This document shows positions 1 to 64,000 of a stretch of DNA of 64,000 nucleotides, piece after piece (positions within the stretch are counted from its first letter, which is position 1; every line of letters starts with the position of its first letter). The translations under genes and the position numbers were made by a program. Origin of the DNA: Mesorhizobium hawassense (GTDB taxonomy: Bacteria; Pseudomonadota; Alphaproteobacteria; Rhizobiales; Rhizobiaceae). The notes under the pieces are model-generated. The model was given only the letters and a program-made list of their open reading frames with translations. It made no database searches and was not told where the DNA came from. The stretch lies in NCBI RefSeq assembly GCF_003289945.1, contig NZ_QMBP01000003.1, positions 310,001 through 374,000 of the forward strand. The letters run 5' to 3'.

Positions 1-644
1 ACGGCGGCGAAATCGTCGACATTGGCCGGCACGATCAGCCGCGCCTTGCCGGAGCCAATCTCGACCCTGGCGCCGTCGCGCAATGCCTTCAGCCGCGCCG
101 TGATGTCCTTGCGCTCCACCGCCAGCGGATCCTTGGCCACCTTGCCGTAGCTGGAAATGGCGTGCGCGGCGCGCATGATCGCCTCGTAGCCGGTGCAGCG
201 GCAGAGATTGCCCTGCAGCGCCTTTTCGATCGCCGCATCGGAGGGGTCGGGCGTCTTCATCCACAGCGCATAGAGCGACACCACGAAGCCCGGCGTGCAG
301 AAGCCGCATTGCGAGCCGTGGAAATCGACCATCGCCTGCTGCACCGGGTGAAGTTTTTCGCCATCGCCGCGCAGATGTTCCACAGTGACGACATGGGTGC
401 CGTCGAGCGAGCCCATGAAGCGGATGCAGGCGTTGACGCTTTCATAGACCAGGCCTTCGGCGGAGAGCTTGCCGACCAGCACCGTGCAGGCGCCGCAGTC
501 GCCCTCGGCGCAGCCTTCCTTGGTGCCGCGCAGCGAACGGCTGAGCCGCAGCCAGTCGAGCAACGTCGCGTCGGGTGCGACGTCACCGAGCGCGATGTCG
601 GCACCGTTCAGGATGAACCGTATCTCGTTGCGGGTCTTGGCCAT
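1..644 (-). CDS. xdhA: Xanthine dehydrogenase small subunit (XdhA), N-terminal part
   Basis: This is the iron-sulfur/FAD subunit of xanthine dehydrogenase, which oxidises hypoxanthine and xanthine to urate in the cytoplasm. Reading the minus strand from the ATG at 644 gives an N-terminal plant-type [2Fe-2S] domain with the Cys cluster CAEGDCGACT near residues 45-54. A second [2Fe-2S] domain follows with CGFC and then NLCRCTGYE, the arrangement typical of XdhA. The reading frame is open to the window edge, so the FAD domain is only just entered. The ATG lies 3 bases after the stop of the hydroxyisourate hydrolase gene, which implies one transcript and probably coupled translation. The large molybdenum subunit should lie outside the window. 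Confidence 0.93.
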   Translation of the reverse strand, partial: MAKTRNEIRFILNGADIALGDVAPDATLLDWLRLSRSLRGTKEGCAEGDCGACTVLVGKLSAEGLVYESVNACIRFMGSLDGTHVVTVEHLRGDGEKLHPVQQAMVDFHGSQCGFCTPGFVVSLYALWMKTPDPSDAAIEKALQGNLCRCTGYEAIMRAAHAISSYGKVAKDPLAVERKDITARLKALRDGARVEIGSGKARLIVPANVDDFAA

Positions 645-647
645 GTC

Positions 648-1022
648 TCAGCTCCCCCGATAGGTCGAGTAGCCATAAGGCGAAATCAAGAGCGGCACAT
701 GGTAATGCCGCGCTTCCGCCATGCCGAAGCGGATCGGCACGATGTCGAGGAAGGCTGGCTCAGGCAGGCTGTTGCCCTGGCCGCGCAGATAGTCGCCGGC
801 GGCAAAAACCAGCTCATACTCGCCGGTGCGGAAATCAGCGCCTGCCAAGAGCGGCGCATCGCAGCGGCCGTCGTCATTGGTGGCGACGGTCTTGAGATGT
901 GTGCGGCTCTTTCCCTCGATGCGAAACAGCTCGATCGACAGGCCCTTTGCCGGCCGGCCGGTTGCCGTGTCGAGCACATGGGTCGTCAGGCGACCGCCAT
1001 CGGCTTTCGACGTTTCTGCCAC
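648..1022 (-). CDS. uraH: 5-hydroxyisourate hydrolase (transthyretin-like)
   Basis: The enzyme hydrolyses 5-hydroxyisourate, the product of urate oxidation, to OHCU. The 124-residue product has the normal length of a bacterial transthyretin-related protein. It shows the N-terminal [14 protein letters not shown] block, an internal [17 protein letters not shown] block, and the C-terminal YRGS tetrapeptide that marks HIU hydrolases rather than transthyretins. The three family histidines are visible in these blocks. It is the first gene of the minus-strand purine operon, directly before xdhA. It diverges from the allantoinase-OHCU decarboxylase gene, which supplies the next step. No urate oxidase gene is present in the window. 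Confidence 0.95.
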
Positions 1023-1199
1023 TGGCCGCCTCCCATCTCGGTACAGTCCAACGTTTTCAAGTCAATTGTGCGCCAATTAAAGGCGATGCATAAGCCCGGG
1101 TCGAGCGGAGTGCGGCAAAAAGCACTTTCAAAAATTTTCGGGGGAATGCAGCAGCACTCCTTTCGATATCCTCAACGCAACAATCGGGCAGGAGCGGCA

Positions 1200-2624
1200 A
1201 TGCGTTACGAACGGGACATGCGCGGTTACGGGGCCAATCCGCCGGACCCGAAATGGCCGGGCGGCGCGCATGTCGCCGTGCAGTTCGTCGTCAACTACGA
1301 GGAAGGCGGCGAGAACTGCGTGCTGCATGGCGACAAGGCTTCCGAAGCCTTCCTGTCAGAGATTGTCGGCGCGGCCCCTTGGATGGGCCAGCGCCACTGG
1401 AACATGGAATCGATCTACGAATACGGGGCGCGGGCCGGTTTCTGGCGTCTCTACCGGCTGTTCACGGAGGCCGAGGTGCCGGTGACCTGCTACGGCGTCG
1501 CCACTGCGCTGGCACGCTCGCCCGACCAGGTAACGGCGATGCAGGAAGCCGGCTGGGAGATCGCCTCGCACGGGCTGAAATGGATCGACTATCGCGACCA
1601 CGCGGCCGAGGACGAGCGGCGCGATCTCGAAGAGACGATCAAGCTGCATTACGAGGTGACGGGCGCACGGCCGACTGGCTGGTACACCGGTCGCACCTCG
1701 GTCAACACGGTGCGGCTGGTCGCCGAGGAAGGCGGCTTCGACTATGTCTCCGACACCTATGACGATGAATTGCCCTACTGGTTCGATCGCGACGGGCTGG
1801 AGAAGCCGCAGCTCGTCATCCCCTACACGCTCGACGCCAACGACATGCGCTTCGCGACGCCGCAAGGCTTCAATTCGGGCGACCAGTTCTTCGCCTATCT
1901 GAAGGACAGCTTCGACACGCTTTATGCCGAGGGCAAGGCGGGCCGGCCGCGCATGATGAATATCGGCCTGCATTGCCGGCTGGTCGGCCGTCCGGGCCGG
2001 GTGGCGGCGCTGAAGCGTTTCGTCGACTATGTAAAGTCGCATGACAAGGTCTGGCTGACACGCCGCATCGACATCGCCAGGCATTGGCGCGACACGCATC
2101 CCTACGAGGCGCCAGGGCTGCGCCCGTCGCGGATGGAGTTCGAGAAATTCGTGCATGCCTTCGGCGGCGTGTTCGAGCATTCGCCCTGGATCGCCGAGCG
2201 CGCCTTCGAACTGGAGCTCGGCCCGGCGCATGACAGCGCCGGCGGCCTGCACAACGCGCTCTGCCGCGTCTTCCGCGCGGCGAGCGAAGCCGAGCGGCTT
2301 TCCGTGCTCAACGCCCACCCGGACCTCGCCGGCAAGCTCGCCAAGGCGAAGCGCCTGACGCCCGAATCGACCAAGGAACAGGCTTCCGCCGGGCTGGATG
2401 CGCTGACCGACAAGGAGCGCGAGCTGTTCTCGAAACTCAACGCCGCCTATGTCACCACTTTCGGCTTCCCGTTCATCATCGCCGTCAAGGGCAAGACCAA
2501 GGACGAAATCCTGGCGGAGTTCGAGACACGCATCGGCAACAGCCGCGGCGTCGAGTTCGAAACCGCCTGCAAGCAGGTCGAGCGCATCGCACTGCTTCGG
2601 CTCAAAGACATGCTTCCGTTATAG
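1200..2624 (+). CDS. puuE: Allantoinase PuuE fused to OHCU decarboxylase (UraD)
   Basis: This 474-residue protein joins two ureide-pathway enzymes. Residues 1 to about 300 form a cofactor-independent PuuE allantoinase of the polysaccharide-deacetylase fold, with the start MRYERDMRGYG and the blocks GWEIASHGLKWIDY and GWYTGRTS. Residues about 310-474 form an OHCU decarboxylase, shown by NAHPDLAGKL (catalytic His) and STKEQASAGL. The fusion would convert OHCU to S-allantoin and then to allantoate. I chose the ATG at 1200 because it follows an AGGAG-like site and matches the PuuE N-terminus. An ATG at 1146 is an alternative. Upstream in-frame sequence is antisense to uraH and xdhA and is not part of this gene. 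Confidence 0.92.
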   Translation: MRYERDMRGYGANPPDPKWPGGAHVAVQFVVNYEEGGENCVLHGDKASEAFLSEIVGAAPWMGQRHWNMESIYEYGARAGFWRLYRLFTEAEVPVTCYGVATALARSPDQVTAMQEAGWEIASHGLKWIDYRDHAAEDERRDLEETIKLHYEVTGARPTGWYTGRTSVNTVRLVAEEGGFDYVSDTYDDELPYWFDRDGLEKPQLVIPYTLDANDMRFATPQGFNSGDQFFAYLKDSFDTLYAEGKAGRPRMMNIGLHCRLVGRPGRVAALKRFVDYVKSHDKVWLTRRIDIARHWRDTHPYEAPGLRPSRMEFEKFVHAFGGVFEHSPWIAERAFELELGPAHDSAGGLHNALCRVFRAASEAERLSVLNAHPDLAGKLAKAKRLTPESTKEQASAGLDALTDKERELFSKLNAAYVTTFGFPFIIAVKGKTKDEILAEFETRIGNSRGVEFETACKQVERIALLRLKDMLPL

Positions 2625-2634
2625 GTTTCAACAC

Positions 2635-3495
2635 ATGGATATGATGAAAATGGCCGAGCGAACCTATTATGCGCCGCATGGCGGCCATCCGGGCCAGAAC
2701 GAGCTTTTGACGGGCCGCGCCGTCTTCACCGAGGCCTATGCCGTCGTCCCCAAGGGGGTGATGCAGGACATCGTCACCAGTCCGCTGCCGTTCTGGGACA
2801 AGACGAGGGCCTGGATCATCGCAAGGCCGCTGTCGGGCTTTGCCGAGACCTTTTCGCAATATATCGTCGAAGTCCTGCCTGGCGGCGGCAGCGACCGGCC
2901 GGAACTCGATGCGGGCGCCGAAGGCGTGCTGTTCGTCGTCGAGGGCGAACTCACCGTATCGCTTGCCGGCAAAAAGCACCTGCTTGCCCCCGGTGGCTTC
3001 GCCTTCCTGCCGCCGGCGAGCGGCTGGACGGTTCGCAACGAGAGCGGCGCCGCCGTGCGCTTCCACTGGATCCGCAAGGCCTATGAGGCCGTCGACGGGC
3101 TCGACGTGCCGGAAGCCTTCTTCTCGAGCGACCGGGACGTTGCGCCGAGCCCGATGCCTGGCACGGAAGGCCGCTGGGCGACGACCCGCTTCGTCGACCC
3201 GGCCGACATGCGCCACGACATGCATGTCACCATCGTTACGCTGAAGCCGGGCGCGGTCATTCCCTTCGCCGAAACGCATGTCATGGAGCACGGGCTCTAT
3301 GTGCTGGAAGGCAAGGCCGTCTACCGCCTCAACCAGGATTGGGTCGAGGTCGAGGCCGGCGACTTCATGTGGCTGCGCGCCTTCTGCCCCCAGGCCTGCT
3401 ATGCCGGCGGCCCAAGCAATTTCCGCTATCTGCTCTACAAGGACGTCAACCGTCACGCCAAGCTTGGCGGCACCCTTGGGGGCAACGCGCGGTGA
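2635..3495 (+). CDS. allE: (S)-ureidoglycine aminohydrolase (bicupin, AllE/UGHY)
   Basis: The product (286 residues) is a double-cupin protein of the ureidoglycine aminohydrolase family, which releases ammonia from S-ureidoglycine to give S-ureidoglycolate using a bound metal. The N-terminal region YYAPHGGHPGQNELLTGRAV is characteristic. The second cupin carries the metal-site pattern FAETHVMEHGLYVLEGKAVY followed by GDFMWLRAFCPQ. It starts 10 bases after the puuE-uraD stop and ends in a 4-base overlap with allA, so the three genes form one operon. Methionine codons also occur at 2641, 2644 and 2650, and no strong ribosome site separates them. The first is used here. The allantoate amidohydrolase that should act just before it is not in the window. 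Confidence 0.9.
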   Translation: MDMMKMAERTYYAPHGGHPGQNELLTGRAVFTEAYAVVPKGVMQDIVTSPLPFWDKTRAWIIARPLSGFAETFSQYIVEVLPGGGSDRPELDAGAEGVLFVVEGELTVSLAGKKHLLAPGGFAFLPPASGWTVRNESGAAVRFHWIRKAYEAVDGLDVPEAFFSSDRDVAPSPMPGTEGRWATTRFVDPADMRHDMHVTIVTLKPGAVIPFAETHVMEHGLYVLEGKAVYRLNQDWVEVEAGDFMWLRAFCPQACYAGGPSNFRYLLYKDVNRHAKLGGTLGGNAR

Positions 3496-3983
3496 GCCGC
3501 ATCGTCGCCCGGCCGCTGACGCGTGAAGATTTCGCGCCTTTCGGCGACGTCATCGACATGGGCGGCGACAACCGCTACCCGATCAATGGCGGCCGAGCGA
3601 TGCGCTATCACGACCTCGCCACGGCTGAAGCCGCCGGCCCGAATGCGCGGGTGCTGATCTCGATGGTGCGCGGCACGCCTTACGAAATGCCACTGAAGCT
3701 CACCATGGTCGAGCGCCATCCGCTCGGCAGCCAGGCTTTCATCCCGCTGTCGCCGCGGCCCTTTCTGGTGGTCGTATGCCATGACGCCAAGGACGGGCCG
3801 GGCGAGCCGCAGGCCTTCCTCGCCGCGCCCGGACAAGGCATCAACTACCGCCGCAATCTGTGGCACGGCGTGCTGACGCCGATCGGCGAGGAACAGGATT
3901 TCATCATCGTCGACCGCGGCGGCGACGGCTCCAATCTCGAAGAGTTTTACTTCTCGCACCCTTACGAGATCCACCTTCCCTGA
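3492..3983 (+). CDS. allA: Ureidoglycolate lyase (AllA)
   Basis: AllA cleaves S-ureidoglycolate to glyoxylate and urea, the last step of the allantoin route. The 163-residue product has the family length and features: the N-terminal PLTREDFAPFGDVID, the NGGRAMRYHD block, MVERHPLGSQAFIPL and GQGINYRRNLWHGVL, which carries the conserved His. Translation is inferred to begin at the GTG at 3492, which overlaps the allE stop as GTGA and indicates translational coupling. Reading further upstream would bury the start deep inside allE. Eleven bases separate it from the next gene, a CDA-fold deaminase. Confidence 0.93.
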   Translation: MSRIVARPLTREDFAPFGDVIDMGGDNRYPINGGRAMRYHDLATAEAAGPNARVLISMVRGTPYEMPLKLTMVERHPLGSQAFIPLSPRPFLVVVCHDAKDGPGEPQAFLAAPGQGINYRRNLWHGVLTPIGEEQDFIIVDRGGDGSNLEEFYFSHPYEIHLP

Positions 3984-3994
3984 AAGCCTTTCCC

Positions 3995-4588
3995 ATGACC
4001 GACGTTTCGCTGATCGACCGCCTGCTCGACGTGATCGAGCACGACATCGTGCCAAAGACCGCCGAAGGCGTCGCGCACGGCAACAAGCTATTCGGCGCCG
4101 CCATCCTGAGGAAAGGCGACCGCTCGCTGGTGCTGGCCGAGACCAACAACGAGATTGAGAACCCGCTGTGGCATGGCGAGGTGCACTGCCTGAAGCGCTT
4201 CTACGAGATGCCGAAGGCCGAGCGCGTCGACACCAGGGACGCGCTGTTCGTCGCCACGCACGAGCCCTGCTCGCTCTGCCTGTCGGCGATCACCTGGACC
4301 GGCTTCGACAATTTCTACTATCTCTTCAGCCACGAGGATTCGCGCGACAGTTTTGCAATCCCGCATGACCTGAAGATCCTGAAGGAGGTCTTCACCCTCG
4401 ATCCCGGCGGCTACAATGCCGAGAACGCCTATTGGAAAAGTTCTTCGATCCGCCGGCTGGTGCGGGGTCTGCCGGAAGCTGAGCGCGAGCGGCTGGAGGC
4501 GCGCATCGGTAAGATCTCTGCACGCTATGACGAATTGTCGGACACTTATCAGGCAAGCAAGGGCGATAACGACATTCCGCTGAACTAA
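3995..4588 (+). CDS. CDA-fold nucleobase/nucleoside deaminase
   Basis: A 197-residue zinc deaminase of the cytidine deaminase superfamily. The zinc site is visible as HGEVHCLK (His ligand and catalytic Glu) and PCSLC (two Cys ligands). HGE replaces the HAE common in TadA and guanine deaminases and resembles the form in yeast cytosine deaminase. The C-terminal extension after about residue 130 is helical and charged. It lies 11 bases behind allA in the ureide operon, which suggests that it feeds a base into the pathway, for example guanine to xanthine. The substrate cannot be read from the sequence, and cytosine, guanine or a ureide-related amine are all possible. Confidence 0.75.
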   Translation: MTDVSLIDRLLDVIEHDIVPKTAEGVAHGNKLFGAAILRKGDRSLVLAETNNEIENPLWHGEVHCLKRFYEMPKAERVDTRDALFVATHEPCSLCLSAITWTGFDNFYYLFSHEDSRDSFAIPHDLKILKEVFTLDPGGYNAENAYWKSSSIRRLVRGLPEAERERLEARIGKISARYDELSDTYQASKGDNDIPLN

Positions 4589-4653
4589 CTTAGTTCTAGG
4601 TCAGTCGCGCCCTCTTGAGTTGCCCCCTTTATGGTGGCAAACTTGACGCCGAC

Positions 4654-5073
4654 ATGGCGATGAACAAAACCCCTAAACCCACGACCATGATCTCTCCCGA
4701 AACCGGAGAAACGCTGACGCGCGGCGTGCGCCCATTCACCGTTGCCTGCAAGGGCGAGAGCATTACGGTCGACCTGCCCGGCTACTATCCGGCTTCGGAT
4801 GGCGAGAGTGTGCATGTCGGGGAGGACATGGCTGCCGTCGATGCCGCGCTGCGTTTGCTCAAGGAGAAGATCGACGGCGTCCCGGCTCCGGCAACCATTC
4901 GGCGCATGCGCACAAAACTCAAGCTGTCCCAGCGCGAGGCGGGGTCCCTGTTCAAGGTCGGCGAGAATGCGTTCGACAAATATGAAAGAGGCCTTATCGA
5001 GCCGAGTGGCCCGACCATTCAGCTGATGACATTGCTAGAAAAACACCCCGAACTGATCGACGAATTGCGCTAG
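4654..5073 (+). CDS. MqsA/HigA-2-like antitoxin-type regulator, zinc ligands lost, no toxin partner
   Basis: The 139-residue product ends in an XRE-type helix-turn-helix of the MqsA kind (IRRMRTKLKLSQREAGSLF, then NAFDKYERG and KHPELIDELR). The preceding half aligns by eye with the MqsA zinc domain, but the cysteines are replaced: SPETGE stands where CxxC is expected, and YYPASDGES replaces YC..C.ES. No MqsR- or HigB-like toxin gene lies next to it; the neighbours are a deaminase and a CocE hydrolase. The start is uncertain. An upstream TTG at 4615 and a later ATG at 4687 are in frame, and none has a clear ribosome site. It may be a stand-alone repressor. Confidence 0.6.
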   Translation: MAMNKTPKPTTMISPETGETLTRGVRPFTVACKGESITVDLPGYYPASDGESVHVGEDMAAVDAALRLLKEKIDGVPAPATIRRMRTKLKLSQREAGSLFKVGENAFDKYERGLIEPSGPTIQLMTLLEKHPELIDELR

Positions 5074-5143
5074 CGGCCCAGGTCGCATTTTTTGATGCTC
5101 CAGTCGCGAATGGCGATTGAAAGTCGCGGCGCCGCGGAGCGTT

Positions 5144-7138
5144 ATGCGGCCCATGAAAACCGTCACCGAATTCCTCCGCAAAGTCGTCGAAATTCCCGAT
5201 ATGGGCATCGTCATGCCGGATGGCTGCCGGCTGTCGGCGCGCATCTGGATGCCGGAGGACGCGGTGGACAATCCGGTGCCCGCGATCCTCGAGCACCTGC
5301 CCTACCGCAAGCGCGACGGCACCATCTTCCGCGATCAGCTGACGCATCCCTATTTCGCCGGGCACGGCTACGCCTCGATCCGCGTCGACATGCGCGGCAA
5401 CGGCGATTCCGAAGGGCTGATGGGCGACGAATATTCCGAGCAGGAATTGCAGGATGCCTGCGACGTCATCGCCTGGGCGGCGGCGCAGCCCTGGTGCAAC
5501 GGCAATGCCGGCATGATGGGCATTTCCTGGGGCGGCTTCAACTGCCTGCAGGTGGCGGCCAAGCGGCCGCCGGCGCTGAAAGCGGTGATCAGCCTCTGCT
5601 CGACCGTCGACCGCTATGCCGACGACATCCATTACAAGGGCGGCTGCCTGCTGCTCGAAAATTTCGGCTGGGCCTCGACGATGCTGTCCTATTCGTCGCG
5701 GCCGCCGGATCCGCTGATCGCCGGCGGCAATCGCTGGCGCGACCTGTGGCTCAGCCGGCTCGAGAACCAGCCATTCCTTTTGCCGCTGTGGCTCAGCCAC
5801 CAGCATCGCGACGCCTATTGGAAACGCGGCTCGATCTGCGAGGACTTTTCGGCGGTCAAGGCGGCCGTGCTGTCGATCGGCGGCTGGCATGACGGCTACC
5901 GCAACACGATCTCGCACCTCGTCAGCAACATCCAGGCGCCGGTGAAAGGCATCGTCGGTCCCTGGATCCACAAATACCCGCATTACGCCGGACCTCAGCC
6001 GGCCATCGGCTTCCTGCAGGAGGCGCTGCGCTGGTGGGACCGCTGGCTGAAGGGCGCTGAGACCGACGTCGAGAACGATCCGGACTATCGCGCCTATCTG
6101 ATGGACAGCGTGCGGCCGGCGCGCTGGCACCCGGAGCGACCGGGCCGCTGGGTGGCGGAGCAGGAATGGCCGTCTGCCAACATCAAGGTCGAGGCGATCG
6201 AGCTCATTTCCGACGGCGCCAAGCCCGCGATCGTCGCCTCGCCGCAGACCTGCGGACTTGCCGGCGGCGAATATTTTCCGTTCACCTTCGGCCCGGAACT
6301 GCCGGGCGACCAGCGTCCCGACGATGCGCTGTCGGTTTGTTTCGACGAGCCGGAACTCACCGAAGCGATCGACATCGTCGGCGCGCCGGAGCTCGAGGTC
6401 CGAATTGCCTCCGATCGGCCCCAGGCCAACATCGCGGTGCGCCTCTGCGACGTGCATCCTGACGGCGCCTCGGAGCTGATCTCCTACGGCGTGCTCAATT
6501 TCACGCACCGCAACTCGCATGAATTCCCGCAAGCGCTGGTGCCGGGCGAGACCGTTTCGGCGCGCGTCGTGCTGGACCAATGCGCCTACCGGGTGCCGGC
6601 CGGCCACAAATTGCGAATCGCCGTTTCGACCGCCTATTGGCCGATGATCTGGCCGTCGCCGGAGCCGGTGACGCTCGATGTGTCGAAGGCGACGCTCCGG
6701 CTGCCGTTGCGACCGCTGGCAAAGGCCAGCGAGGTTTCCTTCCCCGAGCCGGAAGGCGCGACGCCCTGGGCGACAGAGACGGTTCGGCCCACCAGTTCGG
6801 AACGGCATATCGACCGCGACGAGAAGACCGGCGTCGTCACGCTTTCCATAAGCGATGATTTCGGCGAGGTGCGCGACCTCGACCATGGGCTCGTCCATGG
6901 CAGCATCGTCAGGGAGAGATGGGTGATCCATCCAGACGACCCGCTGTTCGCCAAAGGCAGCACACACTGGTCGCAGACTTTCTCGCGCAACGAATGGTCG
7001 GTGCGGACCGAAACTTTCGCCGACATGCGCTGCGACGCGCAAAATTTCATCCTCAGCGCCAGAATCGAGGCCTATGAGGGCGAGAATCTCGTTTTTGAAC
7101 GAGATTTCGAGCAGAAAATTCCTCGCGCCCTCGTCTGA
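5144..7138 (+). CDS. CocE/NonD family alpha/beta hydrolase
   Basis: This 664-residue protein belongs to the X-Pro dipeptidyl-peptidase/CocE class of serine hydrolases, which act on peptides, acylated beta-lactams or esters. The alpha/beta-hydrolase domain occupies about residues 20-290. The nucleophile is Ser128 in GISWGG, the likely acid is Asp250 in GGWHDGYR, and the likely base is His276 in GPWIHKYPHY. The C-terminal half is the beta-jelly-roll domain of this family, with the typical PAGHKLRIAVS element. The ATG at 5144 is preceded by GCGGAG; a second ATG lies at 5153. No signal peptide is visible. It precedes a dipeptide-type ABC operon, so it may process the imported compound, but that link is inferred. 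Confidence 0.85.
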   Translation: MRPMKTVTEFLRKVVEIPDMGIVMPDGCRLSARIWMPEDAVDNPVPAILEHLPYRKRDGTIFRDQLTHPYFAGHGYASIRVDMRGNGDSEGLMGDEYSEQELQDACDVIAWAAAQPWCNGNAGMMGISWGGFNCLQVAAKRPPALKAVISLCSTVDRYADDIHYKGGCLLLENFGWASTMLSYSSRPPDPLIAGGNRWRDLWLSRLENQPFLLPLWLSHQHRDAYWKRGSICEDFSAVKAAVLSIGGWHDGYRNTISHLVSNIQAPVKGIVGPWIHKYPHYAGPQPAIGFLQEALRWWDRWLKGAETDVENDPDYRAYLMDSVRPARWHPERPGRWVAEQEWPSANIKVEAIELISDGAKPAIVASPQTCGLAGGEYFPFTFGPELPGDQRPDDALSVCFDEPELTEAIDIVGAPELEVRIASDRPQANIAVRLCDVHPDGASELISYGVLNFTHRNSHEFPQALVPGETVSARVVLDQCAYRVPAGHKLRIAVSTAYWPMIWPSPEPVTLDVSKATLRLPLRPLAKASEVSFPEPEGATPWATETVRPTSSERHIDRDEKTGVVTLSISDDFGEVRDLDHGLVHGSIVRERWVIHPDDPLFAKGSTHWSQTFSRNEWSVRTETFADMRCDAQNFILSARIEAYEGENLVFERDFEQKIPRALV

Positions 7139-7288
7139 GGGCTGACGGGATTGGTCCAAATGCGACGCGCGATTTACGCCACGGCATGTCGCATTCGGTC
7201 TTGCTTACAGCTTTCCGTTGCGGTCATTATCTCCTCCAAGAAGCAAGAAACGACCATAAGGTCGAACAATCCAGAGTGAGGAACCATA

Positions 7289-8875
7289 ATGTCTAACGAA
7301 CTCGACTATCTCAGCCGTCGTGTCGCCGCCGGCAAGCTCAGCCGTCGCGATTTTCTCGGTCGCGCCGCAGCGCTCGGCATCTCCGCTCCGTTCGCCAACT
7401 CGCTGCTTTCCAGCGCGGCCCGCGCGGCCGGCCCCGTCAAGGGCGGCACGCTCAAGGCCGGCCTGGTCGGTGGTGAATCCACCAACAGCCTCGACCCGGC
7501 GCTGATGATGACGCAGGTGCCGTTCGCCTTCGGCAAATGCTGGGGCGAAATGATCGTCGAGCTGTCGCCCGAAGGCAAGCTCGAGAACCGCATCGCCGAG
7601 GAGATCGGCTCGTCCAAGGACGCAAAGGTCTGGACCCTGAAGATCCGCGACGGCGTCGAGTTCCACAACGGCAAGACGGTCACCGCCGAAGACGTCGCCG
7701 CGACGCTCGAGCGCCATTCGGACGAGAAGTCGAAGTCCGGCGCGCTGGGCTACATGAAGGGCATCGACACCATCAAGGCCAACGGCAAGGAAGTCGTGCT
7801 GACGCTCAAGGAAGCCAATGCCGACCTTCCTTACCTCCTCAGCGACTACCACCTGATCGTCCAGCCGAATGGCGGCAAGGACAAACCCGACGCCGGCATT
7901 GGCGCCGGCCCCTACAAGGTCAAGGTCAACGAGCCCGGCGTGCGCCATGTCGGCGAGCGTTTCGCCAATTACTGGCAGGGCGACAAGATGGGCCATGCCG
8001 ACCAGGTCGAAGTCGTCGTCATCAACGACGCGACGGCGCGCACGGCGGCCCTGCAGGGCGGCCAGGTCAACATGATCAACCGCGTCGAGCCGAAGATCGT
8101 CGACCTGATCAAGCGCGTGCCCGGCGTCACCATCCGCAACCATTCCGGTCCCGGCCACTACGTGTTCATCATGCATTGCAACACGGCGCCGTTCGACAAC
8201 AACGACCTCAGGATGGCGCTGAAGCTGGCGATCGACCGCGAGGAGATGCTGAACAAGGTGCTGCGCGGCTACGGCTCGCTCGGCAACGACTTCCCGATCA
8301 ACGCGTCCTATCCGCTGTTCACCGAGATCGAGCAGCGCAAATACGATCCGGACAAGGCCAAGTTCCACTACAAGAAGTCGGGTCACGACGGTTCGGTGCT
8401 GCTCAGGACCTCGGACGTTGCCTTCCCGGGTGCTGTCGACGCGGCCCAGCTCTACCAGCAGAGCGCCGCCAAGGCCGGCATCAAGCTGGAGATCAAGCGC
8501 GAGCCCGGCGACGGCTACTGGAACGAGGTCTGGAACAAGCAGCCCTTCTGCGCCTCCTACTGGGGCGGTCGCTCGACCCAGGACCAGATGTACTCGACCG
8601 CCTATCTGTCGACGGCCGATTGGAACGACACACGCTTCAAGCGTCCGGACTTCGACAAGATGGTGCTTGCGGCGCGCGCCGAGCTCGACGAGGCCAAGCG
8701 CAAGGCGATGTACCATGACATGGCCGTCATGGTGCGCGACGAAGGCGGCCTGATCCTGCCGATGTTCAACCAGTTCATCGACGCGACGGGTCCCAAGGTC
8801 GCAGGTTGGGTGGAGGATCCGCATCAGGAGCTTAGCAACGGCTACGCCCTCGCGAAGTGCTGGCTGGAAGCCTGA
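7289..8875 (+). CDS. ABC transporter substrate-binding protein, family 5 (dipeptide type)
   Basis: The 528-residue protein is the periplasmic receptor of the ABC operon that follows. Its N-terminus carries a twin-arginine signal (LSRRDFLGRAAALGIS) followed by a hydrophobic stretch and a likely cleavage near ARAAG, so it should be exported folded. The mature part has solute-binding family 5 signatures: WTLKIRDGVEFHNGKTVTAE, the DNNDLRMALKLAIDREEM block and a late WGGRSTQDQM segment. It has a clear ribosome site (GAGG) before the ATG. The C-terminus NGYALAKCWLEA recurs as a decayed fragment beyond the ATPase gene of the same operon. Ligands of this family include peptides, opines and glycosides; the ligand here is unknown. 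Confidence 0.92.
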   Translation: MSNELDYLSRRVAAGKLSRRDFLGRAAALGISAPFANSLLSSAARAAGPVKGGTLKAGLVGGESTNSLDPALMMTQVPFAFGKCWGEMIVELSPEGKLENRIAEEIGSSKDAKVWTLKIRDGVEFHNGKTVTAEDVAATLERHSDEKSKSGALGYMKGIDTIKANGKEVVLTLKEANADLPYLLSDYHLIVQPNGGKDKPDAGIGAGPYKVKVNEPGVRHVGERFANYWQGDKMGHADQVEVVVINDATARTAALQGGQVNMINRVEPKIVDLIKRVPGVTIRNHSGPGHYVFIMHCNTAPFDNNDLRMALKLAIDREEMLNKVLRGYGSLGNDFPINASYPLFTEIEQRKYDPDKAKFHYKKSGHDGSVLLRTSDVAFPGAVDAAQLYQQSAAKAGIKLEIKREPGDGYWNEVWNKQPFCASYWGGRSTQDQMYSTAYLSTADWNDTRFKRPDFDKMVLAARAELDEAKRKAMYHDMAVMVRDEGGLILPMFNQFIDATGPKVAGWVEDPHQELSNGYALAKCWLEA

Positions 8876-8891
8876 GCACGGCCTTGCGGAG

Positions 8892-9851
8892 ATGTCCTCA
8901 CCCATCGTGAAACTGGTGGCCCAGCGCATTGCGCTGGGCGTCGTCCTTCTGTTGGCCGTTTCGGTCCTGATCTTCGCCGGCACGCAGATCCTGCCCGGCG
9001 ACGTCGCGCAAGCCATTCTGGGACAATCGGCGACGCCGGAGTCGCTCGCCAACCTGCGCGAGCAGCTCGGGCTCAACCAGCCTGCCTATATCCGCTATTT
9101 GCATTGGCTGGGCGGCGTGCTGACCGGCGACCTCGGTACAGCCATGTCGAGCGGGCAGGACATCGCGACGTCGATCAAGTCGCGGCTGTGGAACACGCTG
9201 TTCCTGGCCTTCTGGGCAGCGATCGTGGCCATCCCGCTGGCGATCACGCTGGGTCTGATCGCGGTGCGCTACCGCAACGGCTGGGTCGACAAGCTGATCT
9301 CCGGCGTGGCGCTCGCCTCGACCTCCTTCCCGGAGTTCTTCATCGGTTATCTGCTGGTCTTCTACTTCGCGGTCCAGCACCAATGGTTTCCGGCGATCTC
9401 GACCGTCTATGACGAGATGTCGTTCGGCGAGCGCATGCAGGCGATCGCGCTGCCGGCCGCGGCGCTGACGCTGGTGGTGCTCGCCCATATGATGCGCATG
9501 ACACGCGCGGCGATCCTCAACGTCATGCAGTCGGCCTATGTCGAGACGGCGGAGCTCAAGGGCCTTTCGGCCTTCGCCGTCATTCGCAAGCACGCGTTCC
9601 CGAACGCGATCGCGCCGATCATCAACGTCGTCATGCTGAACCTCGCCTATCTGGTGGTCGGCGTCGTCGTGGTCGAGGTGATCTTCGTCTATCCGGGCAT
9701 GGGGCAATATCTCGTCGACCACGTCACCAAGCGCGACGTGCCGGTCGTACAGGCGGTCGGCCTGATCTTCGCCGCCGTCTATATCACCCTCAACATCATC
9801 GCGGACATTGCGGCGATCGTCGCCAATCCGCGACTCAGACATCCGAAATAG
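8892..9851 (+). CDS. ABC transporter permease, DppB/OppB type
   Basis: A 319-residue inner-membrane permease of the peptide/opine/nickel class. It has the family N-terminus (an initial helix followed by the QILPGDVAQAILGQ and LREQLGLNQP region), several hydrophobic helices, and a cytoplasmic EAA-type loop (AYVETAELKGLSAFAVIRKHAFPNA is the region, seen around codons 215-240). It starts 16 bases after the binding-protein gene and is followed 12 bases later by the second permease. The two should form the heterodimeric channel driven by the fused ATPase encoded downstream. Confidence 0.93.
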   Translation: MSSPIVKLVAQRIALGVVLLLAVSVLIFAGTQILPGDVAQAILGQSATPESLANLREQLGLNQPAYIRYLHWLGGVLTGDLGTAMSSGQDIATSIKSRLWNTLFLAFWAAIVAIPLAITLGLIAVRYRNGWVDKLISGVALASTSFPEFFIGYLLVFYFAVQHQWFPAISTVYDEMSFGERMQAIALPAAALTLVVLAHMMRMTRAAILNVMQSAYVETAELKGLSAFAVIRKHAFPNAIAPIINVVMLNLAYLVVGVVVVEVIFVYPGMGQYLVDHVTKRDVPVVQAVGLIFAAVYITLNIIADIAAIVANPRLRHPK

Positions 9852-9863
9852 GGGGCGGCCGAT

Positions 9864-10688
9864 ATGCTCGATATCAGACGCATCCCCATCGCGTCCCTGA
9901 TCGGCCTGGTGCTGACGAGCCTGTTCGTGCTGATGGCCGTCTTCGCGCCCTTGATCGCGCCGCACGGCAACGCCGAGATCGTCGGCGACGTCTGGGAGCC
10001 GATGTCGGCCGCCCATTGGCTTGGCACCGACAACCTCGGTCGCGATCTGCTGTCGCGCATGATCTACGGCGCTCGCATCACGCTGTTCATCGCCGTGCTG
10101 GCGACGGCACTGTCTTTCTCGCTCGGCGCCATCCTCGGCTTTTCGGCGGCGGTGTTCGGCGGCTGGTACGACACACTGCTCTCGCGCCTCGTCGACCTTC
10201 TGATGTCGATCCCGACGCTGATCATGGGTCTGGTGGTGCTTTCGGTGCTGCCGTCCAACCTGGTGACGCTGATCCTGGTGATGGGCATCCTCGATTCGAC
10301 CCGCGTCTACCGGCTGTCGCGCGCGGTGGCGGTCGACATCAACGTCATGGATTATGTCGAGGCGGCGAAGCTGCGCGGCGAAGGCAGCGGCTGGATCATC
10401 TTCCGCGAGATCCTGCCCAATGCGCTGTCGCCGCTGGTCTCGGAACTCGGCCTGCGCTTCATCTATGCGGTGCTGTTCCTGTCGACGCTGTCCTTCCTCG
10501 GCCTTGGCGTGCAGCCGCCGGATGCCGACTGGGGCGGCATGGTGAAGGAGAACAAGGACGGCATCGTGTTCGGCATTCCGGCGGCGCTGATCCCGGCCGC
10601 GGCGATCGCGGCGCTGGCAATCTCGGTCAATCTCGTGGCCGACTGGGTGCTCAACCGCACGACCAGCCTGAAGGGAGGGCGCGGCTGA
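9864..10688 (+). CDS. ABC transporter permease, DppC/OppC type
   Basis: The 274-residue partner permease of the dipeptide-type transporter. It shows the DppC signature HWLGTDNLGRDLLSRMIYGA after the first membrane helix. The EAA loop is DYVEAAKLRGEGSGWIIFRE (about residues 160-180), and FLGLGVQPPDADWGGM follows, a motif that is nearly universal in this subfamily. A 1-base TGATG overlap with the following ATPase gene points to coupled translation. No sign of damage is seen. Confidence 0.94.
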   Translation: MLDIRRIPIASLIGLVLTSLFVLMAVFAPLIAPHGNAEIVGDVWEPMSAAHWLGTDNLGRDLLSRMIYGARITLFIAVLATALSFSLGAILGFSAAVFGGWYDTLLSRLVDLLMSIPTLIMGLVVLSVLPSNLVTLILVMGILDSTRVYRLSRAVAVDINVMDYVEAAKLRGEGSGWIIFREILPNALSPLVSELGLRFIYAVLFLSTLSFLGLGVQPPDADWGGMVKENKDGIVFGIPAALIPAAAIAALAISVNLVADWVLNRTTSLKGGRG

Positions 10689-12343
10689 TGGCCGACGGCA
10701 AAGCAAAGTCGGGCCTGCTCCTCGACATCCGCAACCTGCGCATCGAGGCGACGGTCTATCCACCGGGCGAGGCGCCGAAGACGATCACGCTGGTCCACGA
10801 CGTCTCGCTGACCTTGGAAAAGGGCAAGGTGCTCGGCCTGATCGGCGAATCCGGCGCCGGCAAGTCGACCATCGGCCTGTCGTCCATGGGCTACGGCCGC
10901 GGCGGCGTGCGCATCACCGGCGGCGAGGTCATCCTCAACGGCCGCGACATATTGAAGGGCGGCAAGGAAGGCTTCCGCAAATTGCGTGGACGCGAGGTCT
11001 GCTATGTCGCGCAGTCGGCGGCCGCCGCCTTCAATCCGGCGCACCGGCTGATGGACCAGGTGGTAGAAGCGTCGCTGCTGCATGGCACCGCGACCCGGGC
11101 CGAAGCCGAGAAGCGCGCCGTCGCGTTGTTCAAGAAGCTCAGCCTGCCCAACCCCGAAACCATCGGCGAGCGCTTCCCGCACCAGGTCTCCGGCGGCCAG
11201 CTGCAGCGCGTGATGACGGCGATGGCGCTGTGCTCGGAGCCCGACCTGATCGTCTTCGACGAGCCGACCACGGCGCTCGACGTGACGACGCAGATCGACG
11301 TGCTGGCGGCGATCAAGGACGCCATCCGCGACACGCATGTGGCGGCTTTGTACATCACCCACGACCTCGCCGTCGTCGCCCAGGTGTCGGACGAGATCAT
11401 GGTGCTGCGCCATGGCCGGCTGGTCGAATGGGGTGGCACAAGGCAGATCATCAAGGAACCGCGCCAAGAATACACCAACGCGCTGGTTTCGGTGCACGAG
11501 ATCGAGCATCGCGAGCAGCAGCCCGGCACGGCGCCGATGCTGTCGGTGAAGAATGTGACGGCCGCCTATGGCGGCGGCCACGTCAAGGTGCTGAAGAACG
11601 TTTCGGTCGACATCTTTCCAGGCCAGACGCTGGCCGTGGTGGGCGAAAGCGGCTCCGGCAAGTCGACGCTGGCGCGCGCCATCACCGGCCTGTTGCCGCC
11701 GGAGCAGGGCAGCGTCGTCTTCGACGGCCGCACGCTTGGCAACAAGCTCTCCGACCGGCCGAAGGAAGACCTGCGCCAGCTGCAGATGATCTACCAGATG
11801 GCCGACGTGGCGATGAATCCGCGCCAGACGGTCGGCACCATCATCGGCCGTCCGCTGGAATTCTATTTCGGCATGAAAGGCCGCGAGCGCGACAAACGCG
11901 TCAACGAGCTGCTCGACGAGATCGAGATGGGCAAGGGCTTCATCGACCGCTACCCGGCAGAACTGTCCGGCGGCCAGAAGCAGCGCGTCTGCATCGCCCG
12001 CTCGCTCGCCGCCAAGCCGAAGCTGATCATCTGCGACGAGGTGACATCGGCGCTCGACCCGCTGGTCGCCAACGGCATCCTCAAGCTCCTGCTCAATCTG
12101 CAGCAGCACGAAAAGGTCGCCTATCTGTTCATCACCCATGATCTGGCGACGGTGAAGTCGATCGCCGATTCCATCGCGGTGATGTATCGCGGCGAGGTGG
12201 TGCGCTACGGCTCCAAAAGCAAGGTGCTGACGCCACCCTTCGATGCCTATACGGACCTGCTCTTGTCCTCCGTCCCCGAGATGGAGATAGGCTGGCTGGA
12301 GAAGGCGATTTCGGGCCGTCGCATGGCGAGCGCCGGCAACTGA
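10688..12343 (+). CDS. Fused dual-ATPase ABC subunit (DppD-DppF type)
   Basis: One 551-residue chain carries two complete ABC ATPase domains in place of separate DppD and DppF proteins. The first domain (about residues 12-270) has Walker A GESGAGKST, signature VSGGQLQRV and Walker B LIVFDEPT. The second (about 285-540) has Walker A GESGSGKST, signature LSGGQKQRV and LIICDEVTSALDP. Both have switch histidines (YITHDLA and FITHDLA). Its ATG overlaps the permease stop by one base. The four genes from the binding protein onward therefore encode a complete importer. A 3' relic of a second binding-protein gene follows the stop codon in the same frame. Confidence 0.93.
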   Translation: MADGKAKSGLLLDIRNLRIEATVYPPGEAPKTITLVHDVSLTLEKGKVLGLIGESGAGKSTIGLSSMGYGRGGVRITGGEVILNGRDILKGGKEGFRKLRGREVCYVAQSAAAAFNPAHRLMDQVVEASLLHGTATRAEAEKRAVALFKKLSLPNPETIGERFPHQVSGGQLQRVMTAMALCSEPDLIVFDEPTTALDVTTQIDVLAAIKDAIRDTHVAALYITHDLAVVAQVSDEIMVLRHGRLVEWGGTRQIIKEPRQEYTNALVSVHEIEHREQQPGTAPMLSVKNVTAAYGGGHVKVLKNVSVDIFPGQTLAVVGESGSGKSTLARAITGLLPPEQGSVVFDGRTLGNKLSDRPKEDLRQLQMIYQMADVAMNPRQTVGTIIGRPLEFYFGMKGRERDKRVNELLDEIEMGKGFIDRYPAELSGGQKQRVCIARSLAAKPKLIICDEVTSALDPLVANGILKLLLNLQQHEKVAYLFITHDLATVKSIADSIAVMYRGEVVRYGSKSKVLTPPFDAYTDLLLSSVPEMEIGWLEKAISGRRMASAGN

Positions 12344-12400
12344 CCTGCCAGAACCATTGCGGACGGCTACGCGCTCGGCGAGTGCTGGCTGAACGCCTGA
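12344..12400 (+). pseudogene. Relic of the 3' end of a family 5 binding-protein gene
   Basis: Directly after the ATPase stop codon the sequence can be read as ADGYALGECWLNA followed by TGA. This matches the C-terminus of the binding protein at 7289-8875 (SNGYALAKCWLEA, TGA). Over the last 39 bases, 32 are identical by my count. No start codon or upstream homology remains, so this looks like the tail of a lost paralogous binding-protein gene rather than a working gene. It lies just before the operon terminator. Confidence 0.6.
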
Positions 12401-12420
12401 CAACAGGCTAGTGCTTTACA

Positions 12421-12458
12421 AGCGCCGCGTGTCCGCGCGACACGCGGCGCTTTCGTTT
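12421..12458 (+). terminator. Rho-independent terminator after the ABC operon
   Basis: A perfect 13-base-pair stem (AGCGCCGCGTGTC pairing with GACACGCGGCGCT) with a 5-base loop is followed by TTCGTTT. It sits after the ABC operon and before the phosphodiesterase gene, which should therefore be transcribed largely on its own or by read-through. Confidence 0.8.
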
Positions 12459-12480
12459 CTGGCAATCATAGGAAGCTGGC

Positions 12481-13320
12481 GTGGCGCTCAAATCCAAACT
12501 GCTGCTCATCGTCCTCGACGGCGTGCCCTACCGGAACTGGCGCCGGCTGATGGGCAATCTCGAAGGCTGGGCGCAGTCGGGCGAAGCGCAGGTCTGGAAG
12601 ATGCGCTCGGTGCTGCCGTCGACCTCGGCCTGCTGCTACGCCTCGATCCATACCGGCGTCACGCCGCAGGTGCATGGTATCCTTTCCAACGAAAACCGCT
12701 TTCGCGTCACCCAGCCGGATATTTTCTCGGAGGTCAGCAAGGCTGGTGGCAAGACCGGCGCCGTGACCCATTCCTACTGGTCGGAATTCTTCCGCGGCTA
12801 CCCGTTCGACCTCGTCGAGGACTTGGAGTTCGACGATCCAAGCGGGCCGATCACTCATGGCCGCTTCCACAGCATGACCGGCTACAATCTCAAGAACCAG
12901 ATGACGCCGAGCGACGTCGACCTGTTCGCGACGCTGACCATGCTGTCCAGGCGCCACGGCATCGATTACGGCATCCTGCACACCTGCACGCTGGATTCCA
13001 TGGGCCACCGCTTCGGCCATGACTGCATCGAGATGGATCATGCCTGCTATGCCATGGACGGCATGCTGGCCGCCTTCCTGCCTCTGTGGCTCCAAGCCGG
13101 CTACGAGGTGATCGTCACCGCCGACCACGGCCAGACCGACCGCGGCCATCACGGTGGGCACGATGACGAGATGCAGGATTTCGCGCTCTATTATTTCGGC
13201 CCCGCCAAAGGCCCCGAGGCCGACACGCTGCTCGACCAGTTGCAGCTGGCGCCGACGGTGCTGAGCCGGCTCGGCGTGGCGATACCCGAGACGATGAAGG
13301 CGAAGGTGTTTTTGGTTTAG
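12481..13320 (+). CDS. Alkaline phosphatase superfamily / type I phosphodiesterase-like enzyme
   Basis: A 279-residue protein of the phosphodiesterase/nucleotide pyrophosphatase fold. Metal and nucleophile motifs are LLIVLDGVPYRNW (first Asp), LPSTSACCYASIHTG (nucleophile Thr/Ser region), and VTADHGQTDRGHHGGH (Asp-His and His ligands). It has no signal peptide, which suggests a cytoplasmic role. Translation probably starts at the GTG at 12481, which has AGGAAG upstream and begins the conserved first strand at once. It may hydrolyse a phosphorylated or phosphonate compound imported by the preceding transporter; this is only positional inference because a terminator separates them. Confidence 0.8.
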   Translation: MALKSKLLLIVLDGVPYRNWRRLMGNLEGWAQSGEAQVWKMRSVLPSTSACCYASIHTGVTPQVHGILSNENRFRVTQPDIFSEVSKAGGKTGAVTHSYWSEFFRGYPFDLVEDLEFDDPSGPITHGRFHSMTGYNLKNQMTPSDVDLFATLTMLSRRHGIDYGILHTCTLDSMGHRFGHDCIEMDHACYAMDGMLAAFLPLWLQAGYEVIVTADHGQTDRGHHGGHDDEMQDFALYYFGPAKGPEADTLLDQLQLAPTVLSRLGVAIPETMKAKVFLV

Positions 13321-13325
13321 CTCCC

Positions 13326-13470
13326 CCTTCTCCCCTTGTGGGAGAAGGTGTCGCCGAAGGCGACGGATGAGGGGTGCTCCAGGGAAAGCCAGCGTCTCAC
13401 TCCGCTGGAACACCCCTCATCCGTCTCGGCGCTATCGCGCCGATCCACCTTCTCCCACAAGGGGAGAAGG
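13326..13470. repeat. Inverted pair of rhizobial palindromic repeat units
   Basis: Two copies of one repeat unit face each other. Each begins CCTTCTCCCCTTGTGGGAGA, contains a short variable internal hairpin (TCGCCGAAGGCGA in one, GGCGCGATAGCGCC in the other) and ends CGGATGAGGGGTG. The outer 25 bases and the inner 13 bases match exactly between arms. The form is that of dispersed intergenic palindromes in Rhizobiales. It separates the phosphodiesterase gene from the sigma-factor operon and could act as a terminator for both strands. Confidence 0.85.
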
Positions 13471-13593
13471 AAAAGCGCTCCTCTGGCAACCTCCCCGCTC
13501 TTCGGTTAGCCTCCAAAGAATCCTTGGCGGAGGGTGAACCTTTTTGGACCGATCAGCGACAGAGCTACGAGGAGCCAGGCGGCTCGACCGGCC

Positions 13594-14160
13594 ATGAACG
13601 CGGCGACGGAAACCGATCGCGCGCTTGTAGACCGGGTCGCAAAGGGCGACCGGGCCGCCGTTCGGCTCCTGTTCATGCGTCACCACGCGCGGATCTACCG
13701 CTTCGTGGCGCGCCAGACGGGATCGGAAATGATGGCCGACGATATCGCAAACGAGGTTTTCCTGGAGCTGTGGAAACAGGCGCCCAGCTTCGAGGGGCGT
13801 TCTGAAGTTTCCACGTGGCTGCTCGGCATAGCCCGCTTCAAGGCGCTGTCGATGCTGCGCAAGAAGAAGGAAGACTGGATCGACGACGACGACGCGGCGC
13901 AAGTTCCCGACGGCGCCGACACGCCGGAAGTCGTCACCATGAAGGAGGACAAGGCCGCCGCCTTGCGCCGCTTCGTCGATGCCTTGCCGGAAGAACACCG
14001 CACGGTGATCGACCTGGCCTATTACCATGGGCAGTCGGTGACCGAGATCGGCGAGGTGCTCGAGATTCCGGTCGCGACCGTCAAGACCAGGATGTTCTAC
14101 GCCCGCAAGAAACTCGGCGAAGCGCTCAAAGCCGCCGGTTACGACAGGGGGTGGCCATGA
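13594..14160 (+). CDS. ECF-type RNA polymerase sigma factor
   Basis: An extracytoplasmic-function sigma factor of 188 residues. Region 2 (about residues 20-90) contains the DDIANEVFLELWKQ and STWLLGIARFKALSMLRK helices. Region 4 (about 125-180) contains LPEEHRTVIDLAYYHGQS and the recognition helix VATVKTRMFYARKKL. The ATG at 13594 begins a normal N-terminus; an in-frame GTG at 13534 would add 20 residues. Its last bases overlap the start of the next gene as ATGA. That gene encodes a single-span membrane protein typical of anti-sigma factors, so the factor is probably held inactive at the membrane until a signal arrives. Confidence 0.93.
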   Translation: MNAATETDRALVDRVAKGDRAAVRLLFMRHHARIYRFVARQTGSEMMADDIANEVFLELWKQAPSFEGRSEVSTWLLGIARFKALSMLRKKKEDWIDDDDAAQVPDGADTPEVVTMKEDKAAALRRFVDALPEEHRTVIDLAYYHGQSVTEIGEVLEIPVATVKTRMFYARKKLGEALKAAGYDRGWP

Positions 14161-14825
14161 GCGCCGCTGAAAAGATGTCGCGCCGCGACGAGATGGAGAC
14201 GCTGCTGCCGTTCTACCTGAACGGCTCGCTGGAAGGCGCCGAGCTGGAGGCCGTCGAGGAATGGCTGGCCACCGATCCGGCGGCGCTTGCCGCACTTGGC
14301 GAGGCGGAAGCCGAATTCTCCGGCACCGCCGCCGCCAACGAGGCGATCCGGCCGCCGGCCGATGCGCTGTCGCGCTTCGCCAAGGCGCTCGACGCTGAAG
14401 CGGGTCCGGCGCGCGCGCCGGCTGGCCAGTCCTGGCTCGCCAAGGTTTTCGGCCGGGTGACGGCCATGCCGGCCGGCGTCGCCTGGGCGGCTGCCGCGGC
14501 GTTGCTCGCACTCGTCCTCGTGCAGTCCTTCGAACAGCCGGGCGGCGAGGGCAACGACTTCGAGGTGGCCGGCGCCCAGGACGATCTGGCGAAGCTGCCT
14601 TTCGCCCTGGTCAAGTTCAAGCCGGACGCCAGGATGGCCGACATCGCCGCCTTCCTCGGCCAGAACGGGTTGAAGATCGCCGGCGGGCCGACCGCCGACG
14701 GCGTCTTCCACCTGACGATCCCGGCCAGCACGGCGGCCGACTACGACCGGATTGTCGGCCTTGTTGCCGCCCAGCCTTTCGCGGATGCTGTGATCCAGGG
14801 AAGGAAACCAGCCGATGGCGGCTAA
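14157..14825 (+). CDS. Membrane-bound anti-sigma factor
   Basis: The 222-residue product has a cytoplasmic N-terminal anti-sigma segment (LLPFYLNGSLEGAELEAVEEW) without the usual His-Cys-Cys zinc site, and one membrane helix near residues 103-122 (GVAWAAAAALLALVLVQSF). It ends in an external C-terminal domain of about 80 residues. That domain (FALVKFKPDARMADIAAFLG onward) looks to me like the beta-alpha-beta propeptide/I9-type inhibitor fold of subtilases. The gene overlaps the sigma gene by 4 bases and the following subtilase gene by 11 bases. The protease encoded next is thus an obvious candidate to bind or cleave this domain. Confidence 0.8.
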   Translation: MSAAEKMSRRDEMETLLPFYLNGSLEGAELEAVEEWLATDPAALAALGEAEAEFSGTAAANEAIRPPADALSRFAKALDAEAGPARAPAGQSWLAKVFGRVTAMPAGVAWAAAAALLALVLVQSFEQPGGEGNDFEVAGAQDDLAKLPFALVKFKPDARMADIAAFLGQNGLKIAGGPTADGVFHLTIPASTAADYDRIVGLVAAQPFADAVIQGRKPADGG

Positions 14826-16275
14826 AGCGGTCATTTTGCATGTGGCGCTCCTCGCTGCGGCGGCATTTGTCGCCGCGCCTGCGTTTGCGCAGACCAACGA
14901 TCCGAACCTGACGCAAAAGCAGGCCGACTGCCTGGACCGCACGAACGCGGCGGGTGCGGGCTGCGACAAGGACGGCGGCGCCAAGGGCAACGGTGGTGGG
15001 CCGGGCAACGGCGCGGCCACGGGTAGCGCAGTGTTCCTGCCGGCGCTGATCGTCGACCTGTTCCCGAACCCGCCCGCGGGCGCCGGCCCGCAAACGCCCG
15101 CGCCGTCCGGCGGAACATCGTCATCGAACGGCTCCGCCAACACGCCGACACCTCCGCTAACGCCGAGCGGGCCGGTCACGGTGCCGCAAGGCCTCAATTT
15201 GGCCGAGCCGCCGCGCGCGATCACCGGCGAATTCGTGCCCGACGAAGTGCTGGTGACGGTCGACGGCGATGCCGGCGTGGTGCAGCAGATCGCCAATTCC
15301 TTCGGCCTGCAGGTGCGCTCGCAGCGCCAGTCGCGGCTGCTCGGCACCACGCTGGTGCGTTTCGGCATCACCGACGGACGGCCCGTCGGCGTGGTGCTGG
15401 CGCAGCTTGCCGCCGACGGGCGCACACAGCGGCGCGAGCCCAACCATATCTACACGCTGCAGCAGGCAGCCGGCATCGTGAACTATGCCTTCGACCGCAT
15501 CGCGCTCGATTCGAAACAGGCGAGCGGCGAGAATGTGCGCATCGCCGTCATCGACACCGGCATCGACGATACCAACCCGGCGCTGAAGGGCGTGATCGCC
15601 GAGCAATATGACGCCATGCCCAACGTGCCGATCGAGAAGCGCGACCACGGCACCTCGGTCGACGGGCTGATCGCCGGCGTCGGCGGGCTGGAAGGCATGG
15701 CGCCGGGCGCCAGGATTTTTCACGCGCGCGCCTTCGAAGGCGGCAAGTCGACCATGGACGTCATCCTGTCGGCGCTCGACTGGGCGGCAAGCCAAGACGT
15801 GCGCATCATCAATATGAGCTTCGTCGGCCCGAAGAACGACCTGCTCGGCACAGCCTGCCGCAATGCTCGCGCGATGGGCATCGTGCTGGTGGCCGCGGCC
15901 GGCAATAACGGGCCGAAAGCACCCTATGGCTACCCGGCCGCCTTCGACGGCGTCATCGCGGTGACCGCCACCGACGCCAAGGACGGCTTGATGCCGCAGG
16001 CCAATCGCGGCGCCTATGTCTTCATCTCCGCGCCGGGCGTCGAAATGTTGGCGCCGAGCGGCGCCGGCTCCGACGTGGTGACCGGGACGTCCTTTGCCGC
16101 CGCAATCGTCAGCGGCGCCATTGCCAACCTGATCCATGCCGCGCCGGATCGCACGGCCGACGACATCGAGAAGGCGCTCGCGGCAACCGCCAAGGATCTT
16201 GGGCCTAAGGGACGGGACAATGATTTTGGTTATGGGTTGCTGGACATCAAGGCGGCGGAAGCGGCGAAGGAATAG
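14815..16275 (+). CDS. Exported S8 family serine protease (subtilase)
   Basis: A 486-residue subtilisin-type protease. Residues 1-25 are a signal peptide ending AFA. A Gly/Pro/Ser-rich linker runs to about residue 130, a propeptide-like segment covers about 140-215, and the catalytic domain covers 240-480. The triad is Asp247 (VIDTGID), His278 (RDHGTS) and Ser426 (GTSFAAA), with the oxyanion Asn in AAGNNG. The gene starts inside the anti-sigma gene (11-base overlap), so the two products are made together. It probably acts in the periplasm or outside the cell. A direct part in activating the sigma factor is a reasonable but untested idea. Confidence 0.92.
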   Translation: MAAKAVILHVALLAAAAFVAAPAFAQTNDPNLTQKQADCLDRTNAAGAGCDKDGGAKGNGGGPGNGAATGSAVFLPALIVDLFPNPPAGAGPQTPAPSGGTSSSNGSANTPTPPLTPSGPVTVPQGLNLAEPPRAITGEFVPDEVLVTVDGDAGVVQQIANSFGLQVRSQRQSRLLGTTLVRFGITDGRPVGVVLAQLAADGRTQRREPNHIYTLQQAAGIVNYAFDRIALDSKQASGENVRIAVIDTGIDDTNPALKGVIAEQYDAMPNVPIEKRDHGTSVDGLIAGVGGLEGMAPGARIFHARAFEGGKSTMDVILSALDWAASQDVRIINMSFVGPKNDLLGTACRNARAMGIVLVAAAGNNGPKAPYGYPAAFDGVIAVTATDAKDGLMPQANRGAYVFISAPGVEMLAPSGAGSDVVTGTSFAAAIVSGAIANLIHAAPDRTADDIEKALAATAKDLGPKGRDNDFGYGLLDIKAAEAAKE

Positions 16276-16285
16276 GTCTGACGCC

Positions 16286-16303
16286 TAAACGCTTCTGCGT
16301 TTA
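16286..16303 (+). terminator. Weak hairpin after the subtilase gene
   Basis: A 7-base-pair stem, TAAACGC with GCGTTTA around the loop TTCT, lies 11 bases after the subtilase stop. There is no proper T-run, so termination here is only suggested. It also sits downstream of the convergent small membrane-protein gene. Confidence 0.4.
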
Positions 16304-16380
16304 TAGTCGAAACTCAATCAGCTGGCGCCACCGATGGCCGTAATGGGTGGGCAGCGGACTGGCCGCTCCTGGGCTGGTGA

Positions 16381-16551
16381 TCACTCGGCGTTGCTTTTGA
16401 TTGACGTCCTTGTTGCCATAGGAACAGGCTGCCGCCTCCCGAACCGCAGGACGAGGATGATCGCCAGCACCAGTCCTGAGGCGGCGAGCACGCCATAGAA
16501 GCCCTCCGCAGCGATGGCGAAGCCCCAGAAATCCACGCTGATTTTGTCCAT
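16381..16551 (-). CDS. Small single-span membrane protein (56 aa)
   Basis: Read on the minus strand from the ATG at 16551, this gene gives 56 residues beginning MDKISVDFWGFAIAAEGFYG. A strong hydrophobic helix follows (VLAASGLVLAIILVLRF), then a basic tail starting GRRQPVP. A good ribosome-binding sequence, GGGAGGAGGCGAAGAGGCT, precedes the ATG. A purine-rich site, a single clean helix and a positive-inside tail all favour a real gene. It is too short to show a family and its function is unknown. It is convergent with the subtilase gene and lies downstream of the unknown gene at 16643-17194. Confidence 0.6.
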   Translation of the reverse strand: MDKISVDFWGFAIAAEGFYGVLAASGLVLAIILVLRFGRRQPVPMATRTSIKSNAE

Positions 16552-16642
16552 AGCCTCTTCGCCTCCTCCCGCCGATTTTGCGAGTTGAGCCTAACCCTTT
16601 GTATTCCGTGTTACGTTTTTGCAGGCGATGCGTGCCGCCTGA

Positions 16643-17194
16643 CTAGAAGCCGATTCCCTTTGGGAACATCCGCTCGATCATCTCCTGCTGCTCGCGGATG
16701 CGTCGCATGAACTCGGGTTCCTGCATCGCCTTGTAGAGCGGCGAGTCGATATAGCCCATTACAGCCTTCTGAAAAGTGGACATCCGAGCTGGATCATAAA
16801 GCTTCGCCATTTCCTCCGCCTTGCGAAAGGAGTCGGCGACAGCGTCGGCCTTACGGAACGTCTCCAGCACGCGATCCATCGCACTAAAGCCGCGATAGCC
16901 GCCGCCTGAAGCTGAGCGACGCACGGTGACCGAGGGTTGCCGCTTCGCCTTGGCCTTCTCGGTATAGCGTGCCGACCCAACCCTCCAGCGAGACTGCCAG
17001 CGCCGCAAAATGGTTCGATCACCTTCTTCGGTGGTGGGTGGCATGGTGCGCAGCACTTTCCGCATCGCGGTGGTGGGCTTCATCTGCGGCTGGTCGAGCA
17101 GGATCTCGGCTACGCGGATGAGAGGCGGGTCATCATCTATCATGCCGCTACCGGCGGGTCGGCCGACGTGGCGCTTGGTCTGTTTCTGTTCCAT
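16643..17194 (-). CDS. Hypothetical charged protein (183 aa)
   Basis: I do not recognise this 183-residue protein. It starts MEQKQTKRHVGRPAGSG, a basic region with a GRPxGS element like an AT-hook. A segment rich in Arg and Trp follows (ILRRWQSRWRV). The C-terminal half is a predicted amphipathic helical region, with FRKADAVADSFRKAEEMAKL and a methionine-rich end. The basic N-terminus would fit nucleic-acid binding. The upstream DNA holds a cluster of short repeated motifs (17266-17400) that may control it. Base composition falls just upstream, which suggests acquired DNA. Confidence 0.6.
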   Translation of the reverse strand: MEQKQTKRHVGRPAGSGMIDDDPPLIRVAEILLDQPQMKPTTAMRKVLRTMPPTTEEGDRTILRRWQSRWRVGSARYTEKAKAKRQPSVTVRRSASGGGYRGFSAMDRVLETFRKADAVADSFRKAEEMAKLYDPARMSTFQKAVMGYIDSPLYKAMQEPEFMRRIREQQEMIERMFPKGIGF

Positions 17195-17265
17195 CTTCTA
17201 GCTCCTAAGCAGGTGTGGGAGTCACCCGCTACTGTGCCGATTCTGACGCCAACTGCGAAAAGCGC

Positions 17266-17400
17266 AAGCGCGTTAAATGACTCATGTTCCTAAATGAGCG
17301 CGGGAAATCAGTGGCTTCGCACCTTCAAGCGCGATTAATTGCCCGTCAGCCGAATTTTCCGCGCTATTTCGCGCTTGACAGGTGTCGAGCGCGGGAAATT
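17266..17400. repeat. Cluster of six AGCGCGnnAAAT-type motifs
   Basis: Six near-copies of a motif of the form AGCGCG followed by two or three bases and AAAT/AATT occur within 135 bases. They are at 17266-17278, 17296-17308, 17326-17340 and 17386-17400 on the plus strand, and 17353-17365 and 17366-17377 on the minus strand. Two copies share GAGCGCGGGAAAT exactly. The region has no gene and lies upstream of the minus-strand unknown gene. It could be a multi-site operator or iteron-like array. Confidence 0.55.
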
Positions 17401-17598
17401 GCAAAAATATACTCAGCTCAAAAACAAGCTAAACTGATACTCCGAGGCCGCCTGCGCTTTTTCCATCCCGGCTTTCTCGCTTCATGGTCCAGCCAAGCTA
17501 GGCGGCCGCCCGCTTCCGACCCTCTTTTGCGGCTCCCGTGGAGCCGAACAAATGGCAAGTTTCAGACGGCCAAACGACCACGATAGGTCGAACTCGGT
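17401..17598. other. Intergenic stretch with no recognisable gene
   Basis: This stretch between the repeated motifs and the decayed LacI fragment starts AT-rich and then returns to high GC. Short open frames here have no ribosome site and no family features. I see no promoter or RNA gene that I could defend. Confidence 0.5.
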
Positions 17599-17875
17599 TC
17601 ACCGTAGTTGGTATTGACGCTTAGACTGGCGTGCGGCCACCGATCCTCGCACCACCAGATCGACCGGCCAGACCTCGTCGCGTGCACCCTCTTCCAGCCC
17701 CGATACCCGTGCCGCCAGCCGCTCGGCCACGCGCGCCGGCAAGCCGGATCGAGGACCGCGTCCTCGGCAGCGGCACCGGAAAACTCTGCGGCCGCAGCCA
17801 GGGGAAGACATCGTCAAAGGCGACCAGCGAGAGACCGCCCGGGATGGTTAAGCTAGAGTCGCGCGGGGCGTACAC
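17599..17875 (-). pseudogene. Frameshifted 3' fragment of a LacI-family regulator
   Basis: On the minus strand one frame reads LTIPGGLSLVAFDDVFPWLR and continues to SSIRLAGA, and a second frame continues RVAERLAARVSGLEEGARDE to PVDLVVRGSV. Both match the C-terminal 75 residues of the intact regulator at 19395-20417. A two-base difference in a GC-rich run causes the frame change, and all upstream coding is missing. The DNA match runs from 17651 to about 17864 against 19426 to about 19643, as a direct repeat. This is a relic left by duplication or recombination at the regulator's 3' end. Confidence 0.8.
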
Positions 17876-17901
17876 TGCCGGCGATCCTCGGCCACATGCG
17901 C

Positions 17902-19296
17902 TTACAGGGCCGGCCCCAACCGGACAGGGCTGCCATCGTAGAAGCGCTGCAGCCGGAAGCGGCTGAGATCGTGCCCGATGTCGTTTCCCTGGATCATGTC
18001 GGAGACGACGCGGCCTATGCCGGGCCCGATTCCGAAGCCGTGGCCGCTCATTCCGGTCGCGACGAAGAGACCGCCGACCGCCCGGACTCGGTCCATGACG
18101 GGGACGACGTCTGGCATGGCGTCGATCATGCCGCCCCAGCCGACCTTCAAGCGAGCTTTCTCGAACTGTGGAAAGAGCTGTTTGAAATTGCGTTCTATCG
18201 CGCGCAGCCGCACCGGTTCAGGGGCCGGGTTGAGCACCCGCATTCTTTCGAAAGGACTCGTGGAATCCGGCGCCCAATCGCGCGGCGTCGACCAGCCATC
18301 CGGATAGCCTGACGGAGCGAACGGGAAATAGCGCGCTCCGAACGGATCGTTCCTGAGGGCGGGAATATATTTGATGGCGTGGCGGAAGGCGTCAGGCCCC
18401 AGGTAAAGCAAGTGGCTGCCGCCTCCCGCGAGCGTGTATCCGCAATCCTGTCTGCGCCTGAAAGCGATGTGATCGTCGGCGGCCGCGCCTGCATAGATTT
18501 CGGGCAGGGGCTCCGTTGCGGCCACGGTTACTCGGACGCTGAGCTGCGGGATGGAGACGCCATGCCTCGCCAGGAACAGGGACGACCAGACGCCGCCCGC
18601 GACCAGCACGGTGGATGTCTCTATATATCCGGCCTCGGTCCACACGCCCTTGATCCTGCCGGCCGCGATGTCGAGGGTTCGCGCCGCGCAATTCTCAATT
18701 ATTCTGGCGCCCTTTCGCACGGCAAGCCGCGCCAGCGCAGGCACCGCCAACCAAGGTTCCGCGCGCATATCTGAGGGCGTCGTCATCGCGCCCTTGAACC
18801 TGCGCGACATGCCGCTGATCAGTTTGGCGGTTTCGTCCGCATCCAGGAGACGCGTGTCGAGGTCATGGGTCGCGGCGATCTTCATGAACGCCTCGAAGCC
18901 GGCCATGTCCTTGTCGGCGTTCGCCAGATAGGTCACGCCCGTCTGGGTGAGCCCGATGTCCTCGCCGCTTTCCTCGGCCAGTTGTCGCCACAGGCGAATG
19001 GCCTCGATGACGATCGGCAGTTCATCGGCGTCTCGTCCCTGCTTTCTGATCCAACCCCAGTTTCGGGAAGACTGTTCGGCCGCGACGCGGCCTTTTTCCA
19101 GCAGCGTCACCGGGATGTTCCGGGAGGCAAGGAAAAGGGCCGTCGTCACGCCGATAATGCCGCCACCGACAATCACCACCGCCGAGGTCTTCGGCGGCGG
19201 GCCGGGGTGCCGGATCGGATCCGCCTCGGTGAACGGGAATACGGGCAAATGACACCCCTGAGGACTGGTTGACGGTTCTGGCTTACCCGTTGCCAC
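17902..19296 (-). CDS. FAD-dependent oxidoreductase (DAO / D-amino-acid dehydrogenase type)
   Basis: A 464-residue flavoprotein of the DAO superfamily. The dinucleotide-binding motif VVIVGGGIIGVTTALFLASR lies near residues 40-60 and is followed by the conserved LLEKG. The C-terminal FAD block is VATGMSGHGFGIGPGIGRVV. Family members oxidise glycine derivatives, D-amino acids or methylated amines; the substrate here is not evident. The GTG at 19296 gives a 35-residue leader before the Rossmann fold and lacks a spaced ribosome site. A TTG nearer VFPFTEADP, with AGGGG upstream, is an alternative. The gene lies between an intact LacI regulator and a duplicate of that regulator's 3' end, so it was probably inserted there. 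Confidence 0.82.
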   Translation of the reverse strand: MATGKPEPSTSPQGCHLPVFPFTEADPIRHPGPPPKTSAVVIVGGGIIGVTTALFLASRNIPVTLLEKGRVAAEQSSRNWGWIRKQGRDADELPIVIEAIRLWRQLAEESGEDIGLTQTGVTYLANADKDMAGFEAFMKIAATHDLDTRLLDADETAKLISGMSRRFKGAMTTPSDMRAEPWLAVPALARLAVRKGARIIENCAARTLDIAAGRIKGVWTEAGYIETSTVLVAGGVWSSLFLARHGVSIPQLSVRVTVAATEPLPEIYAGAAADDHIAFRRRQDCGYTLAGGGSHLLYLGPDAFRHAIKYIPALRNDPFGARYFPFAPSGYPDGWSTPRDWAPDSTSPFERMRVLNPAPEPVRLRAIERNFKQLFPQFEKARLKVGWGGMIDAMPDVVPVMDRVRAVGGLFVATGMSGHGFGIGPGIGRVVSDMIQGNDIGHDLSRFRLQRFYDGSPVRLGPAL

Positions 19297-19394
19297 TTTC
19301 CAAAATCAGGAGCAGGTGCAGGCGGACCGTTGTCCCACGAGAGTAACGCGGCCCATGAGGAAGGAGGCGGCCGGCGACGCTGTTGGGTCTTGAC

Positions 19395-20417
19395 CTATGC
19401 CGGCGCCCCAGCGACCGACCCCCTGACCACCAGATCGACCGGCCAGACTTCGCCGCGCGCGCCCTCTTCCAGCCCCGATATCCGGGCCGCCAGGCGTTCG
19501 GCGACGCGGGCGCCGGCGAGGCGGATCGAGGAGCGCGTGGTCGACAGCGGCACCGGGAAATTCTCCGGCCGCAACCAGGGGAAGACGTCGTCATGGGCGA
19601 CCAGCGACAGGTCGCCAGGAATGGTCAGGCCGAGGTCGCGCACGGCGCGCACGACGCCGAGCGCCATGATCAGGCTGGAGCAGGCGATCGCCGTCGGCGG
19701 CTCGCTGTCCTCGAGCAGGCGGCGGGCGGCGCGGTAGCCGTTCTCCTCGGTCATGGTCACTGAGCAGATATGGCGCTCGCCCAGCGTCAGGCCGCTGGCG
19801 GCAAGCGCCCGGCGCATGCCGCGCTCGCGATGGATGGCGAAGGTCTCGCGGTCGTCGCCGTTGATCAGCGCCAGCCGCTTGTGGCCGAGCTGGAGGAGCA
19901 GGCGCGCCGCCTCGTGAAATGCGCCCTCATTGTCGATGTCGAGATAGGAGTAGTCGAAGCCGAAGCCTTCGCTGCGGCCATGGACGATGAAGGGGATGCC
20001 CAGCGTATTGACCAGCGCCAGCCGCCGGTCGGCCGGACGCGGCGAGGAAATATAGACGGCATCGACCTGGCGGTTGGCGACGATGCGCCGATAGGTCGTC
20101 TCTTCGTCGTCGGCATCGGCCGGCGAGAGCACGAGATCGAGCTCGTGCGAACGGGCATAGTCGCCGAGGCCGGAGAGGAATTCGACGAAGTGCGGATCGA
20201 TGTCGACGGCGTTGCCGGTGGGCAGCACATAGCCGATCATGCCCGACTTGCCGGTGGCCAGGCGTCGCGCCGACGGGTTCGGCCGATAGCCGTGGCGCTT
20301 GGCGGCGTCCATCACGCGGCGCCGCGTTTCCTCGCTGACCTCGGGGTAGCCGTTCAGCGCCCGGCTCACCGTGGTCTGCGAGAGCGACAGCATATGCGAG
20401 AGTTGCTTGAGGTTCAT
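19395..20417 (-). CDS. aglR: LacI-family transcriptional regulator of the alpha-glucoside operon
   Basis: A 340-residue LacI/GalR repressor. The N-terminal helix-turn-helix and hinge read LSLSQTTVSRALNGYPEVSE and HGYRPNPSARRLATGKS. The periplasmic-binding-like effector domain fills the rest and ends in the usual DLVVRGS. It starts unusually early in the helix-turn-helix (MNLKQLSHML), as in rhizobial AglR. It diverges from aglE across 360 bases that contain two AAAGCGCTTT palindromes, which are good operator candidates. It therefore probably represses aglEFGAK until an alpha-glucoside is present. A decayed copy of its 3' end lies beyond the downstream oxidoreductase gene. Confidence 0.88.
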   Translation of the reverse strand: MNLKQLSHMLSLSQTTVSRALNGYPEVSEETRRRVMDAAKRHGYRPNPSARRLATGKSGMIGYVLPTGNAVDIDPHFVEFLSGLGDYARSHELDLVLSPADADDEETTYRRIVANRQVDAVYISSPRPADRRLALVNTLGIPFIVHGRSEGFGFDYSYLDIDNEGAFHEAARLLLQLGHKRLALINGDDRETFAIHRERGMRRALAASGLTLGERHICSVTMTEENGYRAARRLLEDSEPPTAIACSSLIMALGVVRAVRDLGLTIPGDLSLVAHDDVFPWLRPENFPVPLSTTRSSIRLAGARVAERLAARISGLEEGARGEVWPVDLVVRGSVAGAPA

Positions 20418-20435
20418 CGGAGGCCCTCCAGCCTC

Positions 20436-20445
20436 AAAGCGCTTT
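20436..20445. promoter_or_regulatory. Candidate AglR operator 1
   Basis: The palindrome AAAGCGCTTT lies 19 bases upstream of the aglR start. GC-centred palindromes of this form are typical LacI-family operators. Its position suits autoregulation of aglR. Confidence 0.6.
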
Positions 20446-20653
20446 AAATTTTAATCGATCCGATGATTGCGGCGATCGTCGCCGGCTGCATCGACCTTAG
20501 AGCCGCTTCCGAGCAGTTTGAAGCAAAATTGCTGCTGCATCGCCAAAAAAACATGCTGCAACGCAGTAATTTGACGACCTCGGCGAACTTTTAAATCGAT
20601 TAGCTAAGTGAGCCTCTTGACTTCCGCGCGATTCAGTGGCGAGATCAAAACAG

Positions 20654-20667
20654 CCAAAGCGCTTTGG
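20654..20667. promoter_or_regulatory. Candidate AglR operator 2
   Basis: A 14-base perfect palindrome, CCAAAGCGCTTTGG, lies about 110 bases upstream of aglE. It shares the AAAGCGCTTT core with the site near aglR. A TTGACT hexamer at about 20617 could be the -35 element of the aglE promoter, which would put the operator just downstream of that promoter. Confidence 0.6.
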
Positions 20668-20778
20668 AGCACTCTTCGAAAGGTTGCGGTTGCCTTCTCG
20701 CTGAGTCACAGTTCCGTGGGCGTCGGCGGACGAGATTGGAGGTCTCGTCCCAACTGTTTCACCACTGGGAGGAATGCG

Positions 20779-22134
20779 ATGAAGAAGATGCTTCTCTTGG
20801 GTGCCGCGTTCGCCGCGCTCACCCTTGGCCTGCCGGCACATGCCGAATTGAAATTCAAGCCGGGTGAGGATTCGAAGTTTCACTGGGCGAATTACGACGA
20901 CCTGAAGAAGGTCGACCTCAAGGGCGAAACGCTGACCATCTTCGGTCCGTGGCGCGGCGAGGATGAGACGCTCGTCCGTTCGGTGCTCGACTATTTCCAG
21001 GAAGCGACCGGCGCCGAGGTCAAATACTCCTCGTCCGAGAATTATGAACAGCAGATCGTCATCGACACACAGGCCGGCAGCCCGCCCAACATCGCCGTCC
21101 TGCCGCAACCGGGACTGATCCAGGACCTTGCTTCCAAGGGTGTGCTGACCCCGCTGGGCGACGACGTCGCCGCCTGGATCAAGGAAAACTACGCTGCCGG
21201 CGACTCCTGGGCCAAGCTCGGCACCTATACGGGCAAGGACGGCAAGCAGGGCTTCTATGCCTTTCCCTACAAGATTGACGTGAAGGGCCTGGTCTGGTAC
21301 TCGCCCGACAATTTCGAGGAGGCGGGTTACAAAGTTCCAAAGACCCAGGAAGAACTGGCCGACCTCGAGAAGAAGATCATCGCCGACGGCGGCAAGCCAT
21401 GGTGCATCGGACTGGGTTCGGGCGGCGCCACCGGCTGGCCGGCGACCGACTGGGTCGAGGACATCATGCTGCGCACGCAGCCGCCGGAAGTCTACGACAA
21501 ATGGACGAAGAACGAGATCCCGTTCACCGATCCGGCCGTGGTCAACGCCCTCGACATCTTCGGCAAGATCGCAACCGACGACAAGATGGTCGACGGCGGC
21601 GCCAAGGCCGTCGCGGCGACCGACTTCCGCGACAGCCCGAAAGGCCTCTTCACCGTGCCGCCCAAGTGCTACATGCACCATCAGGCATCGTTCATTCCTT
21701 CCTTCTTCCCGGAGAACGTGAAGCTCGGCCAGGATGCGGACTTCTTCCCCTACCCGCCCTACGCCTCCAAGCCGGAACTTGGCACGCCGTTGGAAGTGGC
21801 CGGAACGCTGGTGATGATCACCAAGGATTCCAAGGCTTCGCGTGAGTTCATCAAGTTCCTGCAGATGCCGCTCGCGCATGAATTGTGGATGGCGCAGAAG
21901 AGCTTCGTCACCCCCTTCAAGGCAGCCAACAAGGATGCCTATGGCAGCGACGCGCTGAAGAAGCAGGGCGAGATCCTGGTCGGGGCCACCACGGTGCGCT
22001 TCGACGGCTCGGACCTGATGCCCGGCAAGGTCGGCGCAGGCTCCTTCTGGACCGGCATGATCGACCTGGTCGGCGGCAAGTCCGCCCAGGACGTCGCGGC
22101 CGACATCCAGAAGAGCTGGGACGCCATCAAGTAG
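20779..22134 (+). CDS. aglE: Alpha-glucoside ABC transporter substrate-binding protein AglE
   Basis: The periplasmic receptor for sucrose, trehalose, maltose or related alpha-glucosides. The 451-residue precursor starts with a Sec signal (MKKMLLLGAAFAALTLGLPA, cut after AHA). The mature part is a family 1 binding protein with KGETLTIFGPWRGEDETLVR near the start and a long central region including GLGSGGATGWPATDWVED. The ATG has a strong GGGAGGAAT site. It is the first gene of a five-gene agl operon. Two intergenic hairpins separate it from aglF and probably allow higher expression of the receptor. Confidence 0.93.
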   Translation: MKKMLLLGAAFAALTLGLPAHAELKFKPGEDSKFHWANYDDLKKVDLKGETLTIFGPWRGEDETLVRSVLDYFQEATGAEVKYSSSENYEQQIVIDTQAGSPPNIAVLPQPGLIQDLASKGVLTPLGDDVAAWIKENYAAGDSWAKLGTYTGKDGKQGFYAFPYKIDVKGLVWYSPDNFEEAGYKVPKTQEELADLEKKIIADGGKPWCIGLGSGGATGWPATDWVEDIMLRTQPPEVYDKWTKNEIPFTDPAVVNALDIFGKIATDDKMVDGGAKAVAATDFRDSPKGLFTVPPKCYMHHQASFIPSFFPENVKLGQDADFFPYPPYASKPELGTPLEVAGTLVMITKDSKASREFIKFLQMPLAHELWMAQKSFVTPFKAANKDAYGSDALKKQGEILVGATTVRFDGSDLMPGKVGAGSFWTGMIDLVGGKSAQDVAADIQKSWDAIK

Positions 22135-22147
22135 GCATCTGGCAAAC

Positions 22148-22213
22148 AGGCCGCCGCGCGCGGCCTGAGACTTTCCTCATCCTCCACCTGGATCCGGGCT
22201 ACGGCCCGGGTCC
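22148..22213. other. Two intergenic hairpins between aglE and aglF
   Basis: The first hairpin is AGGCCGC/GCGGCCT with a 5-base loop (22148-22166). The second is GGATCCGGGC/GCCCGGGTCC with a 4-base loop and one G-T pair (22190-22213). Neither is followed by a T-run. Such structures after a binding-protein gene often protect its mRNA or attenuate the downstream genes; that role is inferred. Confidence 0.6.
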
Positions 22214-22326
22214 GACCGGCGGCGCACGCCGGAAAGCCTTCGCGTCTCATTGTTCCGAACAACTCGAAAGTCGGTGCATGCGGCCGCCAGCATTGCCTGG
22301 CCGGCTATGCGCAGGGAGAGGGACCC

Positions 22327-23340
22327 ATGGCGGCTCAGATTTTCTCGGCCATATTCGTCATCATCATCGGCGTCGGCGGCTGTGTCGCCTATTTCTGGGG
22401 CGCCAACAAACTGCTCGATCTCGTCTTCCCGTCGCGCGGCGTCTCCGGCAGCGCCGCCGTCGACAATCTGCGCCGTCAGGGCCTGGTGCGGCCGTGGCTG
22501 TTCGTCGGCCCGGCGATGATCATCCTGACGATCTATCTGATCTATCCGGTGATCGAGACGCTGCGGCTTTCCTTCCTCGACCGCGGCGGCGAGCATTTCG
22601 TCGGCCTCGCCAATTACCAATGGGCGCTCGGCGACCATGATTTCCGCAATTCGATCTTCAACAACATCCTGTGGCTGGCGGTGGTGCCGGCGGCCTGCAC
22701 CTTCCTCGGCCTGATCATCGCCGTGCTCACCGACAAGATCTGGTGGGGCACGATCGCCAAGAGCCTGATCTTCCTGCCGCTGGCGATCTCCTTCGTCGGC
22801 GCCAGCGTGATCTGGAAATTCATCTACGAGTATCGCGGCGAGGGCCAGGTGCAGATCGGCCTGCTCAACGCCATCATCCAGTATTTCGGCGGCCAGCCGC
22901 AGGTGTGGATATCGCTGCCGTTCTGGAACAATTTCTTCCTGATGATCATCCTGATCTGGATCCAGACCGGCTTTGCCATGGTGATCCTGTCGTCGGCGCT
23001 GCGCGGCATTCCGGAAGAGACGCTGGAAGCGGCCGTGATCGACGGCGCCAACCCGTTCCAGATTTTCTGGAAGATCATGGTGCCGCAGATCTGGGGCACG
23101 ATCGCGGTTGTGTGGACCACCATCACCATCCTGGTGCTGAAAGTGTTCGACATCGTTCTGACCATGACCAACGGCCAGTGGAACAGCCAGGTGCTGGCCA
23201 ATCTGATGTTCGACTGGATGTTCCGCGGCGGCGGCGATTTCGGCCGCGGCGCCACGATCGCCATCATCATCATGATCGCGGTCATTCCGATCATGGTCTG
23301 GAACATCCGCCAGGCCAACAAAGAGACGGGAGGGCATTGA
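22327..23340 (+). CDS. aglF: Alpha-glucoside ABC permease AglF
   Basis: An inner-membrane permease of the CUT1 sugar class, 337 residues. Beyond the usual six helices it has an additional N-terminal helix (AAQIFSAIFVIIIGVGGCVA) that AglF proteins carry. The EAA loop is EETLEAAVIDGANPFQIFWK (about codons 230-250). It begins after a GGGAGAGGGACC ribosome site and ends one base before aglG. Confidence 0.93.
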   Translation: MAAQIFSAIFVIIIGVGGCVAYFWGANKLLDLVFPSRGVSGSAAVDNLRRQGLVRPWLFVGPAMIILTIYLIYPVIETLRLSFLDRGGEHFVGLANYQWALGDHDFRNSIFNNILWLAVVPAACTFLGLIIAVLTDKIWWGTIAKSLIFLPLAISFVGASVIWKFIYEYRGEGQVQIGLLNAIIQYFGGQPQVWISLPFWNNFFLMIILIWIQTGFAMVILSSALRGIPEETLEAAVIDGANPFQIFWKIMVPQIWGTIAVVWTTITILVLKVFDIVLTMTNGQWNSQVLANLMFDWMFRGGGDFGRGATIAIIIMIAVIPIMVWNIRQANKETGGH

Positions 23341-23341
23341 G

Positions 23342-24496
23342 ATGGCCGCGTCCACCGGAAAGTCCTTCGTCAACCGCTTCGGCGTTCATATCGCGGTGCT
23401 GATCTTCGTCGTCATCTGGACCATTCCGACGCTCGGCATTCTGGTCTCGTCGCTGCGCGACAAGGACCAGATCATCGCCTCGGGCTGGTGGAATTCCTTC
23501 TCGAGCTCCAGCCAGACCGAGGCCGGCCGGTTGCCGCCTGCTTCCGCGCAAACCCAGAAGGACGGCAAATACGTCATCGAGGGCAACGTCTTCGGCGACG
23601 GCGCCAAGCGCGCGATCAGCGCCTTCGGCACCAAGGCGGCGGCACCGACGCAGTACAAGGCCGGCACGGCTGCCGATCTCGGCGACGGGGTGTCGCTGCA
23701 GGTCAACGGCGACGGCAGCTTCGTGCTCGCTTCGCCGAAAGCCTTCGAAGGCGACCGTGGCCAGCGTGTCTACTATGCGTCATCGGCGCCGCCGAAATTC
23801 ACCACGGACAACTACGATGCCGTGCTGTTTTCGGAAGGCATCGGCCGCTCCTTCATGAACTCGCTGACGGTGACCATTCCCTCGACGATCATCCCGATCC
23901 TGATCGCGGCCTTCGCCGCCTACGCGCTGGCCTGGATGCGTTTTCCCGGCAGGGCGCTGCTGATCGCGGTCATCATCGGCCTGCTGGTGGTGCCGCTGCA
24001 GATGTCGCTGATCCCACTGCTCAAACTCTACAACGGCGTCGGTACGTTCTTCGGCGTGCCGTCGAAAACCTACCTCGGCATCTGGCTGGCGCATACCGGC
24101 TTCGGCCTGCCCTTCGCCATCTACCTGCTCAGGAGCTATATCGCCGGCCTGCCGCGCGAGATCATGGAATCGGCGCGCATCGACGGCGCCAGCGATTTCG
24201 AGATCTTCGTCAAGATCGTGCTGCCGCTGTCCTTCCCGGTGCTTGCCTCCTTCGCCATCTTCCAATTCCTGTGGGTATGGAACGATCTCTTGGTGGCGAT
24301 GGTTTTCCTCGGTACGGCACCCGACCAGATCGTGCTGACGGCCAAGCTCAACGCGCTGCTCGGCTCGAGAGGCGGCAATTGGGAGATCCTGACGACATCG
24401 GCGTTCATCACCATCATCGTGCCGCTGATCGTGTTCTTCTCGCTGCAGCGCTATTTCGTCCGCGGGCTGCTTGCCGGCTCGGTGAAAGGAGGTTGA
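23342..24496 (+). CDS. aglG: Alpha-glucoside ABC permease AglG
   Basis: The second CUT1 permease of the agl system, 384 residues. After the first helix (HIAVLIFVVIWTIPTLGILV) it has a periplasmic insertion of roughly 110 residues (about 45-160) before the remaining five helices, which makes it longer than MalG. Such an insert is typical of AglG. The EAA loop is PREIMESARIDGASDFEIFV and the C-terminus is the usual QRYFVRGLLAGSVKGG. Only 4 bases separate its stop from aglA. Confidence 0.93.
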   Translation: MAASTGKSFVNRFGVHIAVLIFVVIWTIPTLGILVSSLRDKDQIIASGWWNSFSSSSQTEAGRLPPASAQTQKDGKYVIEGNVFGDGAKRAISAFGTKAAAPTQYKAGTAADLGDGVSLQVNGDGSFVLASPKAFEGDRGQRVYYASSAPPKFTTDNYDAVLFSEGIGRSFMNSLTVTIPSTIIPILIAAFAAYALAWMRFPGRALLIAVIIGLLVVPLQMSLIPLLKLYNGVGTFFGVPSKTYLGIWLAHTGFGLPFAIYLLRSYIAGLPREIMESARIDGASDFEIFVKIVLPLSFPVLASFAIFQFLWVWNDLLVAMVFLGTAPDQIVLTAKLNALLGSRGGNWEILTTSAFITIIVPLIVFFSLQRYFVRGLLAGSVKGG

Positions 24497-24500
24497 GATA

Positions 24501-26165
<1,665 letters not shown>

Positions 26166-26200
26166 ACTTGCAAAACAAAGCTCAACGGGAGGAGAGAACC

Positions 26201-27313
<1,113 letters not shown>

Positions 27314-27340
27314 GCACGCAGAGCCGCTACCGCAAAGAAA

Positions 27341-27370
27341 AGCGGCGGGCCCTGGCCCGCCGCTCCTGTT
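27341..27370. terminator. Terminator between aglK and the convergent DUF680-like genes
   Basis: A perfect 11-base-pair stem, AGCGGCGGGCC with GGCCCGCCGCT and a minimal loop, is followed by CCTGTTATAA. It can end transcription of the agl operon, and on the other strand that of the small exported-protein genes. Confidence 0.75.
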
Positions 27371-27387
27371 ATAATCAACGTCGGCTG

Positions 27388-27618
27388 TTAGCGATTGCCG
27401 AAGTGGTCGCGGTCGCTGCCCTGCTGAGCCGACTTCTGCGCGTCGCCCGAGTTCAGCAACTTGTAGACCGTCGAGTCGGTGCCAATCGACGACGTGCGGG
27501 TGGTGTCGACGGCCGGAGCCGGCTGGTTGACGCCGCTGTTGTCGTAGTTGTCGCTGCCGGCAAAAGCAGCCGTGGAAACGGCCATCAGGGCCGTGGCGGC
27601 AAGAATGATCTTTTTCAT
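27388..27618 (-). CDS. Small exported DUF680-like protein A (76 aa)
   Basis: A 76-residue secreted protein: MKKIILAATALMAVSTAAFA is a clear Sec signal, and the mature chain begins GSDNYD and ends SDRDHFGNR. The mature part is short, polar and without cysteine. The ATG at 27618 is chosen because the signal peptide begins there and CAGGAG stands upstream on the minus strand. The neighbouring gene encodes a paralogue with the same GSDNY start and DR.-FGN end. I recognise the pattern as DUF680, a family of unknown function described mainly from Mesorhizobium. Confidence 0.85.
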   Translation of the reverse strand: MKKIILAATALMAVSTAAFAGSDNYDNSGVNQPAPAVDTTRTSSIGTDSTVYKLLNSGDAQKSAQQGSDRDHFGNR

Positions 27619-27685
27619 TTTAGGTACTCCTGAATTTTGTCGAACCGATGCGACGGGCGAGCCGCCGCCGGTTCGAAATCGGCAG

Positions 27686-27892
27686 TTAGTTGTTGCCGAA
27701 GAGGTTGCGGTCGGCGCCCGTCTTGACCGGAACCTGCGCGGCCGGCTCCGCCTTGCGAACCGAAGCCGTGTAGGAAGAGTCAACCGTGGCGGCGGGCGGA
27801 TTGGCAGCCTGCGAGTTGTAATTATCGCTACCCGCGAAGGCGCTGCCGGAAATGGCCAGAAGGGCGGCGGCAGTGAGAACAATCTTTTTCAT
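27686..27892 (-). CDS. Small exported DUF680-like protein B (68 aa)
   Basis: This 68-residue paralogue of the preceding gene product has the signal MKKIVLTAAALLAISGSAFA and a mature chain that starts GSDNYN and ends GADRNLFGNN. The middle differs. GGAGTAG precedes the ATG at 27892. The two genes lie in tandem, 67 bases apart. Each has its own upstream sequence of similar kind, which indicates a tandem duplication. They may be envelope or stress proteins; no function is known to me. Confidence 0.85.
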   Translation of the reverse strand: MKKIVLTAAALLAISGSAFAGSDNYNSQAANPPAATVDSSYTASVRKAEPAAQVPVKTGADRNLFGNN

Positions 27893-28499
27893 TTTTGCTA
27901 CTCCAGTATCTTTATTCCGTCCGTCTATCGGCGTGTGTCGGGAATGAAATCGCGTCGTTCGGACAGCGCTGATTTGGGTGAGCCGACTGCCGGATTCCAA
28001 TCACGAAGTTTTTCCGCCTGGACCATGTCTTTGCGTCTTGAAATTGCGCTCCGCATTTCTACAACTCTGGTAAAATTAAATAATATCAATATCTTATATG
28101 TATCGCTCAGATGCCTCACCAAATATATCGGGGTGCCAATGTTCACACCGTCCTGCACGCATCGTCAACAGAAACGAACCGTTCGGTTCGACTTTAGAGT
28201 CTCCTAATGGTCACTTTTCGATACTGTTAACCAATCCACCCCGGTCGAATGGTCGATTCGGCGTGCTCGAGGGATGGAATCGGACTCGTCTTTAGGCCAC
28301 GAAACAGTCGCTGCCGCCCCATTGTCGGCGGTGGAAATCGAAGCCTGAATCGCGATGATTCTCCCAAAATGATCGACAGGACGTCGGCCCGCCTCGCCTT
28401 GCCAAGCTGGAGCCGAGTGTTTACAGGCGTTGTCCAGGGGTCAGGCAATGATGCGGCCGGCAGAGCCGCCGGCTGGAGTTGCAGAGCGGGGTCGAGAGC
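27893..28499. other. 600-base intergenic region between divergent units
   Basis: This region separates the DUF680-like pair (minus) from the PqqD-HprK-glycosyltransferase cassette (plus). It contains an AT-rich island at about 28070-28105 (TAAAATTAAATAATATCAAT), unlike anything else nearby, which is a likely divergent promoter zone. I looked for a short gene that could encode a precursor peptide for the cassette and found none with a ribosome site and plausible composition. Confidence 0.55.
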
Positions 28500-28928
28500 A
28501 TGCCTCTTTCCAACGTCTACGCCATTGCAAGCAAGGATATCGTTTTTGAATCCTTCGACGGCGAAGCCGTCGTGCTCGACCTCTCCAACGGCAAGTATTT
28601 CGGCTTTTCCGATTCCGGCAGCAAAGTGTGGCAGGCGCTGTCCTCGGGTGTCGGCACGGAAGCGCTGATCCAGTCGGCCGCGGGCACAGCGACGATCGAC
28701 GCCGCCGCGATCGAGACATTCATCGCGCAGTTGGTCGAGTTCGGGCTTTTGGCGCCCTCCAGCGCAACGCCGCTTCCGTCATCCGATGATTTGCCGGCAG
28801 CGCTGGCGGCGGCGAGCGAGCCGCTCAATGTCAGCGTCCATGACGACCTCGCCGACCTCATCATCGTCGACCCGATCCACGAGGTCGAGGAACCGCTCGG
28901 CTGGCCGGCCGTCAAGCAGGTTTCCTGA
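28500..28928 (+). CDS. PqqD-family peptide-chaperone-like protein
   Basis: A 142-residue protein whose first 90 residues fit the PqqD/RiPP-recognition fold: FESFDGEAVVLDLSNGKYFG and FSDSGSKVWQAL, then a helical end (FIAQLVEFGLLAP). The remaining 50 residues are acidic and unlike PqqD itself. In peptide-modification systems such domains hold the precursor peptide. Here no radical SAM enzyme is nearby and an HprK-like kinase follows 37 bases later, the arrangement NCBI curators call the HPr-rel-A system. It is the first gene of a six-gene cassette. The ATG at 28500 follows GAGAGC; an ATG at 28479 would add seven residues. Confidence 0.75.
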   Translation: MPLSNVYAIASKDIVFESFDGEAVVLDLSNGKYFGFSDSGSKVWQALSSGVGTEALIQSAAGTATIDAAAIETFIAQLVEFGLLAPSSATPLPSSDDLPAALAAASEPLNVSVHDDLADLIIVDPIHEVEEPLGWPAVKQVS

Positions 28929-28965
28929 GCGACCTGGGTCAGGCCGAGCCAGGCTGGAACGAACC

Positions 28966-30012
28966 ATGCCACGCGTGACGCTCGAGACATTGCCGGACTA
29001 CGCACGGTTTCTCATCGCCGCCGCTGAAAGCGCGCCCGAGCGGTTTCCGATCCAGCGAACCGTCCGCCTGCCCGGGCTGGAATTGCTCGCGCATCTCGGC
29101 CCCGGTGTGCTTGCGGATGCCCTTGGCCAGGCCTTCATCGAAGTCAAGGACGATCGGCGGGACATCCGCAAATGCCGTATCTTCATCGGTCATCCCGGTA
29201 TCGCCGGCATGCCGGAGCCGGCAAGCTGGGGCGATGCGCACTTCACCGAACACAGCTTTGCCCGAAAGCTCGCCGAAGCAGGGCTGCGCGGCCATCATTT
29301 TCACGATCTGGATTTCTGGCAAGTCTACGACCCCGAGCGGCGCGCCGGCGTCCAGCTGATGCGGTCGGCCGACGCGTTTCCGCCGTGGGAGCCCGGCGCG
29401 CCGTTACGGGCTTTCCTGCATTGGGAATACGCCGCACGGGGCATGCGGCTTACCCATGCCGGCACGCTGGGTCTCGGCGGCGAGGGCGTGCTGCTGGCCG
29501 GCGCCGGGGGCGCGGGCAAATCGGGCACCGTCGTTGCCGGCCTGCTGAACGGCCTGGACAGCGTCGGCGACGATTATGTGCTGATCGACCTCGACGGGGG
29601 CGTGAGGGCGCGGCCACTTTTTTCGACGTTGAAGCAGGATCCCAGGGGGTTCGCGCGGCTTGGCCTGGAAGGGCGGTTGGGGACCGGACGGCCGCTCAAC
29701 TGGCAAGGCAAGCACGTCTTTCACATTAGCGAGATCGCACCTCGCCCGGTAAGTGCAAGCATGGACATCTCTGCGTTGATGGTGCCACATATCGGCGACA
29801 GCAAGACGAGTTCGATCGAGCCGATGCCCCGCAAGGACGCCATCATCGCGCTGGCGCCGTCGGGCATCGCGCAGATGCCTGGCGAGCGGGAAAGCGGCTT
29901 TCGGTTCTTCAGCGATCTCACGCGCTTCCTGCCCTGCTACAGGCTTTCCCTCGGAACGCATCCCGACGAGATCGCCGGCACAATTCGGGATTTCCTCGCA
30001 CGGGCCGCTTGA
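28966..30012 (+). CDS. HPr kinase-related protein (HprK-rel-A type)
   Basis: A 348-residue protein with an HprK-like P-loop domain. Walker A is GAGGAGKS at residues 179-186, preceded by beta strands (GEGVLLA), and Asp202-Asp203 in SVGDDYVLIDLD match the acidic pair of HPr kinase. The N-terminal 150 residues are not like HPr kinase. No PTS phosphocarrier gene is nearby. Within this cassette it probably phosphorylates something other than HPr, such as a peptide or sugar intermediate; this is inference. Its stop overlaps the next gene by one base. Confidence 0.78.
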   Translation: MPRVTLETLPDYARFLIAAAESAPERFPIQRTVRLPGLELLAHLGPGVLADALGQAFIEVKDDRRDIRKCRIFIGHPGIAGMPEPASWGDAHFTEHSFARKLAEAGLRGHHFHDLDFWQVYDPERRAGVQLMRSADAFPPWEPGAPLRAFLHWEYAARGMRLTHAGTLGLGGEGVLLAGAGGAGKSGTVVAGLLNGLDSVGDDYVLIDLDGGVRARPLFSTLKQDPRGFARLGLEGRLGTGRPLNWQGKHVFHISEIAPRPVSASMDISALMVPHIGDSKTSSIEPMPRKDAIIALAPSGIAQMPGERESGFRFFSDLTRFLPCYRLSLGTHPDEIAGTIRDFLARAA

Positions 30013-30764
30013 TGAAACTGAGCGTGATCATGCCTGTCTTCAACCGCGAACGCTACGTCGTGCCGGCATTGCGCTCGCTGGTCAGGCAGCATGATGCCGC
30101 CGACCTCGACATCATCGTCATCGATGACGGCTCGAGCGACGGCTCCGCCGAAGCGGTGCGTTTTGTGATGCGCGAGCATCCTTGCATCCGCCTGTTTCAG
30201 CAGCGCAATCTGGGCGTCGCCAGGGCACGCAATGCCGGGCTGCGGCAATTGCCGGCGGATGCCGGCTTCGTGTCCTTCCTCGATTCCGACGACATTTCAC
30301 TTGCCGGACGCTTCAAGGCCGATCTTGCCCGCTTCGAGGCCGACCCCGGTCTCGAGCTCACCTATTCGCTGATGACCATGGCGGATCGGATCGACGACGA
30401 GAGGCTGGAGCCGACACCCGACAGCCGCACCATGACGCTTCGCGGAATCTCGCTGACGACCGCCCTGTTCAGTCGCGCGCTCGTCGAACGCATCGGTTTT
30501 TTCGACGAGGAATTCGAACAGGCCGAGGACACGGATTATCTGCTGCGCGTGTTCGAGAGCGGCCCGACATATGAGCTGCTGGACAGCGTCGCCGTCTACT
30601 ACCGGCGGCATACCGACAATTTAACCGGGGAGCATGCCAGCAGGGTCCGCAATCATTTGAGGGCCATCCACAAATCGATGCGGCGTCGCCGGGCGGATCC
30701 GTCGCTCAGCGCCGTGCGGGGCATTTTCGAGCTGAAGAGCCCGCCCGAGTGGCAAATGATGTGA
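30012..30764 (+). CDS. Family 2 glycosyltransferase 1
   Basis: A 250-residue GT-A fold enzyme with no membrane segment. Motifs are LSVIMPVFNRERYV at the start, IDDGSSDGS (residues 38-46), the metal-binding DSDD at 91-94 and EDTDYLLRVF, the acceptor-side ED motif near residue 175. It ends in a basic region (KSMRRRRADPS). It overlaps the HprK-like gene by one base (TGATG). The next gene encodes a protein of equal length that is closely similar along its whole length, so the two are tandem duplicates. Donor and acceptor are unknown. Confidence 0.88.
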   Translation: MKLSVIMPVFNRERYVVPALRSLVRQHDAADLDIIVIDDGSSDGSAEAVRFVMREHPCIRLFQQRNLGVARARNAGLRQLPADAGFVSFLDSDDISLAGRFKADLARFEADPGLELTYSLMTMADRIDDERLEPTPDSRTMTLRGISLTTALFSRALVERIGFFDEEFEQAEDTDYLLRVFESGPTYELLDSVAVYYRRHTDNLTGEHASRVRNHLRAIHKSMRRRRADPSLSAVRGIFELKSPPEWQMM

Positions 30765-30828
30765 ATCCCGGGCACAATGGGATCAGCTCGTATGGGGGAT
30801 CGGCTTGGGTGGTTCTTTGAGGTCGCGG

Positions 30829-31581
30829 ATGCGGCTGAGCGTCATCATGCCCGTGTACAATCGCGAGGCCTATGTCGGCGCGGCGCTGCGTTCGCTGCTT
30901 CGGCAACGCGATGCCGCCGATCTCGACATCATCGTGATCGATGACGGCTCTACCGACGGCTCGACTGACGCCGTGCGCGCGATGATGGACGAGGCACCTT
31001 GCATCCGGCTGTTCCGGCAGGAAAACGCGGGCGTGACCCGAGCGCGCAACAGCGGGCTCAGGCAGCTCAGGCCGGAGACGGAACTGGTGTCCTTTCTCGA
31101 TTCGGACGACATCTCGCCGGCCGGACGCTTCGAGGCGGATGTGGACCTTTTCCGGAAAAACCCCTCTCTCGAGCTCACCTATTCCAGGATGATGCTGGTC
31201 GACAGGATCGACGAGGAGACGCTGGAGCCGACCTCCGACAGCAACAGCATCACCGTTCGCGGCATTCATCTTTCGGCCGCGATCTTCTCGCGCCGTCTGG
31301 TCGACCGGATCGGCGGTTTCGACGAGGATTTCATCCAGGCCGAGGATACGGACTTTCTGCTGCGCAGCTTCGAGGTCGGCCCCCGCTACCTGCTGCCGGA
31401 CACGCTGGCGCTTTATTACCGGCGGCATCCCGGCAACATGACAAGGCAGGAAGATGTCCAGTCGCGCGAATTCTTGCGCGCCGTCTATAAATCGATGAAG
31501 CGCCGCAGGGCCGACCCGTCGCTGAGGCCCATCGAAGGCATCTTCGAATTGAAAAAGCTCGCTGACTGGCGGTTCATGTGA
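30829..31581 (+). CDS. Family 2 glycosyltransferase 2 (tandem duplicate)
   Basis: This 250-residue enzyme parallels the preceding one block by block: LSVIMPVYNREAYVGAALRS, IDDGSTDGS, FLDSDDISPAGRFEAD, QAEDTDFLLRSF and KSMKRRRADPSL. I chose the ATG at 30829, just after GAGGTCGCGG, because it gives the same N-terminus as its paralogue; in-frame codons reach back to 30805. A 64-base gap separates it from the first copy. It overlaps the third glycosyltransferase gene by one base. Divergence between the copies suggests different acceptors. Confidence 0.88.
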   Translation: MRLSVIMPVYNREAYVGAALRSLLRQRDAADLDIIVIDDGSTDGSTDAVRAMMDEAPCIRLFRQENAGVTRARNSGLRQLRPETELVSFLDSDDISPAGRFEADVDLFRKNPSLELTYSRMMLVDRIDEETLEPTSDSNSITVRGIHLSAAIFSRRLVDRIGGFDEDFIQAEDTDFLLRSFEVGPRYLLPDTLALYYRRHPGNMTRQEDVQSREFLRAVYKSMKRRRADPSLRPIEGIFELKKLADWRFM

Positions 31582-32258
31582 TGGGCAGATACGGCGTCGT
31601 CATTCCGGCCTACAACGCCAGCGCAACGATCGCGGAGACGCTGCGATCGGTGGCGGCGCAGACGCTGCCGCCCGAACTGGTCGTGGTGGTCGACGACGGC
31701 TCGAGCGACGATCTCGCCGCCGCTGTCAGCGGCATCGACCTGCCGCTCAGGCTCTTGCGCCAGGACAATACCGGGCCGGGCAGCGCGACCAACCGCGGCA
31801 TCGCCGCGCTGTCGACGCCCTTCATCGCCACGCTCGATGCCGACGACCTTTGGCTGCCGGGAAAGATCGCGGCGCAGCTGGCCCATCTCGAACGGTTTCC
31901 CGCAACGTCCGGGGTCTTCACCCATATGCGCAGTTTCCGCGATGGAGAACCCGACGCGATGGCTCCGACCGCAGTGGCCGGCTGGGTGCGTTCGACGATG
32001 CTGATCCGCCAGGAGGTGGCCCAGAGCATCGGGGCGATGGTCGATCCGCCAGGCGGCCGCGGCGAGATGATCGACTGGATCTCCCGGGCCCGCGAGGCCG
32101 GCTTTGTCCTCGACATGCTCGACGAGACCCTGGCGCTGCGGCGCATCAGGCCAGGCAGCCTGTCCTATGGCAGAGACACCGCGCGCGACCGCGGCTACCT
32201 GGAAGTGGCGCGCCTGGCCATGCTGCGGCGGGCGCAAAGCAAGGCCGGTTCCAGCTGA
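31581..32258 (+). CDS. Family 2 glycosyltransferase 3
   Basis: A third, shorter GT2 enzyme of 225 residues. It has YGVVIPAYNASATIAETLRS, VDDGSSDDLA and the metal motif LDADDLWLPGK, then a C-terminal part different from the two preceding enzymes. No membrane helix is seen. It is linked by one-base overlaps to the gene before and after, so it is an integral part of the cassette. It could add a later sugar to the same product. Confidence 0.87.
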   Translation: MGRYGVVIPAYNASATIAETLRSVAAQTLPPELVVVVDDGSSDDLAAAVSGIDLPLRLLRQDNTGPGSATNRGIAALSTPFIATLDADDLWLPGKIAAQLAHLERFPATSGVFTHMRSFRDGEPDAMAPTAVAGWVRSTMLIRQEVAQSIGAMVDPPGGRGEMIDWISRAREAGFVLDMLDETLALRRIRPGSLSYGRDTARDRGYLEVARLAMLRRAQSKAGSS

Positions 32259-33730
32259 TGGCGAAGATCCGTCGCATCGGCAGGCGTTTTCCCGACTATG
32301 GCTGGTCCTGGCCAACGGGATCGCTCGACCAGTTGCTCAAGGCGGCACTTCTGCCCGACGAGGAGGCGGCACGCCTTTGCGCCGCGGACTGGCTCAACGA
32401 GAACGACATCGACCATGTCTCCTTCCGGGAACACCGGCTGCTGGCGGCGATTTCCGACAGGTTCGGACGCAAGCTTGCCGGCCACGCCGCCTATCCACGC
32501 CTGGTCGGCCTGCAGAAGATGCTGTGGACCAAGTCGCGCATGGCCATGCGCGAGGCCGAGCCGACCTTGAAAGCGATGGTCGACGCCGGCTGTTCGGTGA
32601 TGCTGATCAAGGGCGCCAGCCGCATCGCGCTCGATGCCGCCGCGCAGCGCGGGCGCGTGGCGCATGACATCGATATCCTGGTACAGCCGCAGGATATGCA
32701 GCCGGCTTTCGACGTGCTGCGCGACCGCGATTGGCAGAACGCCACCGGCGTCTCGCCGCAGTATCTGCGCACAAGGCTGGCGTCGCTGCGCTCGATGAAT
32801 TTCTTCAAGGGGAATTACGGCGACATCGACCTCCACCAGCTCGCTTATGACGGCTCGCAGCAGAACGCCGAGGACGACCTCGCGATCTGGCGCCGCGCGA
32901 TCGCCGCCGAATTCAGCGACGTCGAAGTGGTCGTGCCTTCGCCGGCCGACCGCATCGCGCTCGCCATCGCGCATGGCGGCCTCGACGCGCATACGCACAG
33001 CGACTGGCTCGTCGATTGCACCGTGGCCATTCAAGGCGGCACTGTCGACTGGACCATATTCCTCGATATCGTCGCCGGGCGCGGTCTCGCCGTCGCCGCG
33101 GCGGTGGCGCTTTCCTACCTGGCGCTGGAGATCGGCATCGCGGTGCCGGAAGCCGTCCTGGCCAAGGTGGTGGAGATGGCCGACCGGCGTGGCGCGGCGC
33201 GCCTGTCGTCCGTCCTGCAGGCCAAGCCGCGCACCGATTTCGGGGCACTGACCTGGCTGTCTCGCGGCTTTGCCAAGCAACTGCGCCTGCAGCGCAAGAA
33301 GGGCCGGCTGAAGCAGGCCGAGCGGGATATAGTGTGGCGCGGCAAGCCGATGTCTGCAAAGGCGGCCGGCGAACCTGCCGCGTTCGTGCTTTCGCAGACC
33401 CTGGACAAGCCGCAAGGCGATACCGGCGAGTTGATGCTCGATCTCATCGTGCGCATCGCCGTTCCGCCGGTCCGGCGCCGCATCGAGATGGAAATCAATG
33501 CGGGCGACCGGCATGTCGCCCGGCTGCGCTCGATGGCGATCAGCCGATCCGGTGGGGAGCGGGTGCTGCGCTTTCGCGGCAGGGTGAAGCTCGACCATGC
33601 GGGGCGGCCCCTGGTGCTGGAGGCGCGACCGTCACGGCAGTTCCGTGTCTGGGACGATGAGCAGGCCGTCGCCACCTATGGCGCGCTGCCCTTCCAGCTC
33701 GTTTCGGCAAAGTTTTCCAGAACCGGCTGA
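32258..33730 (+). CDS. Nucleotidyltransferase family protein (PF14907 type)
   Basis: A 490-residue protein whose central part is a nucleotidyltransferase fold of the NTP_transf_5 type: LIKGASRIALD around Lys118-Gly119, and VAHDIDILV with His136, Asp137 and Asp139 as likely catalytic residues. DIDLHQLAYD, about 60 residues later, supplies further acidic residues. The C-terminal 120 residues are beta-rich and of unknown role. Family members repeatedly occur with PqqD- and HprK-like genes. It ends the cassette, overlapping the third glycosyltransferase gene by one base. A transfer of a nucleotide to a peptide or glycan is possible but unproven. Confidence 0.75.
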   Translation: MAKIRRIGRRFPDYGWSWPTGSLDQLLKAALLPDEEAARLCAADWLNENDIDHVSFREHRLLAAISDRFGRKLAGHAAYPRLVGLQKMLWTKSRMAMREAEPTLKAMVDAGCSVMLIKGASRIALDAAAQRGRVAHDIDILVQPQDMQPAFDVLRDRDWQNATGVSPQYLRTRLASLRSMNFFKGNYGDIDLHQLAYDGSQQNAEDDLAIWRRAIAAEFSDVEVVVPSPADRIALAIAHGGLDAHTHSDWLVDCTVAIQGGTVDWTIFLDIVAGRGLAVAAAVALSYLALEIGIAVPEAVLAKVVEMADRRGAARLSSVLQAKPRTDFGALTWLSRGFAKQLRLQRKKGRLKQAERDIVWRGKPMSAKAAGEPAAFVLSQTLDKPQGDTGELMLDLIVRIAVPPVRRRIEMEINAGDRHVARLRSMAISRSGGERVLRFRGRVKLDHAGRPLVLEARPSRQFRVWDDEQAVATYGALPFQLVSAKFSRTG

Positions 33731-33741
33731 GACGGGGCTCG

Positions 33742-34146
33742 TCAGGAGTTCGGAGTGGTCACCTTCAACGTGGGAAAATAGGTTTGGTAGCGACCGACAT
33801 CACGGGTCAGAAGCGGAAGGCTGCCGACCGCGGCATGGGCACCAATGAAAAAATCGGGCAACACGCCGGTCCTGTGTCCTCCTGACCGGCGGTACTGTGT
33901 AAATACCTTTCCGGCCAGGAAAAGAGCCGTCCGTGGTATGGGCGCCATTTCAAGACCGGCCGCATCAAGAAACGCATCGAGATCCTCGCTTCGAGCGTAG
34001 CGAACGGCGAGCTCGGCATAGACCACATCATTGATCAACAATGGTCCGTTGAGACTCGCCGCCTCAAGCTGAGCAACCGACCAATCCGCCCAGTTTGGAT
34101 CGTCCGTGACAAGGTCGAGCAGAACGTTGGTGTCAATGAGCGTCAC
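33742..34146 (-). CDS. VapC-like PIN-domain toxin
   Basis: A 134-residue PIN-domain ribonuclease. The four acidic active-site residues are visible as Asp5 (LIDTN), Glu45 (YAELAV), Asp98 (LPDFFIGAHA) and Asp116 (LLTRDVGRY). Translation starts at a GTG two bases after the stop of the antitoxin gene upstream. It is convergent with the cassette that ends at 33730, leaving 11 bases between them. Confidence 0.88.
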   Translation of the reverse strand: MTLIDTNVLLDLVTDDPNWADWSVAQLEAASLNGPLLINDVVYAELAVRYARSEDLDAFLDAAGLEMAPIPRTALFLAGKVFTQYRRSGGHRTGVLPDFFIGAHAAVGSLPLLTRDVGRYQTYFPTLKVTTPNS

Positions 34147-34148
34147 GC

Positions 34149-34376
34149 TTAGCCACGCGTCAGCGCCATGATCGCGTCGGTCGTGAGCCCCTCGCCGGCA
34201 TGACCGCGCAACTTGGCGAAGCGGCTCACCGGCTGCTTTCTGTCGACGCGAGCCAGCACCACGCTTCCATCGGCGGCACGCCGGAAATCGACCCTGCTTC
34301 CCGGCACGATCCCCAACAGATCGCGGACCGGTTTCGGAATGGTGACTTGTCCCTTTGCCGTAACGGTGGTGGCCAT
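34149..34376 (-). CDS. AbrB/VapB-type antitoxin
   Basis: A 75-residue antitoxin with a swapped-hairpin AbrB DNA-binding domain: TVTAKGQVTIPKPVRDLLGI and GSRVDFRRAADGSVVL. The C-terminal tail should wrap the PIN toxin. The ATG at 34376 follows GAGGAGCG; an ATG at 34406 would add ten residues that overlap the operator palindrome. It lies directly before the vapC-like gene, and the module presumably represses itself. Confidence 0.88.
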   Translation of the reverse strand: MATTVTAKGQVTIPKPVRDLLGIVPGSRVDFRRAADGSVVLARVDRKQPVSRFAKLRGHAGEGLTTDAIMALTRG

Positions 34377-34387
34377 CTTCGCTCCTC

Positions 34388-34417
34388 GGTAATACCAGAT
34401 GTGCACAAGGTATTACC
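34388..34417. promoter_or_regulatory. Palindromic operator of the VapBC-like module
   Basis: GGTAATACC and its exact complement GGTATTACC are separated by 12 bases just upstream of the antitoxin start. The placement and symmetry fit a binding site for the antitoxin-toxin complex. Confidence 0.65.
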
Positions 34418-34456
34418 TTGCGGGTCGAATTTCAACGGTTGAGGGGTAGCGTCTTT

Positions 34457-35203
34457 TCAAACCCCGTAGCGCTCGGTGCGGATAATCCCCGCCGGGACTT
34501 CGGCGTCTATCAGCGCCTGGGCAGCGGCCGAGACGAAGGCGTTCGAGCCGCAGACATAGGCCAGTCTTGGCGCCTTCGGCAGTCGCTCGATGGCCTGCAC
34601 TATCATGCGGGCGTCGACGCGCCGGGAATAGTCGGCTGGCCGCCTGGCCGGTTCGCGGGTCAACGTCAGCACCAGATTGAACCCGTCAAGCCGGTCGTCG
34701 AGGCCGATCAGTTCGTCGCGGAAAATCACCTCGTCCCAGACACGCGCCGAGAACACCAGCGCGACGGGCACCGCCGCGTTGCGCAGCGTGCGATGGCGGA
34801 CCATCGCCATCAGCGGCACGACGCCCGACCCGCCGCCGACCAGAAGGATCGGTCCGCCGTCGCTGTCTTCCCAGATGAAATGGCCGCCAAGCGGCCCGCG
34901 CAATTCGATCTCGTCACCGACCGCCGCCACGTCGTGGAAGAAGGGCGAGACCTCGCCGTCGTCGAGCCGTTCGATCGCCAGCTCGACGGCGGCGCCGGCG
35001 TCCGGCGCCGAGGCGATGGAGTAGGAACGGCGCGCCTGATAGCCGTCGGGCGCCGTCAGCCTGATGTCGACATGCTGTCCCGCCAGATGGGCGAAGGGCC
35101 GCGACGGCTTGAACCAGAAGCTGGTGACGCGCGGCGTGCGCTTTTCGATGCGGGTGATCGTGGCTGCCTGCCAGGGCGATTGCGATGACGGCTCGGCGCT
35201 CAT
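34457..35203 (-). CDS. Ferredoxin-NADP reductase-like flavoprotein
   Basis: A 248-residue FNR-fold reductase without a [2Fe-2S] domain. It has the FAD motif RRSYSIASAP, the nucleotide-binding GGGSGVVPLMAMVRH, and the C-terminal YVCGSNAFVSAAAQAL. It should pass electrons from NAD(P)H to a partner. The partner is probably the sulfite oxidase-like molybdoenzyme encoded 10 bases upstream in the same operon, forming a two-component system. The C-terminus RTERYGV is complete. Confidence 0.87.
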   Translation of the reverse strand: MSAEPSSQSPWQAATITRIEKRTPRVTSFWFKPSRPFAHLAGQHVDIRLTAPDGYQARRSYSIASAPDAGAAVELAIERLDDGEVSPFFHDVAAVGDEIELRGPLGGHFIWEDSDGGPILLVGGGSGVVPLMAMVRHRTLRNAAVPVALVFSARVWDEVIFRDELIGLDDRLDGFNLVLTLTREPARRPADYSRRVDARMIVQAIERLPKAPRLAYVCGSNAFVSAAAQALIDAEVPAGIIRTERYGV

Positions 35204-35213
35204 TGATCGCTAC

Positions 35214-35825
35214 TCACGGGTCACTCGAGTAGCGCTGCTCACGCCAGGGGTCGCCATACATGTGATAGCCGCGCAGTTCCCAGAAGCCCGGCTCGTCGCG
35301 CTCGGTGAACTGCAGCCCGTTCACCCATTTGGCCGACTTCCAGAAATAGAGATGCGGCACCAGGAGCCGCGCCGGACCGCCATGGTCCGGTGTGATCGGC
35401 TTGCCCTCATAGAGCAGCGCCACCATCGCCTTGCCGGTGACGAGGTCGTTGGTCGGCACATTGGTGGAATAGCCGTCGAAGGAGAGCGCCAGCGTGTAGG
35501 CGGTCGGCGGCTCGATGCCGGCGTCGGCGAGGATGTCGTCGATCATCACGCCTTGCCAGGGCGTGTTGAACTTGGTCCAGGCCGTGACACAATGGATGTC
35601 GCGCGTCATCTTGCTTTGCGGCAGGGCGTTGAATTCGACCCAGTTCCATTTCTTGAGCGGCTTCGGTCCGTGCTTGAGTGTGAAGGACCAATCCTCGGCG
35701 CGCACGCGCGGCGTCGGCCCGGCCGAGAGCACAGGGAAACCTTGTTCCAGATACTGGCCGGGCGGGATGCGCGCGTCGGTGTCGGAAGGAGGACGCCGTC
35801 CGGAAAAGAAGCCACGCGTGACCAT
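35214..35825 (-). CDS. Sulfite oxidase-like molybdopterin oxidoreductase
   Basis: A 203-residue protein of the sulfite oxidase/MsrP molybdenum-cofactor fold, here without heme or dimerisation domain. The molybdenum-binding Cys lies in DIHCVTAWTKF. Other family blocks are FDGYSTNVPTNDL, ITPDHGGPARLLVPHLYFWK, and WVNGLQFTERDEPGFWE. No Tat signal is visible, so it is likely cytoplasmic, unlike MsrP. The ATG at 35825 follows AAGGATG; upstream in-frame methionines exist but lack a site. Its substrate is unknown. The reductase gene that follows is the likely electron donor. Confidence 0.85.
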   Translation of the reverse strand: MVTRGFFSGRRPPSDTDARIPPGQYLEQGFPVLSAGPTPRVRAEDWSFTLKHGPKPLKKWNWVEFNALPQSKMTRDIHCVTAWTKFNTPWQGVMIDDILADAGIEPPTAYTLALSFDGYSTNVPTNDLVTGKAMVALLYEGKPITPDHGGPARLLVPHLYFWKSAKWVNGLQFTERDEPGFWELRGYHMYGDPWREQRYSSDP

Positions 35826-35950
35826 CGAGACATCCTTGCGACGGGTTTGACCGATCGCAGGGAGTGTTCTCGAAGACGCTCCGATGGGCAACATAAATCT
35901 TGCAAGGCGGCGCCCGCCGGGGATGCCGGCAGGCTCTTTCGAAGCCTCTC

Positions 35951-37495
35951 TCAGCCGGCAGCGAAGGGCACGGCGACGAAGATCTGCGAGTCGCCCCGAT
36001 CGATCAGCAAGAGCACCGACTTCTTGCCGGACTTGCCGGCCTGGGCGATCGCCTGGTTGGCCTGTCTGGCCGTCTTGACGGGGGCCTGGTCGACACCGAC
36101 GATGACGTCGCCGGGCTGGATGCCGGCGGCCGAAGCCGCCTTGTCCGGATTGACCTGTTCGACCACGGCGCCGCGCTGGTTGTCGGCAAGGTTGAGCTGG
36201 TCGCGGATATCAGGCGTGAGGTCGGTCAGGCCGAGACCGAGCGAGGGGACACGCAGGCCCTGGCCGCCTGACTGACTGCCGCCCTCATTGGCGTTCGCGG
36301 CGGTCTTTTGATCGTCGCTGTTGCGTCCGACGTCGGCGGAGATCTGCATCGCCTTGCCCTTGCGCCAGACATCGAGCGTTTCCTTGACGCCCGGCGATAC
36401 ATCGGCGACCGCGCGCGACAGGTCCTTCGGATCCTTGACCTCCTGGCCGGCAAAGCCGGTGATGACGTCGCCGGTCTCGATACCGGCCTTGGCGGCCGGT
36501 GAGCCATCCGTGACCGCCGAAACCAGCGCACCGCCAGGATGGTCGAGGCCGATGGCGCTGGCGACATCCTGCGTGACCGGCTGGATCTGCACGCCGAGAT
36601 AGCCGTATTCGATGTCGCCGCCCTTCATCAGCTTGGCGACGACCTTCTGAGCCTGGTCGGACGGGATGGCGAAACCGACGCCGACGCTGCCGCCATTGGG
36701 CGAATAGATCGCGGTGTTGATGCCGATGACATTGCCGGCGACGTCGACCAGCGGGCCACCGGAATTGCCGTGGTTGATCGGCGCGTCGATCTGGATGAAA
36801 TCGTCGAACGGCCCGCTATGCAGGTCGCGGCCGCGCGCCGAGACGATGCCTGCGGTGACCGTGGTGCCGATGCCGAACGGGTTGCCGATCGCCAGCACCT
36901 GGTCGCCGGTCATCAGTTTGTCGGAATCGCCCCATTTGACGGTCGGCAGCGGCTTGTCGGCCTTGATCTTGATCACGGCCAGGTCGTTCTTGGCGTCGTG
37001 GCCGACGAGTTTGGCCGGAAGCTCGGTGCCGTCGTCGAGCGTCACCTTGATCGAGCTCGCGCCGTCGACGACGTGGTTGTTGGTGACGATGGTGCCATCC
37101 GCGCCGACGATGAAGCCGGAGCCCAGGGCCTCCTGTCGCTGCGCATGCTGCTGCGGCGGCGCTTTCGGCATCGGAACGCCCTGGTCGCCAAAGAACTGCT
37201 GGAAGAACTGGTCGAAAGGCGCATTGCCGCCGAGCGGCGAGCCCTCGTCCTCGCCTTGGGGCTGCCCCTTCATCACGGACGTAATGGTGACGACGGCCGG
37301 CTTGGTGACGGCGATGATCGGCGCGAAGGAGCCGTTCGGCGCCGTGATGCCGGCGACGGGCGTCTGGGTCGTCGCGGCCACGGTGCTCAGGCCGGAATTG
37401 CTCTGGGCGAAGGAGACGACGACAGGCGAAATGATCAGCGCGGCGCCCAGCAGGGCGGCGACGCGATGTCTGCGAAGAATGCTTGTGGGTGACAT
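35951..37495 (-). CDS. degP: Periplasmic Do-like serine protease (DegP/HtrA)
   Basis: A 514-residue HtrA-type protease and chaperone. A Sec signal occupies about residues 1-30. The trypsin-like domain carries the triad His141 (TNNHVVDG), Asp171 (KNDLAVIK) and Ser245 (GNSGGPL). Two PDZ domains follow, at about 300-390 (YGYLGVQIQPV) and 415-510 (GLGLTDLTPDIRDQL). A Gln/Gly-rich loop precedes the first strand, as in DegP. It degrades misfolded envelope proteins. The gene stands alone with about 190 bases upstream. Confidence 0.93.
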   Translation of the reverse strand: MSPTSILRRHRVAALLGAALIISPVVVSFAQSNSGLSTVAATTQTPVAGITAPNGSFAPIIAVTKPAVVTITSVMKGQPQGEDEGSPLGGNAPFDQFFQQFFGDQGVPMPKAPPQQHAQRQEALGSGFIVGADGTIVTNNHVVDGASSIKVTLDDGTELPAKLVGHDAKNDLAVIKIKADKPLPTVKWGDSDKLMTGDQVLAIGNPFGIGTTVTAGIVSARGRDLHSGPFDDFIQIDAPINHGNSGGPLVDVAGNVIGINTAIYSPNGGSVGVGFAIPSDQAQKVVAKLMKGGDIEYGYLGVQIQPVTQDVASAIGLDHPGGALVSAVTDGSPAAKAGIETGDVITGFAGQEVKDPKDLSRAVADVSPGVKETLDVWRKGKAMQISADVGRNSDDQKTAANANEGGSQSGGQGLRVPSLGLGLTDLTPDIRDQLNLADNQRGAVVEQVNPDKAASAAGIQPGDVIVGVDQAPVKTARQANQAIAQAGKSGKKSVLLLIDRGDSQIFVAVPFAAG

Positions 37496-37681
37496 GGTCG
37501 TTCTGTCCGGGCGAGCGTTGATCCGGCGTCGCGGGCGCTCCCAAGGGATCGTCCGTCAACGTGCCGATGACCGGATTTGCCTGTCTCGCCGTGCATGGCA
37601 GCCGGCCGTCTCGACAGACAGGCATCTAGGATGCCTAATGGCCCGAATTAGGGTTTTGGGGCGACCTTACGAAGATTTAAT

Positions 37682-38428
37682 TCAGAGCGCGCTTGCGAAG
37701 CGCTCACGCCGGCGCAGGTAGGACGAGGCCATTTCGCGCATCCGGGCGGCACCGAAAGCCGGGCCATGGCCACCCAGCCCGATGCGGATCGGCAGGTCGA
37801 GCAGGCGCTGCATGGTGCGGCAATAGGCCGTGCGATCGGAATCCGGCAGATCATCGATCAGCATGCCGTCATAGATGGCATCGCCGGCGAAGAACAGGCC
37901 GTCGGCCTCATCGAAAAGCGCGATCGAGTCCGGCGAGTGTCCGGGCAGATGCAGCACGCGGAGTTTCCTGTCGCCAAGATCGATGACGTCGCCTTCGTCG
38001 AGCGCACGAGTCAGCGGCGCGGAAGGGATACGGTAGTCAGACGCCTTCCAGTCCGGCGCCGGCAGCTTCGAGACGGCGCCGTCGAGATTGTGGAACATGT
38101 AGGCGTAGGTGACGGCATCATCCATGCCGTCGAACCGCGCCGCGCTCATCCTCGGCCCCATGCGGAGTGGAAATTCATGCAGCGAACCGACATGATCGAG
38201 ATGGATGTGAGTGGCGACGACGATCAGCGGCTTGCCGGCCGGCGTATCGATTTCCGGCGCCAGCGGGCGGATGCCCATGCCGGTGTCGACCAGAAGGTCG
38301 GCGTCGCGGCCCTTCAGATGCCACATGTTGGCGCGCACGAAATCATGCACGAAGGGCTCGGTCAGCATCGTCGTCCTGGCGTCGACGACCGCCTTGCCGA
38401 ACCAGTCGCCGACCACGAGCTCACCCAT
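37682..38428 (-). CDS. MBL-fold metallo-hydrolase
   Basis: A 248-residue metallo-beta-lactamase-fold hydrolase with the metal motif THIHLDHVG (His74, His76, Asp78, His79), the later HLPGHSPDSI, FFAGDAIYDG, and a final His in GLGGHGP. Its ATG overlaps the stop of the phosphofructokinase gene by one base, so the two are cotranslated. The substrate is unclear, and lactonases, thioesterases and phosphodiesterases share the fold. Coupling to a glycolytic enzyme suggests a metabolite-repair or sugar-related role, but this is inference. Confidence 0.85.
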   Translation of the reverse strand: MGELVVGDWFGKAVVDARTTMLTEPFVHDFVRANMWHLKGRDADLLVDTGMGIRPLAPEIDTPAGKPLIVVATHIHLDHVGSLHEFPLRMGPRMSAARFDGMDDAVTYAYMFHNLDGAVSKLPAPDWKASDYRIPSAPLTRALDEGDVIDLGDRKLRVLHLPGHSPDSIALFDEADGLFFAGDAIYDGMLIDDLPDSDRTAYCRTMQRLLDLPIRIGLGGHGPAFGAARMREMASSYLRRRERFASAL

Positions 38429-39594
38429 CAGACGAAGGGCTTTCCGACCTTGTATTTCTCCGGCACAAGCCGCCTCAGATAGGCCATGCCAGCTTCCGAA
38501 AGCTGGTTGACGTCCGGCTGCATGAAATCGTCGGGCATGTGGCGCGTCTTGCCGGCCACCGCCTTCAGCGGCACCTTCTTCAGCACGGTCTTCGACCCGT
38601 CGTACTGGATCGCGACCGAACCGCCGCCTTCGCCGGCGACGGCGACCGCGAAGGCGCCTGCATCGAAGGCTTCCTGCGCGTCGACGGCGCTGATCGCGCC
38701 GACATAGCCGCGCGGCATGTAGCCCAGCGCGTCGACACGCGCGCGCTTACCCGGCAGGCCCTCGGCCAACGCACGTTCGAGCGCCGCCGGCAGGTCGCTG
38801 CCCGACAGTTTGACGTTGCCGTGCTGGTCGCGCTCGAGCTTCTCCGGCGGCACCAGGCTTTCGACCAGCGCCTTGCCGTCGGCGGTGCTGACGCCTTCCG
38901 AGACGGCGACGATGCAGCGCTTGTGGCGGTCGAGCTTTTCACGCACCTCGTCGATGAAGCGCTTGGCCGAGAAGGCGCGCTCCGGCACATAGACCAGATG
39001 CGGACCACTGTCGGAATCGAGCTGCCAGGCGGCCGCGGCGGCGGTGAGGAAGCCGGCATGGCGGCCCATGACGATGCCGACATAGATGCCGGGCAGCGCG
39101 CGGAAATCGAGATCGACCGAGAGGAAGGCGCCGGCGACGAATTCGGCCGCCGAGATGAAGCCCGGCGTATGGTCGTTCTCCTCGAGGTCGTTGTCGATGG
39201 TCTTCGGCGCATGCACGAAGGCGATCGAGCCGCCCGCGGCATCGGTCAGGATCTGCTGCGTGCCCGAGGTGTCGTTGCCGCCGATATAAATAAAGGCGTC
39301 GGCCCCGGCCTTTTTCAGGCCGTTGAGGATGACCTCGCAATAAGCGGCGTCCGGCTTGTCGCGGGTCGAGCCCAGCGCCGCGCTCGGCGTGCCGGCGATC
39401 AGCCGAAGCCGGTCTTCGGGAATGGCGGAGAGATCGACATAATTGCCGTCGCGGATGCCGCGTACGCCATGGATCGAGCCCAGCACCTTAGCGCCGGGAT
39501 GGCGTTTGCGGATCTCCAGCGTGGCGCCGACGACCGTCTGGTTGATGACGGCGGTCGGGCCGCCGCCCTGCGCGATGACGAAGGTTCCAGCCAT
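38428..39594 (-). CDS. pfp: 6-phosphofructokinase, pyrophosphate-dependent type
   Basis: A 388-residue phosphofructokinase. The phosphoryl-donor loop reads IGGNDTSGT: Asp108 stands where ATP-dependent enzymes have Gly. The catalytic block is APKTIDNDL, whose Lys131 is a hallmark of PPi-dependent enzymes. Other blocks are QGGGPTAVINQTVVG at the start, GRHAGFLTAAAA for substrate binding, and LGYMPRGYVGAIS. It makes fructose 1,6-bisphosphate reversibly from fructose 6-phosphate using PPi. It is the first gene of a two-gene minus-strand operon with the MBL hydrolase. Confidence 0.9.
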   Translation of the reverse strand: MAGTFVIAQGGGPTAVINQTVVGATLEIRKRHPGAKVLGSIHGVRGIRDGNYVDLSAIPEDRLRLIAGTPSAALGSTRDKPDAAYCEVILNGLKKAGADAFIYIGGNDTSGTQQILTDAAGGSIAFVHAPKTIDNDLEENDHTPGFISAAEFVAGAFLSVDLDFRALPGIYVGIVMGRHAGFLTAAAAAWQLDSDSGPHLVYVPERAFSAKRFIDEVREKLDRHKRCIVAVSEGVSTADGKALVESLVPPEKLERDQHGNVKLSGSDLPAALERALAEGLPGKRARVDALGYMPRGYVGAISAVDAQEAFDAGAFAVAVAGEGGGSVAIQYDGSKTVLKKVPLKAVAGKTRHMPDDFMQPDVNQLSEAGMAYLRRLVPEKYKVGKPFV

Positions 39595-39707
39595 GCTTTA
39601 TCTCTCCCGAAGCGAAGGTTTTCACGGCACCTTCGCCTGTCTTGCGGCATCGCGCAACGGAAGAAGCGGTATCTTGGAATGGCTGCCGGATGGCCGCCTC
39701 AAAAAGA

Positions 39708-40478
39708 TCAGACGACGACCACCGGGTTCTTCTTGGAAACGCGGCTGTAGAGGTCGATGATGTCCTGGTTGATCAAGCGCACGCAGCCTGACGACATCGC
39801 CTGGCCGATGCTCCACCATTCGGGCGAGCCGTGGATGCGGTAACCGGTGTCCTTGCCGTTCTGGTAGATGTAGAGCGCGCGGGCGCCGAGCGGATTGGTG
39901 AGGCCGCCGGGCTGGCCGCCCTGCCATTTCACCAGTTCCGGCTTGCGCTGGATCATTTCCGGCGGCGGCGTCCAGACCGGCCATTCGCGGCCATACTGGA
40001 TGTTGGCGCGACCCGACCAGCGGAAGCCGTCCTTGCCGATGCCGACGCCGTAGCGGATGGCGTCGCCGCCCGGCTGAACGAGATAGAGCATGCGCTCCTG
40101 CAGATGCACGACGATGGTGCCGGGCGCCTCGCCGGTCTTGTCGACGACGATCTGGCGGCGGAACTGCGGCTTGACCTTCCGCCACGGCACCTCGGGCACC
40201 TGGAAGCCGCCATCGGTGAGCGAGGCATACATGACGTCGGGGCCGGTGATGTTCTTGTCGACGCTGATCGCCGGACGCATGGGCGGCACGGAACCGGTGA
40301 CGGTGCTGTCGACCTGCATTTGCGGCAGATCGAGCGTCTCGGTGGTGCTGCAGCCGGCCAGGCCGAGCAGCGCCATGGCGCCAGCGCCGGAAAGCAAGGC
40401 GCGGCGGGAAAGTTGAATTTCGGTATCGATTGCGGCGCCGTTGGAAGGCGGCGTCAGACTTTGCGGCAACTCGCGCAT
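39708..40478 (-). CDS. L,D-transpeptidase (YkuD), putative lipoprotein
   Basis: A 256-residue cell-wall enzyme that makes 3-3 crosslinks in peptidoglycan or anchors envelope proteins. An N-terminal export signal with SRRALLSG and the lipobox LAGC (Cys43) suggests a lipoprotein, perhaps Tat-exported. The YkuD domain covers about residues 110-256, with MLYLVQPGGDAIRYGVGIGK, the catalytic His in RIHGSPEWWSIG and the nucleophile Cys in SSGCVRLINQD. The ATG at 40478 follows AGGGTTTGG. An in-frame ATG at 40544 would add 22 basic residues and is less likely. Confidence 0.88.
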   Translation of the reverse strand: MRELPQSLTPPSNGAAIDTEIQLSRRALLSGAGAMALLGLAGCSTTETLDLPQMQVDSTVTGSVPPMRPAISVDKNITGPDVMYASLTDGGFQVPEVPWRKVKPQFRRQIVVDKTGEAPGTIVVHLQERMLYLVQPGGDAIRYGVGIGKDGFRWSGRANIQYGREWPVWTPPPEMIQRKPELVKWQGGQPGGLTNPLGARALYIYQNGKDTGYRIHGSPEWWSIGQAMSSGCVRLINQDIIDLYSRVSKKNPVVVV

Positions 40479-40708
40479 ACACCAAACCCTACGCTGCCGG
40501 CGGGAAGCACGGTCCGGCCGGATGAAGGCATTTTCTGCACTCATGGTTGAAAAAGCGTGAAAGTCCGTTGGTCCGACTTAACCCTAACGGATCGTTGCGC
40601 CGACCGAGGGGCCCGCCGGTCGAGGCGTTGAAGATTTTTCCAACGGCCTCTTTACATTCTCGCCGACCCCGGGATTTATCCTGTTCTTTGCGCTCAAGGA
40701 GTAGGGAA

Positions 40709-41332
40709 ATGTCCTTCGAAAACTGGGCTGCCTTTGCCGCTGCCTCTTCCATCCTTCTCGTCATTCCAGGCCCGACGATCCTTTTGGTGGTCTCCTATGC
40801 GCTCGGACAGGGCTGGCGCACCGCGCTGCCGATGGCGGTGGGCGTTGCGCTGGGCGATTTCACCGCAATGACGCTTTCGATGCTCGGCATCGGAGCGCTG
40901 CTCGCGGCTTCGGCGACGGTGTTCACGGTGCTGAAAGTGATCGGCGCCGGCTACCTGATCTATCTCGGCATAAAGCTGTTCCGCGCCGGCGGCGCGCTGA
41001 AGGCGGAGCCGCGCACGGACGTCGTTTCGGCCGCACGGATGATGGCGCATGCCTGGCTGGTGACGGCGCTCAACCCGAAGAGCATCACCTTCTTCGTCGC
41101 CTTCCTGCCGCAGTTCCTCGACCGGCACGCCGACTTCTGGACGCAGATGCTGATCTTCGAGACGACCTTCCTGACTTTGGCCTTCGCCAACGCGTTCGGC
41201 TACGCGCTGGTCGCATCGAGGGCGCGCGCCATCGTGCGCAACCCGAAGGCGATCCGCATCTTCAACCGCACCGGCGGGACATTGCTGGTCGGCGCCGGCA
41301 TCGCCACGGTTGCGATGCGCTCGGGGAGCTGA
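40709..41332 (+). CDS. LysE/RhtB family amino-acid exporter
   Basis: A 207-residue inner-membrane translocator of the LysE family. Six hydrophobic helices can be seen. The family block LLVIPGPTILLVVSYALGQG occurs at residues 15-35, followed by a glycine-rich region (AVGVALGDFTAM), and LNPKSITFFVAFLPQF occurs near residue 125. A strong AGGAGTAGGG site precedes the ATG. It probably exports a neutral or hydrophobic amino acid or homoserine lactone; the substrate is not evident. It diverges from the L,D-transpeptidase gene. Confidence 0.92.
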   Translation: MSFENWAAFAAASSILLVIPGPTILLVVSYALGQGWRTALPMAVGVALGDFTAMTLSMLGIGALLAASATVFTVLKVIGAGYLIYLGIKLFRAGGALKAEPRTDVVSAARMMAHAWLVTALNPKSITFFVAFLPQFLDRHADFWTQMLIFETTFLTLAFANAFGYALVASRARAIVRNPKAIRIFNRTGGTLLVGAGIATVAMRSGS

Positions 41333-41351
41333 GGCGTTCAAGGTGTGTTGA

Positions 41352-41456
41352 GATTCAGGTCAGGCCGAGTCGAGAACCGGAGCGGAGCGGACTTGCAGTC
41401 CGTGAGCAACGGAAGCACTGAGAGCAGCTATTTGCAGTCCGGCCCACCTGAATATC
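41352..41456. repeat. Hairpin-rich intergenic element
   Basis: A GATTCAGGTCAGGCC segment pairs imperfectly with GGCCCACCTGAATATC about 90 bases later. The intervening sequence holds a tight hairpin, CGGACT-TGC-AGTCCG (41388-41402), and a repeated TTGCAGTCCG. Dispersed sequences of the form GAACCGGAGCG...GTGAG are common between rhizobial genes. It lies between two convergent genes and may act as a terminator. Confidence 0.45.
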
Positions 41457-41465
41457 GACACAGCT

Positions 41466-44199
41466 TCACCATTTGACGCTCACGCCCAGATTACCCTCCA
41501 GCACACGCCTTTTGTCGCCGCCGAGATTGGTGGTGTAGTCGCCGGTGGCGAAGACGCTGACCTTGTCAGTCACCTTGGCGACCACGCCGCCGCCGAACTC
41601 GAAGGAGGTGGACCGGCTCTCGGTCGAGATGCCGGTGCCTTCGAAATCGACCGTGTCGGTGCCGCCGAAATCGTGCCAGAGATTGGCCTTCAGGTAGGGC
41701 TGCAACGCCACGCCGTTGAGAACCGTCTCGCCCTGCAGCCTCAGTCCGATCCTGCCGGTGACGTCATCGTCGGAATCGAACGATACCGAGGAGAACCGGT
41801 CCCTGGCGTCGTCGAGCGACAGATGCTGCCAGACCAGTTGCGCCTGCGGCTCCAGCGTCCACCCTTGCGCGAGCGATATCGGATAGCCGCCCTCCAACGA
41901 CGCGGTGACGCCGGTTCCGCCGACCTCGATGCCGATGTCGCGGGACGATTTGGCCGAGCCGCCGAAGAAGGTCGCCATCAGCACGCCGTCCAGATACCAG
42001 CCATCCTTGCCTAGCCGTGTCCAGTAGCCGCCGACGCTGGTGCCGGTGACGTCGAGGCTGCCGACGGCGAGATCGTTCTGGCCGAGCGCCTGGCCGCGCA
42101 AGTCGCCATTCATGCTGTCATAGGCGACGAACAGGCCTGCGCGGTCGACCGAACCGGCGCCGGTTTCGCGGCCGAAAAGATCGAAGCCGGCCTGGAGGCC
42201 GAACAGCGTGCCGTCGAAGGAGGGCGAGACCGTTCCCGACCAGTTCATCTTGGCGTCCTGGCCGAAGATGCGGCCCCAGACCGGCGAAAGCTCAGTATCC
42301 GACAGCAGGTTCTGCTCGCCGCGGCGTTCGTGGAAGGTGCCGAGCGTCGCCATTGCCAGGTGCTCTGCCACCGGCGGCACCGCCGAATAGACCGGCACCT
42401 CGATGCGGTAGAGCAGGATTTGCTGGCCCGCCGCCGGCACCGGCAGGTCCGGCACGGCAGTGGGCACCGGCGGCGGCGGTGGCGGCGGGTCAGCGGGCGG
42501 CGCCTCGACTGGCGCTGGAGGCGCCTCGGGCTCCGGATCGCTCGCCTGCACCGGCGGCGTCGAATCGACCGGCGGATTGTTGATATCGCCATCGGTCGGC
42601 ACCGGCACTGGCGGAAGTTCGGACGGCGGCGGAGGCGGCTCGGTTTCCGGCGGCACGGGTTCGAGCGCCGGTGAGGGTTCGGACGCCGGCGACGCCGCGG
42701 CCGGCGTCGCTGGCGTGACCAGCGTCGAGCGCAGATACCAGTTCTCCGCGCTGCCGGCGACGAGGCCGCCCTTGAACAGGTAATATTCGAACGCGCCCGC
42801 CGCGACCGGGGCATCGAGCGCGAAGGCGCTGGCGATCGATGTGGCGCCGTTGATCGCCTGCACGACCATGATGCCGTCGGCGGTGGTCTGGGCGCCGGCG
42901 CCGCCGACATTGACCACGGCGATGCCGGTCGAGCCGGAGGCCGCGCCACCCGACAGGACGAGCCGGTCCGACGCGGAGGAATCGTCGCCAAGCTCGGTCT
43001 GCAGCAGCAGCAGGCCGCCCATTCCGACATAATTGCCATTGATCGTCAGCCGGCCGGCGGCGCCGGTGCCGCCATTGGGTCAGGTCGATGCGGCCGGCAT
43101 TGACGACCGATGCCAATTGCCCCGCCGTGAAGGCCTGGATGGTCGAATTGAAGCCGCCGCCGTAAAGCGTGCTTGCCTGGTCGACGTTGAGCGAGCCGGT
43201 GCCGGTGCCGGTGCCCGAGTCGCCCAGCACGAGGTTGCCGTCGAGCGTCAGTTCCGTATCGTTGGTGGCGTTGATCGTCTCCCAGTTCTGGACCCTGGCG
43301 ATGCCGTCGAGCTTGACGTTGTCGAAGGTGAGCGTGTCGGTGCCGAGACCGCCGTTGAGCGCTTTGGTTCCGCCGAGATTGGCCTTGGTGAGATTGCTGA
43401 GCTTGGCGGTGTCGCTGTCGGCGCCGAGGTCGACATTGCCGTAGATGATGCCGCCGCCGTCCCAGACGAAACTGTCGGAGCCGAAACTCATCAGCACGTC
43501 GCCGCCGACGGTGCCGCCGGTGATGGTGACACTGTCATCGCCGCCGCTGACGCTGATGTTGCCGCCGATCGTGCCGCCGGAGAGAATGATCGTGTCCTTG
43601 TCGAAGCCAGTGACGAGGTTGCGGTCGATGATGCCGCCCGACATGTTGAAATAGTTCTGATCGAGCTTCATGTTGACGCGGCCGATGCGGCCGCCGGTCA
43701 TCACGGCATGGTCGCCATCGTCGAAGAAATCGACAATGCGCCCGCCGGTCATGGTGAAGGTGTCGACCCCGTCGCCCTGGTTGAGCGAGCCGATCTGGCC
43801 GGCGCTCATGTTGAAATCGTCGATGCCGGCGCCCTGCTGGACATTGCCGGTGACCGTGCCCGACTGCATGTCGATGCGGTCGGCGCCGGCGCCGAAGGTG
43901 ACGCTGCCGCTGATCTGGCCGGTGCCGCCGGCCGGAAAGGTCAGCATGTTGTTGCCACCGGTATCGGTAAGGCTGCCGCCTGAATCGCCACTGTCGCAAA
44001 CGAAGCTGTCATTACCGGGGCCAGGGGTCAGTACGCATGCCGCGAAGGCTTCGGAACCAGGCAGAAACGCAAGTGCAGTCGAGGCGAAAAGACCGATCAT
44101 CCAGGGATGATCCAAGCCTCTTATTTGTTGATCAGGAGTTGCTGATATAACTTTTCCGCCCGAGACCAGTCTCGGAAGGTAATTTCCAAAGCGCTTCAT
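41466..44199 (-). pseudogene. Autotransporter gene broken by a one-base frameshift
   Basis: Two overlapping minus-strand frames make one gene. The first (from 44199) encodes a long leader with a membrane segment (MIGLFASTALAFLPGSEAFA), then a passenger of many GG-(I/T)-G-N beta-helix rungs such as GGTIGGNISVSGGDDS. The second encodes the rest of the passenger, a Pro-rich linker and a C-terminal beta-barrel ending GNLGVSVKW. The frames meet near 43077-43079, where removing one C from a CCC run restores RIDLTNGGTGAAGRLTI. After that correction the protein would be about 910 residues. Either the gene is inactive or phase-variable, or the base is a sequencing error. Confidence 0.82.
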
Positions 44200-44424
44200 C
44201 GCGTCCTCGCAAATCGCGATTTAAGTCCACCCACCCCTGCCGCAATGAAGCCATAATTCGCTTCGTTTTTCAAAGCCTATTCTACAGCGTATGGTTGATT
44301 AACTGCGATCCCGTCCGGATAGACCCGAGTATTGATTGATCCAGGCGGCCGTTGGCACGCCTCGCGCCGATGCTCTAGGATCGGGGCTTGAAACAGCCTG
44401 ATGGCGATCATCGAAGGGCACCCA
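44200..44424. other. Divergent upstream region of the autotransporter and TPR genes
   Basis: This gap of 225 bases contains the AT-richer upstream sequence of the autotransporter gene (about 44225-44320) and the promoter region of the TPR gene. No hairpin or operator stands out. Confidence 0.4.
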
Positions 44425-45750
44425 ATGGCGCTGAAGGACGCATTCGGCATCACCTATTCCGGTGCGACTGAAGCCGGGTTCTCGTCCTACGCCCGCGCCG
44501 TGCGTGAGCTGCAATGCTTCATCGGCGATCCGGTCGAATCGATCGACCGCGCCATTGCCGATGATCCGGCTTTCGTCATGGCGCACGTCTTCAAGGGCTA
44601 TCTGTTCGGTCTCGCCACCGAGCGGGATGCATCGGCGGTTGCGCAGTCGTGCCATGTGGCTGCCTTGCCGTTAGCGGCAACGGCGCGTGAAAAGGCCCAT
44701 GTTGCAGCGCTCGGCCATCTCGCGGCGGGTCGTTGGCATGAAGCCTCGCGTCTGCTCGAGGACATCGCCATCGACTTCCCACTCGACGCGGTGGCCTTGC
44801 AAACCGGGCATCAGATCGATTTCTTCACCGGCAATGCGCGCATGTTGCGCGACCGCATCGGCCGGGCGCTGCCGACCTGGCAGAAGGGCATGCCGGGCTA
44901 TCACGCCATTCTCGGCATGCAGGCCTTCGGGCTGGAGGAAATGGGCGACTATGCGCGCGCCGAATCCTTTGGACGGCAGGCCGTCGAGATCGAACCGCGC
45001 GACGGCTGGGCGCAGCATGCCGTCGCGCATGTCATGGAAATGCAAAGCCGGCAAAGGGATGGCATCGCCTGGATGCGCGCCAATCCGGAGGCATGGACGA
45101 AGGAGAGCTTTCTCCAGGTCCACAATTGGTGGCATCTGGCGCTGTTCCATTACGATCTCGGCCAGACCGATGAGGTGCTCGGGCTCTATGACGGGCCGAT
45201 CTATGGCCAAAGCTCGACGCTGGCGCTCAACATGGTCGACGCCTCGGCGATCCTGTGGCGGCTTCATCTCGGCGGCACCGATGTCGGCGACCGCTGGCAG
45301 GCTCTCGCAGCGAATTGGATGCCGAAGGCTGCGGCCAGCCATTACGCCTTCAACGACGCGCACGCGATGATGGCCTTTGTCGGCGCCAGGCTGGAAGCGG
45401 CGGCGAAAACGCTGATCGACGCGCAGCGCGAGGCGATGCAGGGCAGTGACGACAACGCCGCCTTCACGCGCGACGTCGGCCACCCGCTGACGCTTGCGAT
45501 CAAAGCCTTTGGAGACGGCAATTACGACGAGTCCGTGCGCCTGATCCGGCCGATCCGCTCGATCGCCCATCGCTTCGGCGGCAGCCATGCGCAGCGTGAC
45601 GTGATCGACCTGACACTGATCGAGGCCGCGTTGCGCGCCGGCGATACGGCGCTGGCGCGGGCGTTGACCGCCGAACGGCAACTGGCCCGGCCCGACAGCC
45701 CGCTATCGTCGCTGCTTTCGCGGCGCGCATCCGATTTGTCTGAGAATTGA
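44425..45750 (+). CDS. TPR protein similar to TTC38
   Basis: A 441-residue soluble protein built of tetratricopeptide-like helices, resembling animal TTC38 and its bacterial relatives. Recognisable blocks are GYLFGLATERDASA, HVAALGHLAAGRWHEASRLL, GYHAILGMQAFGLEEMGDYA, HAVAHVMEMQSRQRDGIAWM, the WWHLALFHYDLG block and HRFGGSHAQRDVIDLTLIEA near the C-terminus. The ATG at 44425 follows GAAGGGCACCC; an ATG at 44401 is possible. Its role is unknown. It precedes the xylulokinase gene by 82 bases in the same direction. Confidence 0.82.
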   Translation: MALKDAFGITYSGATEAGFSSYARAVRELQCFIGDPVESIDRAIADDPAFVMAHVFKGYLFGLATERDASAVAQSCHVAALPLAATAREKAHVAALGHLAAGRWHEASRLLEDIAIDFPLDAVALQTGHQIDFFTGNARMLRDRIGRALPTWQKGMPGYHAILGMQAFGLEEMGDYARAESFGRQAVEIEPRDGWAQHAVAHVMEMQSRQRDGIAWMRANPEAWTKESFLQVHNWWHLALFHYDLGQTDEVLGLYDGPIYGQSSTLALNMVDASAILWRLHLGGTDVGDRWQALAANWMPKAAASHYAFNDAHAMMAFVGARLEAAAKTLIDAQREAMQGSDDNAAFTRDVGHPLTLAIKAFGDGNYDESVRLIRPIRSIAHRFGGSHAQRDVIDLTLIEAALRAGDTALARALTAERQLARPDSPLSSLLSRRASDLSEN

Positions 45751-45832
45751 CCCGAGACGGATCTTGTCATAAGAACTGGCCTAGCCAGATTTTTTCGAGA
45801 TCCGAAAAAATTAATGGCAATGGGAGGAAATC

Positions 45833-47287
<1,455 letters not shown>

Positions 47288-47323
47288 GTGGGAGTGAGGC
47301 ACCTCGTAATCGCATGAGCGGGC

Positions 47324-47493
47324 GCGAGGCACCCCCCTCTGCCCTGCCGGGCATCTCCCCCGCAAGGGGGGAGATCAGCAGCTCCGGCGCAGCCGCACTA
47401 TTTTCAACGCTGGCGATTGGCGAACAGGCAGGTGACAGCCAATCTCCCCCCTTGCGGGGGAGATTGCCGGCAGGCCAGAGGGGGGTGCCTCGC
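47324..47493. repeat. Long inverted repeat of a rhizobial palindromic element
   Basis: The outer arms, GCGAGGCACCCCCCTCTG and its counterpart CAGAGGGGGGTGCCTCGC, are nearly exact. Each arm continues through GCCGGGCATCTCCCCC/GGGGGAGATTGCCGGC and a small internal CCCCCGCAAGGGGGG hairpin. About 60 bases of unique sequence lie between. It follows the xylB stop and a short imperfect direct repeat (GCATGAGTGGG and GCATGAGCGGG). It belongs to the same general class as the element at 13326-13470 but has a different sequence. Confidence 0.85.
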
Positions 47494-47514
47494 ACCGCCC
47501 CGCCGCGATTAACC

Positions 47515-47883
47515 TCACTGCGCCGGCACCTTGTCCAGAAACCCGGTGACGCTCTTCAGGCGGCCATCCTCGATGACGCCGATGTCGGTGCCTTCGATAA
47601 CGGACTCGACACCTTCCGGCCCGAGATTCCACGAGAAGCGGATGCGGTCGGCAAAGCCGTCGGGCTCACCCTTCAGCGAGAAACGGAAGCCGGCAAAGCG
47701 CTGCTGCACGCCGTCAATCAGCGCTGCGATGCCGTCATGGCCATCGCCCTGCATGACCGGGTCGCGATAGCTGACATCGCTGGTGAAGGCCGCTTCGAGC
47801 AGGGCCTTGCGGCGAGTCGCATCGCTCTCGTTCCAGGCGGTGATGTAGTTGCGGGCGATCGTGTTGAGGTCGGTCATTGTCAT
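47515..47883 (-). CDS. SnoaL/NTF2-like protein
   Basis: A 122-residue protein with the cone-shaped NTF2-like fold expected from NTIARNYITAWNESDATRRK, the SDVSYRDPVMQGDGHDGIAA strand-helix block, and the ending GRLKSVTGFLDKVP. Such proteins are small-molecule isomerases, hydrolases or binding proteins. The function cannot be fixed here. It lies between xylB and xylA but on the opposite strand, so it is not part of their transcript. Confidence 0.8.
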   Translation of the reverse strand: MTMTDLNTIARNYITAWNESDATRRKALLEAAFTSDVSYRDPVMQGDGHDGIAALIDGVQQRFAGFRFSLKGEPDGFADRIRFSWNLGPEGVESVIEGTDIGVIEDGRLKSVTGFLDKVPAQ

Positions 47884-47988
47884 CTTCCTTCGTTGGATCG
47901 TTTCGACATGACCGTTTTCGCCTCACGAAAGAGCGAAACCAATTACGCCTGAGGTAATCGGGCGAAGAACTCGGAGAGGAAGGACAAG

Positions 47989-49314
47989 ATGAGCAGCGGA
48001 TTTTTCGGCGACATCCAGACAATCAAGTATGAGGGGCCGGATTCGACCAATCCGCTGGCCTATCGGTTCTACAATCCCGACGAGGTCGTCGCAGGCAAGC
48101 GGCTGGAAGACCATCTGCGCTTCGCCGTGGCTTATTGGCATTCCTTTGCCTGGCCGGGCGGCGATCCGTTCGGCGGCCAGACGTTCGACCGGCCGTGGTT
48201 CGCCAAGCCGGGCGGGATCGACACGATGGAACTGGCCAAGCTCAAGGCCGACGTCGCCTTCGAGATGTTCTCGCTGCTCGGTGCGCCTTATTTCTGTTTC
48301 CACGACGCCGATGTACGCCCCGAAGGCAAGGATTTCTCCGAAAGTGCCGCGCGCCTCGACGAGATCGCGGATTACTTCGCCGAGAAGATGAAGAAGACCG
48401 GCGTGAAGCTGCTCTGGGGCACGGCTAACCTGTTCTCGCATCGCCGTTTCATGTCGGGCGCGGCCACCAATCCCGATCCGGACGTGTTCGCGTATGCGGC
48501 GGCGACGGTGAAGAAGTGCATCGACGTCACCAAGAAGCTGAAGGGCGAGAATTATGTGCTGTGGGGCGGGCGCGAGGGCTATGAGACGCTGCTCAACACC
48601 GACCTCGCCCGCGAGCAGGAGCAGGCCGGACGCTTCCTCAACCTCGTCGTCGATTACAAGCACAAGATCGGCTTCAAGGGCACGATCCTGATCGAGCCGA
48701 AGCCGCAGGAGCCGACCAAGCACCAATACGACTATGACGTCGCCACGGTGTACGGCTTCCTCAAGCGCTTCGGGCTGGAGAAGGAGGTAAAACTCAACAT
48801 CGAGCAGGGTCACGCGATCCTGGCCGGCCATTCCTTCGAGCATGAGCTGGCCCTGGCCAATGCTTTGGGCGTCTTCGGTTCCATCGACATGAACCGCAAC
48901 GACTACCAGTCCGGCTGGGACACCGACCAGTTCCCCAACAACGTGCCGGAAATGGCGCTGGCCTATTACCAGGTCCTGCAAGGCGGTGGCTTCAAGACCG
49001 GCGGCACCAATTTCGACGCCAAGCTACGGCGCCAGTCCCTCGATCCGGAAGACCTGCTGATCGGTCATATCGGCGGCATGGATGCCTGCGCGCGCGGCCT
49101 CAAGGCGGCGGCGAAGATGATCGAGGACAAGGCGCTGTCCGGCCCGCTCGCCGAGCGCTATGCCGGCTGGAACACCGCCGAAGGCAAGGCGATGCTTGCC
49201 GGCAAGCGCACGCTGGAGGAGATCGCGGAACGCGTGGTGAAGAAGAAGATCGAGCCGCAACCGCGCTCCGGCCGGCAGGAGCTGCTCGAAAACATCGTCA
49301 ACCGCTACGTCTGA
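47989..49314 (+). CDS. xylA: Xylose isomerase
   Basis: A 441-residue class II xylose isomerase converting D-xylose to D-xylulose. Conserved regions include [26 protein letters not shown] (catalytic His), [15 protein letters not shown], the metal-binding [16 protein letters not shown] and [11 protein letters not shown], plus the [20 protein letters not shown] segment. The family's class II N-terminal extension is present. A GAGAGGAAGGAC site precedes the ATG. Together with xylB it completes the route to xylulose 5-phosphate. Confidence 0.96.
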
Positions 49315-49547
49315 AATCCGATCGGTGCACAGAAATCTGGCGCGTGCGGCCAGCAAGCCGCCGCGGCATTCTCTTATCGACAGCGCAAAGGCACGCCGGG
49401 AATCGCGTTGCCGCGATTTGCGAGCGGCTGACAAAACTTTGCCCCGCGCCGCCCCTCAATGACCTCGTTCTTGCCTTCAAACAGCCGTCACGGATCTCGT
49501 ATAAACATGGCTCCTGTGGCGGGTGAAGAAGAAGGAGGCGAACCGAT

Positions 49548-49751
49548 ATGCAGCACGAACGCGAAATCGACGCCCTGCTCTCTCCAAGCGAGGCTGGCTC
49601 GATCATCGACCGGTTGATGGCGCTGCCGCACTCGAAAGACAGCGCCCGCAAGACAAATGAATGGGATCGCGCGGTCGCCGCGCGGTTGGAAACGGCGCTA
49701 GCCAAGAGCATGCGCTCGCGCATTGTGAACGAAAATCGCGACGCCGCCTGA
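49548..49751 (+). CDS. Small hypothetical protein (67 aa)
   Basis: A 67-residue, highly charged, probably helical protein without signal or membrane segment (starts MQHEREIDALLSPSEAGS, ends RSRIVNENRDAA). It has an excellent ribosome site, GAAGGAGGCGAACCGAT, just before the ATG, which is the main reason to accept it. I do not recognise a family. It stands alone between xylA and the HAD hydrolase gene. Confidence 0.65.
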   Translation: MQHEREIDALLSPSEAGSIIDRLMALPHSKDSARKTNEWDRAVAARLETALAKSMRSRIVNENRDAA

Positions 49752-49814
49752 TTCTTCCTTGGCCTGATTCTTCAGTGGTTTGACGAACGGAGACTGTTTC
49801 TCCATCCTTCATCG

Positions 49815-50612
49815 ATGATACGCGCGGTGCTGCTCGACCTTCTGGGTGTCGTCTACGATGGCGACGCCCAGATAGCGGGTGCCGCCGAGGCCATCGGGCG
49901 TCTGCGCGAAGCAGGCTTGCCGTTTCGCTTCGTCAGCAACACGACACGCTCGCCGCGCAGCGCGATCCTAGCGCAACTTGCCGCAATGGGCATAGAGGTC
50001 GCCGAGGAGGAACTGCTGACGCCGGCGCGCGCCGCCGTCGAATGGCTGCGCAAGCATGACCGCCAGCCGCATCTGCTCGTCCATCCCGACCTTGAGGTCG
50101 AGTTCTCCGGGCTGGAAGGCGGAAGCAGGCGAGCCGTCGTCATCGGTGACGCCGGCGAGGCCTTCGACTATGCCAGTCTCAACCGGGCTTTCCGCGAACT
50201 GGTCGCCGGCGCCGACTTCGTCGCGCTTGCCGTCAACCGCACCTTCAAGGATGCCGACGGACAGCTCAGCCTCGACGCCGGCGCCTTCGTCGCGGCGCTC
50301 GAGTTCGCCAGTGGCCGAACCCCGCTCGTGCTCGGCAAGCCGTCGCCGGATTTCTTCCTCTCGGCGCTTGCCGGCTTGAACTGTCCTGCGACCGATTCGG
50401 TCATGGTTGGCGACGATGCCGAGAGCGATGTCGCCGGCGCCTTGCGCGCCGGGCTTGGCGCGGCGCTGCTTGTGCGGACCGGCAAGTATCGGCCCAAGGA
50501 TGAAGCTCGTTTCAATCCGGCGCCGACAGCCGTGGTCGATGATCTTGCCGGCGCGACCGACTGGATACTTAAAGCGCGTCGCGCTGAAACGGATTCAGGC
50601 GACGCGCTTTAA
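49815..50612 (+). CDS. HAD-family phosphatase of the LHPP/TIGR01458 type
   Basis: A 265-residue haloacid dehalogenase-family hydrolase with a type II cap. Motif I is LLDLLGVVYDG: the nucleophile Asp is present, but the usual second Asp of DxD is replaced by Leu, close to DISGVLY in LHPP. Motif II is FVSNTTRSP, the motif III Lys is in VLGKPSP, and motif IV is MVGDDAESDVAGA. Substrates of relatives include phosphohistidine, phospholysine and pyrophosphate. The last codons and stop lie within a 15-base-pair repeat hairpin, which may have replaced the original C-terminus. Confidence 0.85.
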   Translation: MIRAVLLDLLGVVYDGDAQIAGAAEAIGRLREAGLPFRFVSNTTRSPRSAILAQLAAMGIEVAEEELLTPARAAVEWLRKHDRQPHLLVHPDLEVEFSGLEGGSRRAVVIGDAGEAFDYASLNRAFRELVAGADFVALAVNRTFKDADGQLSLDAGAFVAALEFASGRTPLVLGKPSPDFFLSALAGLNCPATDSVMVGDDAESDVAGALRAGLGAALLVRTGKYRPKDEARFNPAPTAVVDDLAGATDWILKARRAETDSGDAL

Positions 50613-50672
50613 GTCTTTGTTTGATGCATGTCGTTGTCCCAAAACCGCTTCGCACTTTTGGGCAACATGCAT
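50568..50672. repeat. Rhizobial double-hairpin repeat overlapping two gene ends
   Basis: The first hairpin has a perfect 15-base-pair stem, CTTAAAGCGCGTCGC with GCGACGCGCTTTAAG (50568-50613), and an inner CTGAA/TTCAG pair. The second is TGCATGT...CCCAAAA with TTTTGGG..ACATGCA (about 50621-50669). This composite is a common dispersed element in Mesorhizobium-like genomes. It overlaps the 3' end of the HAD phosphatase gene and abuts the stop of the convergent regulator gene, so it can terminate both. Confidence 0.8.
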
Positions 50673-51652
50673 TAGCCGCGCCGCAGCCTGACCGGCGCTT
50701 CGCCGAAGGCCCTGGAGAAGGCCCTGGAGAAGGCCGCCGCGGAGGAGAACCCCGTTCGCCCGGCAATATCCGCCATGGCAATGCGCGTATCGACCACCAG
50801 GCGACGGGCGGCGCTGAGGCGCAGCCGCAGATAGTAGGCGCCCGGCGTCTCGCCGATCGACTTGCGAAAAATGCTTTCCAGCGTCCTTGCCGTGACGCCG
50901 GCGCGTTTTGCCACCGCGTCTATGGTGAGCGGCTGGTCGACATGCGCTTCCATCAGCCGGATCGCCTGGGCAAGGCGCGGATCGTAGCCGTCGAGACGGC
51001 CGAGCGAGACCAGCGGCTGCGCGTCGGTCGCGGCGCGCGCCTGGTCGTAGATGAAGACGCTCGCCACATCGAGGGCGGCGGCCATTCCCAGCCTTGTGCG
51101 GACCAGGTGCAGCATCAGGTCGAAGGTCGGCGAGGCGCCGCCGGAGGTGAAGACCGGTCCGTCGATGACATAGCGGTCCGGCCGCACGTCGACACCCGGG
51201 AAGGCGGCGGAGAAATCCTCCATGTCCTCCCAATGCGTGGTGGCGCTGCGGCCTTCGAGCAGCCCGGCGCGCGCCACCAGCCAGGTGCCGGCCTCGACGC
51301 CGCCGCAGGCGCGGGCCGCACGCGCCGCGCGGCGCAAACCGGCAAGCAGCGCCGACGTGGCGTAGTTCTGCGTGCCGAAGCCGGCGACCACGACCAGCAT
51401 GTCGGTCGGTTCGGCGGCATCGAAGCGGCCGCTGACCGCAACCGGCAGACCGCAGGTGGTGACCGGCGCCTCGCCGGTGACCGAGACCAGCTTGAAATCG
51501 AACAATGTCTCGCCGGAGATGCGGTTGGCGGCGCGCAACGGGTCGACGGCCGAAGCCACGCACATGATCGAGGAGCCCGAGAACACAAGGAACGTCACCT
51601 TGAGAGTCTCGTGCTCGGCGCGAAAGATGCTCGGCTTTTCGCTTTTGATCAT
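50672..51652 (-). CDS. GlxA/CdhR-type AraC-family regulator
   Basis: A 326-residue regulator with an N-terminal DJ-1/PfpI-like domain (about residues 18-185, including VVVAGFGTQNYATSA and GGVEAGTWLVARAGLLEGRS) and a C-terminal AraC helix-turn-helix pair (IDAVAKRAGVTARTLESIFR and ADIAGRTGFSSAAAFSRAF). Regulators of this build control choline, glycine betaine and carnitine catabolism. It diverges from the carnitine-cluster genes, so by position and domain order it probably activates them in response to carnitine, as CdhR does in Pseudomonas. Confidence 0.88.
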   Translation of the reverse strand: MIKSEKPSIFRAEHETLKVTFLVFSGSSIMCVASAVDPLRAANRISGETLFDFKLVSVTGEAPVTTCGLPVAVSGRFDAAEPTDMLVVVAGFGTQNYATSALLAGLRRAARAARACGGVEAGTWLVARAGLLEGRSATTHWEDMEDFSAAFPGVDVRPDRYVIDGPVFTSGGASPTFDLMLHLVRTRLGMAAALDVASVFIYDQARAATDAQPLVSLGRLDGYDPRLAQAIRLMEAHVDQPLTIDAVAKRAGVTARTLESIFRKSIGETPGAYYLRLRLSAARRLVVDTRIAMADIAGRTGFSSAAAFSRAFSRAFGEAPVRLRRG

Positions 51653-51730
51653 GGAGGCTTCGTAAAACGCAAAACAGTTTCCCGCAAGTCGGTCATTCTA
51701 GAGGCCTGATCGAATTTGGGAGGAGAAACC

Positions 51731-52654
51731 ATGCCGCTTGCGATGAACCGCGAGGTTTTCATTACCTGTGCCGTGACCGGCTCCGGCGGCACGCAGGACC
51801 GCAGTCCGCATGTGCCACGCTCGCCCAAGCAGATCGCTGATTCGGCGATCGACGCGGCCAAGGCGGGCGCCGCCATCGTCCATTGCCATGTCCGCGACCC
51901 CGAGACCGGCAAGCCTCGGCGTGACGTGCATCTCTACCGCGAAGTGACCGAGCGCATCCGCGACGCCAATATCGACGTGGTGCTCAACCTCACCGCCGGC
52001 ATGGGCGGCGACATGGTGTTCGGCTCGACCGAGGCACCGCTGCCCTTGAACGAAAAGGGCACTGACATGGGTGGCGCCACCAACCGCATGGAGCATGTCC
52101 GGCAGTGCCTGCCGGAGATCTGCACGCTGGATTGCGGCACGATGAACTTCAACGAGGCCGATTACGTCATGACCAACCCGCCCGGCATGCTGCGCGCCAT
52201 GGGCGGCATGATGACGGCGCTGGGTGTCAAGCCCGAGATCGAGGCGTTCGACACCGGCCATCTGTGGTTCGCCAAGCAGCTGGTCGAGGAAAAGGTGCTC
52301 AACGCCGACGCGCTGGTGCAGCTCTGCATGGGCGTGCCGTGGGGCGCGCCGGACGACCTCAACACCTTCATGGCGATGGTCAACAACGTGCCCTCGACCT
52401 GGAACTGGTCGGCCTTCTCGATCGGCCGCAACCAGATGGCTTATGCCGCGGCGGCCGTGCTTGCCGGCGGCAATGTCCGCGTCGGCCTGGAAGACAATCT
52501 GTGGCTCGACAAGGGCGTGCTGGCGACCAACGCGCAGCTCGTCGAGCGCGCCGCCAGCATCGTCACCAATCTCGGCGCCCGCATCCTCGGGCCGGAGGAA
52601 GTGCGCAAGAAGCTCAACCTCACCAAACGGGCACCGCTCGCCGCAGCTGCATAA
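51731..52654 (+). CDS. Beta-keto acid cleavage enzyme (BKACE), probable dehydrocarnitine cleavage
   Basis: A 307-residue zinc enzyme of the BKACE (DUF849) family. It shows the metal motif VHCHVRDPETGKP near residue 50, FITCAVTGSGG at the start, LDCGTMNF, the FDTGHLWFAKQL segment and GNVRVGLEDNLWLDKGVLAT. With acetyl-CoA such enzymes split 3-dehydrocarnitine into betainyl-CoA and acetoacetate. L-carnitine dehydrogenase is encoded two genes downstream, which supports this substrate. The ATG at 51731 follows GGGAGGAGAAACC. It opens the six-gene operon. Confidence 0.9.
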   Translation: MPLAMNREVFITCAVTGSGGTQDRSPHVPRSPKQIADSAIDAAKAGAAIVHCHVRDPETGKPRRDVHLYREVTERIRDANIDVVLNLTAGMGGDMVFGSTEAPLPLNEKGTDMGGATNRMEHVRQCLPEICTLDCGTMNFNEADYVMTNPPGMLRAMGGMMTALGVKPEIEAFDTGHLWFAKQLVEEKVLNADALVQLCMGVPWGAPDDLNTFMAMVNNVPSTWNWSAFSIGRNQMAYAAAAVLAGGNVRVGLEDNLWLDKGVLATNAQLVERAASIVTNLGARILGPEEVRKKLNLTKRAPLAAAA

Positions 52655-52667
52655 AGCGGGGTTGAAG

Positions 52668-53291
52668 ATGACCACCGTCAAATTCACCGCGATGAAGGAC
52701 GGCGACAGGCAAGACTACGAGTTCCTGACCGCCCATGAGATCGACTATGCCGCCAAGACCGGCGAGCGGCTGCTGGATGCGCTGGTGCAGCTCGACGAAG
52801 GCCTGTCCGGCTACAAGATCACCCGGCTCGGCCATTCGCTGCAGGCGGCAACGCGCGCCTGGCGTGACGGCGCCGACACCGACTGGATCGCCTGCACGCT
52901 GCTGCACGACATCGGCGACATCTACGCGCCCTACAATCACGACGAATATGCCGCTTCGATCCTGAAACCCTTCGTGCGCGAGCAATGCACTTGGGTGGTG
53001 GAAAAGCACGGCGACTTCCAGCGCCTCTATTACGCGCACCATGTCGGTGGCAACCGGCATGCCCGCGACCGCTTCGCCGGCCATCCTTATTTCGACGACT
53101 GCGACCAGTTCTGCGAGCGCTGGGACCAGTCGAGCTTCGACCCCGACTACGAGACGCTGCCGATCGCCTTCTTCCGGCCCTTCGTGCTCGAAGTGTTCGC
53201 CCGCAAGGCCTACGACCCGGCGGTGATCCGCGCCGGCGAGCGCGTGGCCCTCACCGATCCTGATACAGCCAAGACGAGAACCGGAGCCTGA
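52668..53291 (+). CDS. HD-domain protein of the PhnZ-like class
   Basis: A 207-residue HD-fold metalloprotein. Visible metal ligands are His56 (KITRLGHSLQAA), His80-Asp81 (CTLLHDIGD), His91, His114 and His124/125 (YYAHHVGG). The spacing from His56 to His80 and the ITRLGHSLQAA block recall PhnZ and related mixed-valent diiron oxygenases more than nucleotide phosphohydrolases. It lies 13 bases after the BKACE gene and 2 before L-carnitine dehydrogenase, a constant place in rhizobial carnitine operons as far as I know. The reaction is unknown; an oxygenase or a hydrolase acting on a quaternary amine are both possible. Confidence 0.72.
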   Translation: MTTVKFTAMKDGDRQDYEFLTAHEIDYAAKTGERLLDALVQLDEGLSGYKITRLGHSLQAATRAWRDGADTDWIACTLLHDIGDIYAPYNHDEYAASILKPFVREQCTWVVEKHGDFQRLYYAHHVGGNRHARDRFAGHPYFDDCDQFCERWDQSSFDPDYETLPIAFFRPFVLEVFARKAYDPAVIRAGERVALTDPDTAKTRTGA

Positions 53292-53293
53292 CC

Positions 53294-54418
53294 ATGAGCA
53301 TCATCAACAAGGCGGCCGCCATCGGCGGCGGTGTCATCGGCGCCGGCTGGGTTGCGCGGCTGCTGCTCAACGGCATCGACGTCTCGATCTTCGATCCGGA
53401 TCCGGAAGCGTCGCGCAAGGTGGGTGAAGTGATGAAGGGCGCGCGCCGCGCCTACAAGCAGATGCTGCCCGGCGGCCTGCCCAAGGAAGGCAAGCTGACC
53501 TTCGCCAAGACCATCGCCGAAGCGGTGGCCGACGCCGATTTCATCCAGGAGAGCGTGCCGGAGCGGCTCGACCTCAAGCACAAGGTGCTGGCCGAGATCG
53601 ACGCGCATGCGCCGGCCAATGCCATCGTCGGCTCGTCGACCTCCGGCATCAAGCCGACCGACATGCAGGTGGCGATGAAGAAGCATCCCGAGCGGCTGGT
53701 CGTCGGCCATCCGTTCAACCCGGTCTATCTGTTGCCGCTGGTCGAGATCGTCGGCGGCCAGCAGACGTTCCCGGAAGCGATCGAGGTCGCCAAGGAGCTC
53801 TATGCCTCGATCGGCATGAAGCCGGTGGTGGTGCGCAAGGAGATCGAGGCCTTCGTCGGCGACCGCCTGCTCGAAGCCGCATGGCGCGAGGCACTTTGGC
53901 TGGTCAAGGACGGCATCTGCACCGTCGAGGAACTCGACGACATCATGCGCTATTCCTTCGGCCTGCGCTGGGCGCAGATGGGCATGTTCCAGGTCTACCG
54001 CGTCGCCGGCGGCGAGGCCGGCATGCGCCACTTCATGGCGCAGTTCGGACCCTGCCTCAAATGGCCGTGGACCAAGCTGATGGACGTGCCGGAGTTCAAC
54101 GACGAGCTGGTCGACCTGATCGCCACCCAGTCGGACGAGCAGGCGCATGGTCTGTCGATCCGCGAATTGGAGAAGATCCGCGACGACAATCTGGTCGCCA
54201 TCATGGAAGCGCTGTCGAAGCAGAACAAGGGCAAGGGTTGGGGCGCCGGCGCGCTGCACAAGGATTATACCAAGCAGCTCGCCAAGCTGGCGGCGAAGCC
54301 GGCCGCCGCCAAGACCGCCGACAAGGCCGCCAAGCCGGCGAAGAAGGCCGCAAAGCCGGCAAAGGCCGAGAAGTCCGCCAAGACTGACAAGGCGAAAAAG
54401 AGCAAGAAGAAGGGCTGA
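53294..54418 (+). CDS. lcdH: L-carnitine dehydrogenase (3-hydroxyacyl-CoA dehydrogenase fold)
   Basis: An NAD-dependent dehydrogenase of 374 residues that oxidises L-carnitine to 3-dehydrocarnitine. The Rossmann motif is IGGGVIGAGWVARLLLNGID with an acidic FDPDPEA afterwards, which favours NAD. Further blocks are FIQESVPERLDLKHKVLAEI, SSTSGIKPTDMQ, GHPFNPVYLLPLVEIVGG and FVGDRLLEAAWREALWL. Unusually, the last 45 or so residues are an Ala/Lys/Pro-rich tail resembling histone H1 (PAKKAAKPAKAEKSAKTDKA). The thioesterase domain fused to some carnitine dehydrogenases is absent. Confidence 0.9.
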   Translation: MSIINKAAAIGGGVIGAGWVARLLLNGIDVSIFDPDPEASRKVGEVMKGARRAYKQMLPGGLPKEGKLTFAKTIAEAVADADFIQESVPERLDLKHKVLAEIDAHAPANAIVGSSTSGIKPTDMQVAMKKHPERLVVGHPFNPVYLLPLVEIVGGQQTFPEAIEVAKELYASIGMKPVVVRKEIEAFVGDRLLEAAWREALWLVKDGICTVEELDDIMRYSFGLRWAQMGMFQVYRVAGGEAGMRHFMAQFGPCLKWPWTKLMDVPEFNDELVDLIATQSDEQAHGLSIRELEKIRDDNLVAIMEALSKQNKGKGWGAGALHKDYTKQLAKLAAKPAAAKTADKAAKPAKKAAKPAKAEKSAKTDKAKKSKKKG

Positions 54419-54423
54419 GGGCG

Positions 54424-55587
54424 ATGGATTTCGGGCTCTCCGAGGAACAAAAACTCATCGTCGAGACGACGCGCGCCTTCGTCGAGAATGAGCTCTACCC
54501 GCACGAGCGCGAAGTCGAGCGCACCGGCGTGCTGCGCCGCGAGCTGATCGAGGAGATCAAGGCCAAGGCGATCGAGGCCGGCCTCTACGCCGCCAACATG
54601 CCGGCCGATGTGGGTGGCGCGGGCCTCGATACGGTGAGCTGGCTGCTCTACGAAAAGGAACTCGGCCGCGCCAATTACGCGCTGCACTGGACCTGCGTGG
54701 CGCGTCCGTCCAACATCTTGCTCGCCGGCACGCCGGAGCAGCGCGAAAAATATCTCTTCCCCTGCATCCGCGGCGAGAAGTCGGACTGCCTTGCGATGAC
54801 CGAGCCCGGCGCCGGCTCGGATTTGCGCGGCATGAAGGCAACGGCGGTGCAGGACGGCGACGACTGGGTGCTGAACGGCACCAAGCATTTCATCAGCCAC
54901 GCCGACATCGCCGATTTCGCCATCGTGTTCATGGCCTCGGGCGAAGAGGATTCGCCGCGCGGCAAGCGCAAGAAGATCACCGCCTTCTTCGTCGACAAGG
55001 GCACCAAGGGTTTCACGGTGCGCGACGGCTACCGCAATGTCTCGCATCGCGGCTACACAAACTCGATCCTCGAATTCGACGACTGCCGGCTGCCGGCGAG
55101 CCAGGTGCTCGGCGAAGTGCACAAAGGCTTCGACGTCGCCAACTCCTGGCTCGGCGCCACGCGCCTGCAGGTCGGCGCCACCTGCCTCGGCCGCGCCGAG
55201 CGCGCGCTGTCGCACGCCATCGAATATGCCGCGCAGCGCCAGCAGTTCCGTCAGCAGATCGGCAAGTTCCAGGGCGTCTCGTTCAAGCTCGCCGACATGG
55301 CGACGGAGCTGAAAGCCGCCGACCTGATGGTGTTCGAAGCTGGCTGGAAGTACGATCAGGGCACCGTCACCGATCAGGACATGGCCATGGCCAAGCTGAA
55401 GGCCACGGAAATGCTGGCCTACGTCGCCGACGAAGCGATCCAGATCCATGGCGGCATGGGGCTGATGGACGACCTGCCGCTGGAACGCATCTGGCGCGAC
55501 GCGCGAGTCGAGCGCATCTGGGAAGGCACGTCGGAGATTCAGCGACATATTATTTCGCGGGCGTTGCTGCGTCCGTTCGGTGCTTAG
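54424..55587 (+). CDS. Acyl-CoA dehydrogenase, likely for betainyl-type CoA esters
   Basis: A 387-residue flavin acyl-CoA dehydrogenase. It has the FAD/substrate block CLAMTEPGAGSDLRGMKATA, the second signature HISHADIADF, QQFRQQIGKFQGVSFKLADM, and AIQIHGGMGLMDDLPLERIW near the C-terminus, followed by EGTSEIQRHIISRALL. It starts 5 bases after the carnitine dehydrogenase stop. Next to a CoA ligase and a CaiD-type hydratase it probably converts gamma-butyrobetainyl-CoA to crotonobetainyl-CoA, the CaiA-type reaction in reverse. The substrate is inferred from context. Confidence 0.88.
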   Translation: MDFGLSEEQKLIVETTRAFVENELYPHEREVERTGVLRRELIEEIKAKAIEAGLYAANMPADVGGAGLDTVSWLLYEKELGRANYALHWTCVARPSNILLAGTPEQREKYLFPCIRGEKSDCLAMTEPGAGSDLRGMKATAVQDGDDWVLNGTKHFISHADIADFAIVFMASGEEDSPRGKRKKITAFFVDKGTKGFTVRDGYRNVSHRGYTNSILEFDDCRLPASQVLGEVHKGFDVANSWLGATRLQVGATCLGRAERALSHAIEYAAQRQQFRQQIGKFQGVSFKLADMATELKAADLMVFEAGWKYDQGTVTDQDMAMAKLKATEMLAYVADEAIQIHGGMGLMDDLPLERIWRDARVERIWEGTSEIQRHIISRALLRPFGA

Positions 55588-55635
55588 AGCATGATGGGCC
55601 AAAGCCAGGATCCGGCTTTGGACAGGATCATGCTC
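55587..55635. repeat. Palindromic element between the acyl-CoA dehydrogenase and ligase genes
   Basis: A two-part stem, GAGCATGAT with ATCATGCTC outside and CCAAAGCC with GGCTTTGG inside, begins at the last base of the dehydrogenase stop. It matches the form of a common rhizobial dispersed palindrome. Located inside an operon, it may lower expression of the two downstream genes. Confidence 0.75.
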
Positions 55636-55645
55636 AAACGAAAAG

Positions 55646-57730
55646 ATGGCCATGCATAAACTCGAACGTCTCCTGCGCCCGAAGTCGATCGCCGTGTTCG
55701 GCGGGGCGCAGGCCGCCGCCGTCGTGGCGCAATCGATCAAGATGGGCTTTGCCGGCGAAATCTGGCCGGTGCATCCGACCAAGGACGAGGTCGCCGGACG
55801 CAAGGCCTACCGCTCCGTCGCCGATCTTCCGGGCGCGCCGGACGCCGCCTTTGTCGGCGTCAACCGGCACCTCAGCATCGAGGTGGTCAAGGCGCTGGCC
55901 GAGCGCGGCGCGGGCGGCGCCGTCTGCTTCGCGGCGGGCTTCCTCGAGACCGAGGCCTATGACGAGGACGGCGAGCGGCTGCAGGCGGAGCTCGTCACTG
56001 CTGCCGGCGAGATGCCGATCATCGGTCCGAACTGCTACGGCCTGATCAACTATGCCGACGGCGCGCTGTTGTGGCCCGACCAGCACGGCGGCATCCGGCT
56101 ACCCGAGGGCGGCAAGGGCGTGGCCATCATCACCCAGTCGTCCAACATCGCGATCAACATGACGATGCAGAAGCGCGGCCTGCCCATCGCCTTCTTGATG
56201 ACGGCCGGCAACCAGGCGCAGACCGGCCTGTCCGAAATGGCGCTCGGCCTGATCGAGGACGAACGCGTCACCTCGCTCGGCATGCATATCGAAGCGTTCG
56301 ACTCGGTCGCCGGCTTCGAGCGGCTGGCGGCGCGAGCGCGCGAACTGAGGAAGCCGATCATCGCCATGAAGGTCGGTCGCTCGGAGCAGGCGCGGCAGGC
56401 GACGGTCTCGCATACGGCCTCACTCGCCGGCTCGGACGCCGCCTCCGGCGCTTTCCTCAAACGTCTCGGCATCGCGCGCGTCGATTCCATACCCGCCTTC
56501 ATCGAGGCGCTGAAGCTGCTGCACATCACCGGACCGCTGCCCGGCTACAAGCTTTCGTCGATGAGCTGCTCGGGCGGCGAGGCTTCGGTGATGGCCGACA
56601 GCGCCGAAGGGCGCTGGGTGCATTTCCCGACGCTGACCGACCAGCATCGCGCCCATGTCAAATCGACGCTCGGACCGCTGGTCGCGGTCGCCAATCCGCT
56701 CGACTACCACACCTTCATCTGGAACAACGAGCCGGCGATGACGGCCACCTTCACCGCCATGGTGTCGGGTGGCTTCGACCTCAACATGCTGGTGCTCGAC
56801 TTCCCGCGTCCCGACCGCTGCTCGGACGTCGACTGGTGGGCGACGCTGCGCGCCTTCGAGGCGGCGCTGAAGACCAACAAGGCGCAGGGCGCGATCGTCT
56901 CCTCGCTGCCGGAAAACCTGCCCGAGGAATACACCGCCGGCCTGATGGCGCGCGGCATGGTGCCCCTGTTCGGTATTTCCGAAGCCATGGACGCCGCCGG
57001 AGCCGCAGCCTTCATCGGTTGGGCCTGGGCTGAACCGCAGGCGCAGCCGGTCGACACCACGGCGGCGGGAGCGTCGGAAGCCAAGCGCGTGACGCCGGAC
57101 GAGGCCGAAGCCAAGGACAGGCTGATCAAGGCCGGGCTGCCGGTGCCGAAAGGCGAACGCGGCTCCAACGCGGTCGAGGCAGTGATCTCGTCCATGACGC
57201 TGGGTTTCCCGGTGGCACTGAAGGCGCTCGGTGTGACGCACAAGTCGGAAGTCGGCGCCGTCAGGCTGAACCTAAAGGACGCCGAATCCGTCAGCGCCGC
57301 CGCACATGACCTTCTGCCGCTCGGCACCGGGCTTTATGCCGAGCGCATGGTGCGCGACGGCGTCGCCGAGCTGATCGTCGGCTTCACCCGCGATCCGATG
57401 TTCGGCGTGGTGATGACGCTCGGCACCGGCGGCGTGCTGGTCGAGCTTTTGCGCGACAGCGTCACCCTGATGCTGCCGGCAACGCGCGACGACATCGAGG
57501 CGGCATTGCGTGGGCTCAAGCTCTATCCGCTGCTCGAAGGCTATCGAGGCCGGCCGAAGGCCGATGTCGCTGCCGCCATCGATGCCATCGCAGGCATTGC
57601 CGACTTCGTGCAGAAGAACGAAGGCGAGATCGAGGAGCTCGACATCAACCCGCTGATCGTCTGCGCCCAGGGCAAGGGCGCGTGGATCGCGGATGCCCTG
57701 CTGGTGCTTGGAGAAAAGAAGAATGGCTGA
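55646..57730 (+). CDS. ADP-forming acyl-CoA ligase, probable carnitine/gamma-butyrobetaine-CoA ligase
   Basis: A 694-residue acyl-CoA synthetase of the NDP-forming class, which makes acyl-CoA with ATP giving ADP and phosphate. It begins with a CoA-binding domain (LERLLRPKSIAVFGGAQAAA). A succinyl-CoA-ligase-like domain follows with the likely phosphohistidine in TVSHTASLAGSDAA, and a C-terminal ATP-grasp domain holds LGFPVALKALGVTHKSEVGA and VMTLGTGGVLVELL. It replaces the AMP-forming CaiC ligase of enteric bacteria. It overlaps the caiD-like gene by 8 bases. Substrate assignment rests on context. Confidence 0.87.
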   Translation: MAMHKLERLLRPKSIAVFGGAQAAAVVAQSIKMGFAGEIWPVHPTKDEVAGRKAYRSVADLPGAPDAAFVGVNRHLSIEVVKALAERGAGGAVCFAAGFLETEAYDEDGERLQAELVTAAGEMPIIGPNCYGLINYADGALLWPDQHGGIRLPEGGKGVAIITQSSNIAINMTMQKRGLPIAFLMTAGNQAQTGLSEMALGLIEDERVTSLGMHIEAFDSVAGFERLAARARELRKPIIAMKVGRSEQARQATVSHTASLAGSDAASGAFLKRLGIARVDSIPAFIEALKLLHITGPLPGYKLSSMSCSGGEASVMADSAEGRWVHFPTLTDQHRAHVKSTLGPLVAVANPLDYHTFIWNNEPAMTATFTAMVSGGFDLNMLVLDFPRPDRCSDVDWWATLRAFEAALKTNKAQGAIVSSLPENLPEEYTAGLMARGMVPLFGISEAMDAAGAAAFIGWAWAEPQAQPVDTTAAGASEAKRVTPDEAEAKDRLIKAGLPVPKGERGSNAVEAVISSMTLGFPVALKALGVTHKSEVGAVRLNLKDAESVSAAAHDLLPLGTGLYAERMVRDGVAELIVGFTRDPMFGVVMTLGTGGVLVELLRDSVTLMLPATRDDIEAALRGLKLYPLLEGYRGRPKADVAAAIDAIAGIADFVQKNEGEIEELDINPLIVCAQGKGAWIADALLVLGEKKNG

Positions 57731-58505
57731 CGTCATCACCACCCGCCGCGAGGGCGCTATCCTCGAGGTCACGCTCGACCGGCCGAAGGCCAATGCCATC
57801 GACCTGAAGACGTCGCGGCTGATGGGTGAGACCTTCAAGGCGTTCCGCGACGATCCTGAGCTGCGCGTCGCCATCGTCAAGACGGCCGGCGACAAGTTCT
57901 TCAGCGCCGGCTGGGACCTGAAGGCGGCGGCCGCCGGCGACGCGGTCGACGGCGACTATGGCGTCGGCGGCTTTGCCGGGCTGCAGGAATTGCGCGACCT
58001 CAACAAGCCGGTGATCGCCTGCGTCAACGGCATGGCGGTGGGCGGCGGCTTCGAGCTGGCGCTGTCCTGCGACTTGATCTACGCCTCGGACCATTCCTCC
58101 TTCGCGCTTCCGGAGATCCGCGCCGGCACGCTGGCCGACGCCGCGACCATCAAGCTGCCGAAGCGCATTCCCTATCATATCGCCATGGACCTCCTGTTCA
58201 CCGGCCGCTGGATGGATGTCGCCGAGGCGCATCGCTGGGGCCTAGTCAACGAGGTGCTGCCCAAGGACAAGCTCGAGGAGCGCGTCTGGGAGATCGCGCG
58301 GCTTCTGGCCAGCGGCCCGCCGCTGGTCTTCGCGTCGATCAAGGAAACGGCGCGGGTGGCCGAGGCGCTGACCTTCCAGGAGGCGATGAACAAGGTGACG
58401 CGCAGGCAGTTGCCAACGGTGGATGTTCTCTATGGGTCGGAAGACAATATGGAAGGGTTCCGGGCGTTCGCGGAGAAGCGCGACCCGGTGTGGAAGGGGA
58501 AGTGA
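57723..58505 (+). CDS. caiD: Carnitinyl-CoA dehydratase (CaiD-type crotonase)
   Basis: A 260-residue crotonase that should interconvert crotonobetainyl-CoA and L-carnitinyl-CoA. Several stretches are the same as I recall from E. coli CaiD: KFFSAGWDLKAAA, GGFELAL, SFALPE and the very C-terminus FAEKRDPVWKG. The oxyanion-hole block is NGMAVGGGFELALSCD. The ATG at 57723 lies inside the ligase gene, giving an 8-base overlap. With the acyl-CoA dehydrogenase and the ligase it links gamma-butyrobetaine or crotonobetaine to carnitine. Confidence 0.92.
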   Translation: MADVITTRREGAILEVTLDRPKANAIDLKTSRLMGETFKAFRDDPELRVAIVKTAGDKFFSAGWDLKAAAAGDAVDGDYGVGGFAGLQELRDLNKPVIACVNGMAVGGGFELALSCDLIYASDHSSFALPEIRAGTLADAATIKLPKRIPYHIAMDLLFTGRWMDVAEAHRWGLVNEVLPKDKLEERVWEIARLLASGPPLVFASIKETARVAEALTFQEAMNKVTRRQLPTVDVLYGSEDNMEGFRAFAEKRDPVWKGK

Positions 58506-58550
58506 CCCCGCGGAGATGACAGAGCCATCCCCGAAAATTGGTCATCCAGC

Positions 58551-59492
58551 ATGACCGACTACAAAACCCTGATCGATGCCGAAACCTGGGCCTTCATAGA
58601 GAAGACCAACTCCTACTATCCGCCTGATACGATCGACTACACGATCGAAGAGCAGCGCGCGATCTACGATCGGATGTGCCGCGAATTCTTTGCCGGCTAT
58701 CCGCAAGCGGTGACGGCGGAAACCATCGCCATCACCTCCCCCACCAACAGCATCCCGATCCGCATCTACCGCAACGGCGCCCCGAACAAGGCCGCGATGG
58801 TGCTCTACATTCATGGCGGCGGCTTCATCCTCGGCGGCCTGGACAGCCATGACGATGTCTGCGCCGAGCTTTGCGCCCGCACCGGCCACGAGGTGGTCTC
58901 GGTCGACTACCGGCTGGCGCCGGAGCATCTGCATCCGGCGGCCTTCGACGATGCCATGAACGCCTTCGAATGGGCCGCCAGGACCTATGACCGCCCCGTA
59001 CTGCTTTGCGGCGACAGCGCCGGCGGCAATCTCTGCGCCGCGGTAGCGCATGCGACCCGCGGCCATGTGAAGAAGCCGATCGGCCAGGTACTGATCTATC
59101 CCGGCCTCGGCGGCGACCGCTCGCGCGGCTCCTACGTGACCCATGCGGAGGCGCCGATGCTGACCGTGCGCGACCTCGAATTCTACAAGCATATCCGCAC
59201 CGGCGGCGTGGACCGGACCGGCGACATCACGCTCTATCCGCTGGCAGACGCCGATTTCGCCAATTTGCCGCCGACCGTGCTGATTACCGCCGAATGCGAC
59301 CCGCTGTCGTCCGACGGCGAGGCCTATCGCGACCGGATCCTCACGGCCGGCGGGCGGGCATATTGGTTCGAGGAGCCGGGACTGGTGCACGGTTATCTCA
59401 GGGCCCGGCACATGGTCGGCCGGGCGCGGTCGAGCTTCACCCGCATCGTCGAAGCGGTTTCGGTCCTAGGCCGCTCCGACTGGATTTGGTAA
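58551..59492 (+). CDS. Alpha/beta hydrolase of the hormone-sensitive-lipase type
   Basis: A 313-residue family IV esterase. The oxyanion motif is HGGGF at residues 88-92. The nucleophile is Ser156 in GDSAGGN, and the acid and base are Asp250 (TAECDPLSSDG) and His280 (GLVHGY). The N-terminus (MTDYKTLIDAETWAFIEKTN) is typical of acetyl-hydrolase-type members. It starts 45 bases after caiD. It could remove acyl groups from acylcarnitines to feed the cluster, but that is speculation from position. Confidence 0.87.
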   Translation: MTDYKTLIDAETWAFIEKTNSYYPPDTIDYTIEEQRAIYDRMCREFFAGYPQAVTAETIAITSPTNSIPIRIYRNGAPNKAAMVLYIHGGGFILGGLDSHDDVCAELCARTGHEVVSVDYRLAPEHLHPAAFDDAMNAFEWAARTYDRPVLLCGDSAGGNLCAAVAHATRGHVKKPIGQVLIYPGLGGDRSRGSYVTHAEAPMLTVRDLEFYKHIRTGGVDRTGDITLYPLADADFANLPPTVLITAECDPLSSDGEAYRDRILTAGGRAYWFEEPGLVHGYLRARHMVGRARSSFTRIVEAVSVLGRSDWIW

Positions 59493-59856
59493 CGCCTCAC
59501 GGCTAGGGCGCTTTTCGCTCCGCTATCCTCCCATGAACCTTTCCACGCCGGCCAGCGACTGATGGCCAGGCGCCGCAATGGTGCGGCCCCGGAAAGGGAA
59601 AGCCGCCATGACCAGAAACCCAGAGACTCCACGGTCTCCGGGAACGACGGGAGTCCAGCGCGATCACCGCCTTCGGGAAGGGGTCGACGCGCTGGGCTTT
59701 CGGCTCGTTCCGTTGACCCTGCCCAGGAGCAGGCGTATCGTCACGCAGACGAAAGCAGACAATTCGATCGGGGAAGAACGTGCCGCAACGCCGCGCCTTG
59801 CCCTGGTTGGCGCGGCAGGAACGGACGTTACTCCCAGCGGCTTCGGGGGGAGTTCA
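59493..59856. other. Intergenic region before the exported-protein pair
   Basis: The 364 bases between the esterase gene and the first exported-protein gene are open in the frame of the latter from an ATG at 59578. The translation there lacks family features and precedes an ideal ribosome site and signal peptide at 59857. I take it as untranslated leader and promoter DNA and see no other gene in it. Confidence 0.5.
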
Positions 59857-61818
59857 ATGTCTGGCGCTCACGGCTCGCTCGTGCGTTCTCATCGTGGCCG
59901 TTTGCGCCGCGCAATCACCACAAGCAGCGGGATCCTAGCCCTGGCGCTGTCCGCCGGCCTCTGGCTCGGCGGCGTGGCGAAGGCGCAGGAAACCCAGATC
60001 ATCTATCCCGGCTCGATGGCGGTCACCGGCTTCCCCGGCACCGTCATTCCTGGTTTTGACGAAGGCTTGCCGCCCGGCGTCGATCCGGTCGACGAAACCT
60101 TCATCGATACCTCGCGCGCTTCCTTGCGCATTTTCGACGTCTCGCATCTCGGCGGCCCGGCCTCGGGCCAACTGGTCAACACACCACCGCCCTTCGAGGT
60201 GAGCGCCGAGCAGATCGGCGAGGTATTCGGCCTGACCTATGACGACGGCGTGCGCGATGGCCTGCCGTCGGGCATTCCCAACCTTTATGCCGCCGCGACC
60301 TCGCTGCACGGCGTCGAGATCGTCACGCCGGACGCCGACAGCGACGGACGTGCGGAGCGACAGCGCCGCGGCACCGCCGGCGCCATTTTCATGGACGGCC
60401 AGTTCGGCACCGAGAATGGCGGCGGTCCCGGCACGATCTGGAAGATCGACGGCATCACCGGCGCCGTCTCGAAATTCGCCGACATCGACACCAATAGCGG
60501 GCCGGGCATCGGCAACCTCGCCTTCGACCCGATCCACCGTGAATTCTTCGCCTCCGATCTCGACACGGGCCTGATCCACCGCATCGACGCCACCGGCCAT
60601 CTGGTCGACACGTTCGACCATGGCGTTGCCGGGCGTCCGGCGCATGGGCTCGCCCCGGTCGCCGACGACGGCGCCGTCATGGACATCCAGGGCGCCGCCT
60701 TCGACACCGAAGACCCCGAGACCTGGGGCTACACGCAGGATGAGCGCCGTGTCTGGGCGGTCTCCTATCATGGCGGCCGGCTCTATTATTCGGTCGGCGA
60801 AAAATCCGAGATCTGGTCGGTCGGCATTGCGCGCGACGGCACTTTCGCCGGCGACCCGCGCTGGGAGCTGACGGTCAAGGCCGACAAGGATTATGCCGTC
60901 ACCGATATCGCCTTCGACAATAAGGGCTTCATGTATCTCGCCCAGCGCGGCCCGGTCGAAAACCGTTACGATTACAGCCGCTTCGCCGATTCCGGCAAAG
61001 GCGAGCTGATCCGCTACTGGCGCGAGGACCCGGATGATCCGGCGACGGAGTCCGTCTGGGTCGAGGTGCCGCAGGAATATGCGGTCGGTTTCCCGCAAGG
61101 CAACCGCCAGTCGGCCGGCGGCGTAGACCTGCAATATGGCTATGACGCAGAGGGCAATCTCGATACCTCGGTCTGTACCGACACCGTTGTCAACACCGGC
61201 GACAAGCTGCGCGACAATCCAGAACTTGCCGAGAAGCTCGCCGCCGGCGGGCCGCTCGCCGTGCATGGCGTGCAGCTGACGCCGAGCGCGCTGGTCAAGC
61301 CGGCCAACGTGCCGCCTTTCGGCTCCTGGTTCGTCGATTTCGACGGCTATTTCGAAGACCCCGAGGTCGAAGGCCATGTCGGCGACGTCAGGGTCTGGCG
61401 CCCCTGCGAGGGCCGCGCCGGCTATTATGAGGAAATCCCCGGCGGCTACCTGCCTCCCTTCTACCCGCCGGACTTCCCACCGCCCGGCAACCTGCCGCCC
61501 TGCGTGGATGTCGAGGACGTGCACTACTACTGCACCCCGCGCGGACTGCAGGCCGATCTCTATCTCCATGACCATGCCGGCTTCGGCGGCGATTCGATCA
61601 AGGCGCAATCCAGGACGCCCGGCGTCGGGGTGACAACCCCCATGTCGCATGTCCCGGGCAAGCCCTACACGATCGACATCACCGGCCACTATCCTGGCGA
61701 CACCGTCAATGTCGGGCTCTGCTTCTACCGCAAGTCCGACCAGGACAAGGGTGGCTACTACCCTTGCTGCAAGATGACGCTGCCGCTCAGAACGCCAGCC
61801 GTCAGCTGCGAACGTTGA
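59857..61818 (+). CDS. Exported protein with beta-propeller-like region (653 aa)
   Basis: A 653-residue exported protein of unknown function. A basic N-terminus and hydrophobic core (SGILALALSAGLWLGGVAKA) form a signal peptide ending at AQE. The central part (about residues 60-400) has repeated strand-like blocks such as GTIWKIDGITGAVSKFADID and FASDLDTGLIHRIDATGHLV, which resemble NHL/SMP-30 propeller blades. The last 150 residues are Pro-rich, then Cys-containing, ending in a small domain (GKPYTIDITGHYPGDTVNVG). The ATG at 59857 has the site GGGGGGAGTTCA. It is followed 11 bases later by another exported protein, so the two may work together. Confidence 0.75.
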   Translation: MSGAHGSLVRSHRGRLRRAITTSSGILALALSAGLWLGGVAKAQETQIIYPGSMAVTGFPGTVIPGFDEGLPPGVDPVDETFIDTSRASLRIFDVSHLGGPASGQLVNTPPPFEVSAEQIGEVFGLTYDDGVRDGLPSGIPNLYAAATSLHGVEIVTPDADSDGRAERQRRGTAGAIFMDGQFGTENGGGPGTIWKIDGITGAVSKFADIDTNSGPGIGNLAFDPIHREFFASDLDTGLIHRIDATGHLVDTFDHGVAGRPAHGLAPVADDGAVMDIQGAAFDTEDPETWGYTQDERRVWAVSYHGGRLYYSVGEKSEIWSVGIARDGTFAGDPRWELTVKADKDYAVTDIAFDNKGFMYLAQRGPVENRYDYSRFADSGKGELIRYWREDPDDPATESVWVEVPQEYAVGFPQGNRQSAGGVDLQYGYDAEGNLDTSVCTDTVVNTGDKLRDNPELAEKLAAGGPLAVHGVQLTPSALVKPANVPPFGSWFVDFDGYFEDPEVEGHVGDVRVWRPCEGRAGYYEEIPGGYLPPFYPPDFPPPGNLPPCVDVEDVHYYCTPRGLQADLYLHDHAGFGGDSIKAQSRTPGVGVTTPMSHVPGKPYTIDITGHYPGDTVNVGLCFYRKSDQDKGGYYPCCKMTLPLRTPAVSCER

Positions 61819-61829
61819 GGGAGGGACGG

Positions 61830-64000
61830 ATGAACAATCCCGCCCTTTCCCGGTTCGTCGCAAGCAACCCGAACACCGTCATGGAGACGATCATGAAACC
61901 CCTGTCATACGCCAGGCGCGGCGCGCGCTGGCTGATGGCGGCCGGTATCGCGGTCGCCATGCTGCCGGCCTTGCCGGCGCTTGCCGAAGACCTTGCTCCC
62001 GCCGGCCAGCTCGAAGCGGTCGGTCCCGAGCCCAGGCTCGACCTGGACAACCCGCGCATCGTCAATCCGGAGCCGGGCCGCATCGTGCCCTTCTTCACCA
62101 AGATGGGCGGCCAGCGCGGCTGCGACTACGTCTATTACACCTTGAATTTCGGCCTGCGCGGCAATGCGCAGGCCTTTGCCAACCCGGCCTTGGCCAATGC
62201 CTTGAAGAACGCCAGGATCGATTTCAAGGACCAGCTTGCGCATGGCCTGCAGATCGTCAGCGTGCATGTGTCGGGTGACGGCACGGATGCCGGCGGCGGG
62301 CCTCTGCCCGGCGCCGCGATCAGCAGCTCGGCCGATCCCAACGATACGTCGACGGTCTCCGATTTCCGGATTTCCGCCGACGATCTCGACGGCTCCGGCG
62401 CGCCGAACGAACGCGTCATCACCTTCCGGATCCTGGCCAAGATCGACCAGGCGGCGTTTCCGGCGCCGGCCAATGTCGACAACCAGGGCCAGATCAAGGT
62501 GTCGATGGGCGGCGGCCCGGGGACCATCATCCCGTCGCAGGATCCGGGCAAGCCGGATGACGGCGACTTCCTCACCGGCGCCAAGACGACGGTGCGCATC
62601 GACGTCACCAAGTGCAATCCGCCGCCACCTCCCGGCAAGGAATGCTTCAAGGTCGAGCACGGCACGGTCGACTGTGTGCCCGGCGGCGGCGCCTTCATCT
62701 ACCACATGCCGGTCGGCCCCGAGATGGGCGGCAAATGGGTGCAGGTGTCGACGACGACGCCCGGCATCACCATCGTTCCCGACACGCAGAAGGTGCCGGT
62801 CGGCGGCGGCGTGCTGAACTGGAAGATCATCGGCGCCTCGCCCGGCGAGGCCATCCACCTCATCGTCACCGGCATCGAGACCTATGCCGGGCCGAAGGAA
62901 GGCTGGGGGCTCTGTTGCACGCAGGTCATCGACATCGTCATCCCGCGTGACCTCAGATGCCCGCCGAAGGACAAGGAACCGGATCTCAAGGTGGAGAAGC
63001 ATGCCGACGTGCCGCGCTGCACGATGGCCGGCGGCTGCGACTTCACCATCACCGTCACCAATGTCGGCGACGCGCCCTATAACGGTAAGATCGTGCTCGA
63101 CGAGTTGACGTTGCCGGCAGGCTCCGTGCTGACCTCCGGACCGAATGCGCCCTGGGTCTGCGTCCCCGGCACGACGCCGATGACCTGCACCTATCCGCCG
63201 ACCACGCTCAACCCGGGCGCTTCCGTCGACCTCAAGCTCGGCTTCAGGCCGGCTGGCGGATGGCAGGGCAGCGCGCTGCGCAACTGCGCCGCCTATGACT
63301 ACCAGGCCAGCGGCAAGCCGCTGTTCGGCAGTCAGCAGAACGACCGCGGTTGCGCCTCGATCCCGATCTGCCGGCGTGGCGATCGCGATCCGCAGTGCCA
63401 GCCTCCGGTCGAGAAGAAGGTCGACCTGATCCTGAAGAAGCGCGCCCGCATCCCGGTCTGCACGGCCGACGGCGTCTGCACCTTCGTGATCGACATCATC
63501 AACAACGGCACCAACATCTATAACGGGCCGCTGACGGTGATCGACAACTACCCCGGCGGCGCGCCGACCTCGTCGACCTTCGGGCCGAGCCCGCCCTGGA
63601 CCTGCGGACCGAACGGCCCCGGCCAGTTCCGCTGCGACAATGCCGGCACCTCGCTGCCTCCGGGCGCCTCGACGCCGATCGTGGTCAAGGCGGTGATGCC
63701 GGCCAACTACCGGCCGGACACGGTCGAGAACTGCGCCGAGGTGAAGGCCATTCCCGGCGAGGTCGACCTCGCCAACAACAAGGCCTGCGCGACCGAGCGC
63801 ATCCGCCATCCGAATGGCGGCCAGCCCGGCCTGCGCATCACCAAGACGTGCGACGGTTCGCTCGCCGGTGCTGCCACGGTTTCCTGCCGCATCACCGTCA
63901 GCAATGCCGGCACTGCCGCCCCCACCGGTCCGGTGCGGGTCAGCGATGCCGCGGCCCTGGTGTCGGGCGGAGCACCTGTCCAGATCCAGACCGTCACCCC
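61830..64000 (+). CDS. Exported DUF11-like repeat protein, 3' end beyond the window
   Basis: The frame opening at the ATG at 61830 (site GAGGGAGGGACGG) runs to the window end without a stop, more than 720 codons. An N-terminal hydrophobic segment (LMAAGIAVAMLPALPALAED) is the export signal. After a first domain of about 330 residues come three DUF11-like repeats, starting near 62980, 63420 and 63830. The first two share a Cys pair and core of the form CT..G.C.F.I...N.G...YNG. Such proteins are usually cell-surface or secreted. An alternative start is 61893. The C-terminus, and thus any anchor, is not visible. Confidence 0.8.
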   Translation, partial: MNNPALSRFVASNPNTVMETIMKPLSYARRGARWLMAAGIAVAMLPALPALAEDLAPAGQLEAVGPEPRLDLDNPRIVNPEPGRIVPFFTKMGGQRGCDYVYYTLNFGLRGNAQAFANPALANALKNARIDFKDQLAHGLQIVSVHVSGDGTDAGGGPLPGAAISSSADPNDTSTVSDFRISADDLDGSGAPNERVITFRILAKIDQAAFPAPANVDNQGQIKVSMGGGPGTIIPSQDPGKPDDGDFLTGAKTTVRIDVTKCNPPPPPGKECFKVEHGTVDCVPGGGAFIYHMPVGPEMGGKWVQVSTTTPGITIVPDTQKVPVGGGVLNWKIIGASPGEAIHLIVTGIETYAGPKEGWGLCCTQVIDIVIPRDLRCPPKDKEPDLKVEKHADVPRCTMAGGCDFTITVTNVGDAPYNGKIVLDELTLPAGSVLTSGPNAPWVCVPGTTPMTCTYPPTTLNPGASVDLKLGFRPAGGWQGSALRNCAAYDYQASGKPLFGSQQNDRGCASIPICRRGDRDPQCQPPVEKKVDLILKKRARIPVCTADGVCTFVIDIINNGTNIYNGPLTVIDNYPGGAPTSSTFGPSPPWTCGPNGPGQFRCDNAGTSLPPGASTPIVVKAVMPANYRPDTVENCAEVKAIPGEVDLANNKACATERIRHPNGGQPGLRITKTCDGSLAGAATVSCRITVSNAGTAAPTGPVRVSDAAALVSGGAPVQIQTVT

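Follow-up and report, generated by a model that had tools for sequence, protein, structure and literature searches.

A six-gene kinase, glycosyltransferase, and nucleotidyltransferase cassette of Mesorhizobium hawassense with a conserved, precursor-like tail on its PqqD-like protein

Gene content and conservation of the cassette

We analyzed a 64,000-nucleotide stretch of the Mesorhizobium hawassense genome (the window) and confirmed a six-gene cassette at positions 28500-33730, with all genes on the plus strand and with the family matches given in the initial annotation, that of the HprK-like protein by profile only. Gene A (28500..28928) encodes a 142-residue PqqD-like protein, a RiPP recognition element (RRE) that bears a precursor-like tail at its C-terminus, and gene B (28966..30012) encodes a 348-residue HprK-like kinase. 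These are followed by three GT2 glycosyltransferase genes, C (30012..30764), a variable tandem copy, D (30829..31581), and E (31581..32258), with PF00535 scores of 81.2, 88.7, and 92.2 bits, respectively, and by gene F (32258..33730), which encodes a 490-residue PF14907 (NTP_transf_5) nucleotidyltransferase (62.6 bits; gathering cut-off, 31.2). Successive genes are separated by 37 bases (A-B) and 64 bases (C-D) or overlap by 1 base (B-C, D-E, and E-F); such overlaps or gaps below 70 bases had been counted at four of the five junctions but were found at all five. A, B, and F had no match in PHROGs, and a plasmid search with the window's A as the query gave none.

The order A-B-GT2(s)-F was kept in all 20 of the fetched loci that were strong orthologues from the same genus, and it was identical in five divergent copies (29-39% identical) that lie in another chromosomal setting. 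Synteny within the genus, together with divergent copies of equal order, is more than chance would give. Individual loci departed from the full set: one of the 20 had truncated B and D genes and a broken F, a sixth divergent copy was without F, and the number of GT2 genes varied, with a single C/D-type gene in 6 of the 20. Separate occurrence of these genes in no conserved order, which had been named as grounds for rejecting a common unit, was not seen within the genus; the set also recurred across phyla, though in varying order. Among 45 well-covered loci of other lineages, 10 lacked the kinase, the nucleotidyltransferase, or both within the fetched DNA, and 22 had an MsbA-like exporter nearby, counted only where 350 model positions were covered, since the model also catches importer ATPases. 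No exporter-type match was present in the window or in loci L031-L056, and no peptidase was among the identified recurrent neighbors. The surroundings of the cassettes were rich in GT2 genes, and 10 single-chain fusions of kinase and GT2 were found.

Two DUF680 genes lie upstream of the cassette in divergent orientation, and their exported products had been suggested as the substrates. They adjoin the cassette in the window, and DUF680 genes occurred near 19/20 window-type loci, but only 4 of these loci had one less than 1 kb from A, in most the nearest was more than 3 kb away, and none of the six divergent cassettes had one. The DUF680 genes belong to the synteny and lie outside the unit, and a substrate role for their products is highly improbable.

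Protein B fell below every Pfam and NCBIfam cut-off. The profile of its family matched the solved HprK structure (1jb1) with an E value of 6.7e-7, and the conserved His164, the P-loop GKS (184-186), and Asp202-Asp203 were aligned with their counterparts. An HPr-rel-A system pairs a PqqD-like with an HprK-like protein, and the weak NCBIfam similarity and conserved catalytic residues of B would suit either such a system or a genuine HPr kinase in control of a PTS. The scores, however, were far under the curated cut-offs, both for HPr-rel-A (TIGR04352, 21.8 bits versus 200), to which the first two genes had been assigned, and for HPr(Ser) kinase (TIGR00679, 17 bits versus 240); B is strictly linked to tail-bearing PqqD, GT2, and nucleotidyltransferase genes, and the tail is absent from the Pfam and NCBIfam models matched. 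On these scores we dropped both the HPr-rel-A and the HPr kinase readings and consider a function in either HPr context very unlikely.

Recognition element and tail of protein A

The RRE domain of A (residues 22-84; 28563..28751) matched PF05402 with 28.9 bits, above the gathering cut-off of 23.4, whereas no NCBIfam model reached its cut-off. TbiB1-leader complexes were the best PDB profile match (E value, 5.7e-19), and Foldseek returned one of them, 5v1v, as the top match of the window's A (E value, 1.3e-4; TM score, 0.78); for a homologue from locus L104 the match to the TbiB1-leader complex was closer (E value, 1.2e-5; TM score, 0.89-0.91). By these comparisons of predicted structures, A is an RRE of the winged-helix fold.

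The RRE is followed by a variable linker (residues 89-108; 28764..28823), which showed 40% nonsynonymous codon differences against 20 orthologues, and by a conserved tail (residues 109-142; 28824..28925; LNVSVHDDLADLIIVDPIHEVEEPLGWPAVKQVS). In the same 20 orthologues from the genus, residues 109-137 showed 27% synonymous and 8% nonsynonymous differences. At an equal synonymous level the RRE showed 28% nonsynonymous differences, so the tail is the more constant of the two. The initial annotation, supported in its reading of the cassette as a peptide-handling one, had overlooked this precursor-like tail.

In most relatives the tail has the consensus [FY]xxPxLxKYTDMQDLLLLDPIHEVDExGWP, and it was found in records labelled as many phyla; none of the Pfam or NCBIfam models matched describes it. 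The first half is similar to lasso-type precursor leaders, and the second (LLxLDPIHEVDExGWP) is nearly invariant. We examined the 80 tail loci listed among 120 confirmed ones, out of 138 matching stretches, of which the 18 unconfirmed were left out. The leader motif was in register in 73 of these 80 loci, compared with none of the C-termini of 878 other ORFs and with 6 of 16,000 shuffles. Residues outside the nine searched positions were also kept (P in 79, D in 79, M in 76, H in 80, V in 74, and G, W, and P in 77 each). The window's own clade has an eroded form of the leader motif, with the aromatic residue at -17 missing and the Pro displaced by one.

The AlphaFold model of the L104 homologue has an ordered leader-like half (pLDDT 85-88; a strand and then a helix) and a less ordered second half (61-66), and in the window's A the tail was modeled weakly (pLDDT 71 at residues 111-120 and 50 at 121-130). 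Judged by its ordered secondary structure only, the leader-like half may dock into the RRE groove.

Possible roles of the tail

We also searched from the kinase side. Strong kinase matches had a complete tail in 16 of 18 cases and a truncated one in the other 2; in loci L205 and L207 the tail lay beyond the 1.5-kb flank and was visible in wider DNA. None of 35 weak matches had a tail within about 1.5 kb on either side (wider DNA for genome G964), and in 16 of these loci the PqqD ORF ended without one. The five genomes first reached via the kinase all had the tail, and in four of these it did not fit the pattern used to search for tails. The tail follows one kinase subfamily.

No separate precursor gene was found among the 1,355 small ORFs of the 80 loci: none besides the tail was leader-like, and none recurred in more than four loci. 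In L236, a complete lasso-type cluster, the free precursor aligned with the tail without gaps at -17, -14, -12, -9, -7, -5, -4, and -3.

We propose, with a probability of roughly 0.5, that the cassette is a RiPP-like system in which a precursor and its recognition element are fused, the tail being the substrate that is modified. The RRE would probably bind the leader-like half of its own tail in cis and so offer the second, conserved half to the enzymes. B may phosphorylate the presented peptide, and F and the GT2 enzymes may then build a sugar on the phosphate, by analogy with the clusters for lasso-type and linear polyphosphorylated peptides; the tail as substrate and this chemistry are putative. 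The RRE fold, the constancy of the tail, the tail-kinase linkage, the statistics of the leader motif, the L236 alignment, and the lack of another small ORF argue for a fused precursor, as do the ordered leader-like half, the kinase-GT2 fusions, and the literature precedent for an RRE with an HprK-like kinase and a nucleotidyltransferase.

Other observations count against it. The tail has no invariant Ser or Thr: 12 of the 80 tails have neither after DPI, and 4 of 21 window-type orthologues have neither from residue 114 onward. In two genomes the IHEV..GWP half is gone, with DM.ELL.LDP and the kinase retained. A core peptide is not usually so nearly invariant from phylum to phylum. The eroded leader motif of the window's clade, the weak tail model of its A, the lack of a peptidase neighbor, and the 10 loci without kinase or nucleotidyltransferase point the same way. 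The main rival, which we put below even odds, is that the tail serves for docking or regulation and is no substrate, and that A is a scaffold whose tail recruits or activates the kinase, GT2 enzymes, and nucleotidyltransferase, the acceptor being a glycan, a lipid, or another compound. This would agree with the missing invariant Ser/Thr, the near-invariance, the two kinase-keeping genomes, the GT2-rich surroundings, and the kinase-GT2 fusions, but the tail starts with the precursor motif to which RREs bind, and the HprK-like/PF14907-type pairs studied to date act on peptides.

The tail could also be a built-in pseudo-leader of A and give way to a precursor whose gene lies elsewhere in the genome. 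Such action in trans would fit a conserved, non-modified tail, and about 200 kb away in the same genome, B1, B2, kinase, and nucleotidyltransferase genes stand with another small leader-like ORF (YEKPVL). That cluster, however, has a tail-less RRE of its own, and the tail-bearing cassettes of the 80 loci had no leader-like small ORF beside them, making this explanation improbable.

Phosphorylation of a C-terminal Ser, as in paeninodin, was considered and dropped: the window's A ends in Ser, but only 3 of the 80 wider tails do, and among its orthologues the last residue is S, N, T, or P. A lasso peptide proper was likewise rejected, as cyclase and B2 are missing from the cassette.

Relation to known systems and implications

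The set of PqqD-like RRE, HprK-like kinase, and PF14907 nucleotidyltransferase is documented in clusters for phosphorylated lasso and linear polyphosphorylated peptides (LPPs), the nearest known systems, which supports the earlier view of a conserved unit with a kinase, glycosyl-, and nucleotidyltransferase logic for handling peptides. LPPs, as reported (Nat Commun 2026, PMC13381572), have free precursors of 35-200 aa with the consensus YxxPxVLxHQxIxFETxxS, variable C-termini, and a phosphorylated Ser3, use an SpI peptidase, and reportedly occur in Bacillota only. The cassette resembles the LPP clusters in its RRE, HprK-like kinase, NTP transferase, lack of a cyclase, often glycosyltransferase-rich loci, and YxxPx[VL]-type leader, and in the MsbA-like exporter of many relatives, though not of the window. 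It differs from them in that its peptide forms one protein with the RRE, has a nearly invariant second half, is spread across many phyla, and in its consensus has no Ser at the place aligned with LPP Ser3. No free precursor with the LPP consensus, which differs from that of the tail, was among the 1,355 small ORFs. The SpI-like leader peptidase model TIGR02228 had no match in the window's own genome; counted per genome, irrespective of cassette position, it was over its cut-off in 8 of 51 genomes and sub-threshold in others.

With the phosphorylated lasso peptides paeninodin, pseudomycoidin, and Bsf (PMC8498205, PMC9266682, PMC10368454), the cassette shares a PqqD-like B1, an HprK-like kinase, a nucleotidyltransferase family, and a YxxPxL leader. 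Unlike paeninodin-type clusters, it has neither a cyclase nor B2 beside it. The macrolactam cyclase family PF00733 had matches in the own genome, but none within the window region or in the Pfam scan of the cassette, and PF13471 was absent over its cut-off genome-wide from 35 of 50 genomes with a tail-bearing A. A fusion of RRE and precursor was not found in the literature searched.

These cassettes may tentatively represent a RiPP-like class of wide distribution, marked by a single "self-presenting" protein that combines recognition element and precursor, with LLxLDPIHEVDExGWP as the nearly invariant core giving one conserved phospho-glyco-peptide in many phyla; on present evidence we would not favor this wider claim over its negation. 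The product of a self-presenting protein would be carrier- or cofactor-like and not a variable toxin. Should the tail be the substrate, the peptide of the orphan PqqD/HprK/PF14907 cassettes would be located, a question that has blocked work on them, and the architecture would be an RRE-precursor fusion; a peptide kept from phylum to phylum suggests a physiological product in common. If it only docks, the tail is no substrate, but it would still be a strongly conserved motif and a marker by which such systems can be found.

A kept gene unit within the genus

The cassette lies on the + strand and encodes a PqqD-like protein (A, 28500-28928), an HprK-like kinase (B, 28966-30012), three GT2 glycosyltransferases (C, 30012-30764; D, 30829-31581; E, 31581-32258), and a PF14907 nucleotidyltransferase (NTase; F, 32258-33730). 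This content, proposed in the initial annotation, was borne out by Pfam for A and for C to F, and by a family-profile match to HprK structures for B, which passed no curated cut-off among the Pfam and NCBIfam models. HprK structures were the first matches for the profile of B's family (1jb1, E 6.7e-7), and their His, P-loop, and Asp-Asp align with it. Four of the five junctions had been described as tight; all five proved to be so, three being 1-base overlaps and two being gaps (37 and 64 bases). Directly 3′ of the cassette, an annotated PIN-like and AbrB-like pair (33742-34406, − strand) is probably a toxin-antitoxin module, and a glucosidase-like enzyme and a sugar ABC importer are annotated together upstream of the DUF680 genes (22327-27313, + strand).

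Full-length B was found in 21 of 49 same-genus genomes (the window's own and 48 others) and in none of 32 other genomes of the order. The order A-B-GT2(s)-F was kept in all 20 other strong loci, all of them fetched, including one damaged orthologous cassette (L050), where B and D, both truncated, run into each other and F is broken close to its end; this damage suggests that the cassette can be lost. Six divergent copies were fetched from five genomes; the whole set is present in five, at 29-39% identity, and F is missing from one (L056). Taking the divergent copy L051 as reference, we found counterparts in at least 25 of the 27 loci for exactly five of its ORFs, namely A, B, two GT2s, and F. 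These shared ORFs and the order kept across the fetched loci argue that the cassette is a unit. The DUF680 proteins, previously suggested as possible substrates, fall outside it, since they accompany 19 of 20 window-type loci but none of the six divergent cassettes.

The C-terminal tail of the PqqD-like protein across phyla

The alignment of A shows, beyond a variable linker, a C-terminal stretch with stronger conservation than the RiPP recognition element (RRE). Within the genus, the share of codons that differ synonymously from the window was 27% in tail residues 109-137, 28% in residues 1-88, and 30% in the linker; the nonsynonymous shares were 8%, 28%, and 40%, respectively. The window's own genome contains a single occurrence of the six-codon pattern DPIH[DE]V. 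The window's own clade has lost the aromatic residue at −17 and shifted the Pro (SEPLNV instead of FxxPxL) and retains DLxDLIxxDPIHEVxxxxGWP; the divergent copies of the genus retain FMRPEL.

When genome contigs were scanned for the peptide Q[DE]L[LI][TLV]LDPI, 138 stretches were obtained, and 120 of them encode relatives of A. From the best 80 of these 120 we derived the consensus [FY]xxPx[LV]x[KR][YF][TS]DMQ[DE]LLLLDPIH[ED]V[DG][ED]xGWPxxK, in which nine columns owe their conservation to the search pattern itself. Outside these nine, P was present in 79 of the 80 tails, D in 79, M in 76, H in 80, V in 74, and G, W, and P of the last motif in 77 each; the top residue had a mean share of 0.68 across the other 20 tail columns versus 0.47 across the 88 domain columns. 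Four loci (L120, L133, L161, and L164) repeat the GWP unit (for example GWPNVDDKKGWPTRNPD), as in multi-core precursors.

Record titles of the 80 loci name Chloroflexota, Acidobacteria, Desulfuromonas and other deltaproteobacterial groups, Lentisphaerae, Verrucomicrobia, Ignavibacteria, Bacteroidetes, Nitrospirota, Gemmatimonadetes, Cyanobacteria, a Planctomycete, and other groups; nearly all are metagenome-assembled, so individual labels may be wrong. Three titles are of cultured isolates (Stella sp. ATCC 35155, Methylovulum psychrotolerans Sph1, and Cf. Phormidesmis LEGE 11477). A Crinalium epipsammum PCC 9333 plasmid carries PqqD(tail)-nucleotidyltransferase-HPr kinase-FkbM methyltransferase-glycosyltransferase. 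The distribution is sparse: a tail profile, run over 398 genomes of the phylum, matched 7 with E ≤ 0.01, four of them from the window's genus and one a weak partial match.

The tail was also retrieved through the kinase, with a profile search of 151 Chloroflexota-phylum, 199 Acidobacteriota-phylum, and 337 class genomes. Eighteen matches, the window included, reached at least 130 bits, and 16 had an A with a complete tail nearby; in the other two (genomes G344 and G247, loci L232 and L233) the tail is cut after LDP (DDMAELLALDPPLPAAPR) and adjoins kinase, GT4, GT2, and NTase-like genes. None of 35 matches below 100 bits had the tail within about 1.5 kb. Many of the 18 genomes had come up before in the tail or A searches or had contributed to the profile; five were new (G865, G1020, G1023, G1053, and G1090), and all five had the tail, four in forms beyond reach of the search pattern.

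Where the fetched DNA reached 8 kb or more downstream and 2 kb or more upstream (45 loci), the kinase was a neighbor in 41, an NTase in 36, a GT2 in 44, and an exporter-type ABC protein in 22. Kinase or NTase was absent from the fetched DNA in 10 of the 45, and both in L099, L122, and L172. Kinase and GT2 form one chain in ten loci (L111, L117, L140, L146, L153, L161, L162, L164, L167, and L170), and in three of these the chain has two GT2s. Seven of the 80 loci contain sulfotransferase-like ORFs; lasso B2 (PF13471) is above cut-off in 15 of 50 genomes with tail-bearing loci, and the peptidase model of linear polyphosphorylated peptides (LPP) above cut-off in 8 of 51. A radical SAM protein is encoded near the tail-bearing A of L111 (4727-5689), and its ORF cluster is present in 4 loci.

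A leader-like half and its possible role

Lasso leaders carry YxxPxL at −17, −14, and −12, bound by RREs (PMC10368454), and the RRE-bound precursor motif is also given as [Y/W]xxPx[L/V/I/F/A] (PMC13381572). The first part of the tail matches this motif, in register in 73 of 80 tails. None of 878 C-termini from other ORFs had it, and of 16,000 shuffled segments only 6 did. The first part of the tail also aligns ungapped with the free precursor of L236, which the A profile matches weakly within a small set (14.8 bits, E 0.0024). L236 (G964:C127) is a complete lasso-type cluster with two PqqD proteins, B2, Asn synthase, free precursor, kinase, and a PF14907-type NTase. The 80 loci yielded no second copy of the tail motif; none of their 1355 small ORFs, counted where they do not overlap larger ones, showed the leader-like pattern or recurred in more than four loci.

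AlphaFold predicted for the window's A an RRE, a strand (111-114), and a helix (117-123), with pLDDT 71 at 111-120 and 50 at 121-130. For the canonical homologue L104, pLDDT was ~95 in the RRE, 66-70 in the linker, 85-88 in the leader-like half (predicted strand 122-125, helix 128-132), and 61-66 in the second half. The first Foldseek match for both was TbiB1 with its leader, and from these models we infer a docked position of the tail on the RRE. Solved RRE-leader complexes hold the peptide as an added strand (PMC13381572).

Outside the window, a second kinase/NTase set lies in the same genome (G000:C13, ~132.4-135.5 kb; L229, L240), with a PF14907 NTase, an HprK-like kinase, B2 (PF13471), a tail-less PqqD, and a small ORF (MKKTYEKPVLVKREKLSNVLAVASGPVG). 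As the closest Asn synthase is ~26 kb off on the same contig, it may be a linear phosphopeptide system.

Our best reading, at roughly even odds (about 0.5), is that A is an RRE fused to its own precursor-like peptide: the leader-like half of the tail would sit on the RRE of the same protein, and the conserved half would be offered to the kinase, the PF14907 enzyme, and the GT2s. As precedents, HprK-like kinases phosphorylate lasso-type precursors, with B1 accelerating the reaction (BsfK/BsfB1; PMC10368454), PsmN puts hexoses on the phosphate, and LPP clusters do likewise without a cyclase (PMC13381572). The acceptor is the weak point, since no Ser/Thr in the tail is invariant. A docking peptide, a somewhat less probable role for the tail, would also account for its near-invariance and for the absence of an acceptor.

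Within open main-text papers, we found no description of the tail motif, the RRE-precursor fusion, or this gene set. The LPP work (2026) already joined an RRE, an HprK-like kinase, an NTP transferase, and an MsbA-like exporter; here, in contrast, the peptide is fused and nearly invariant, and its distribution is wide.
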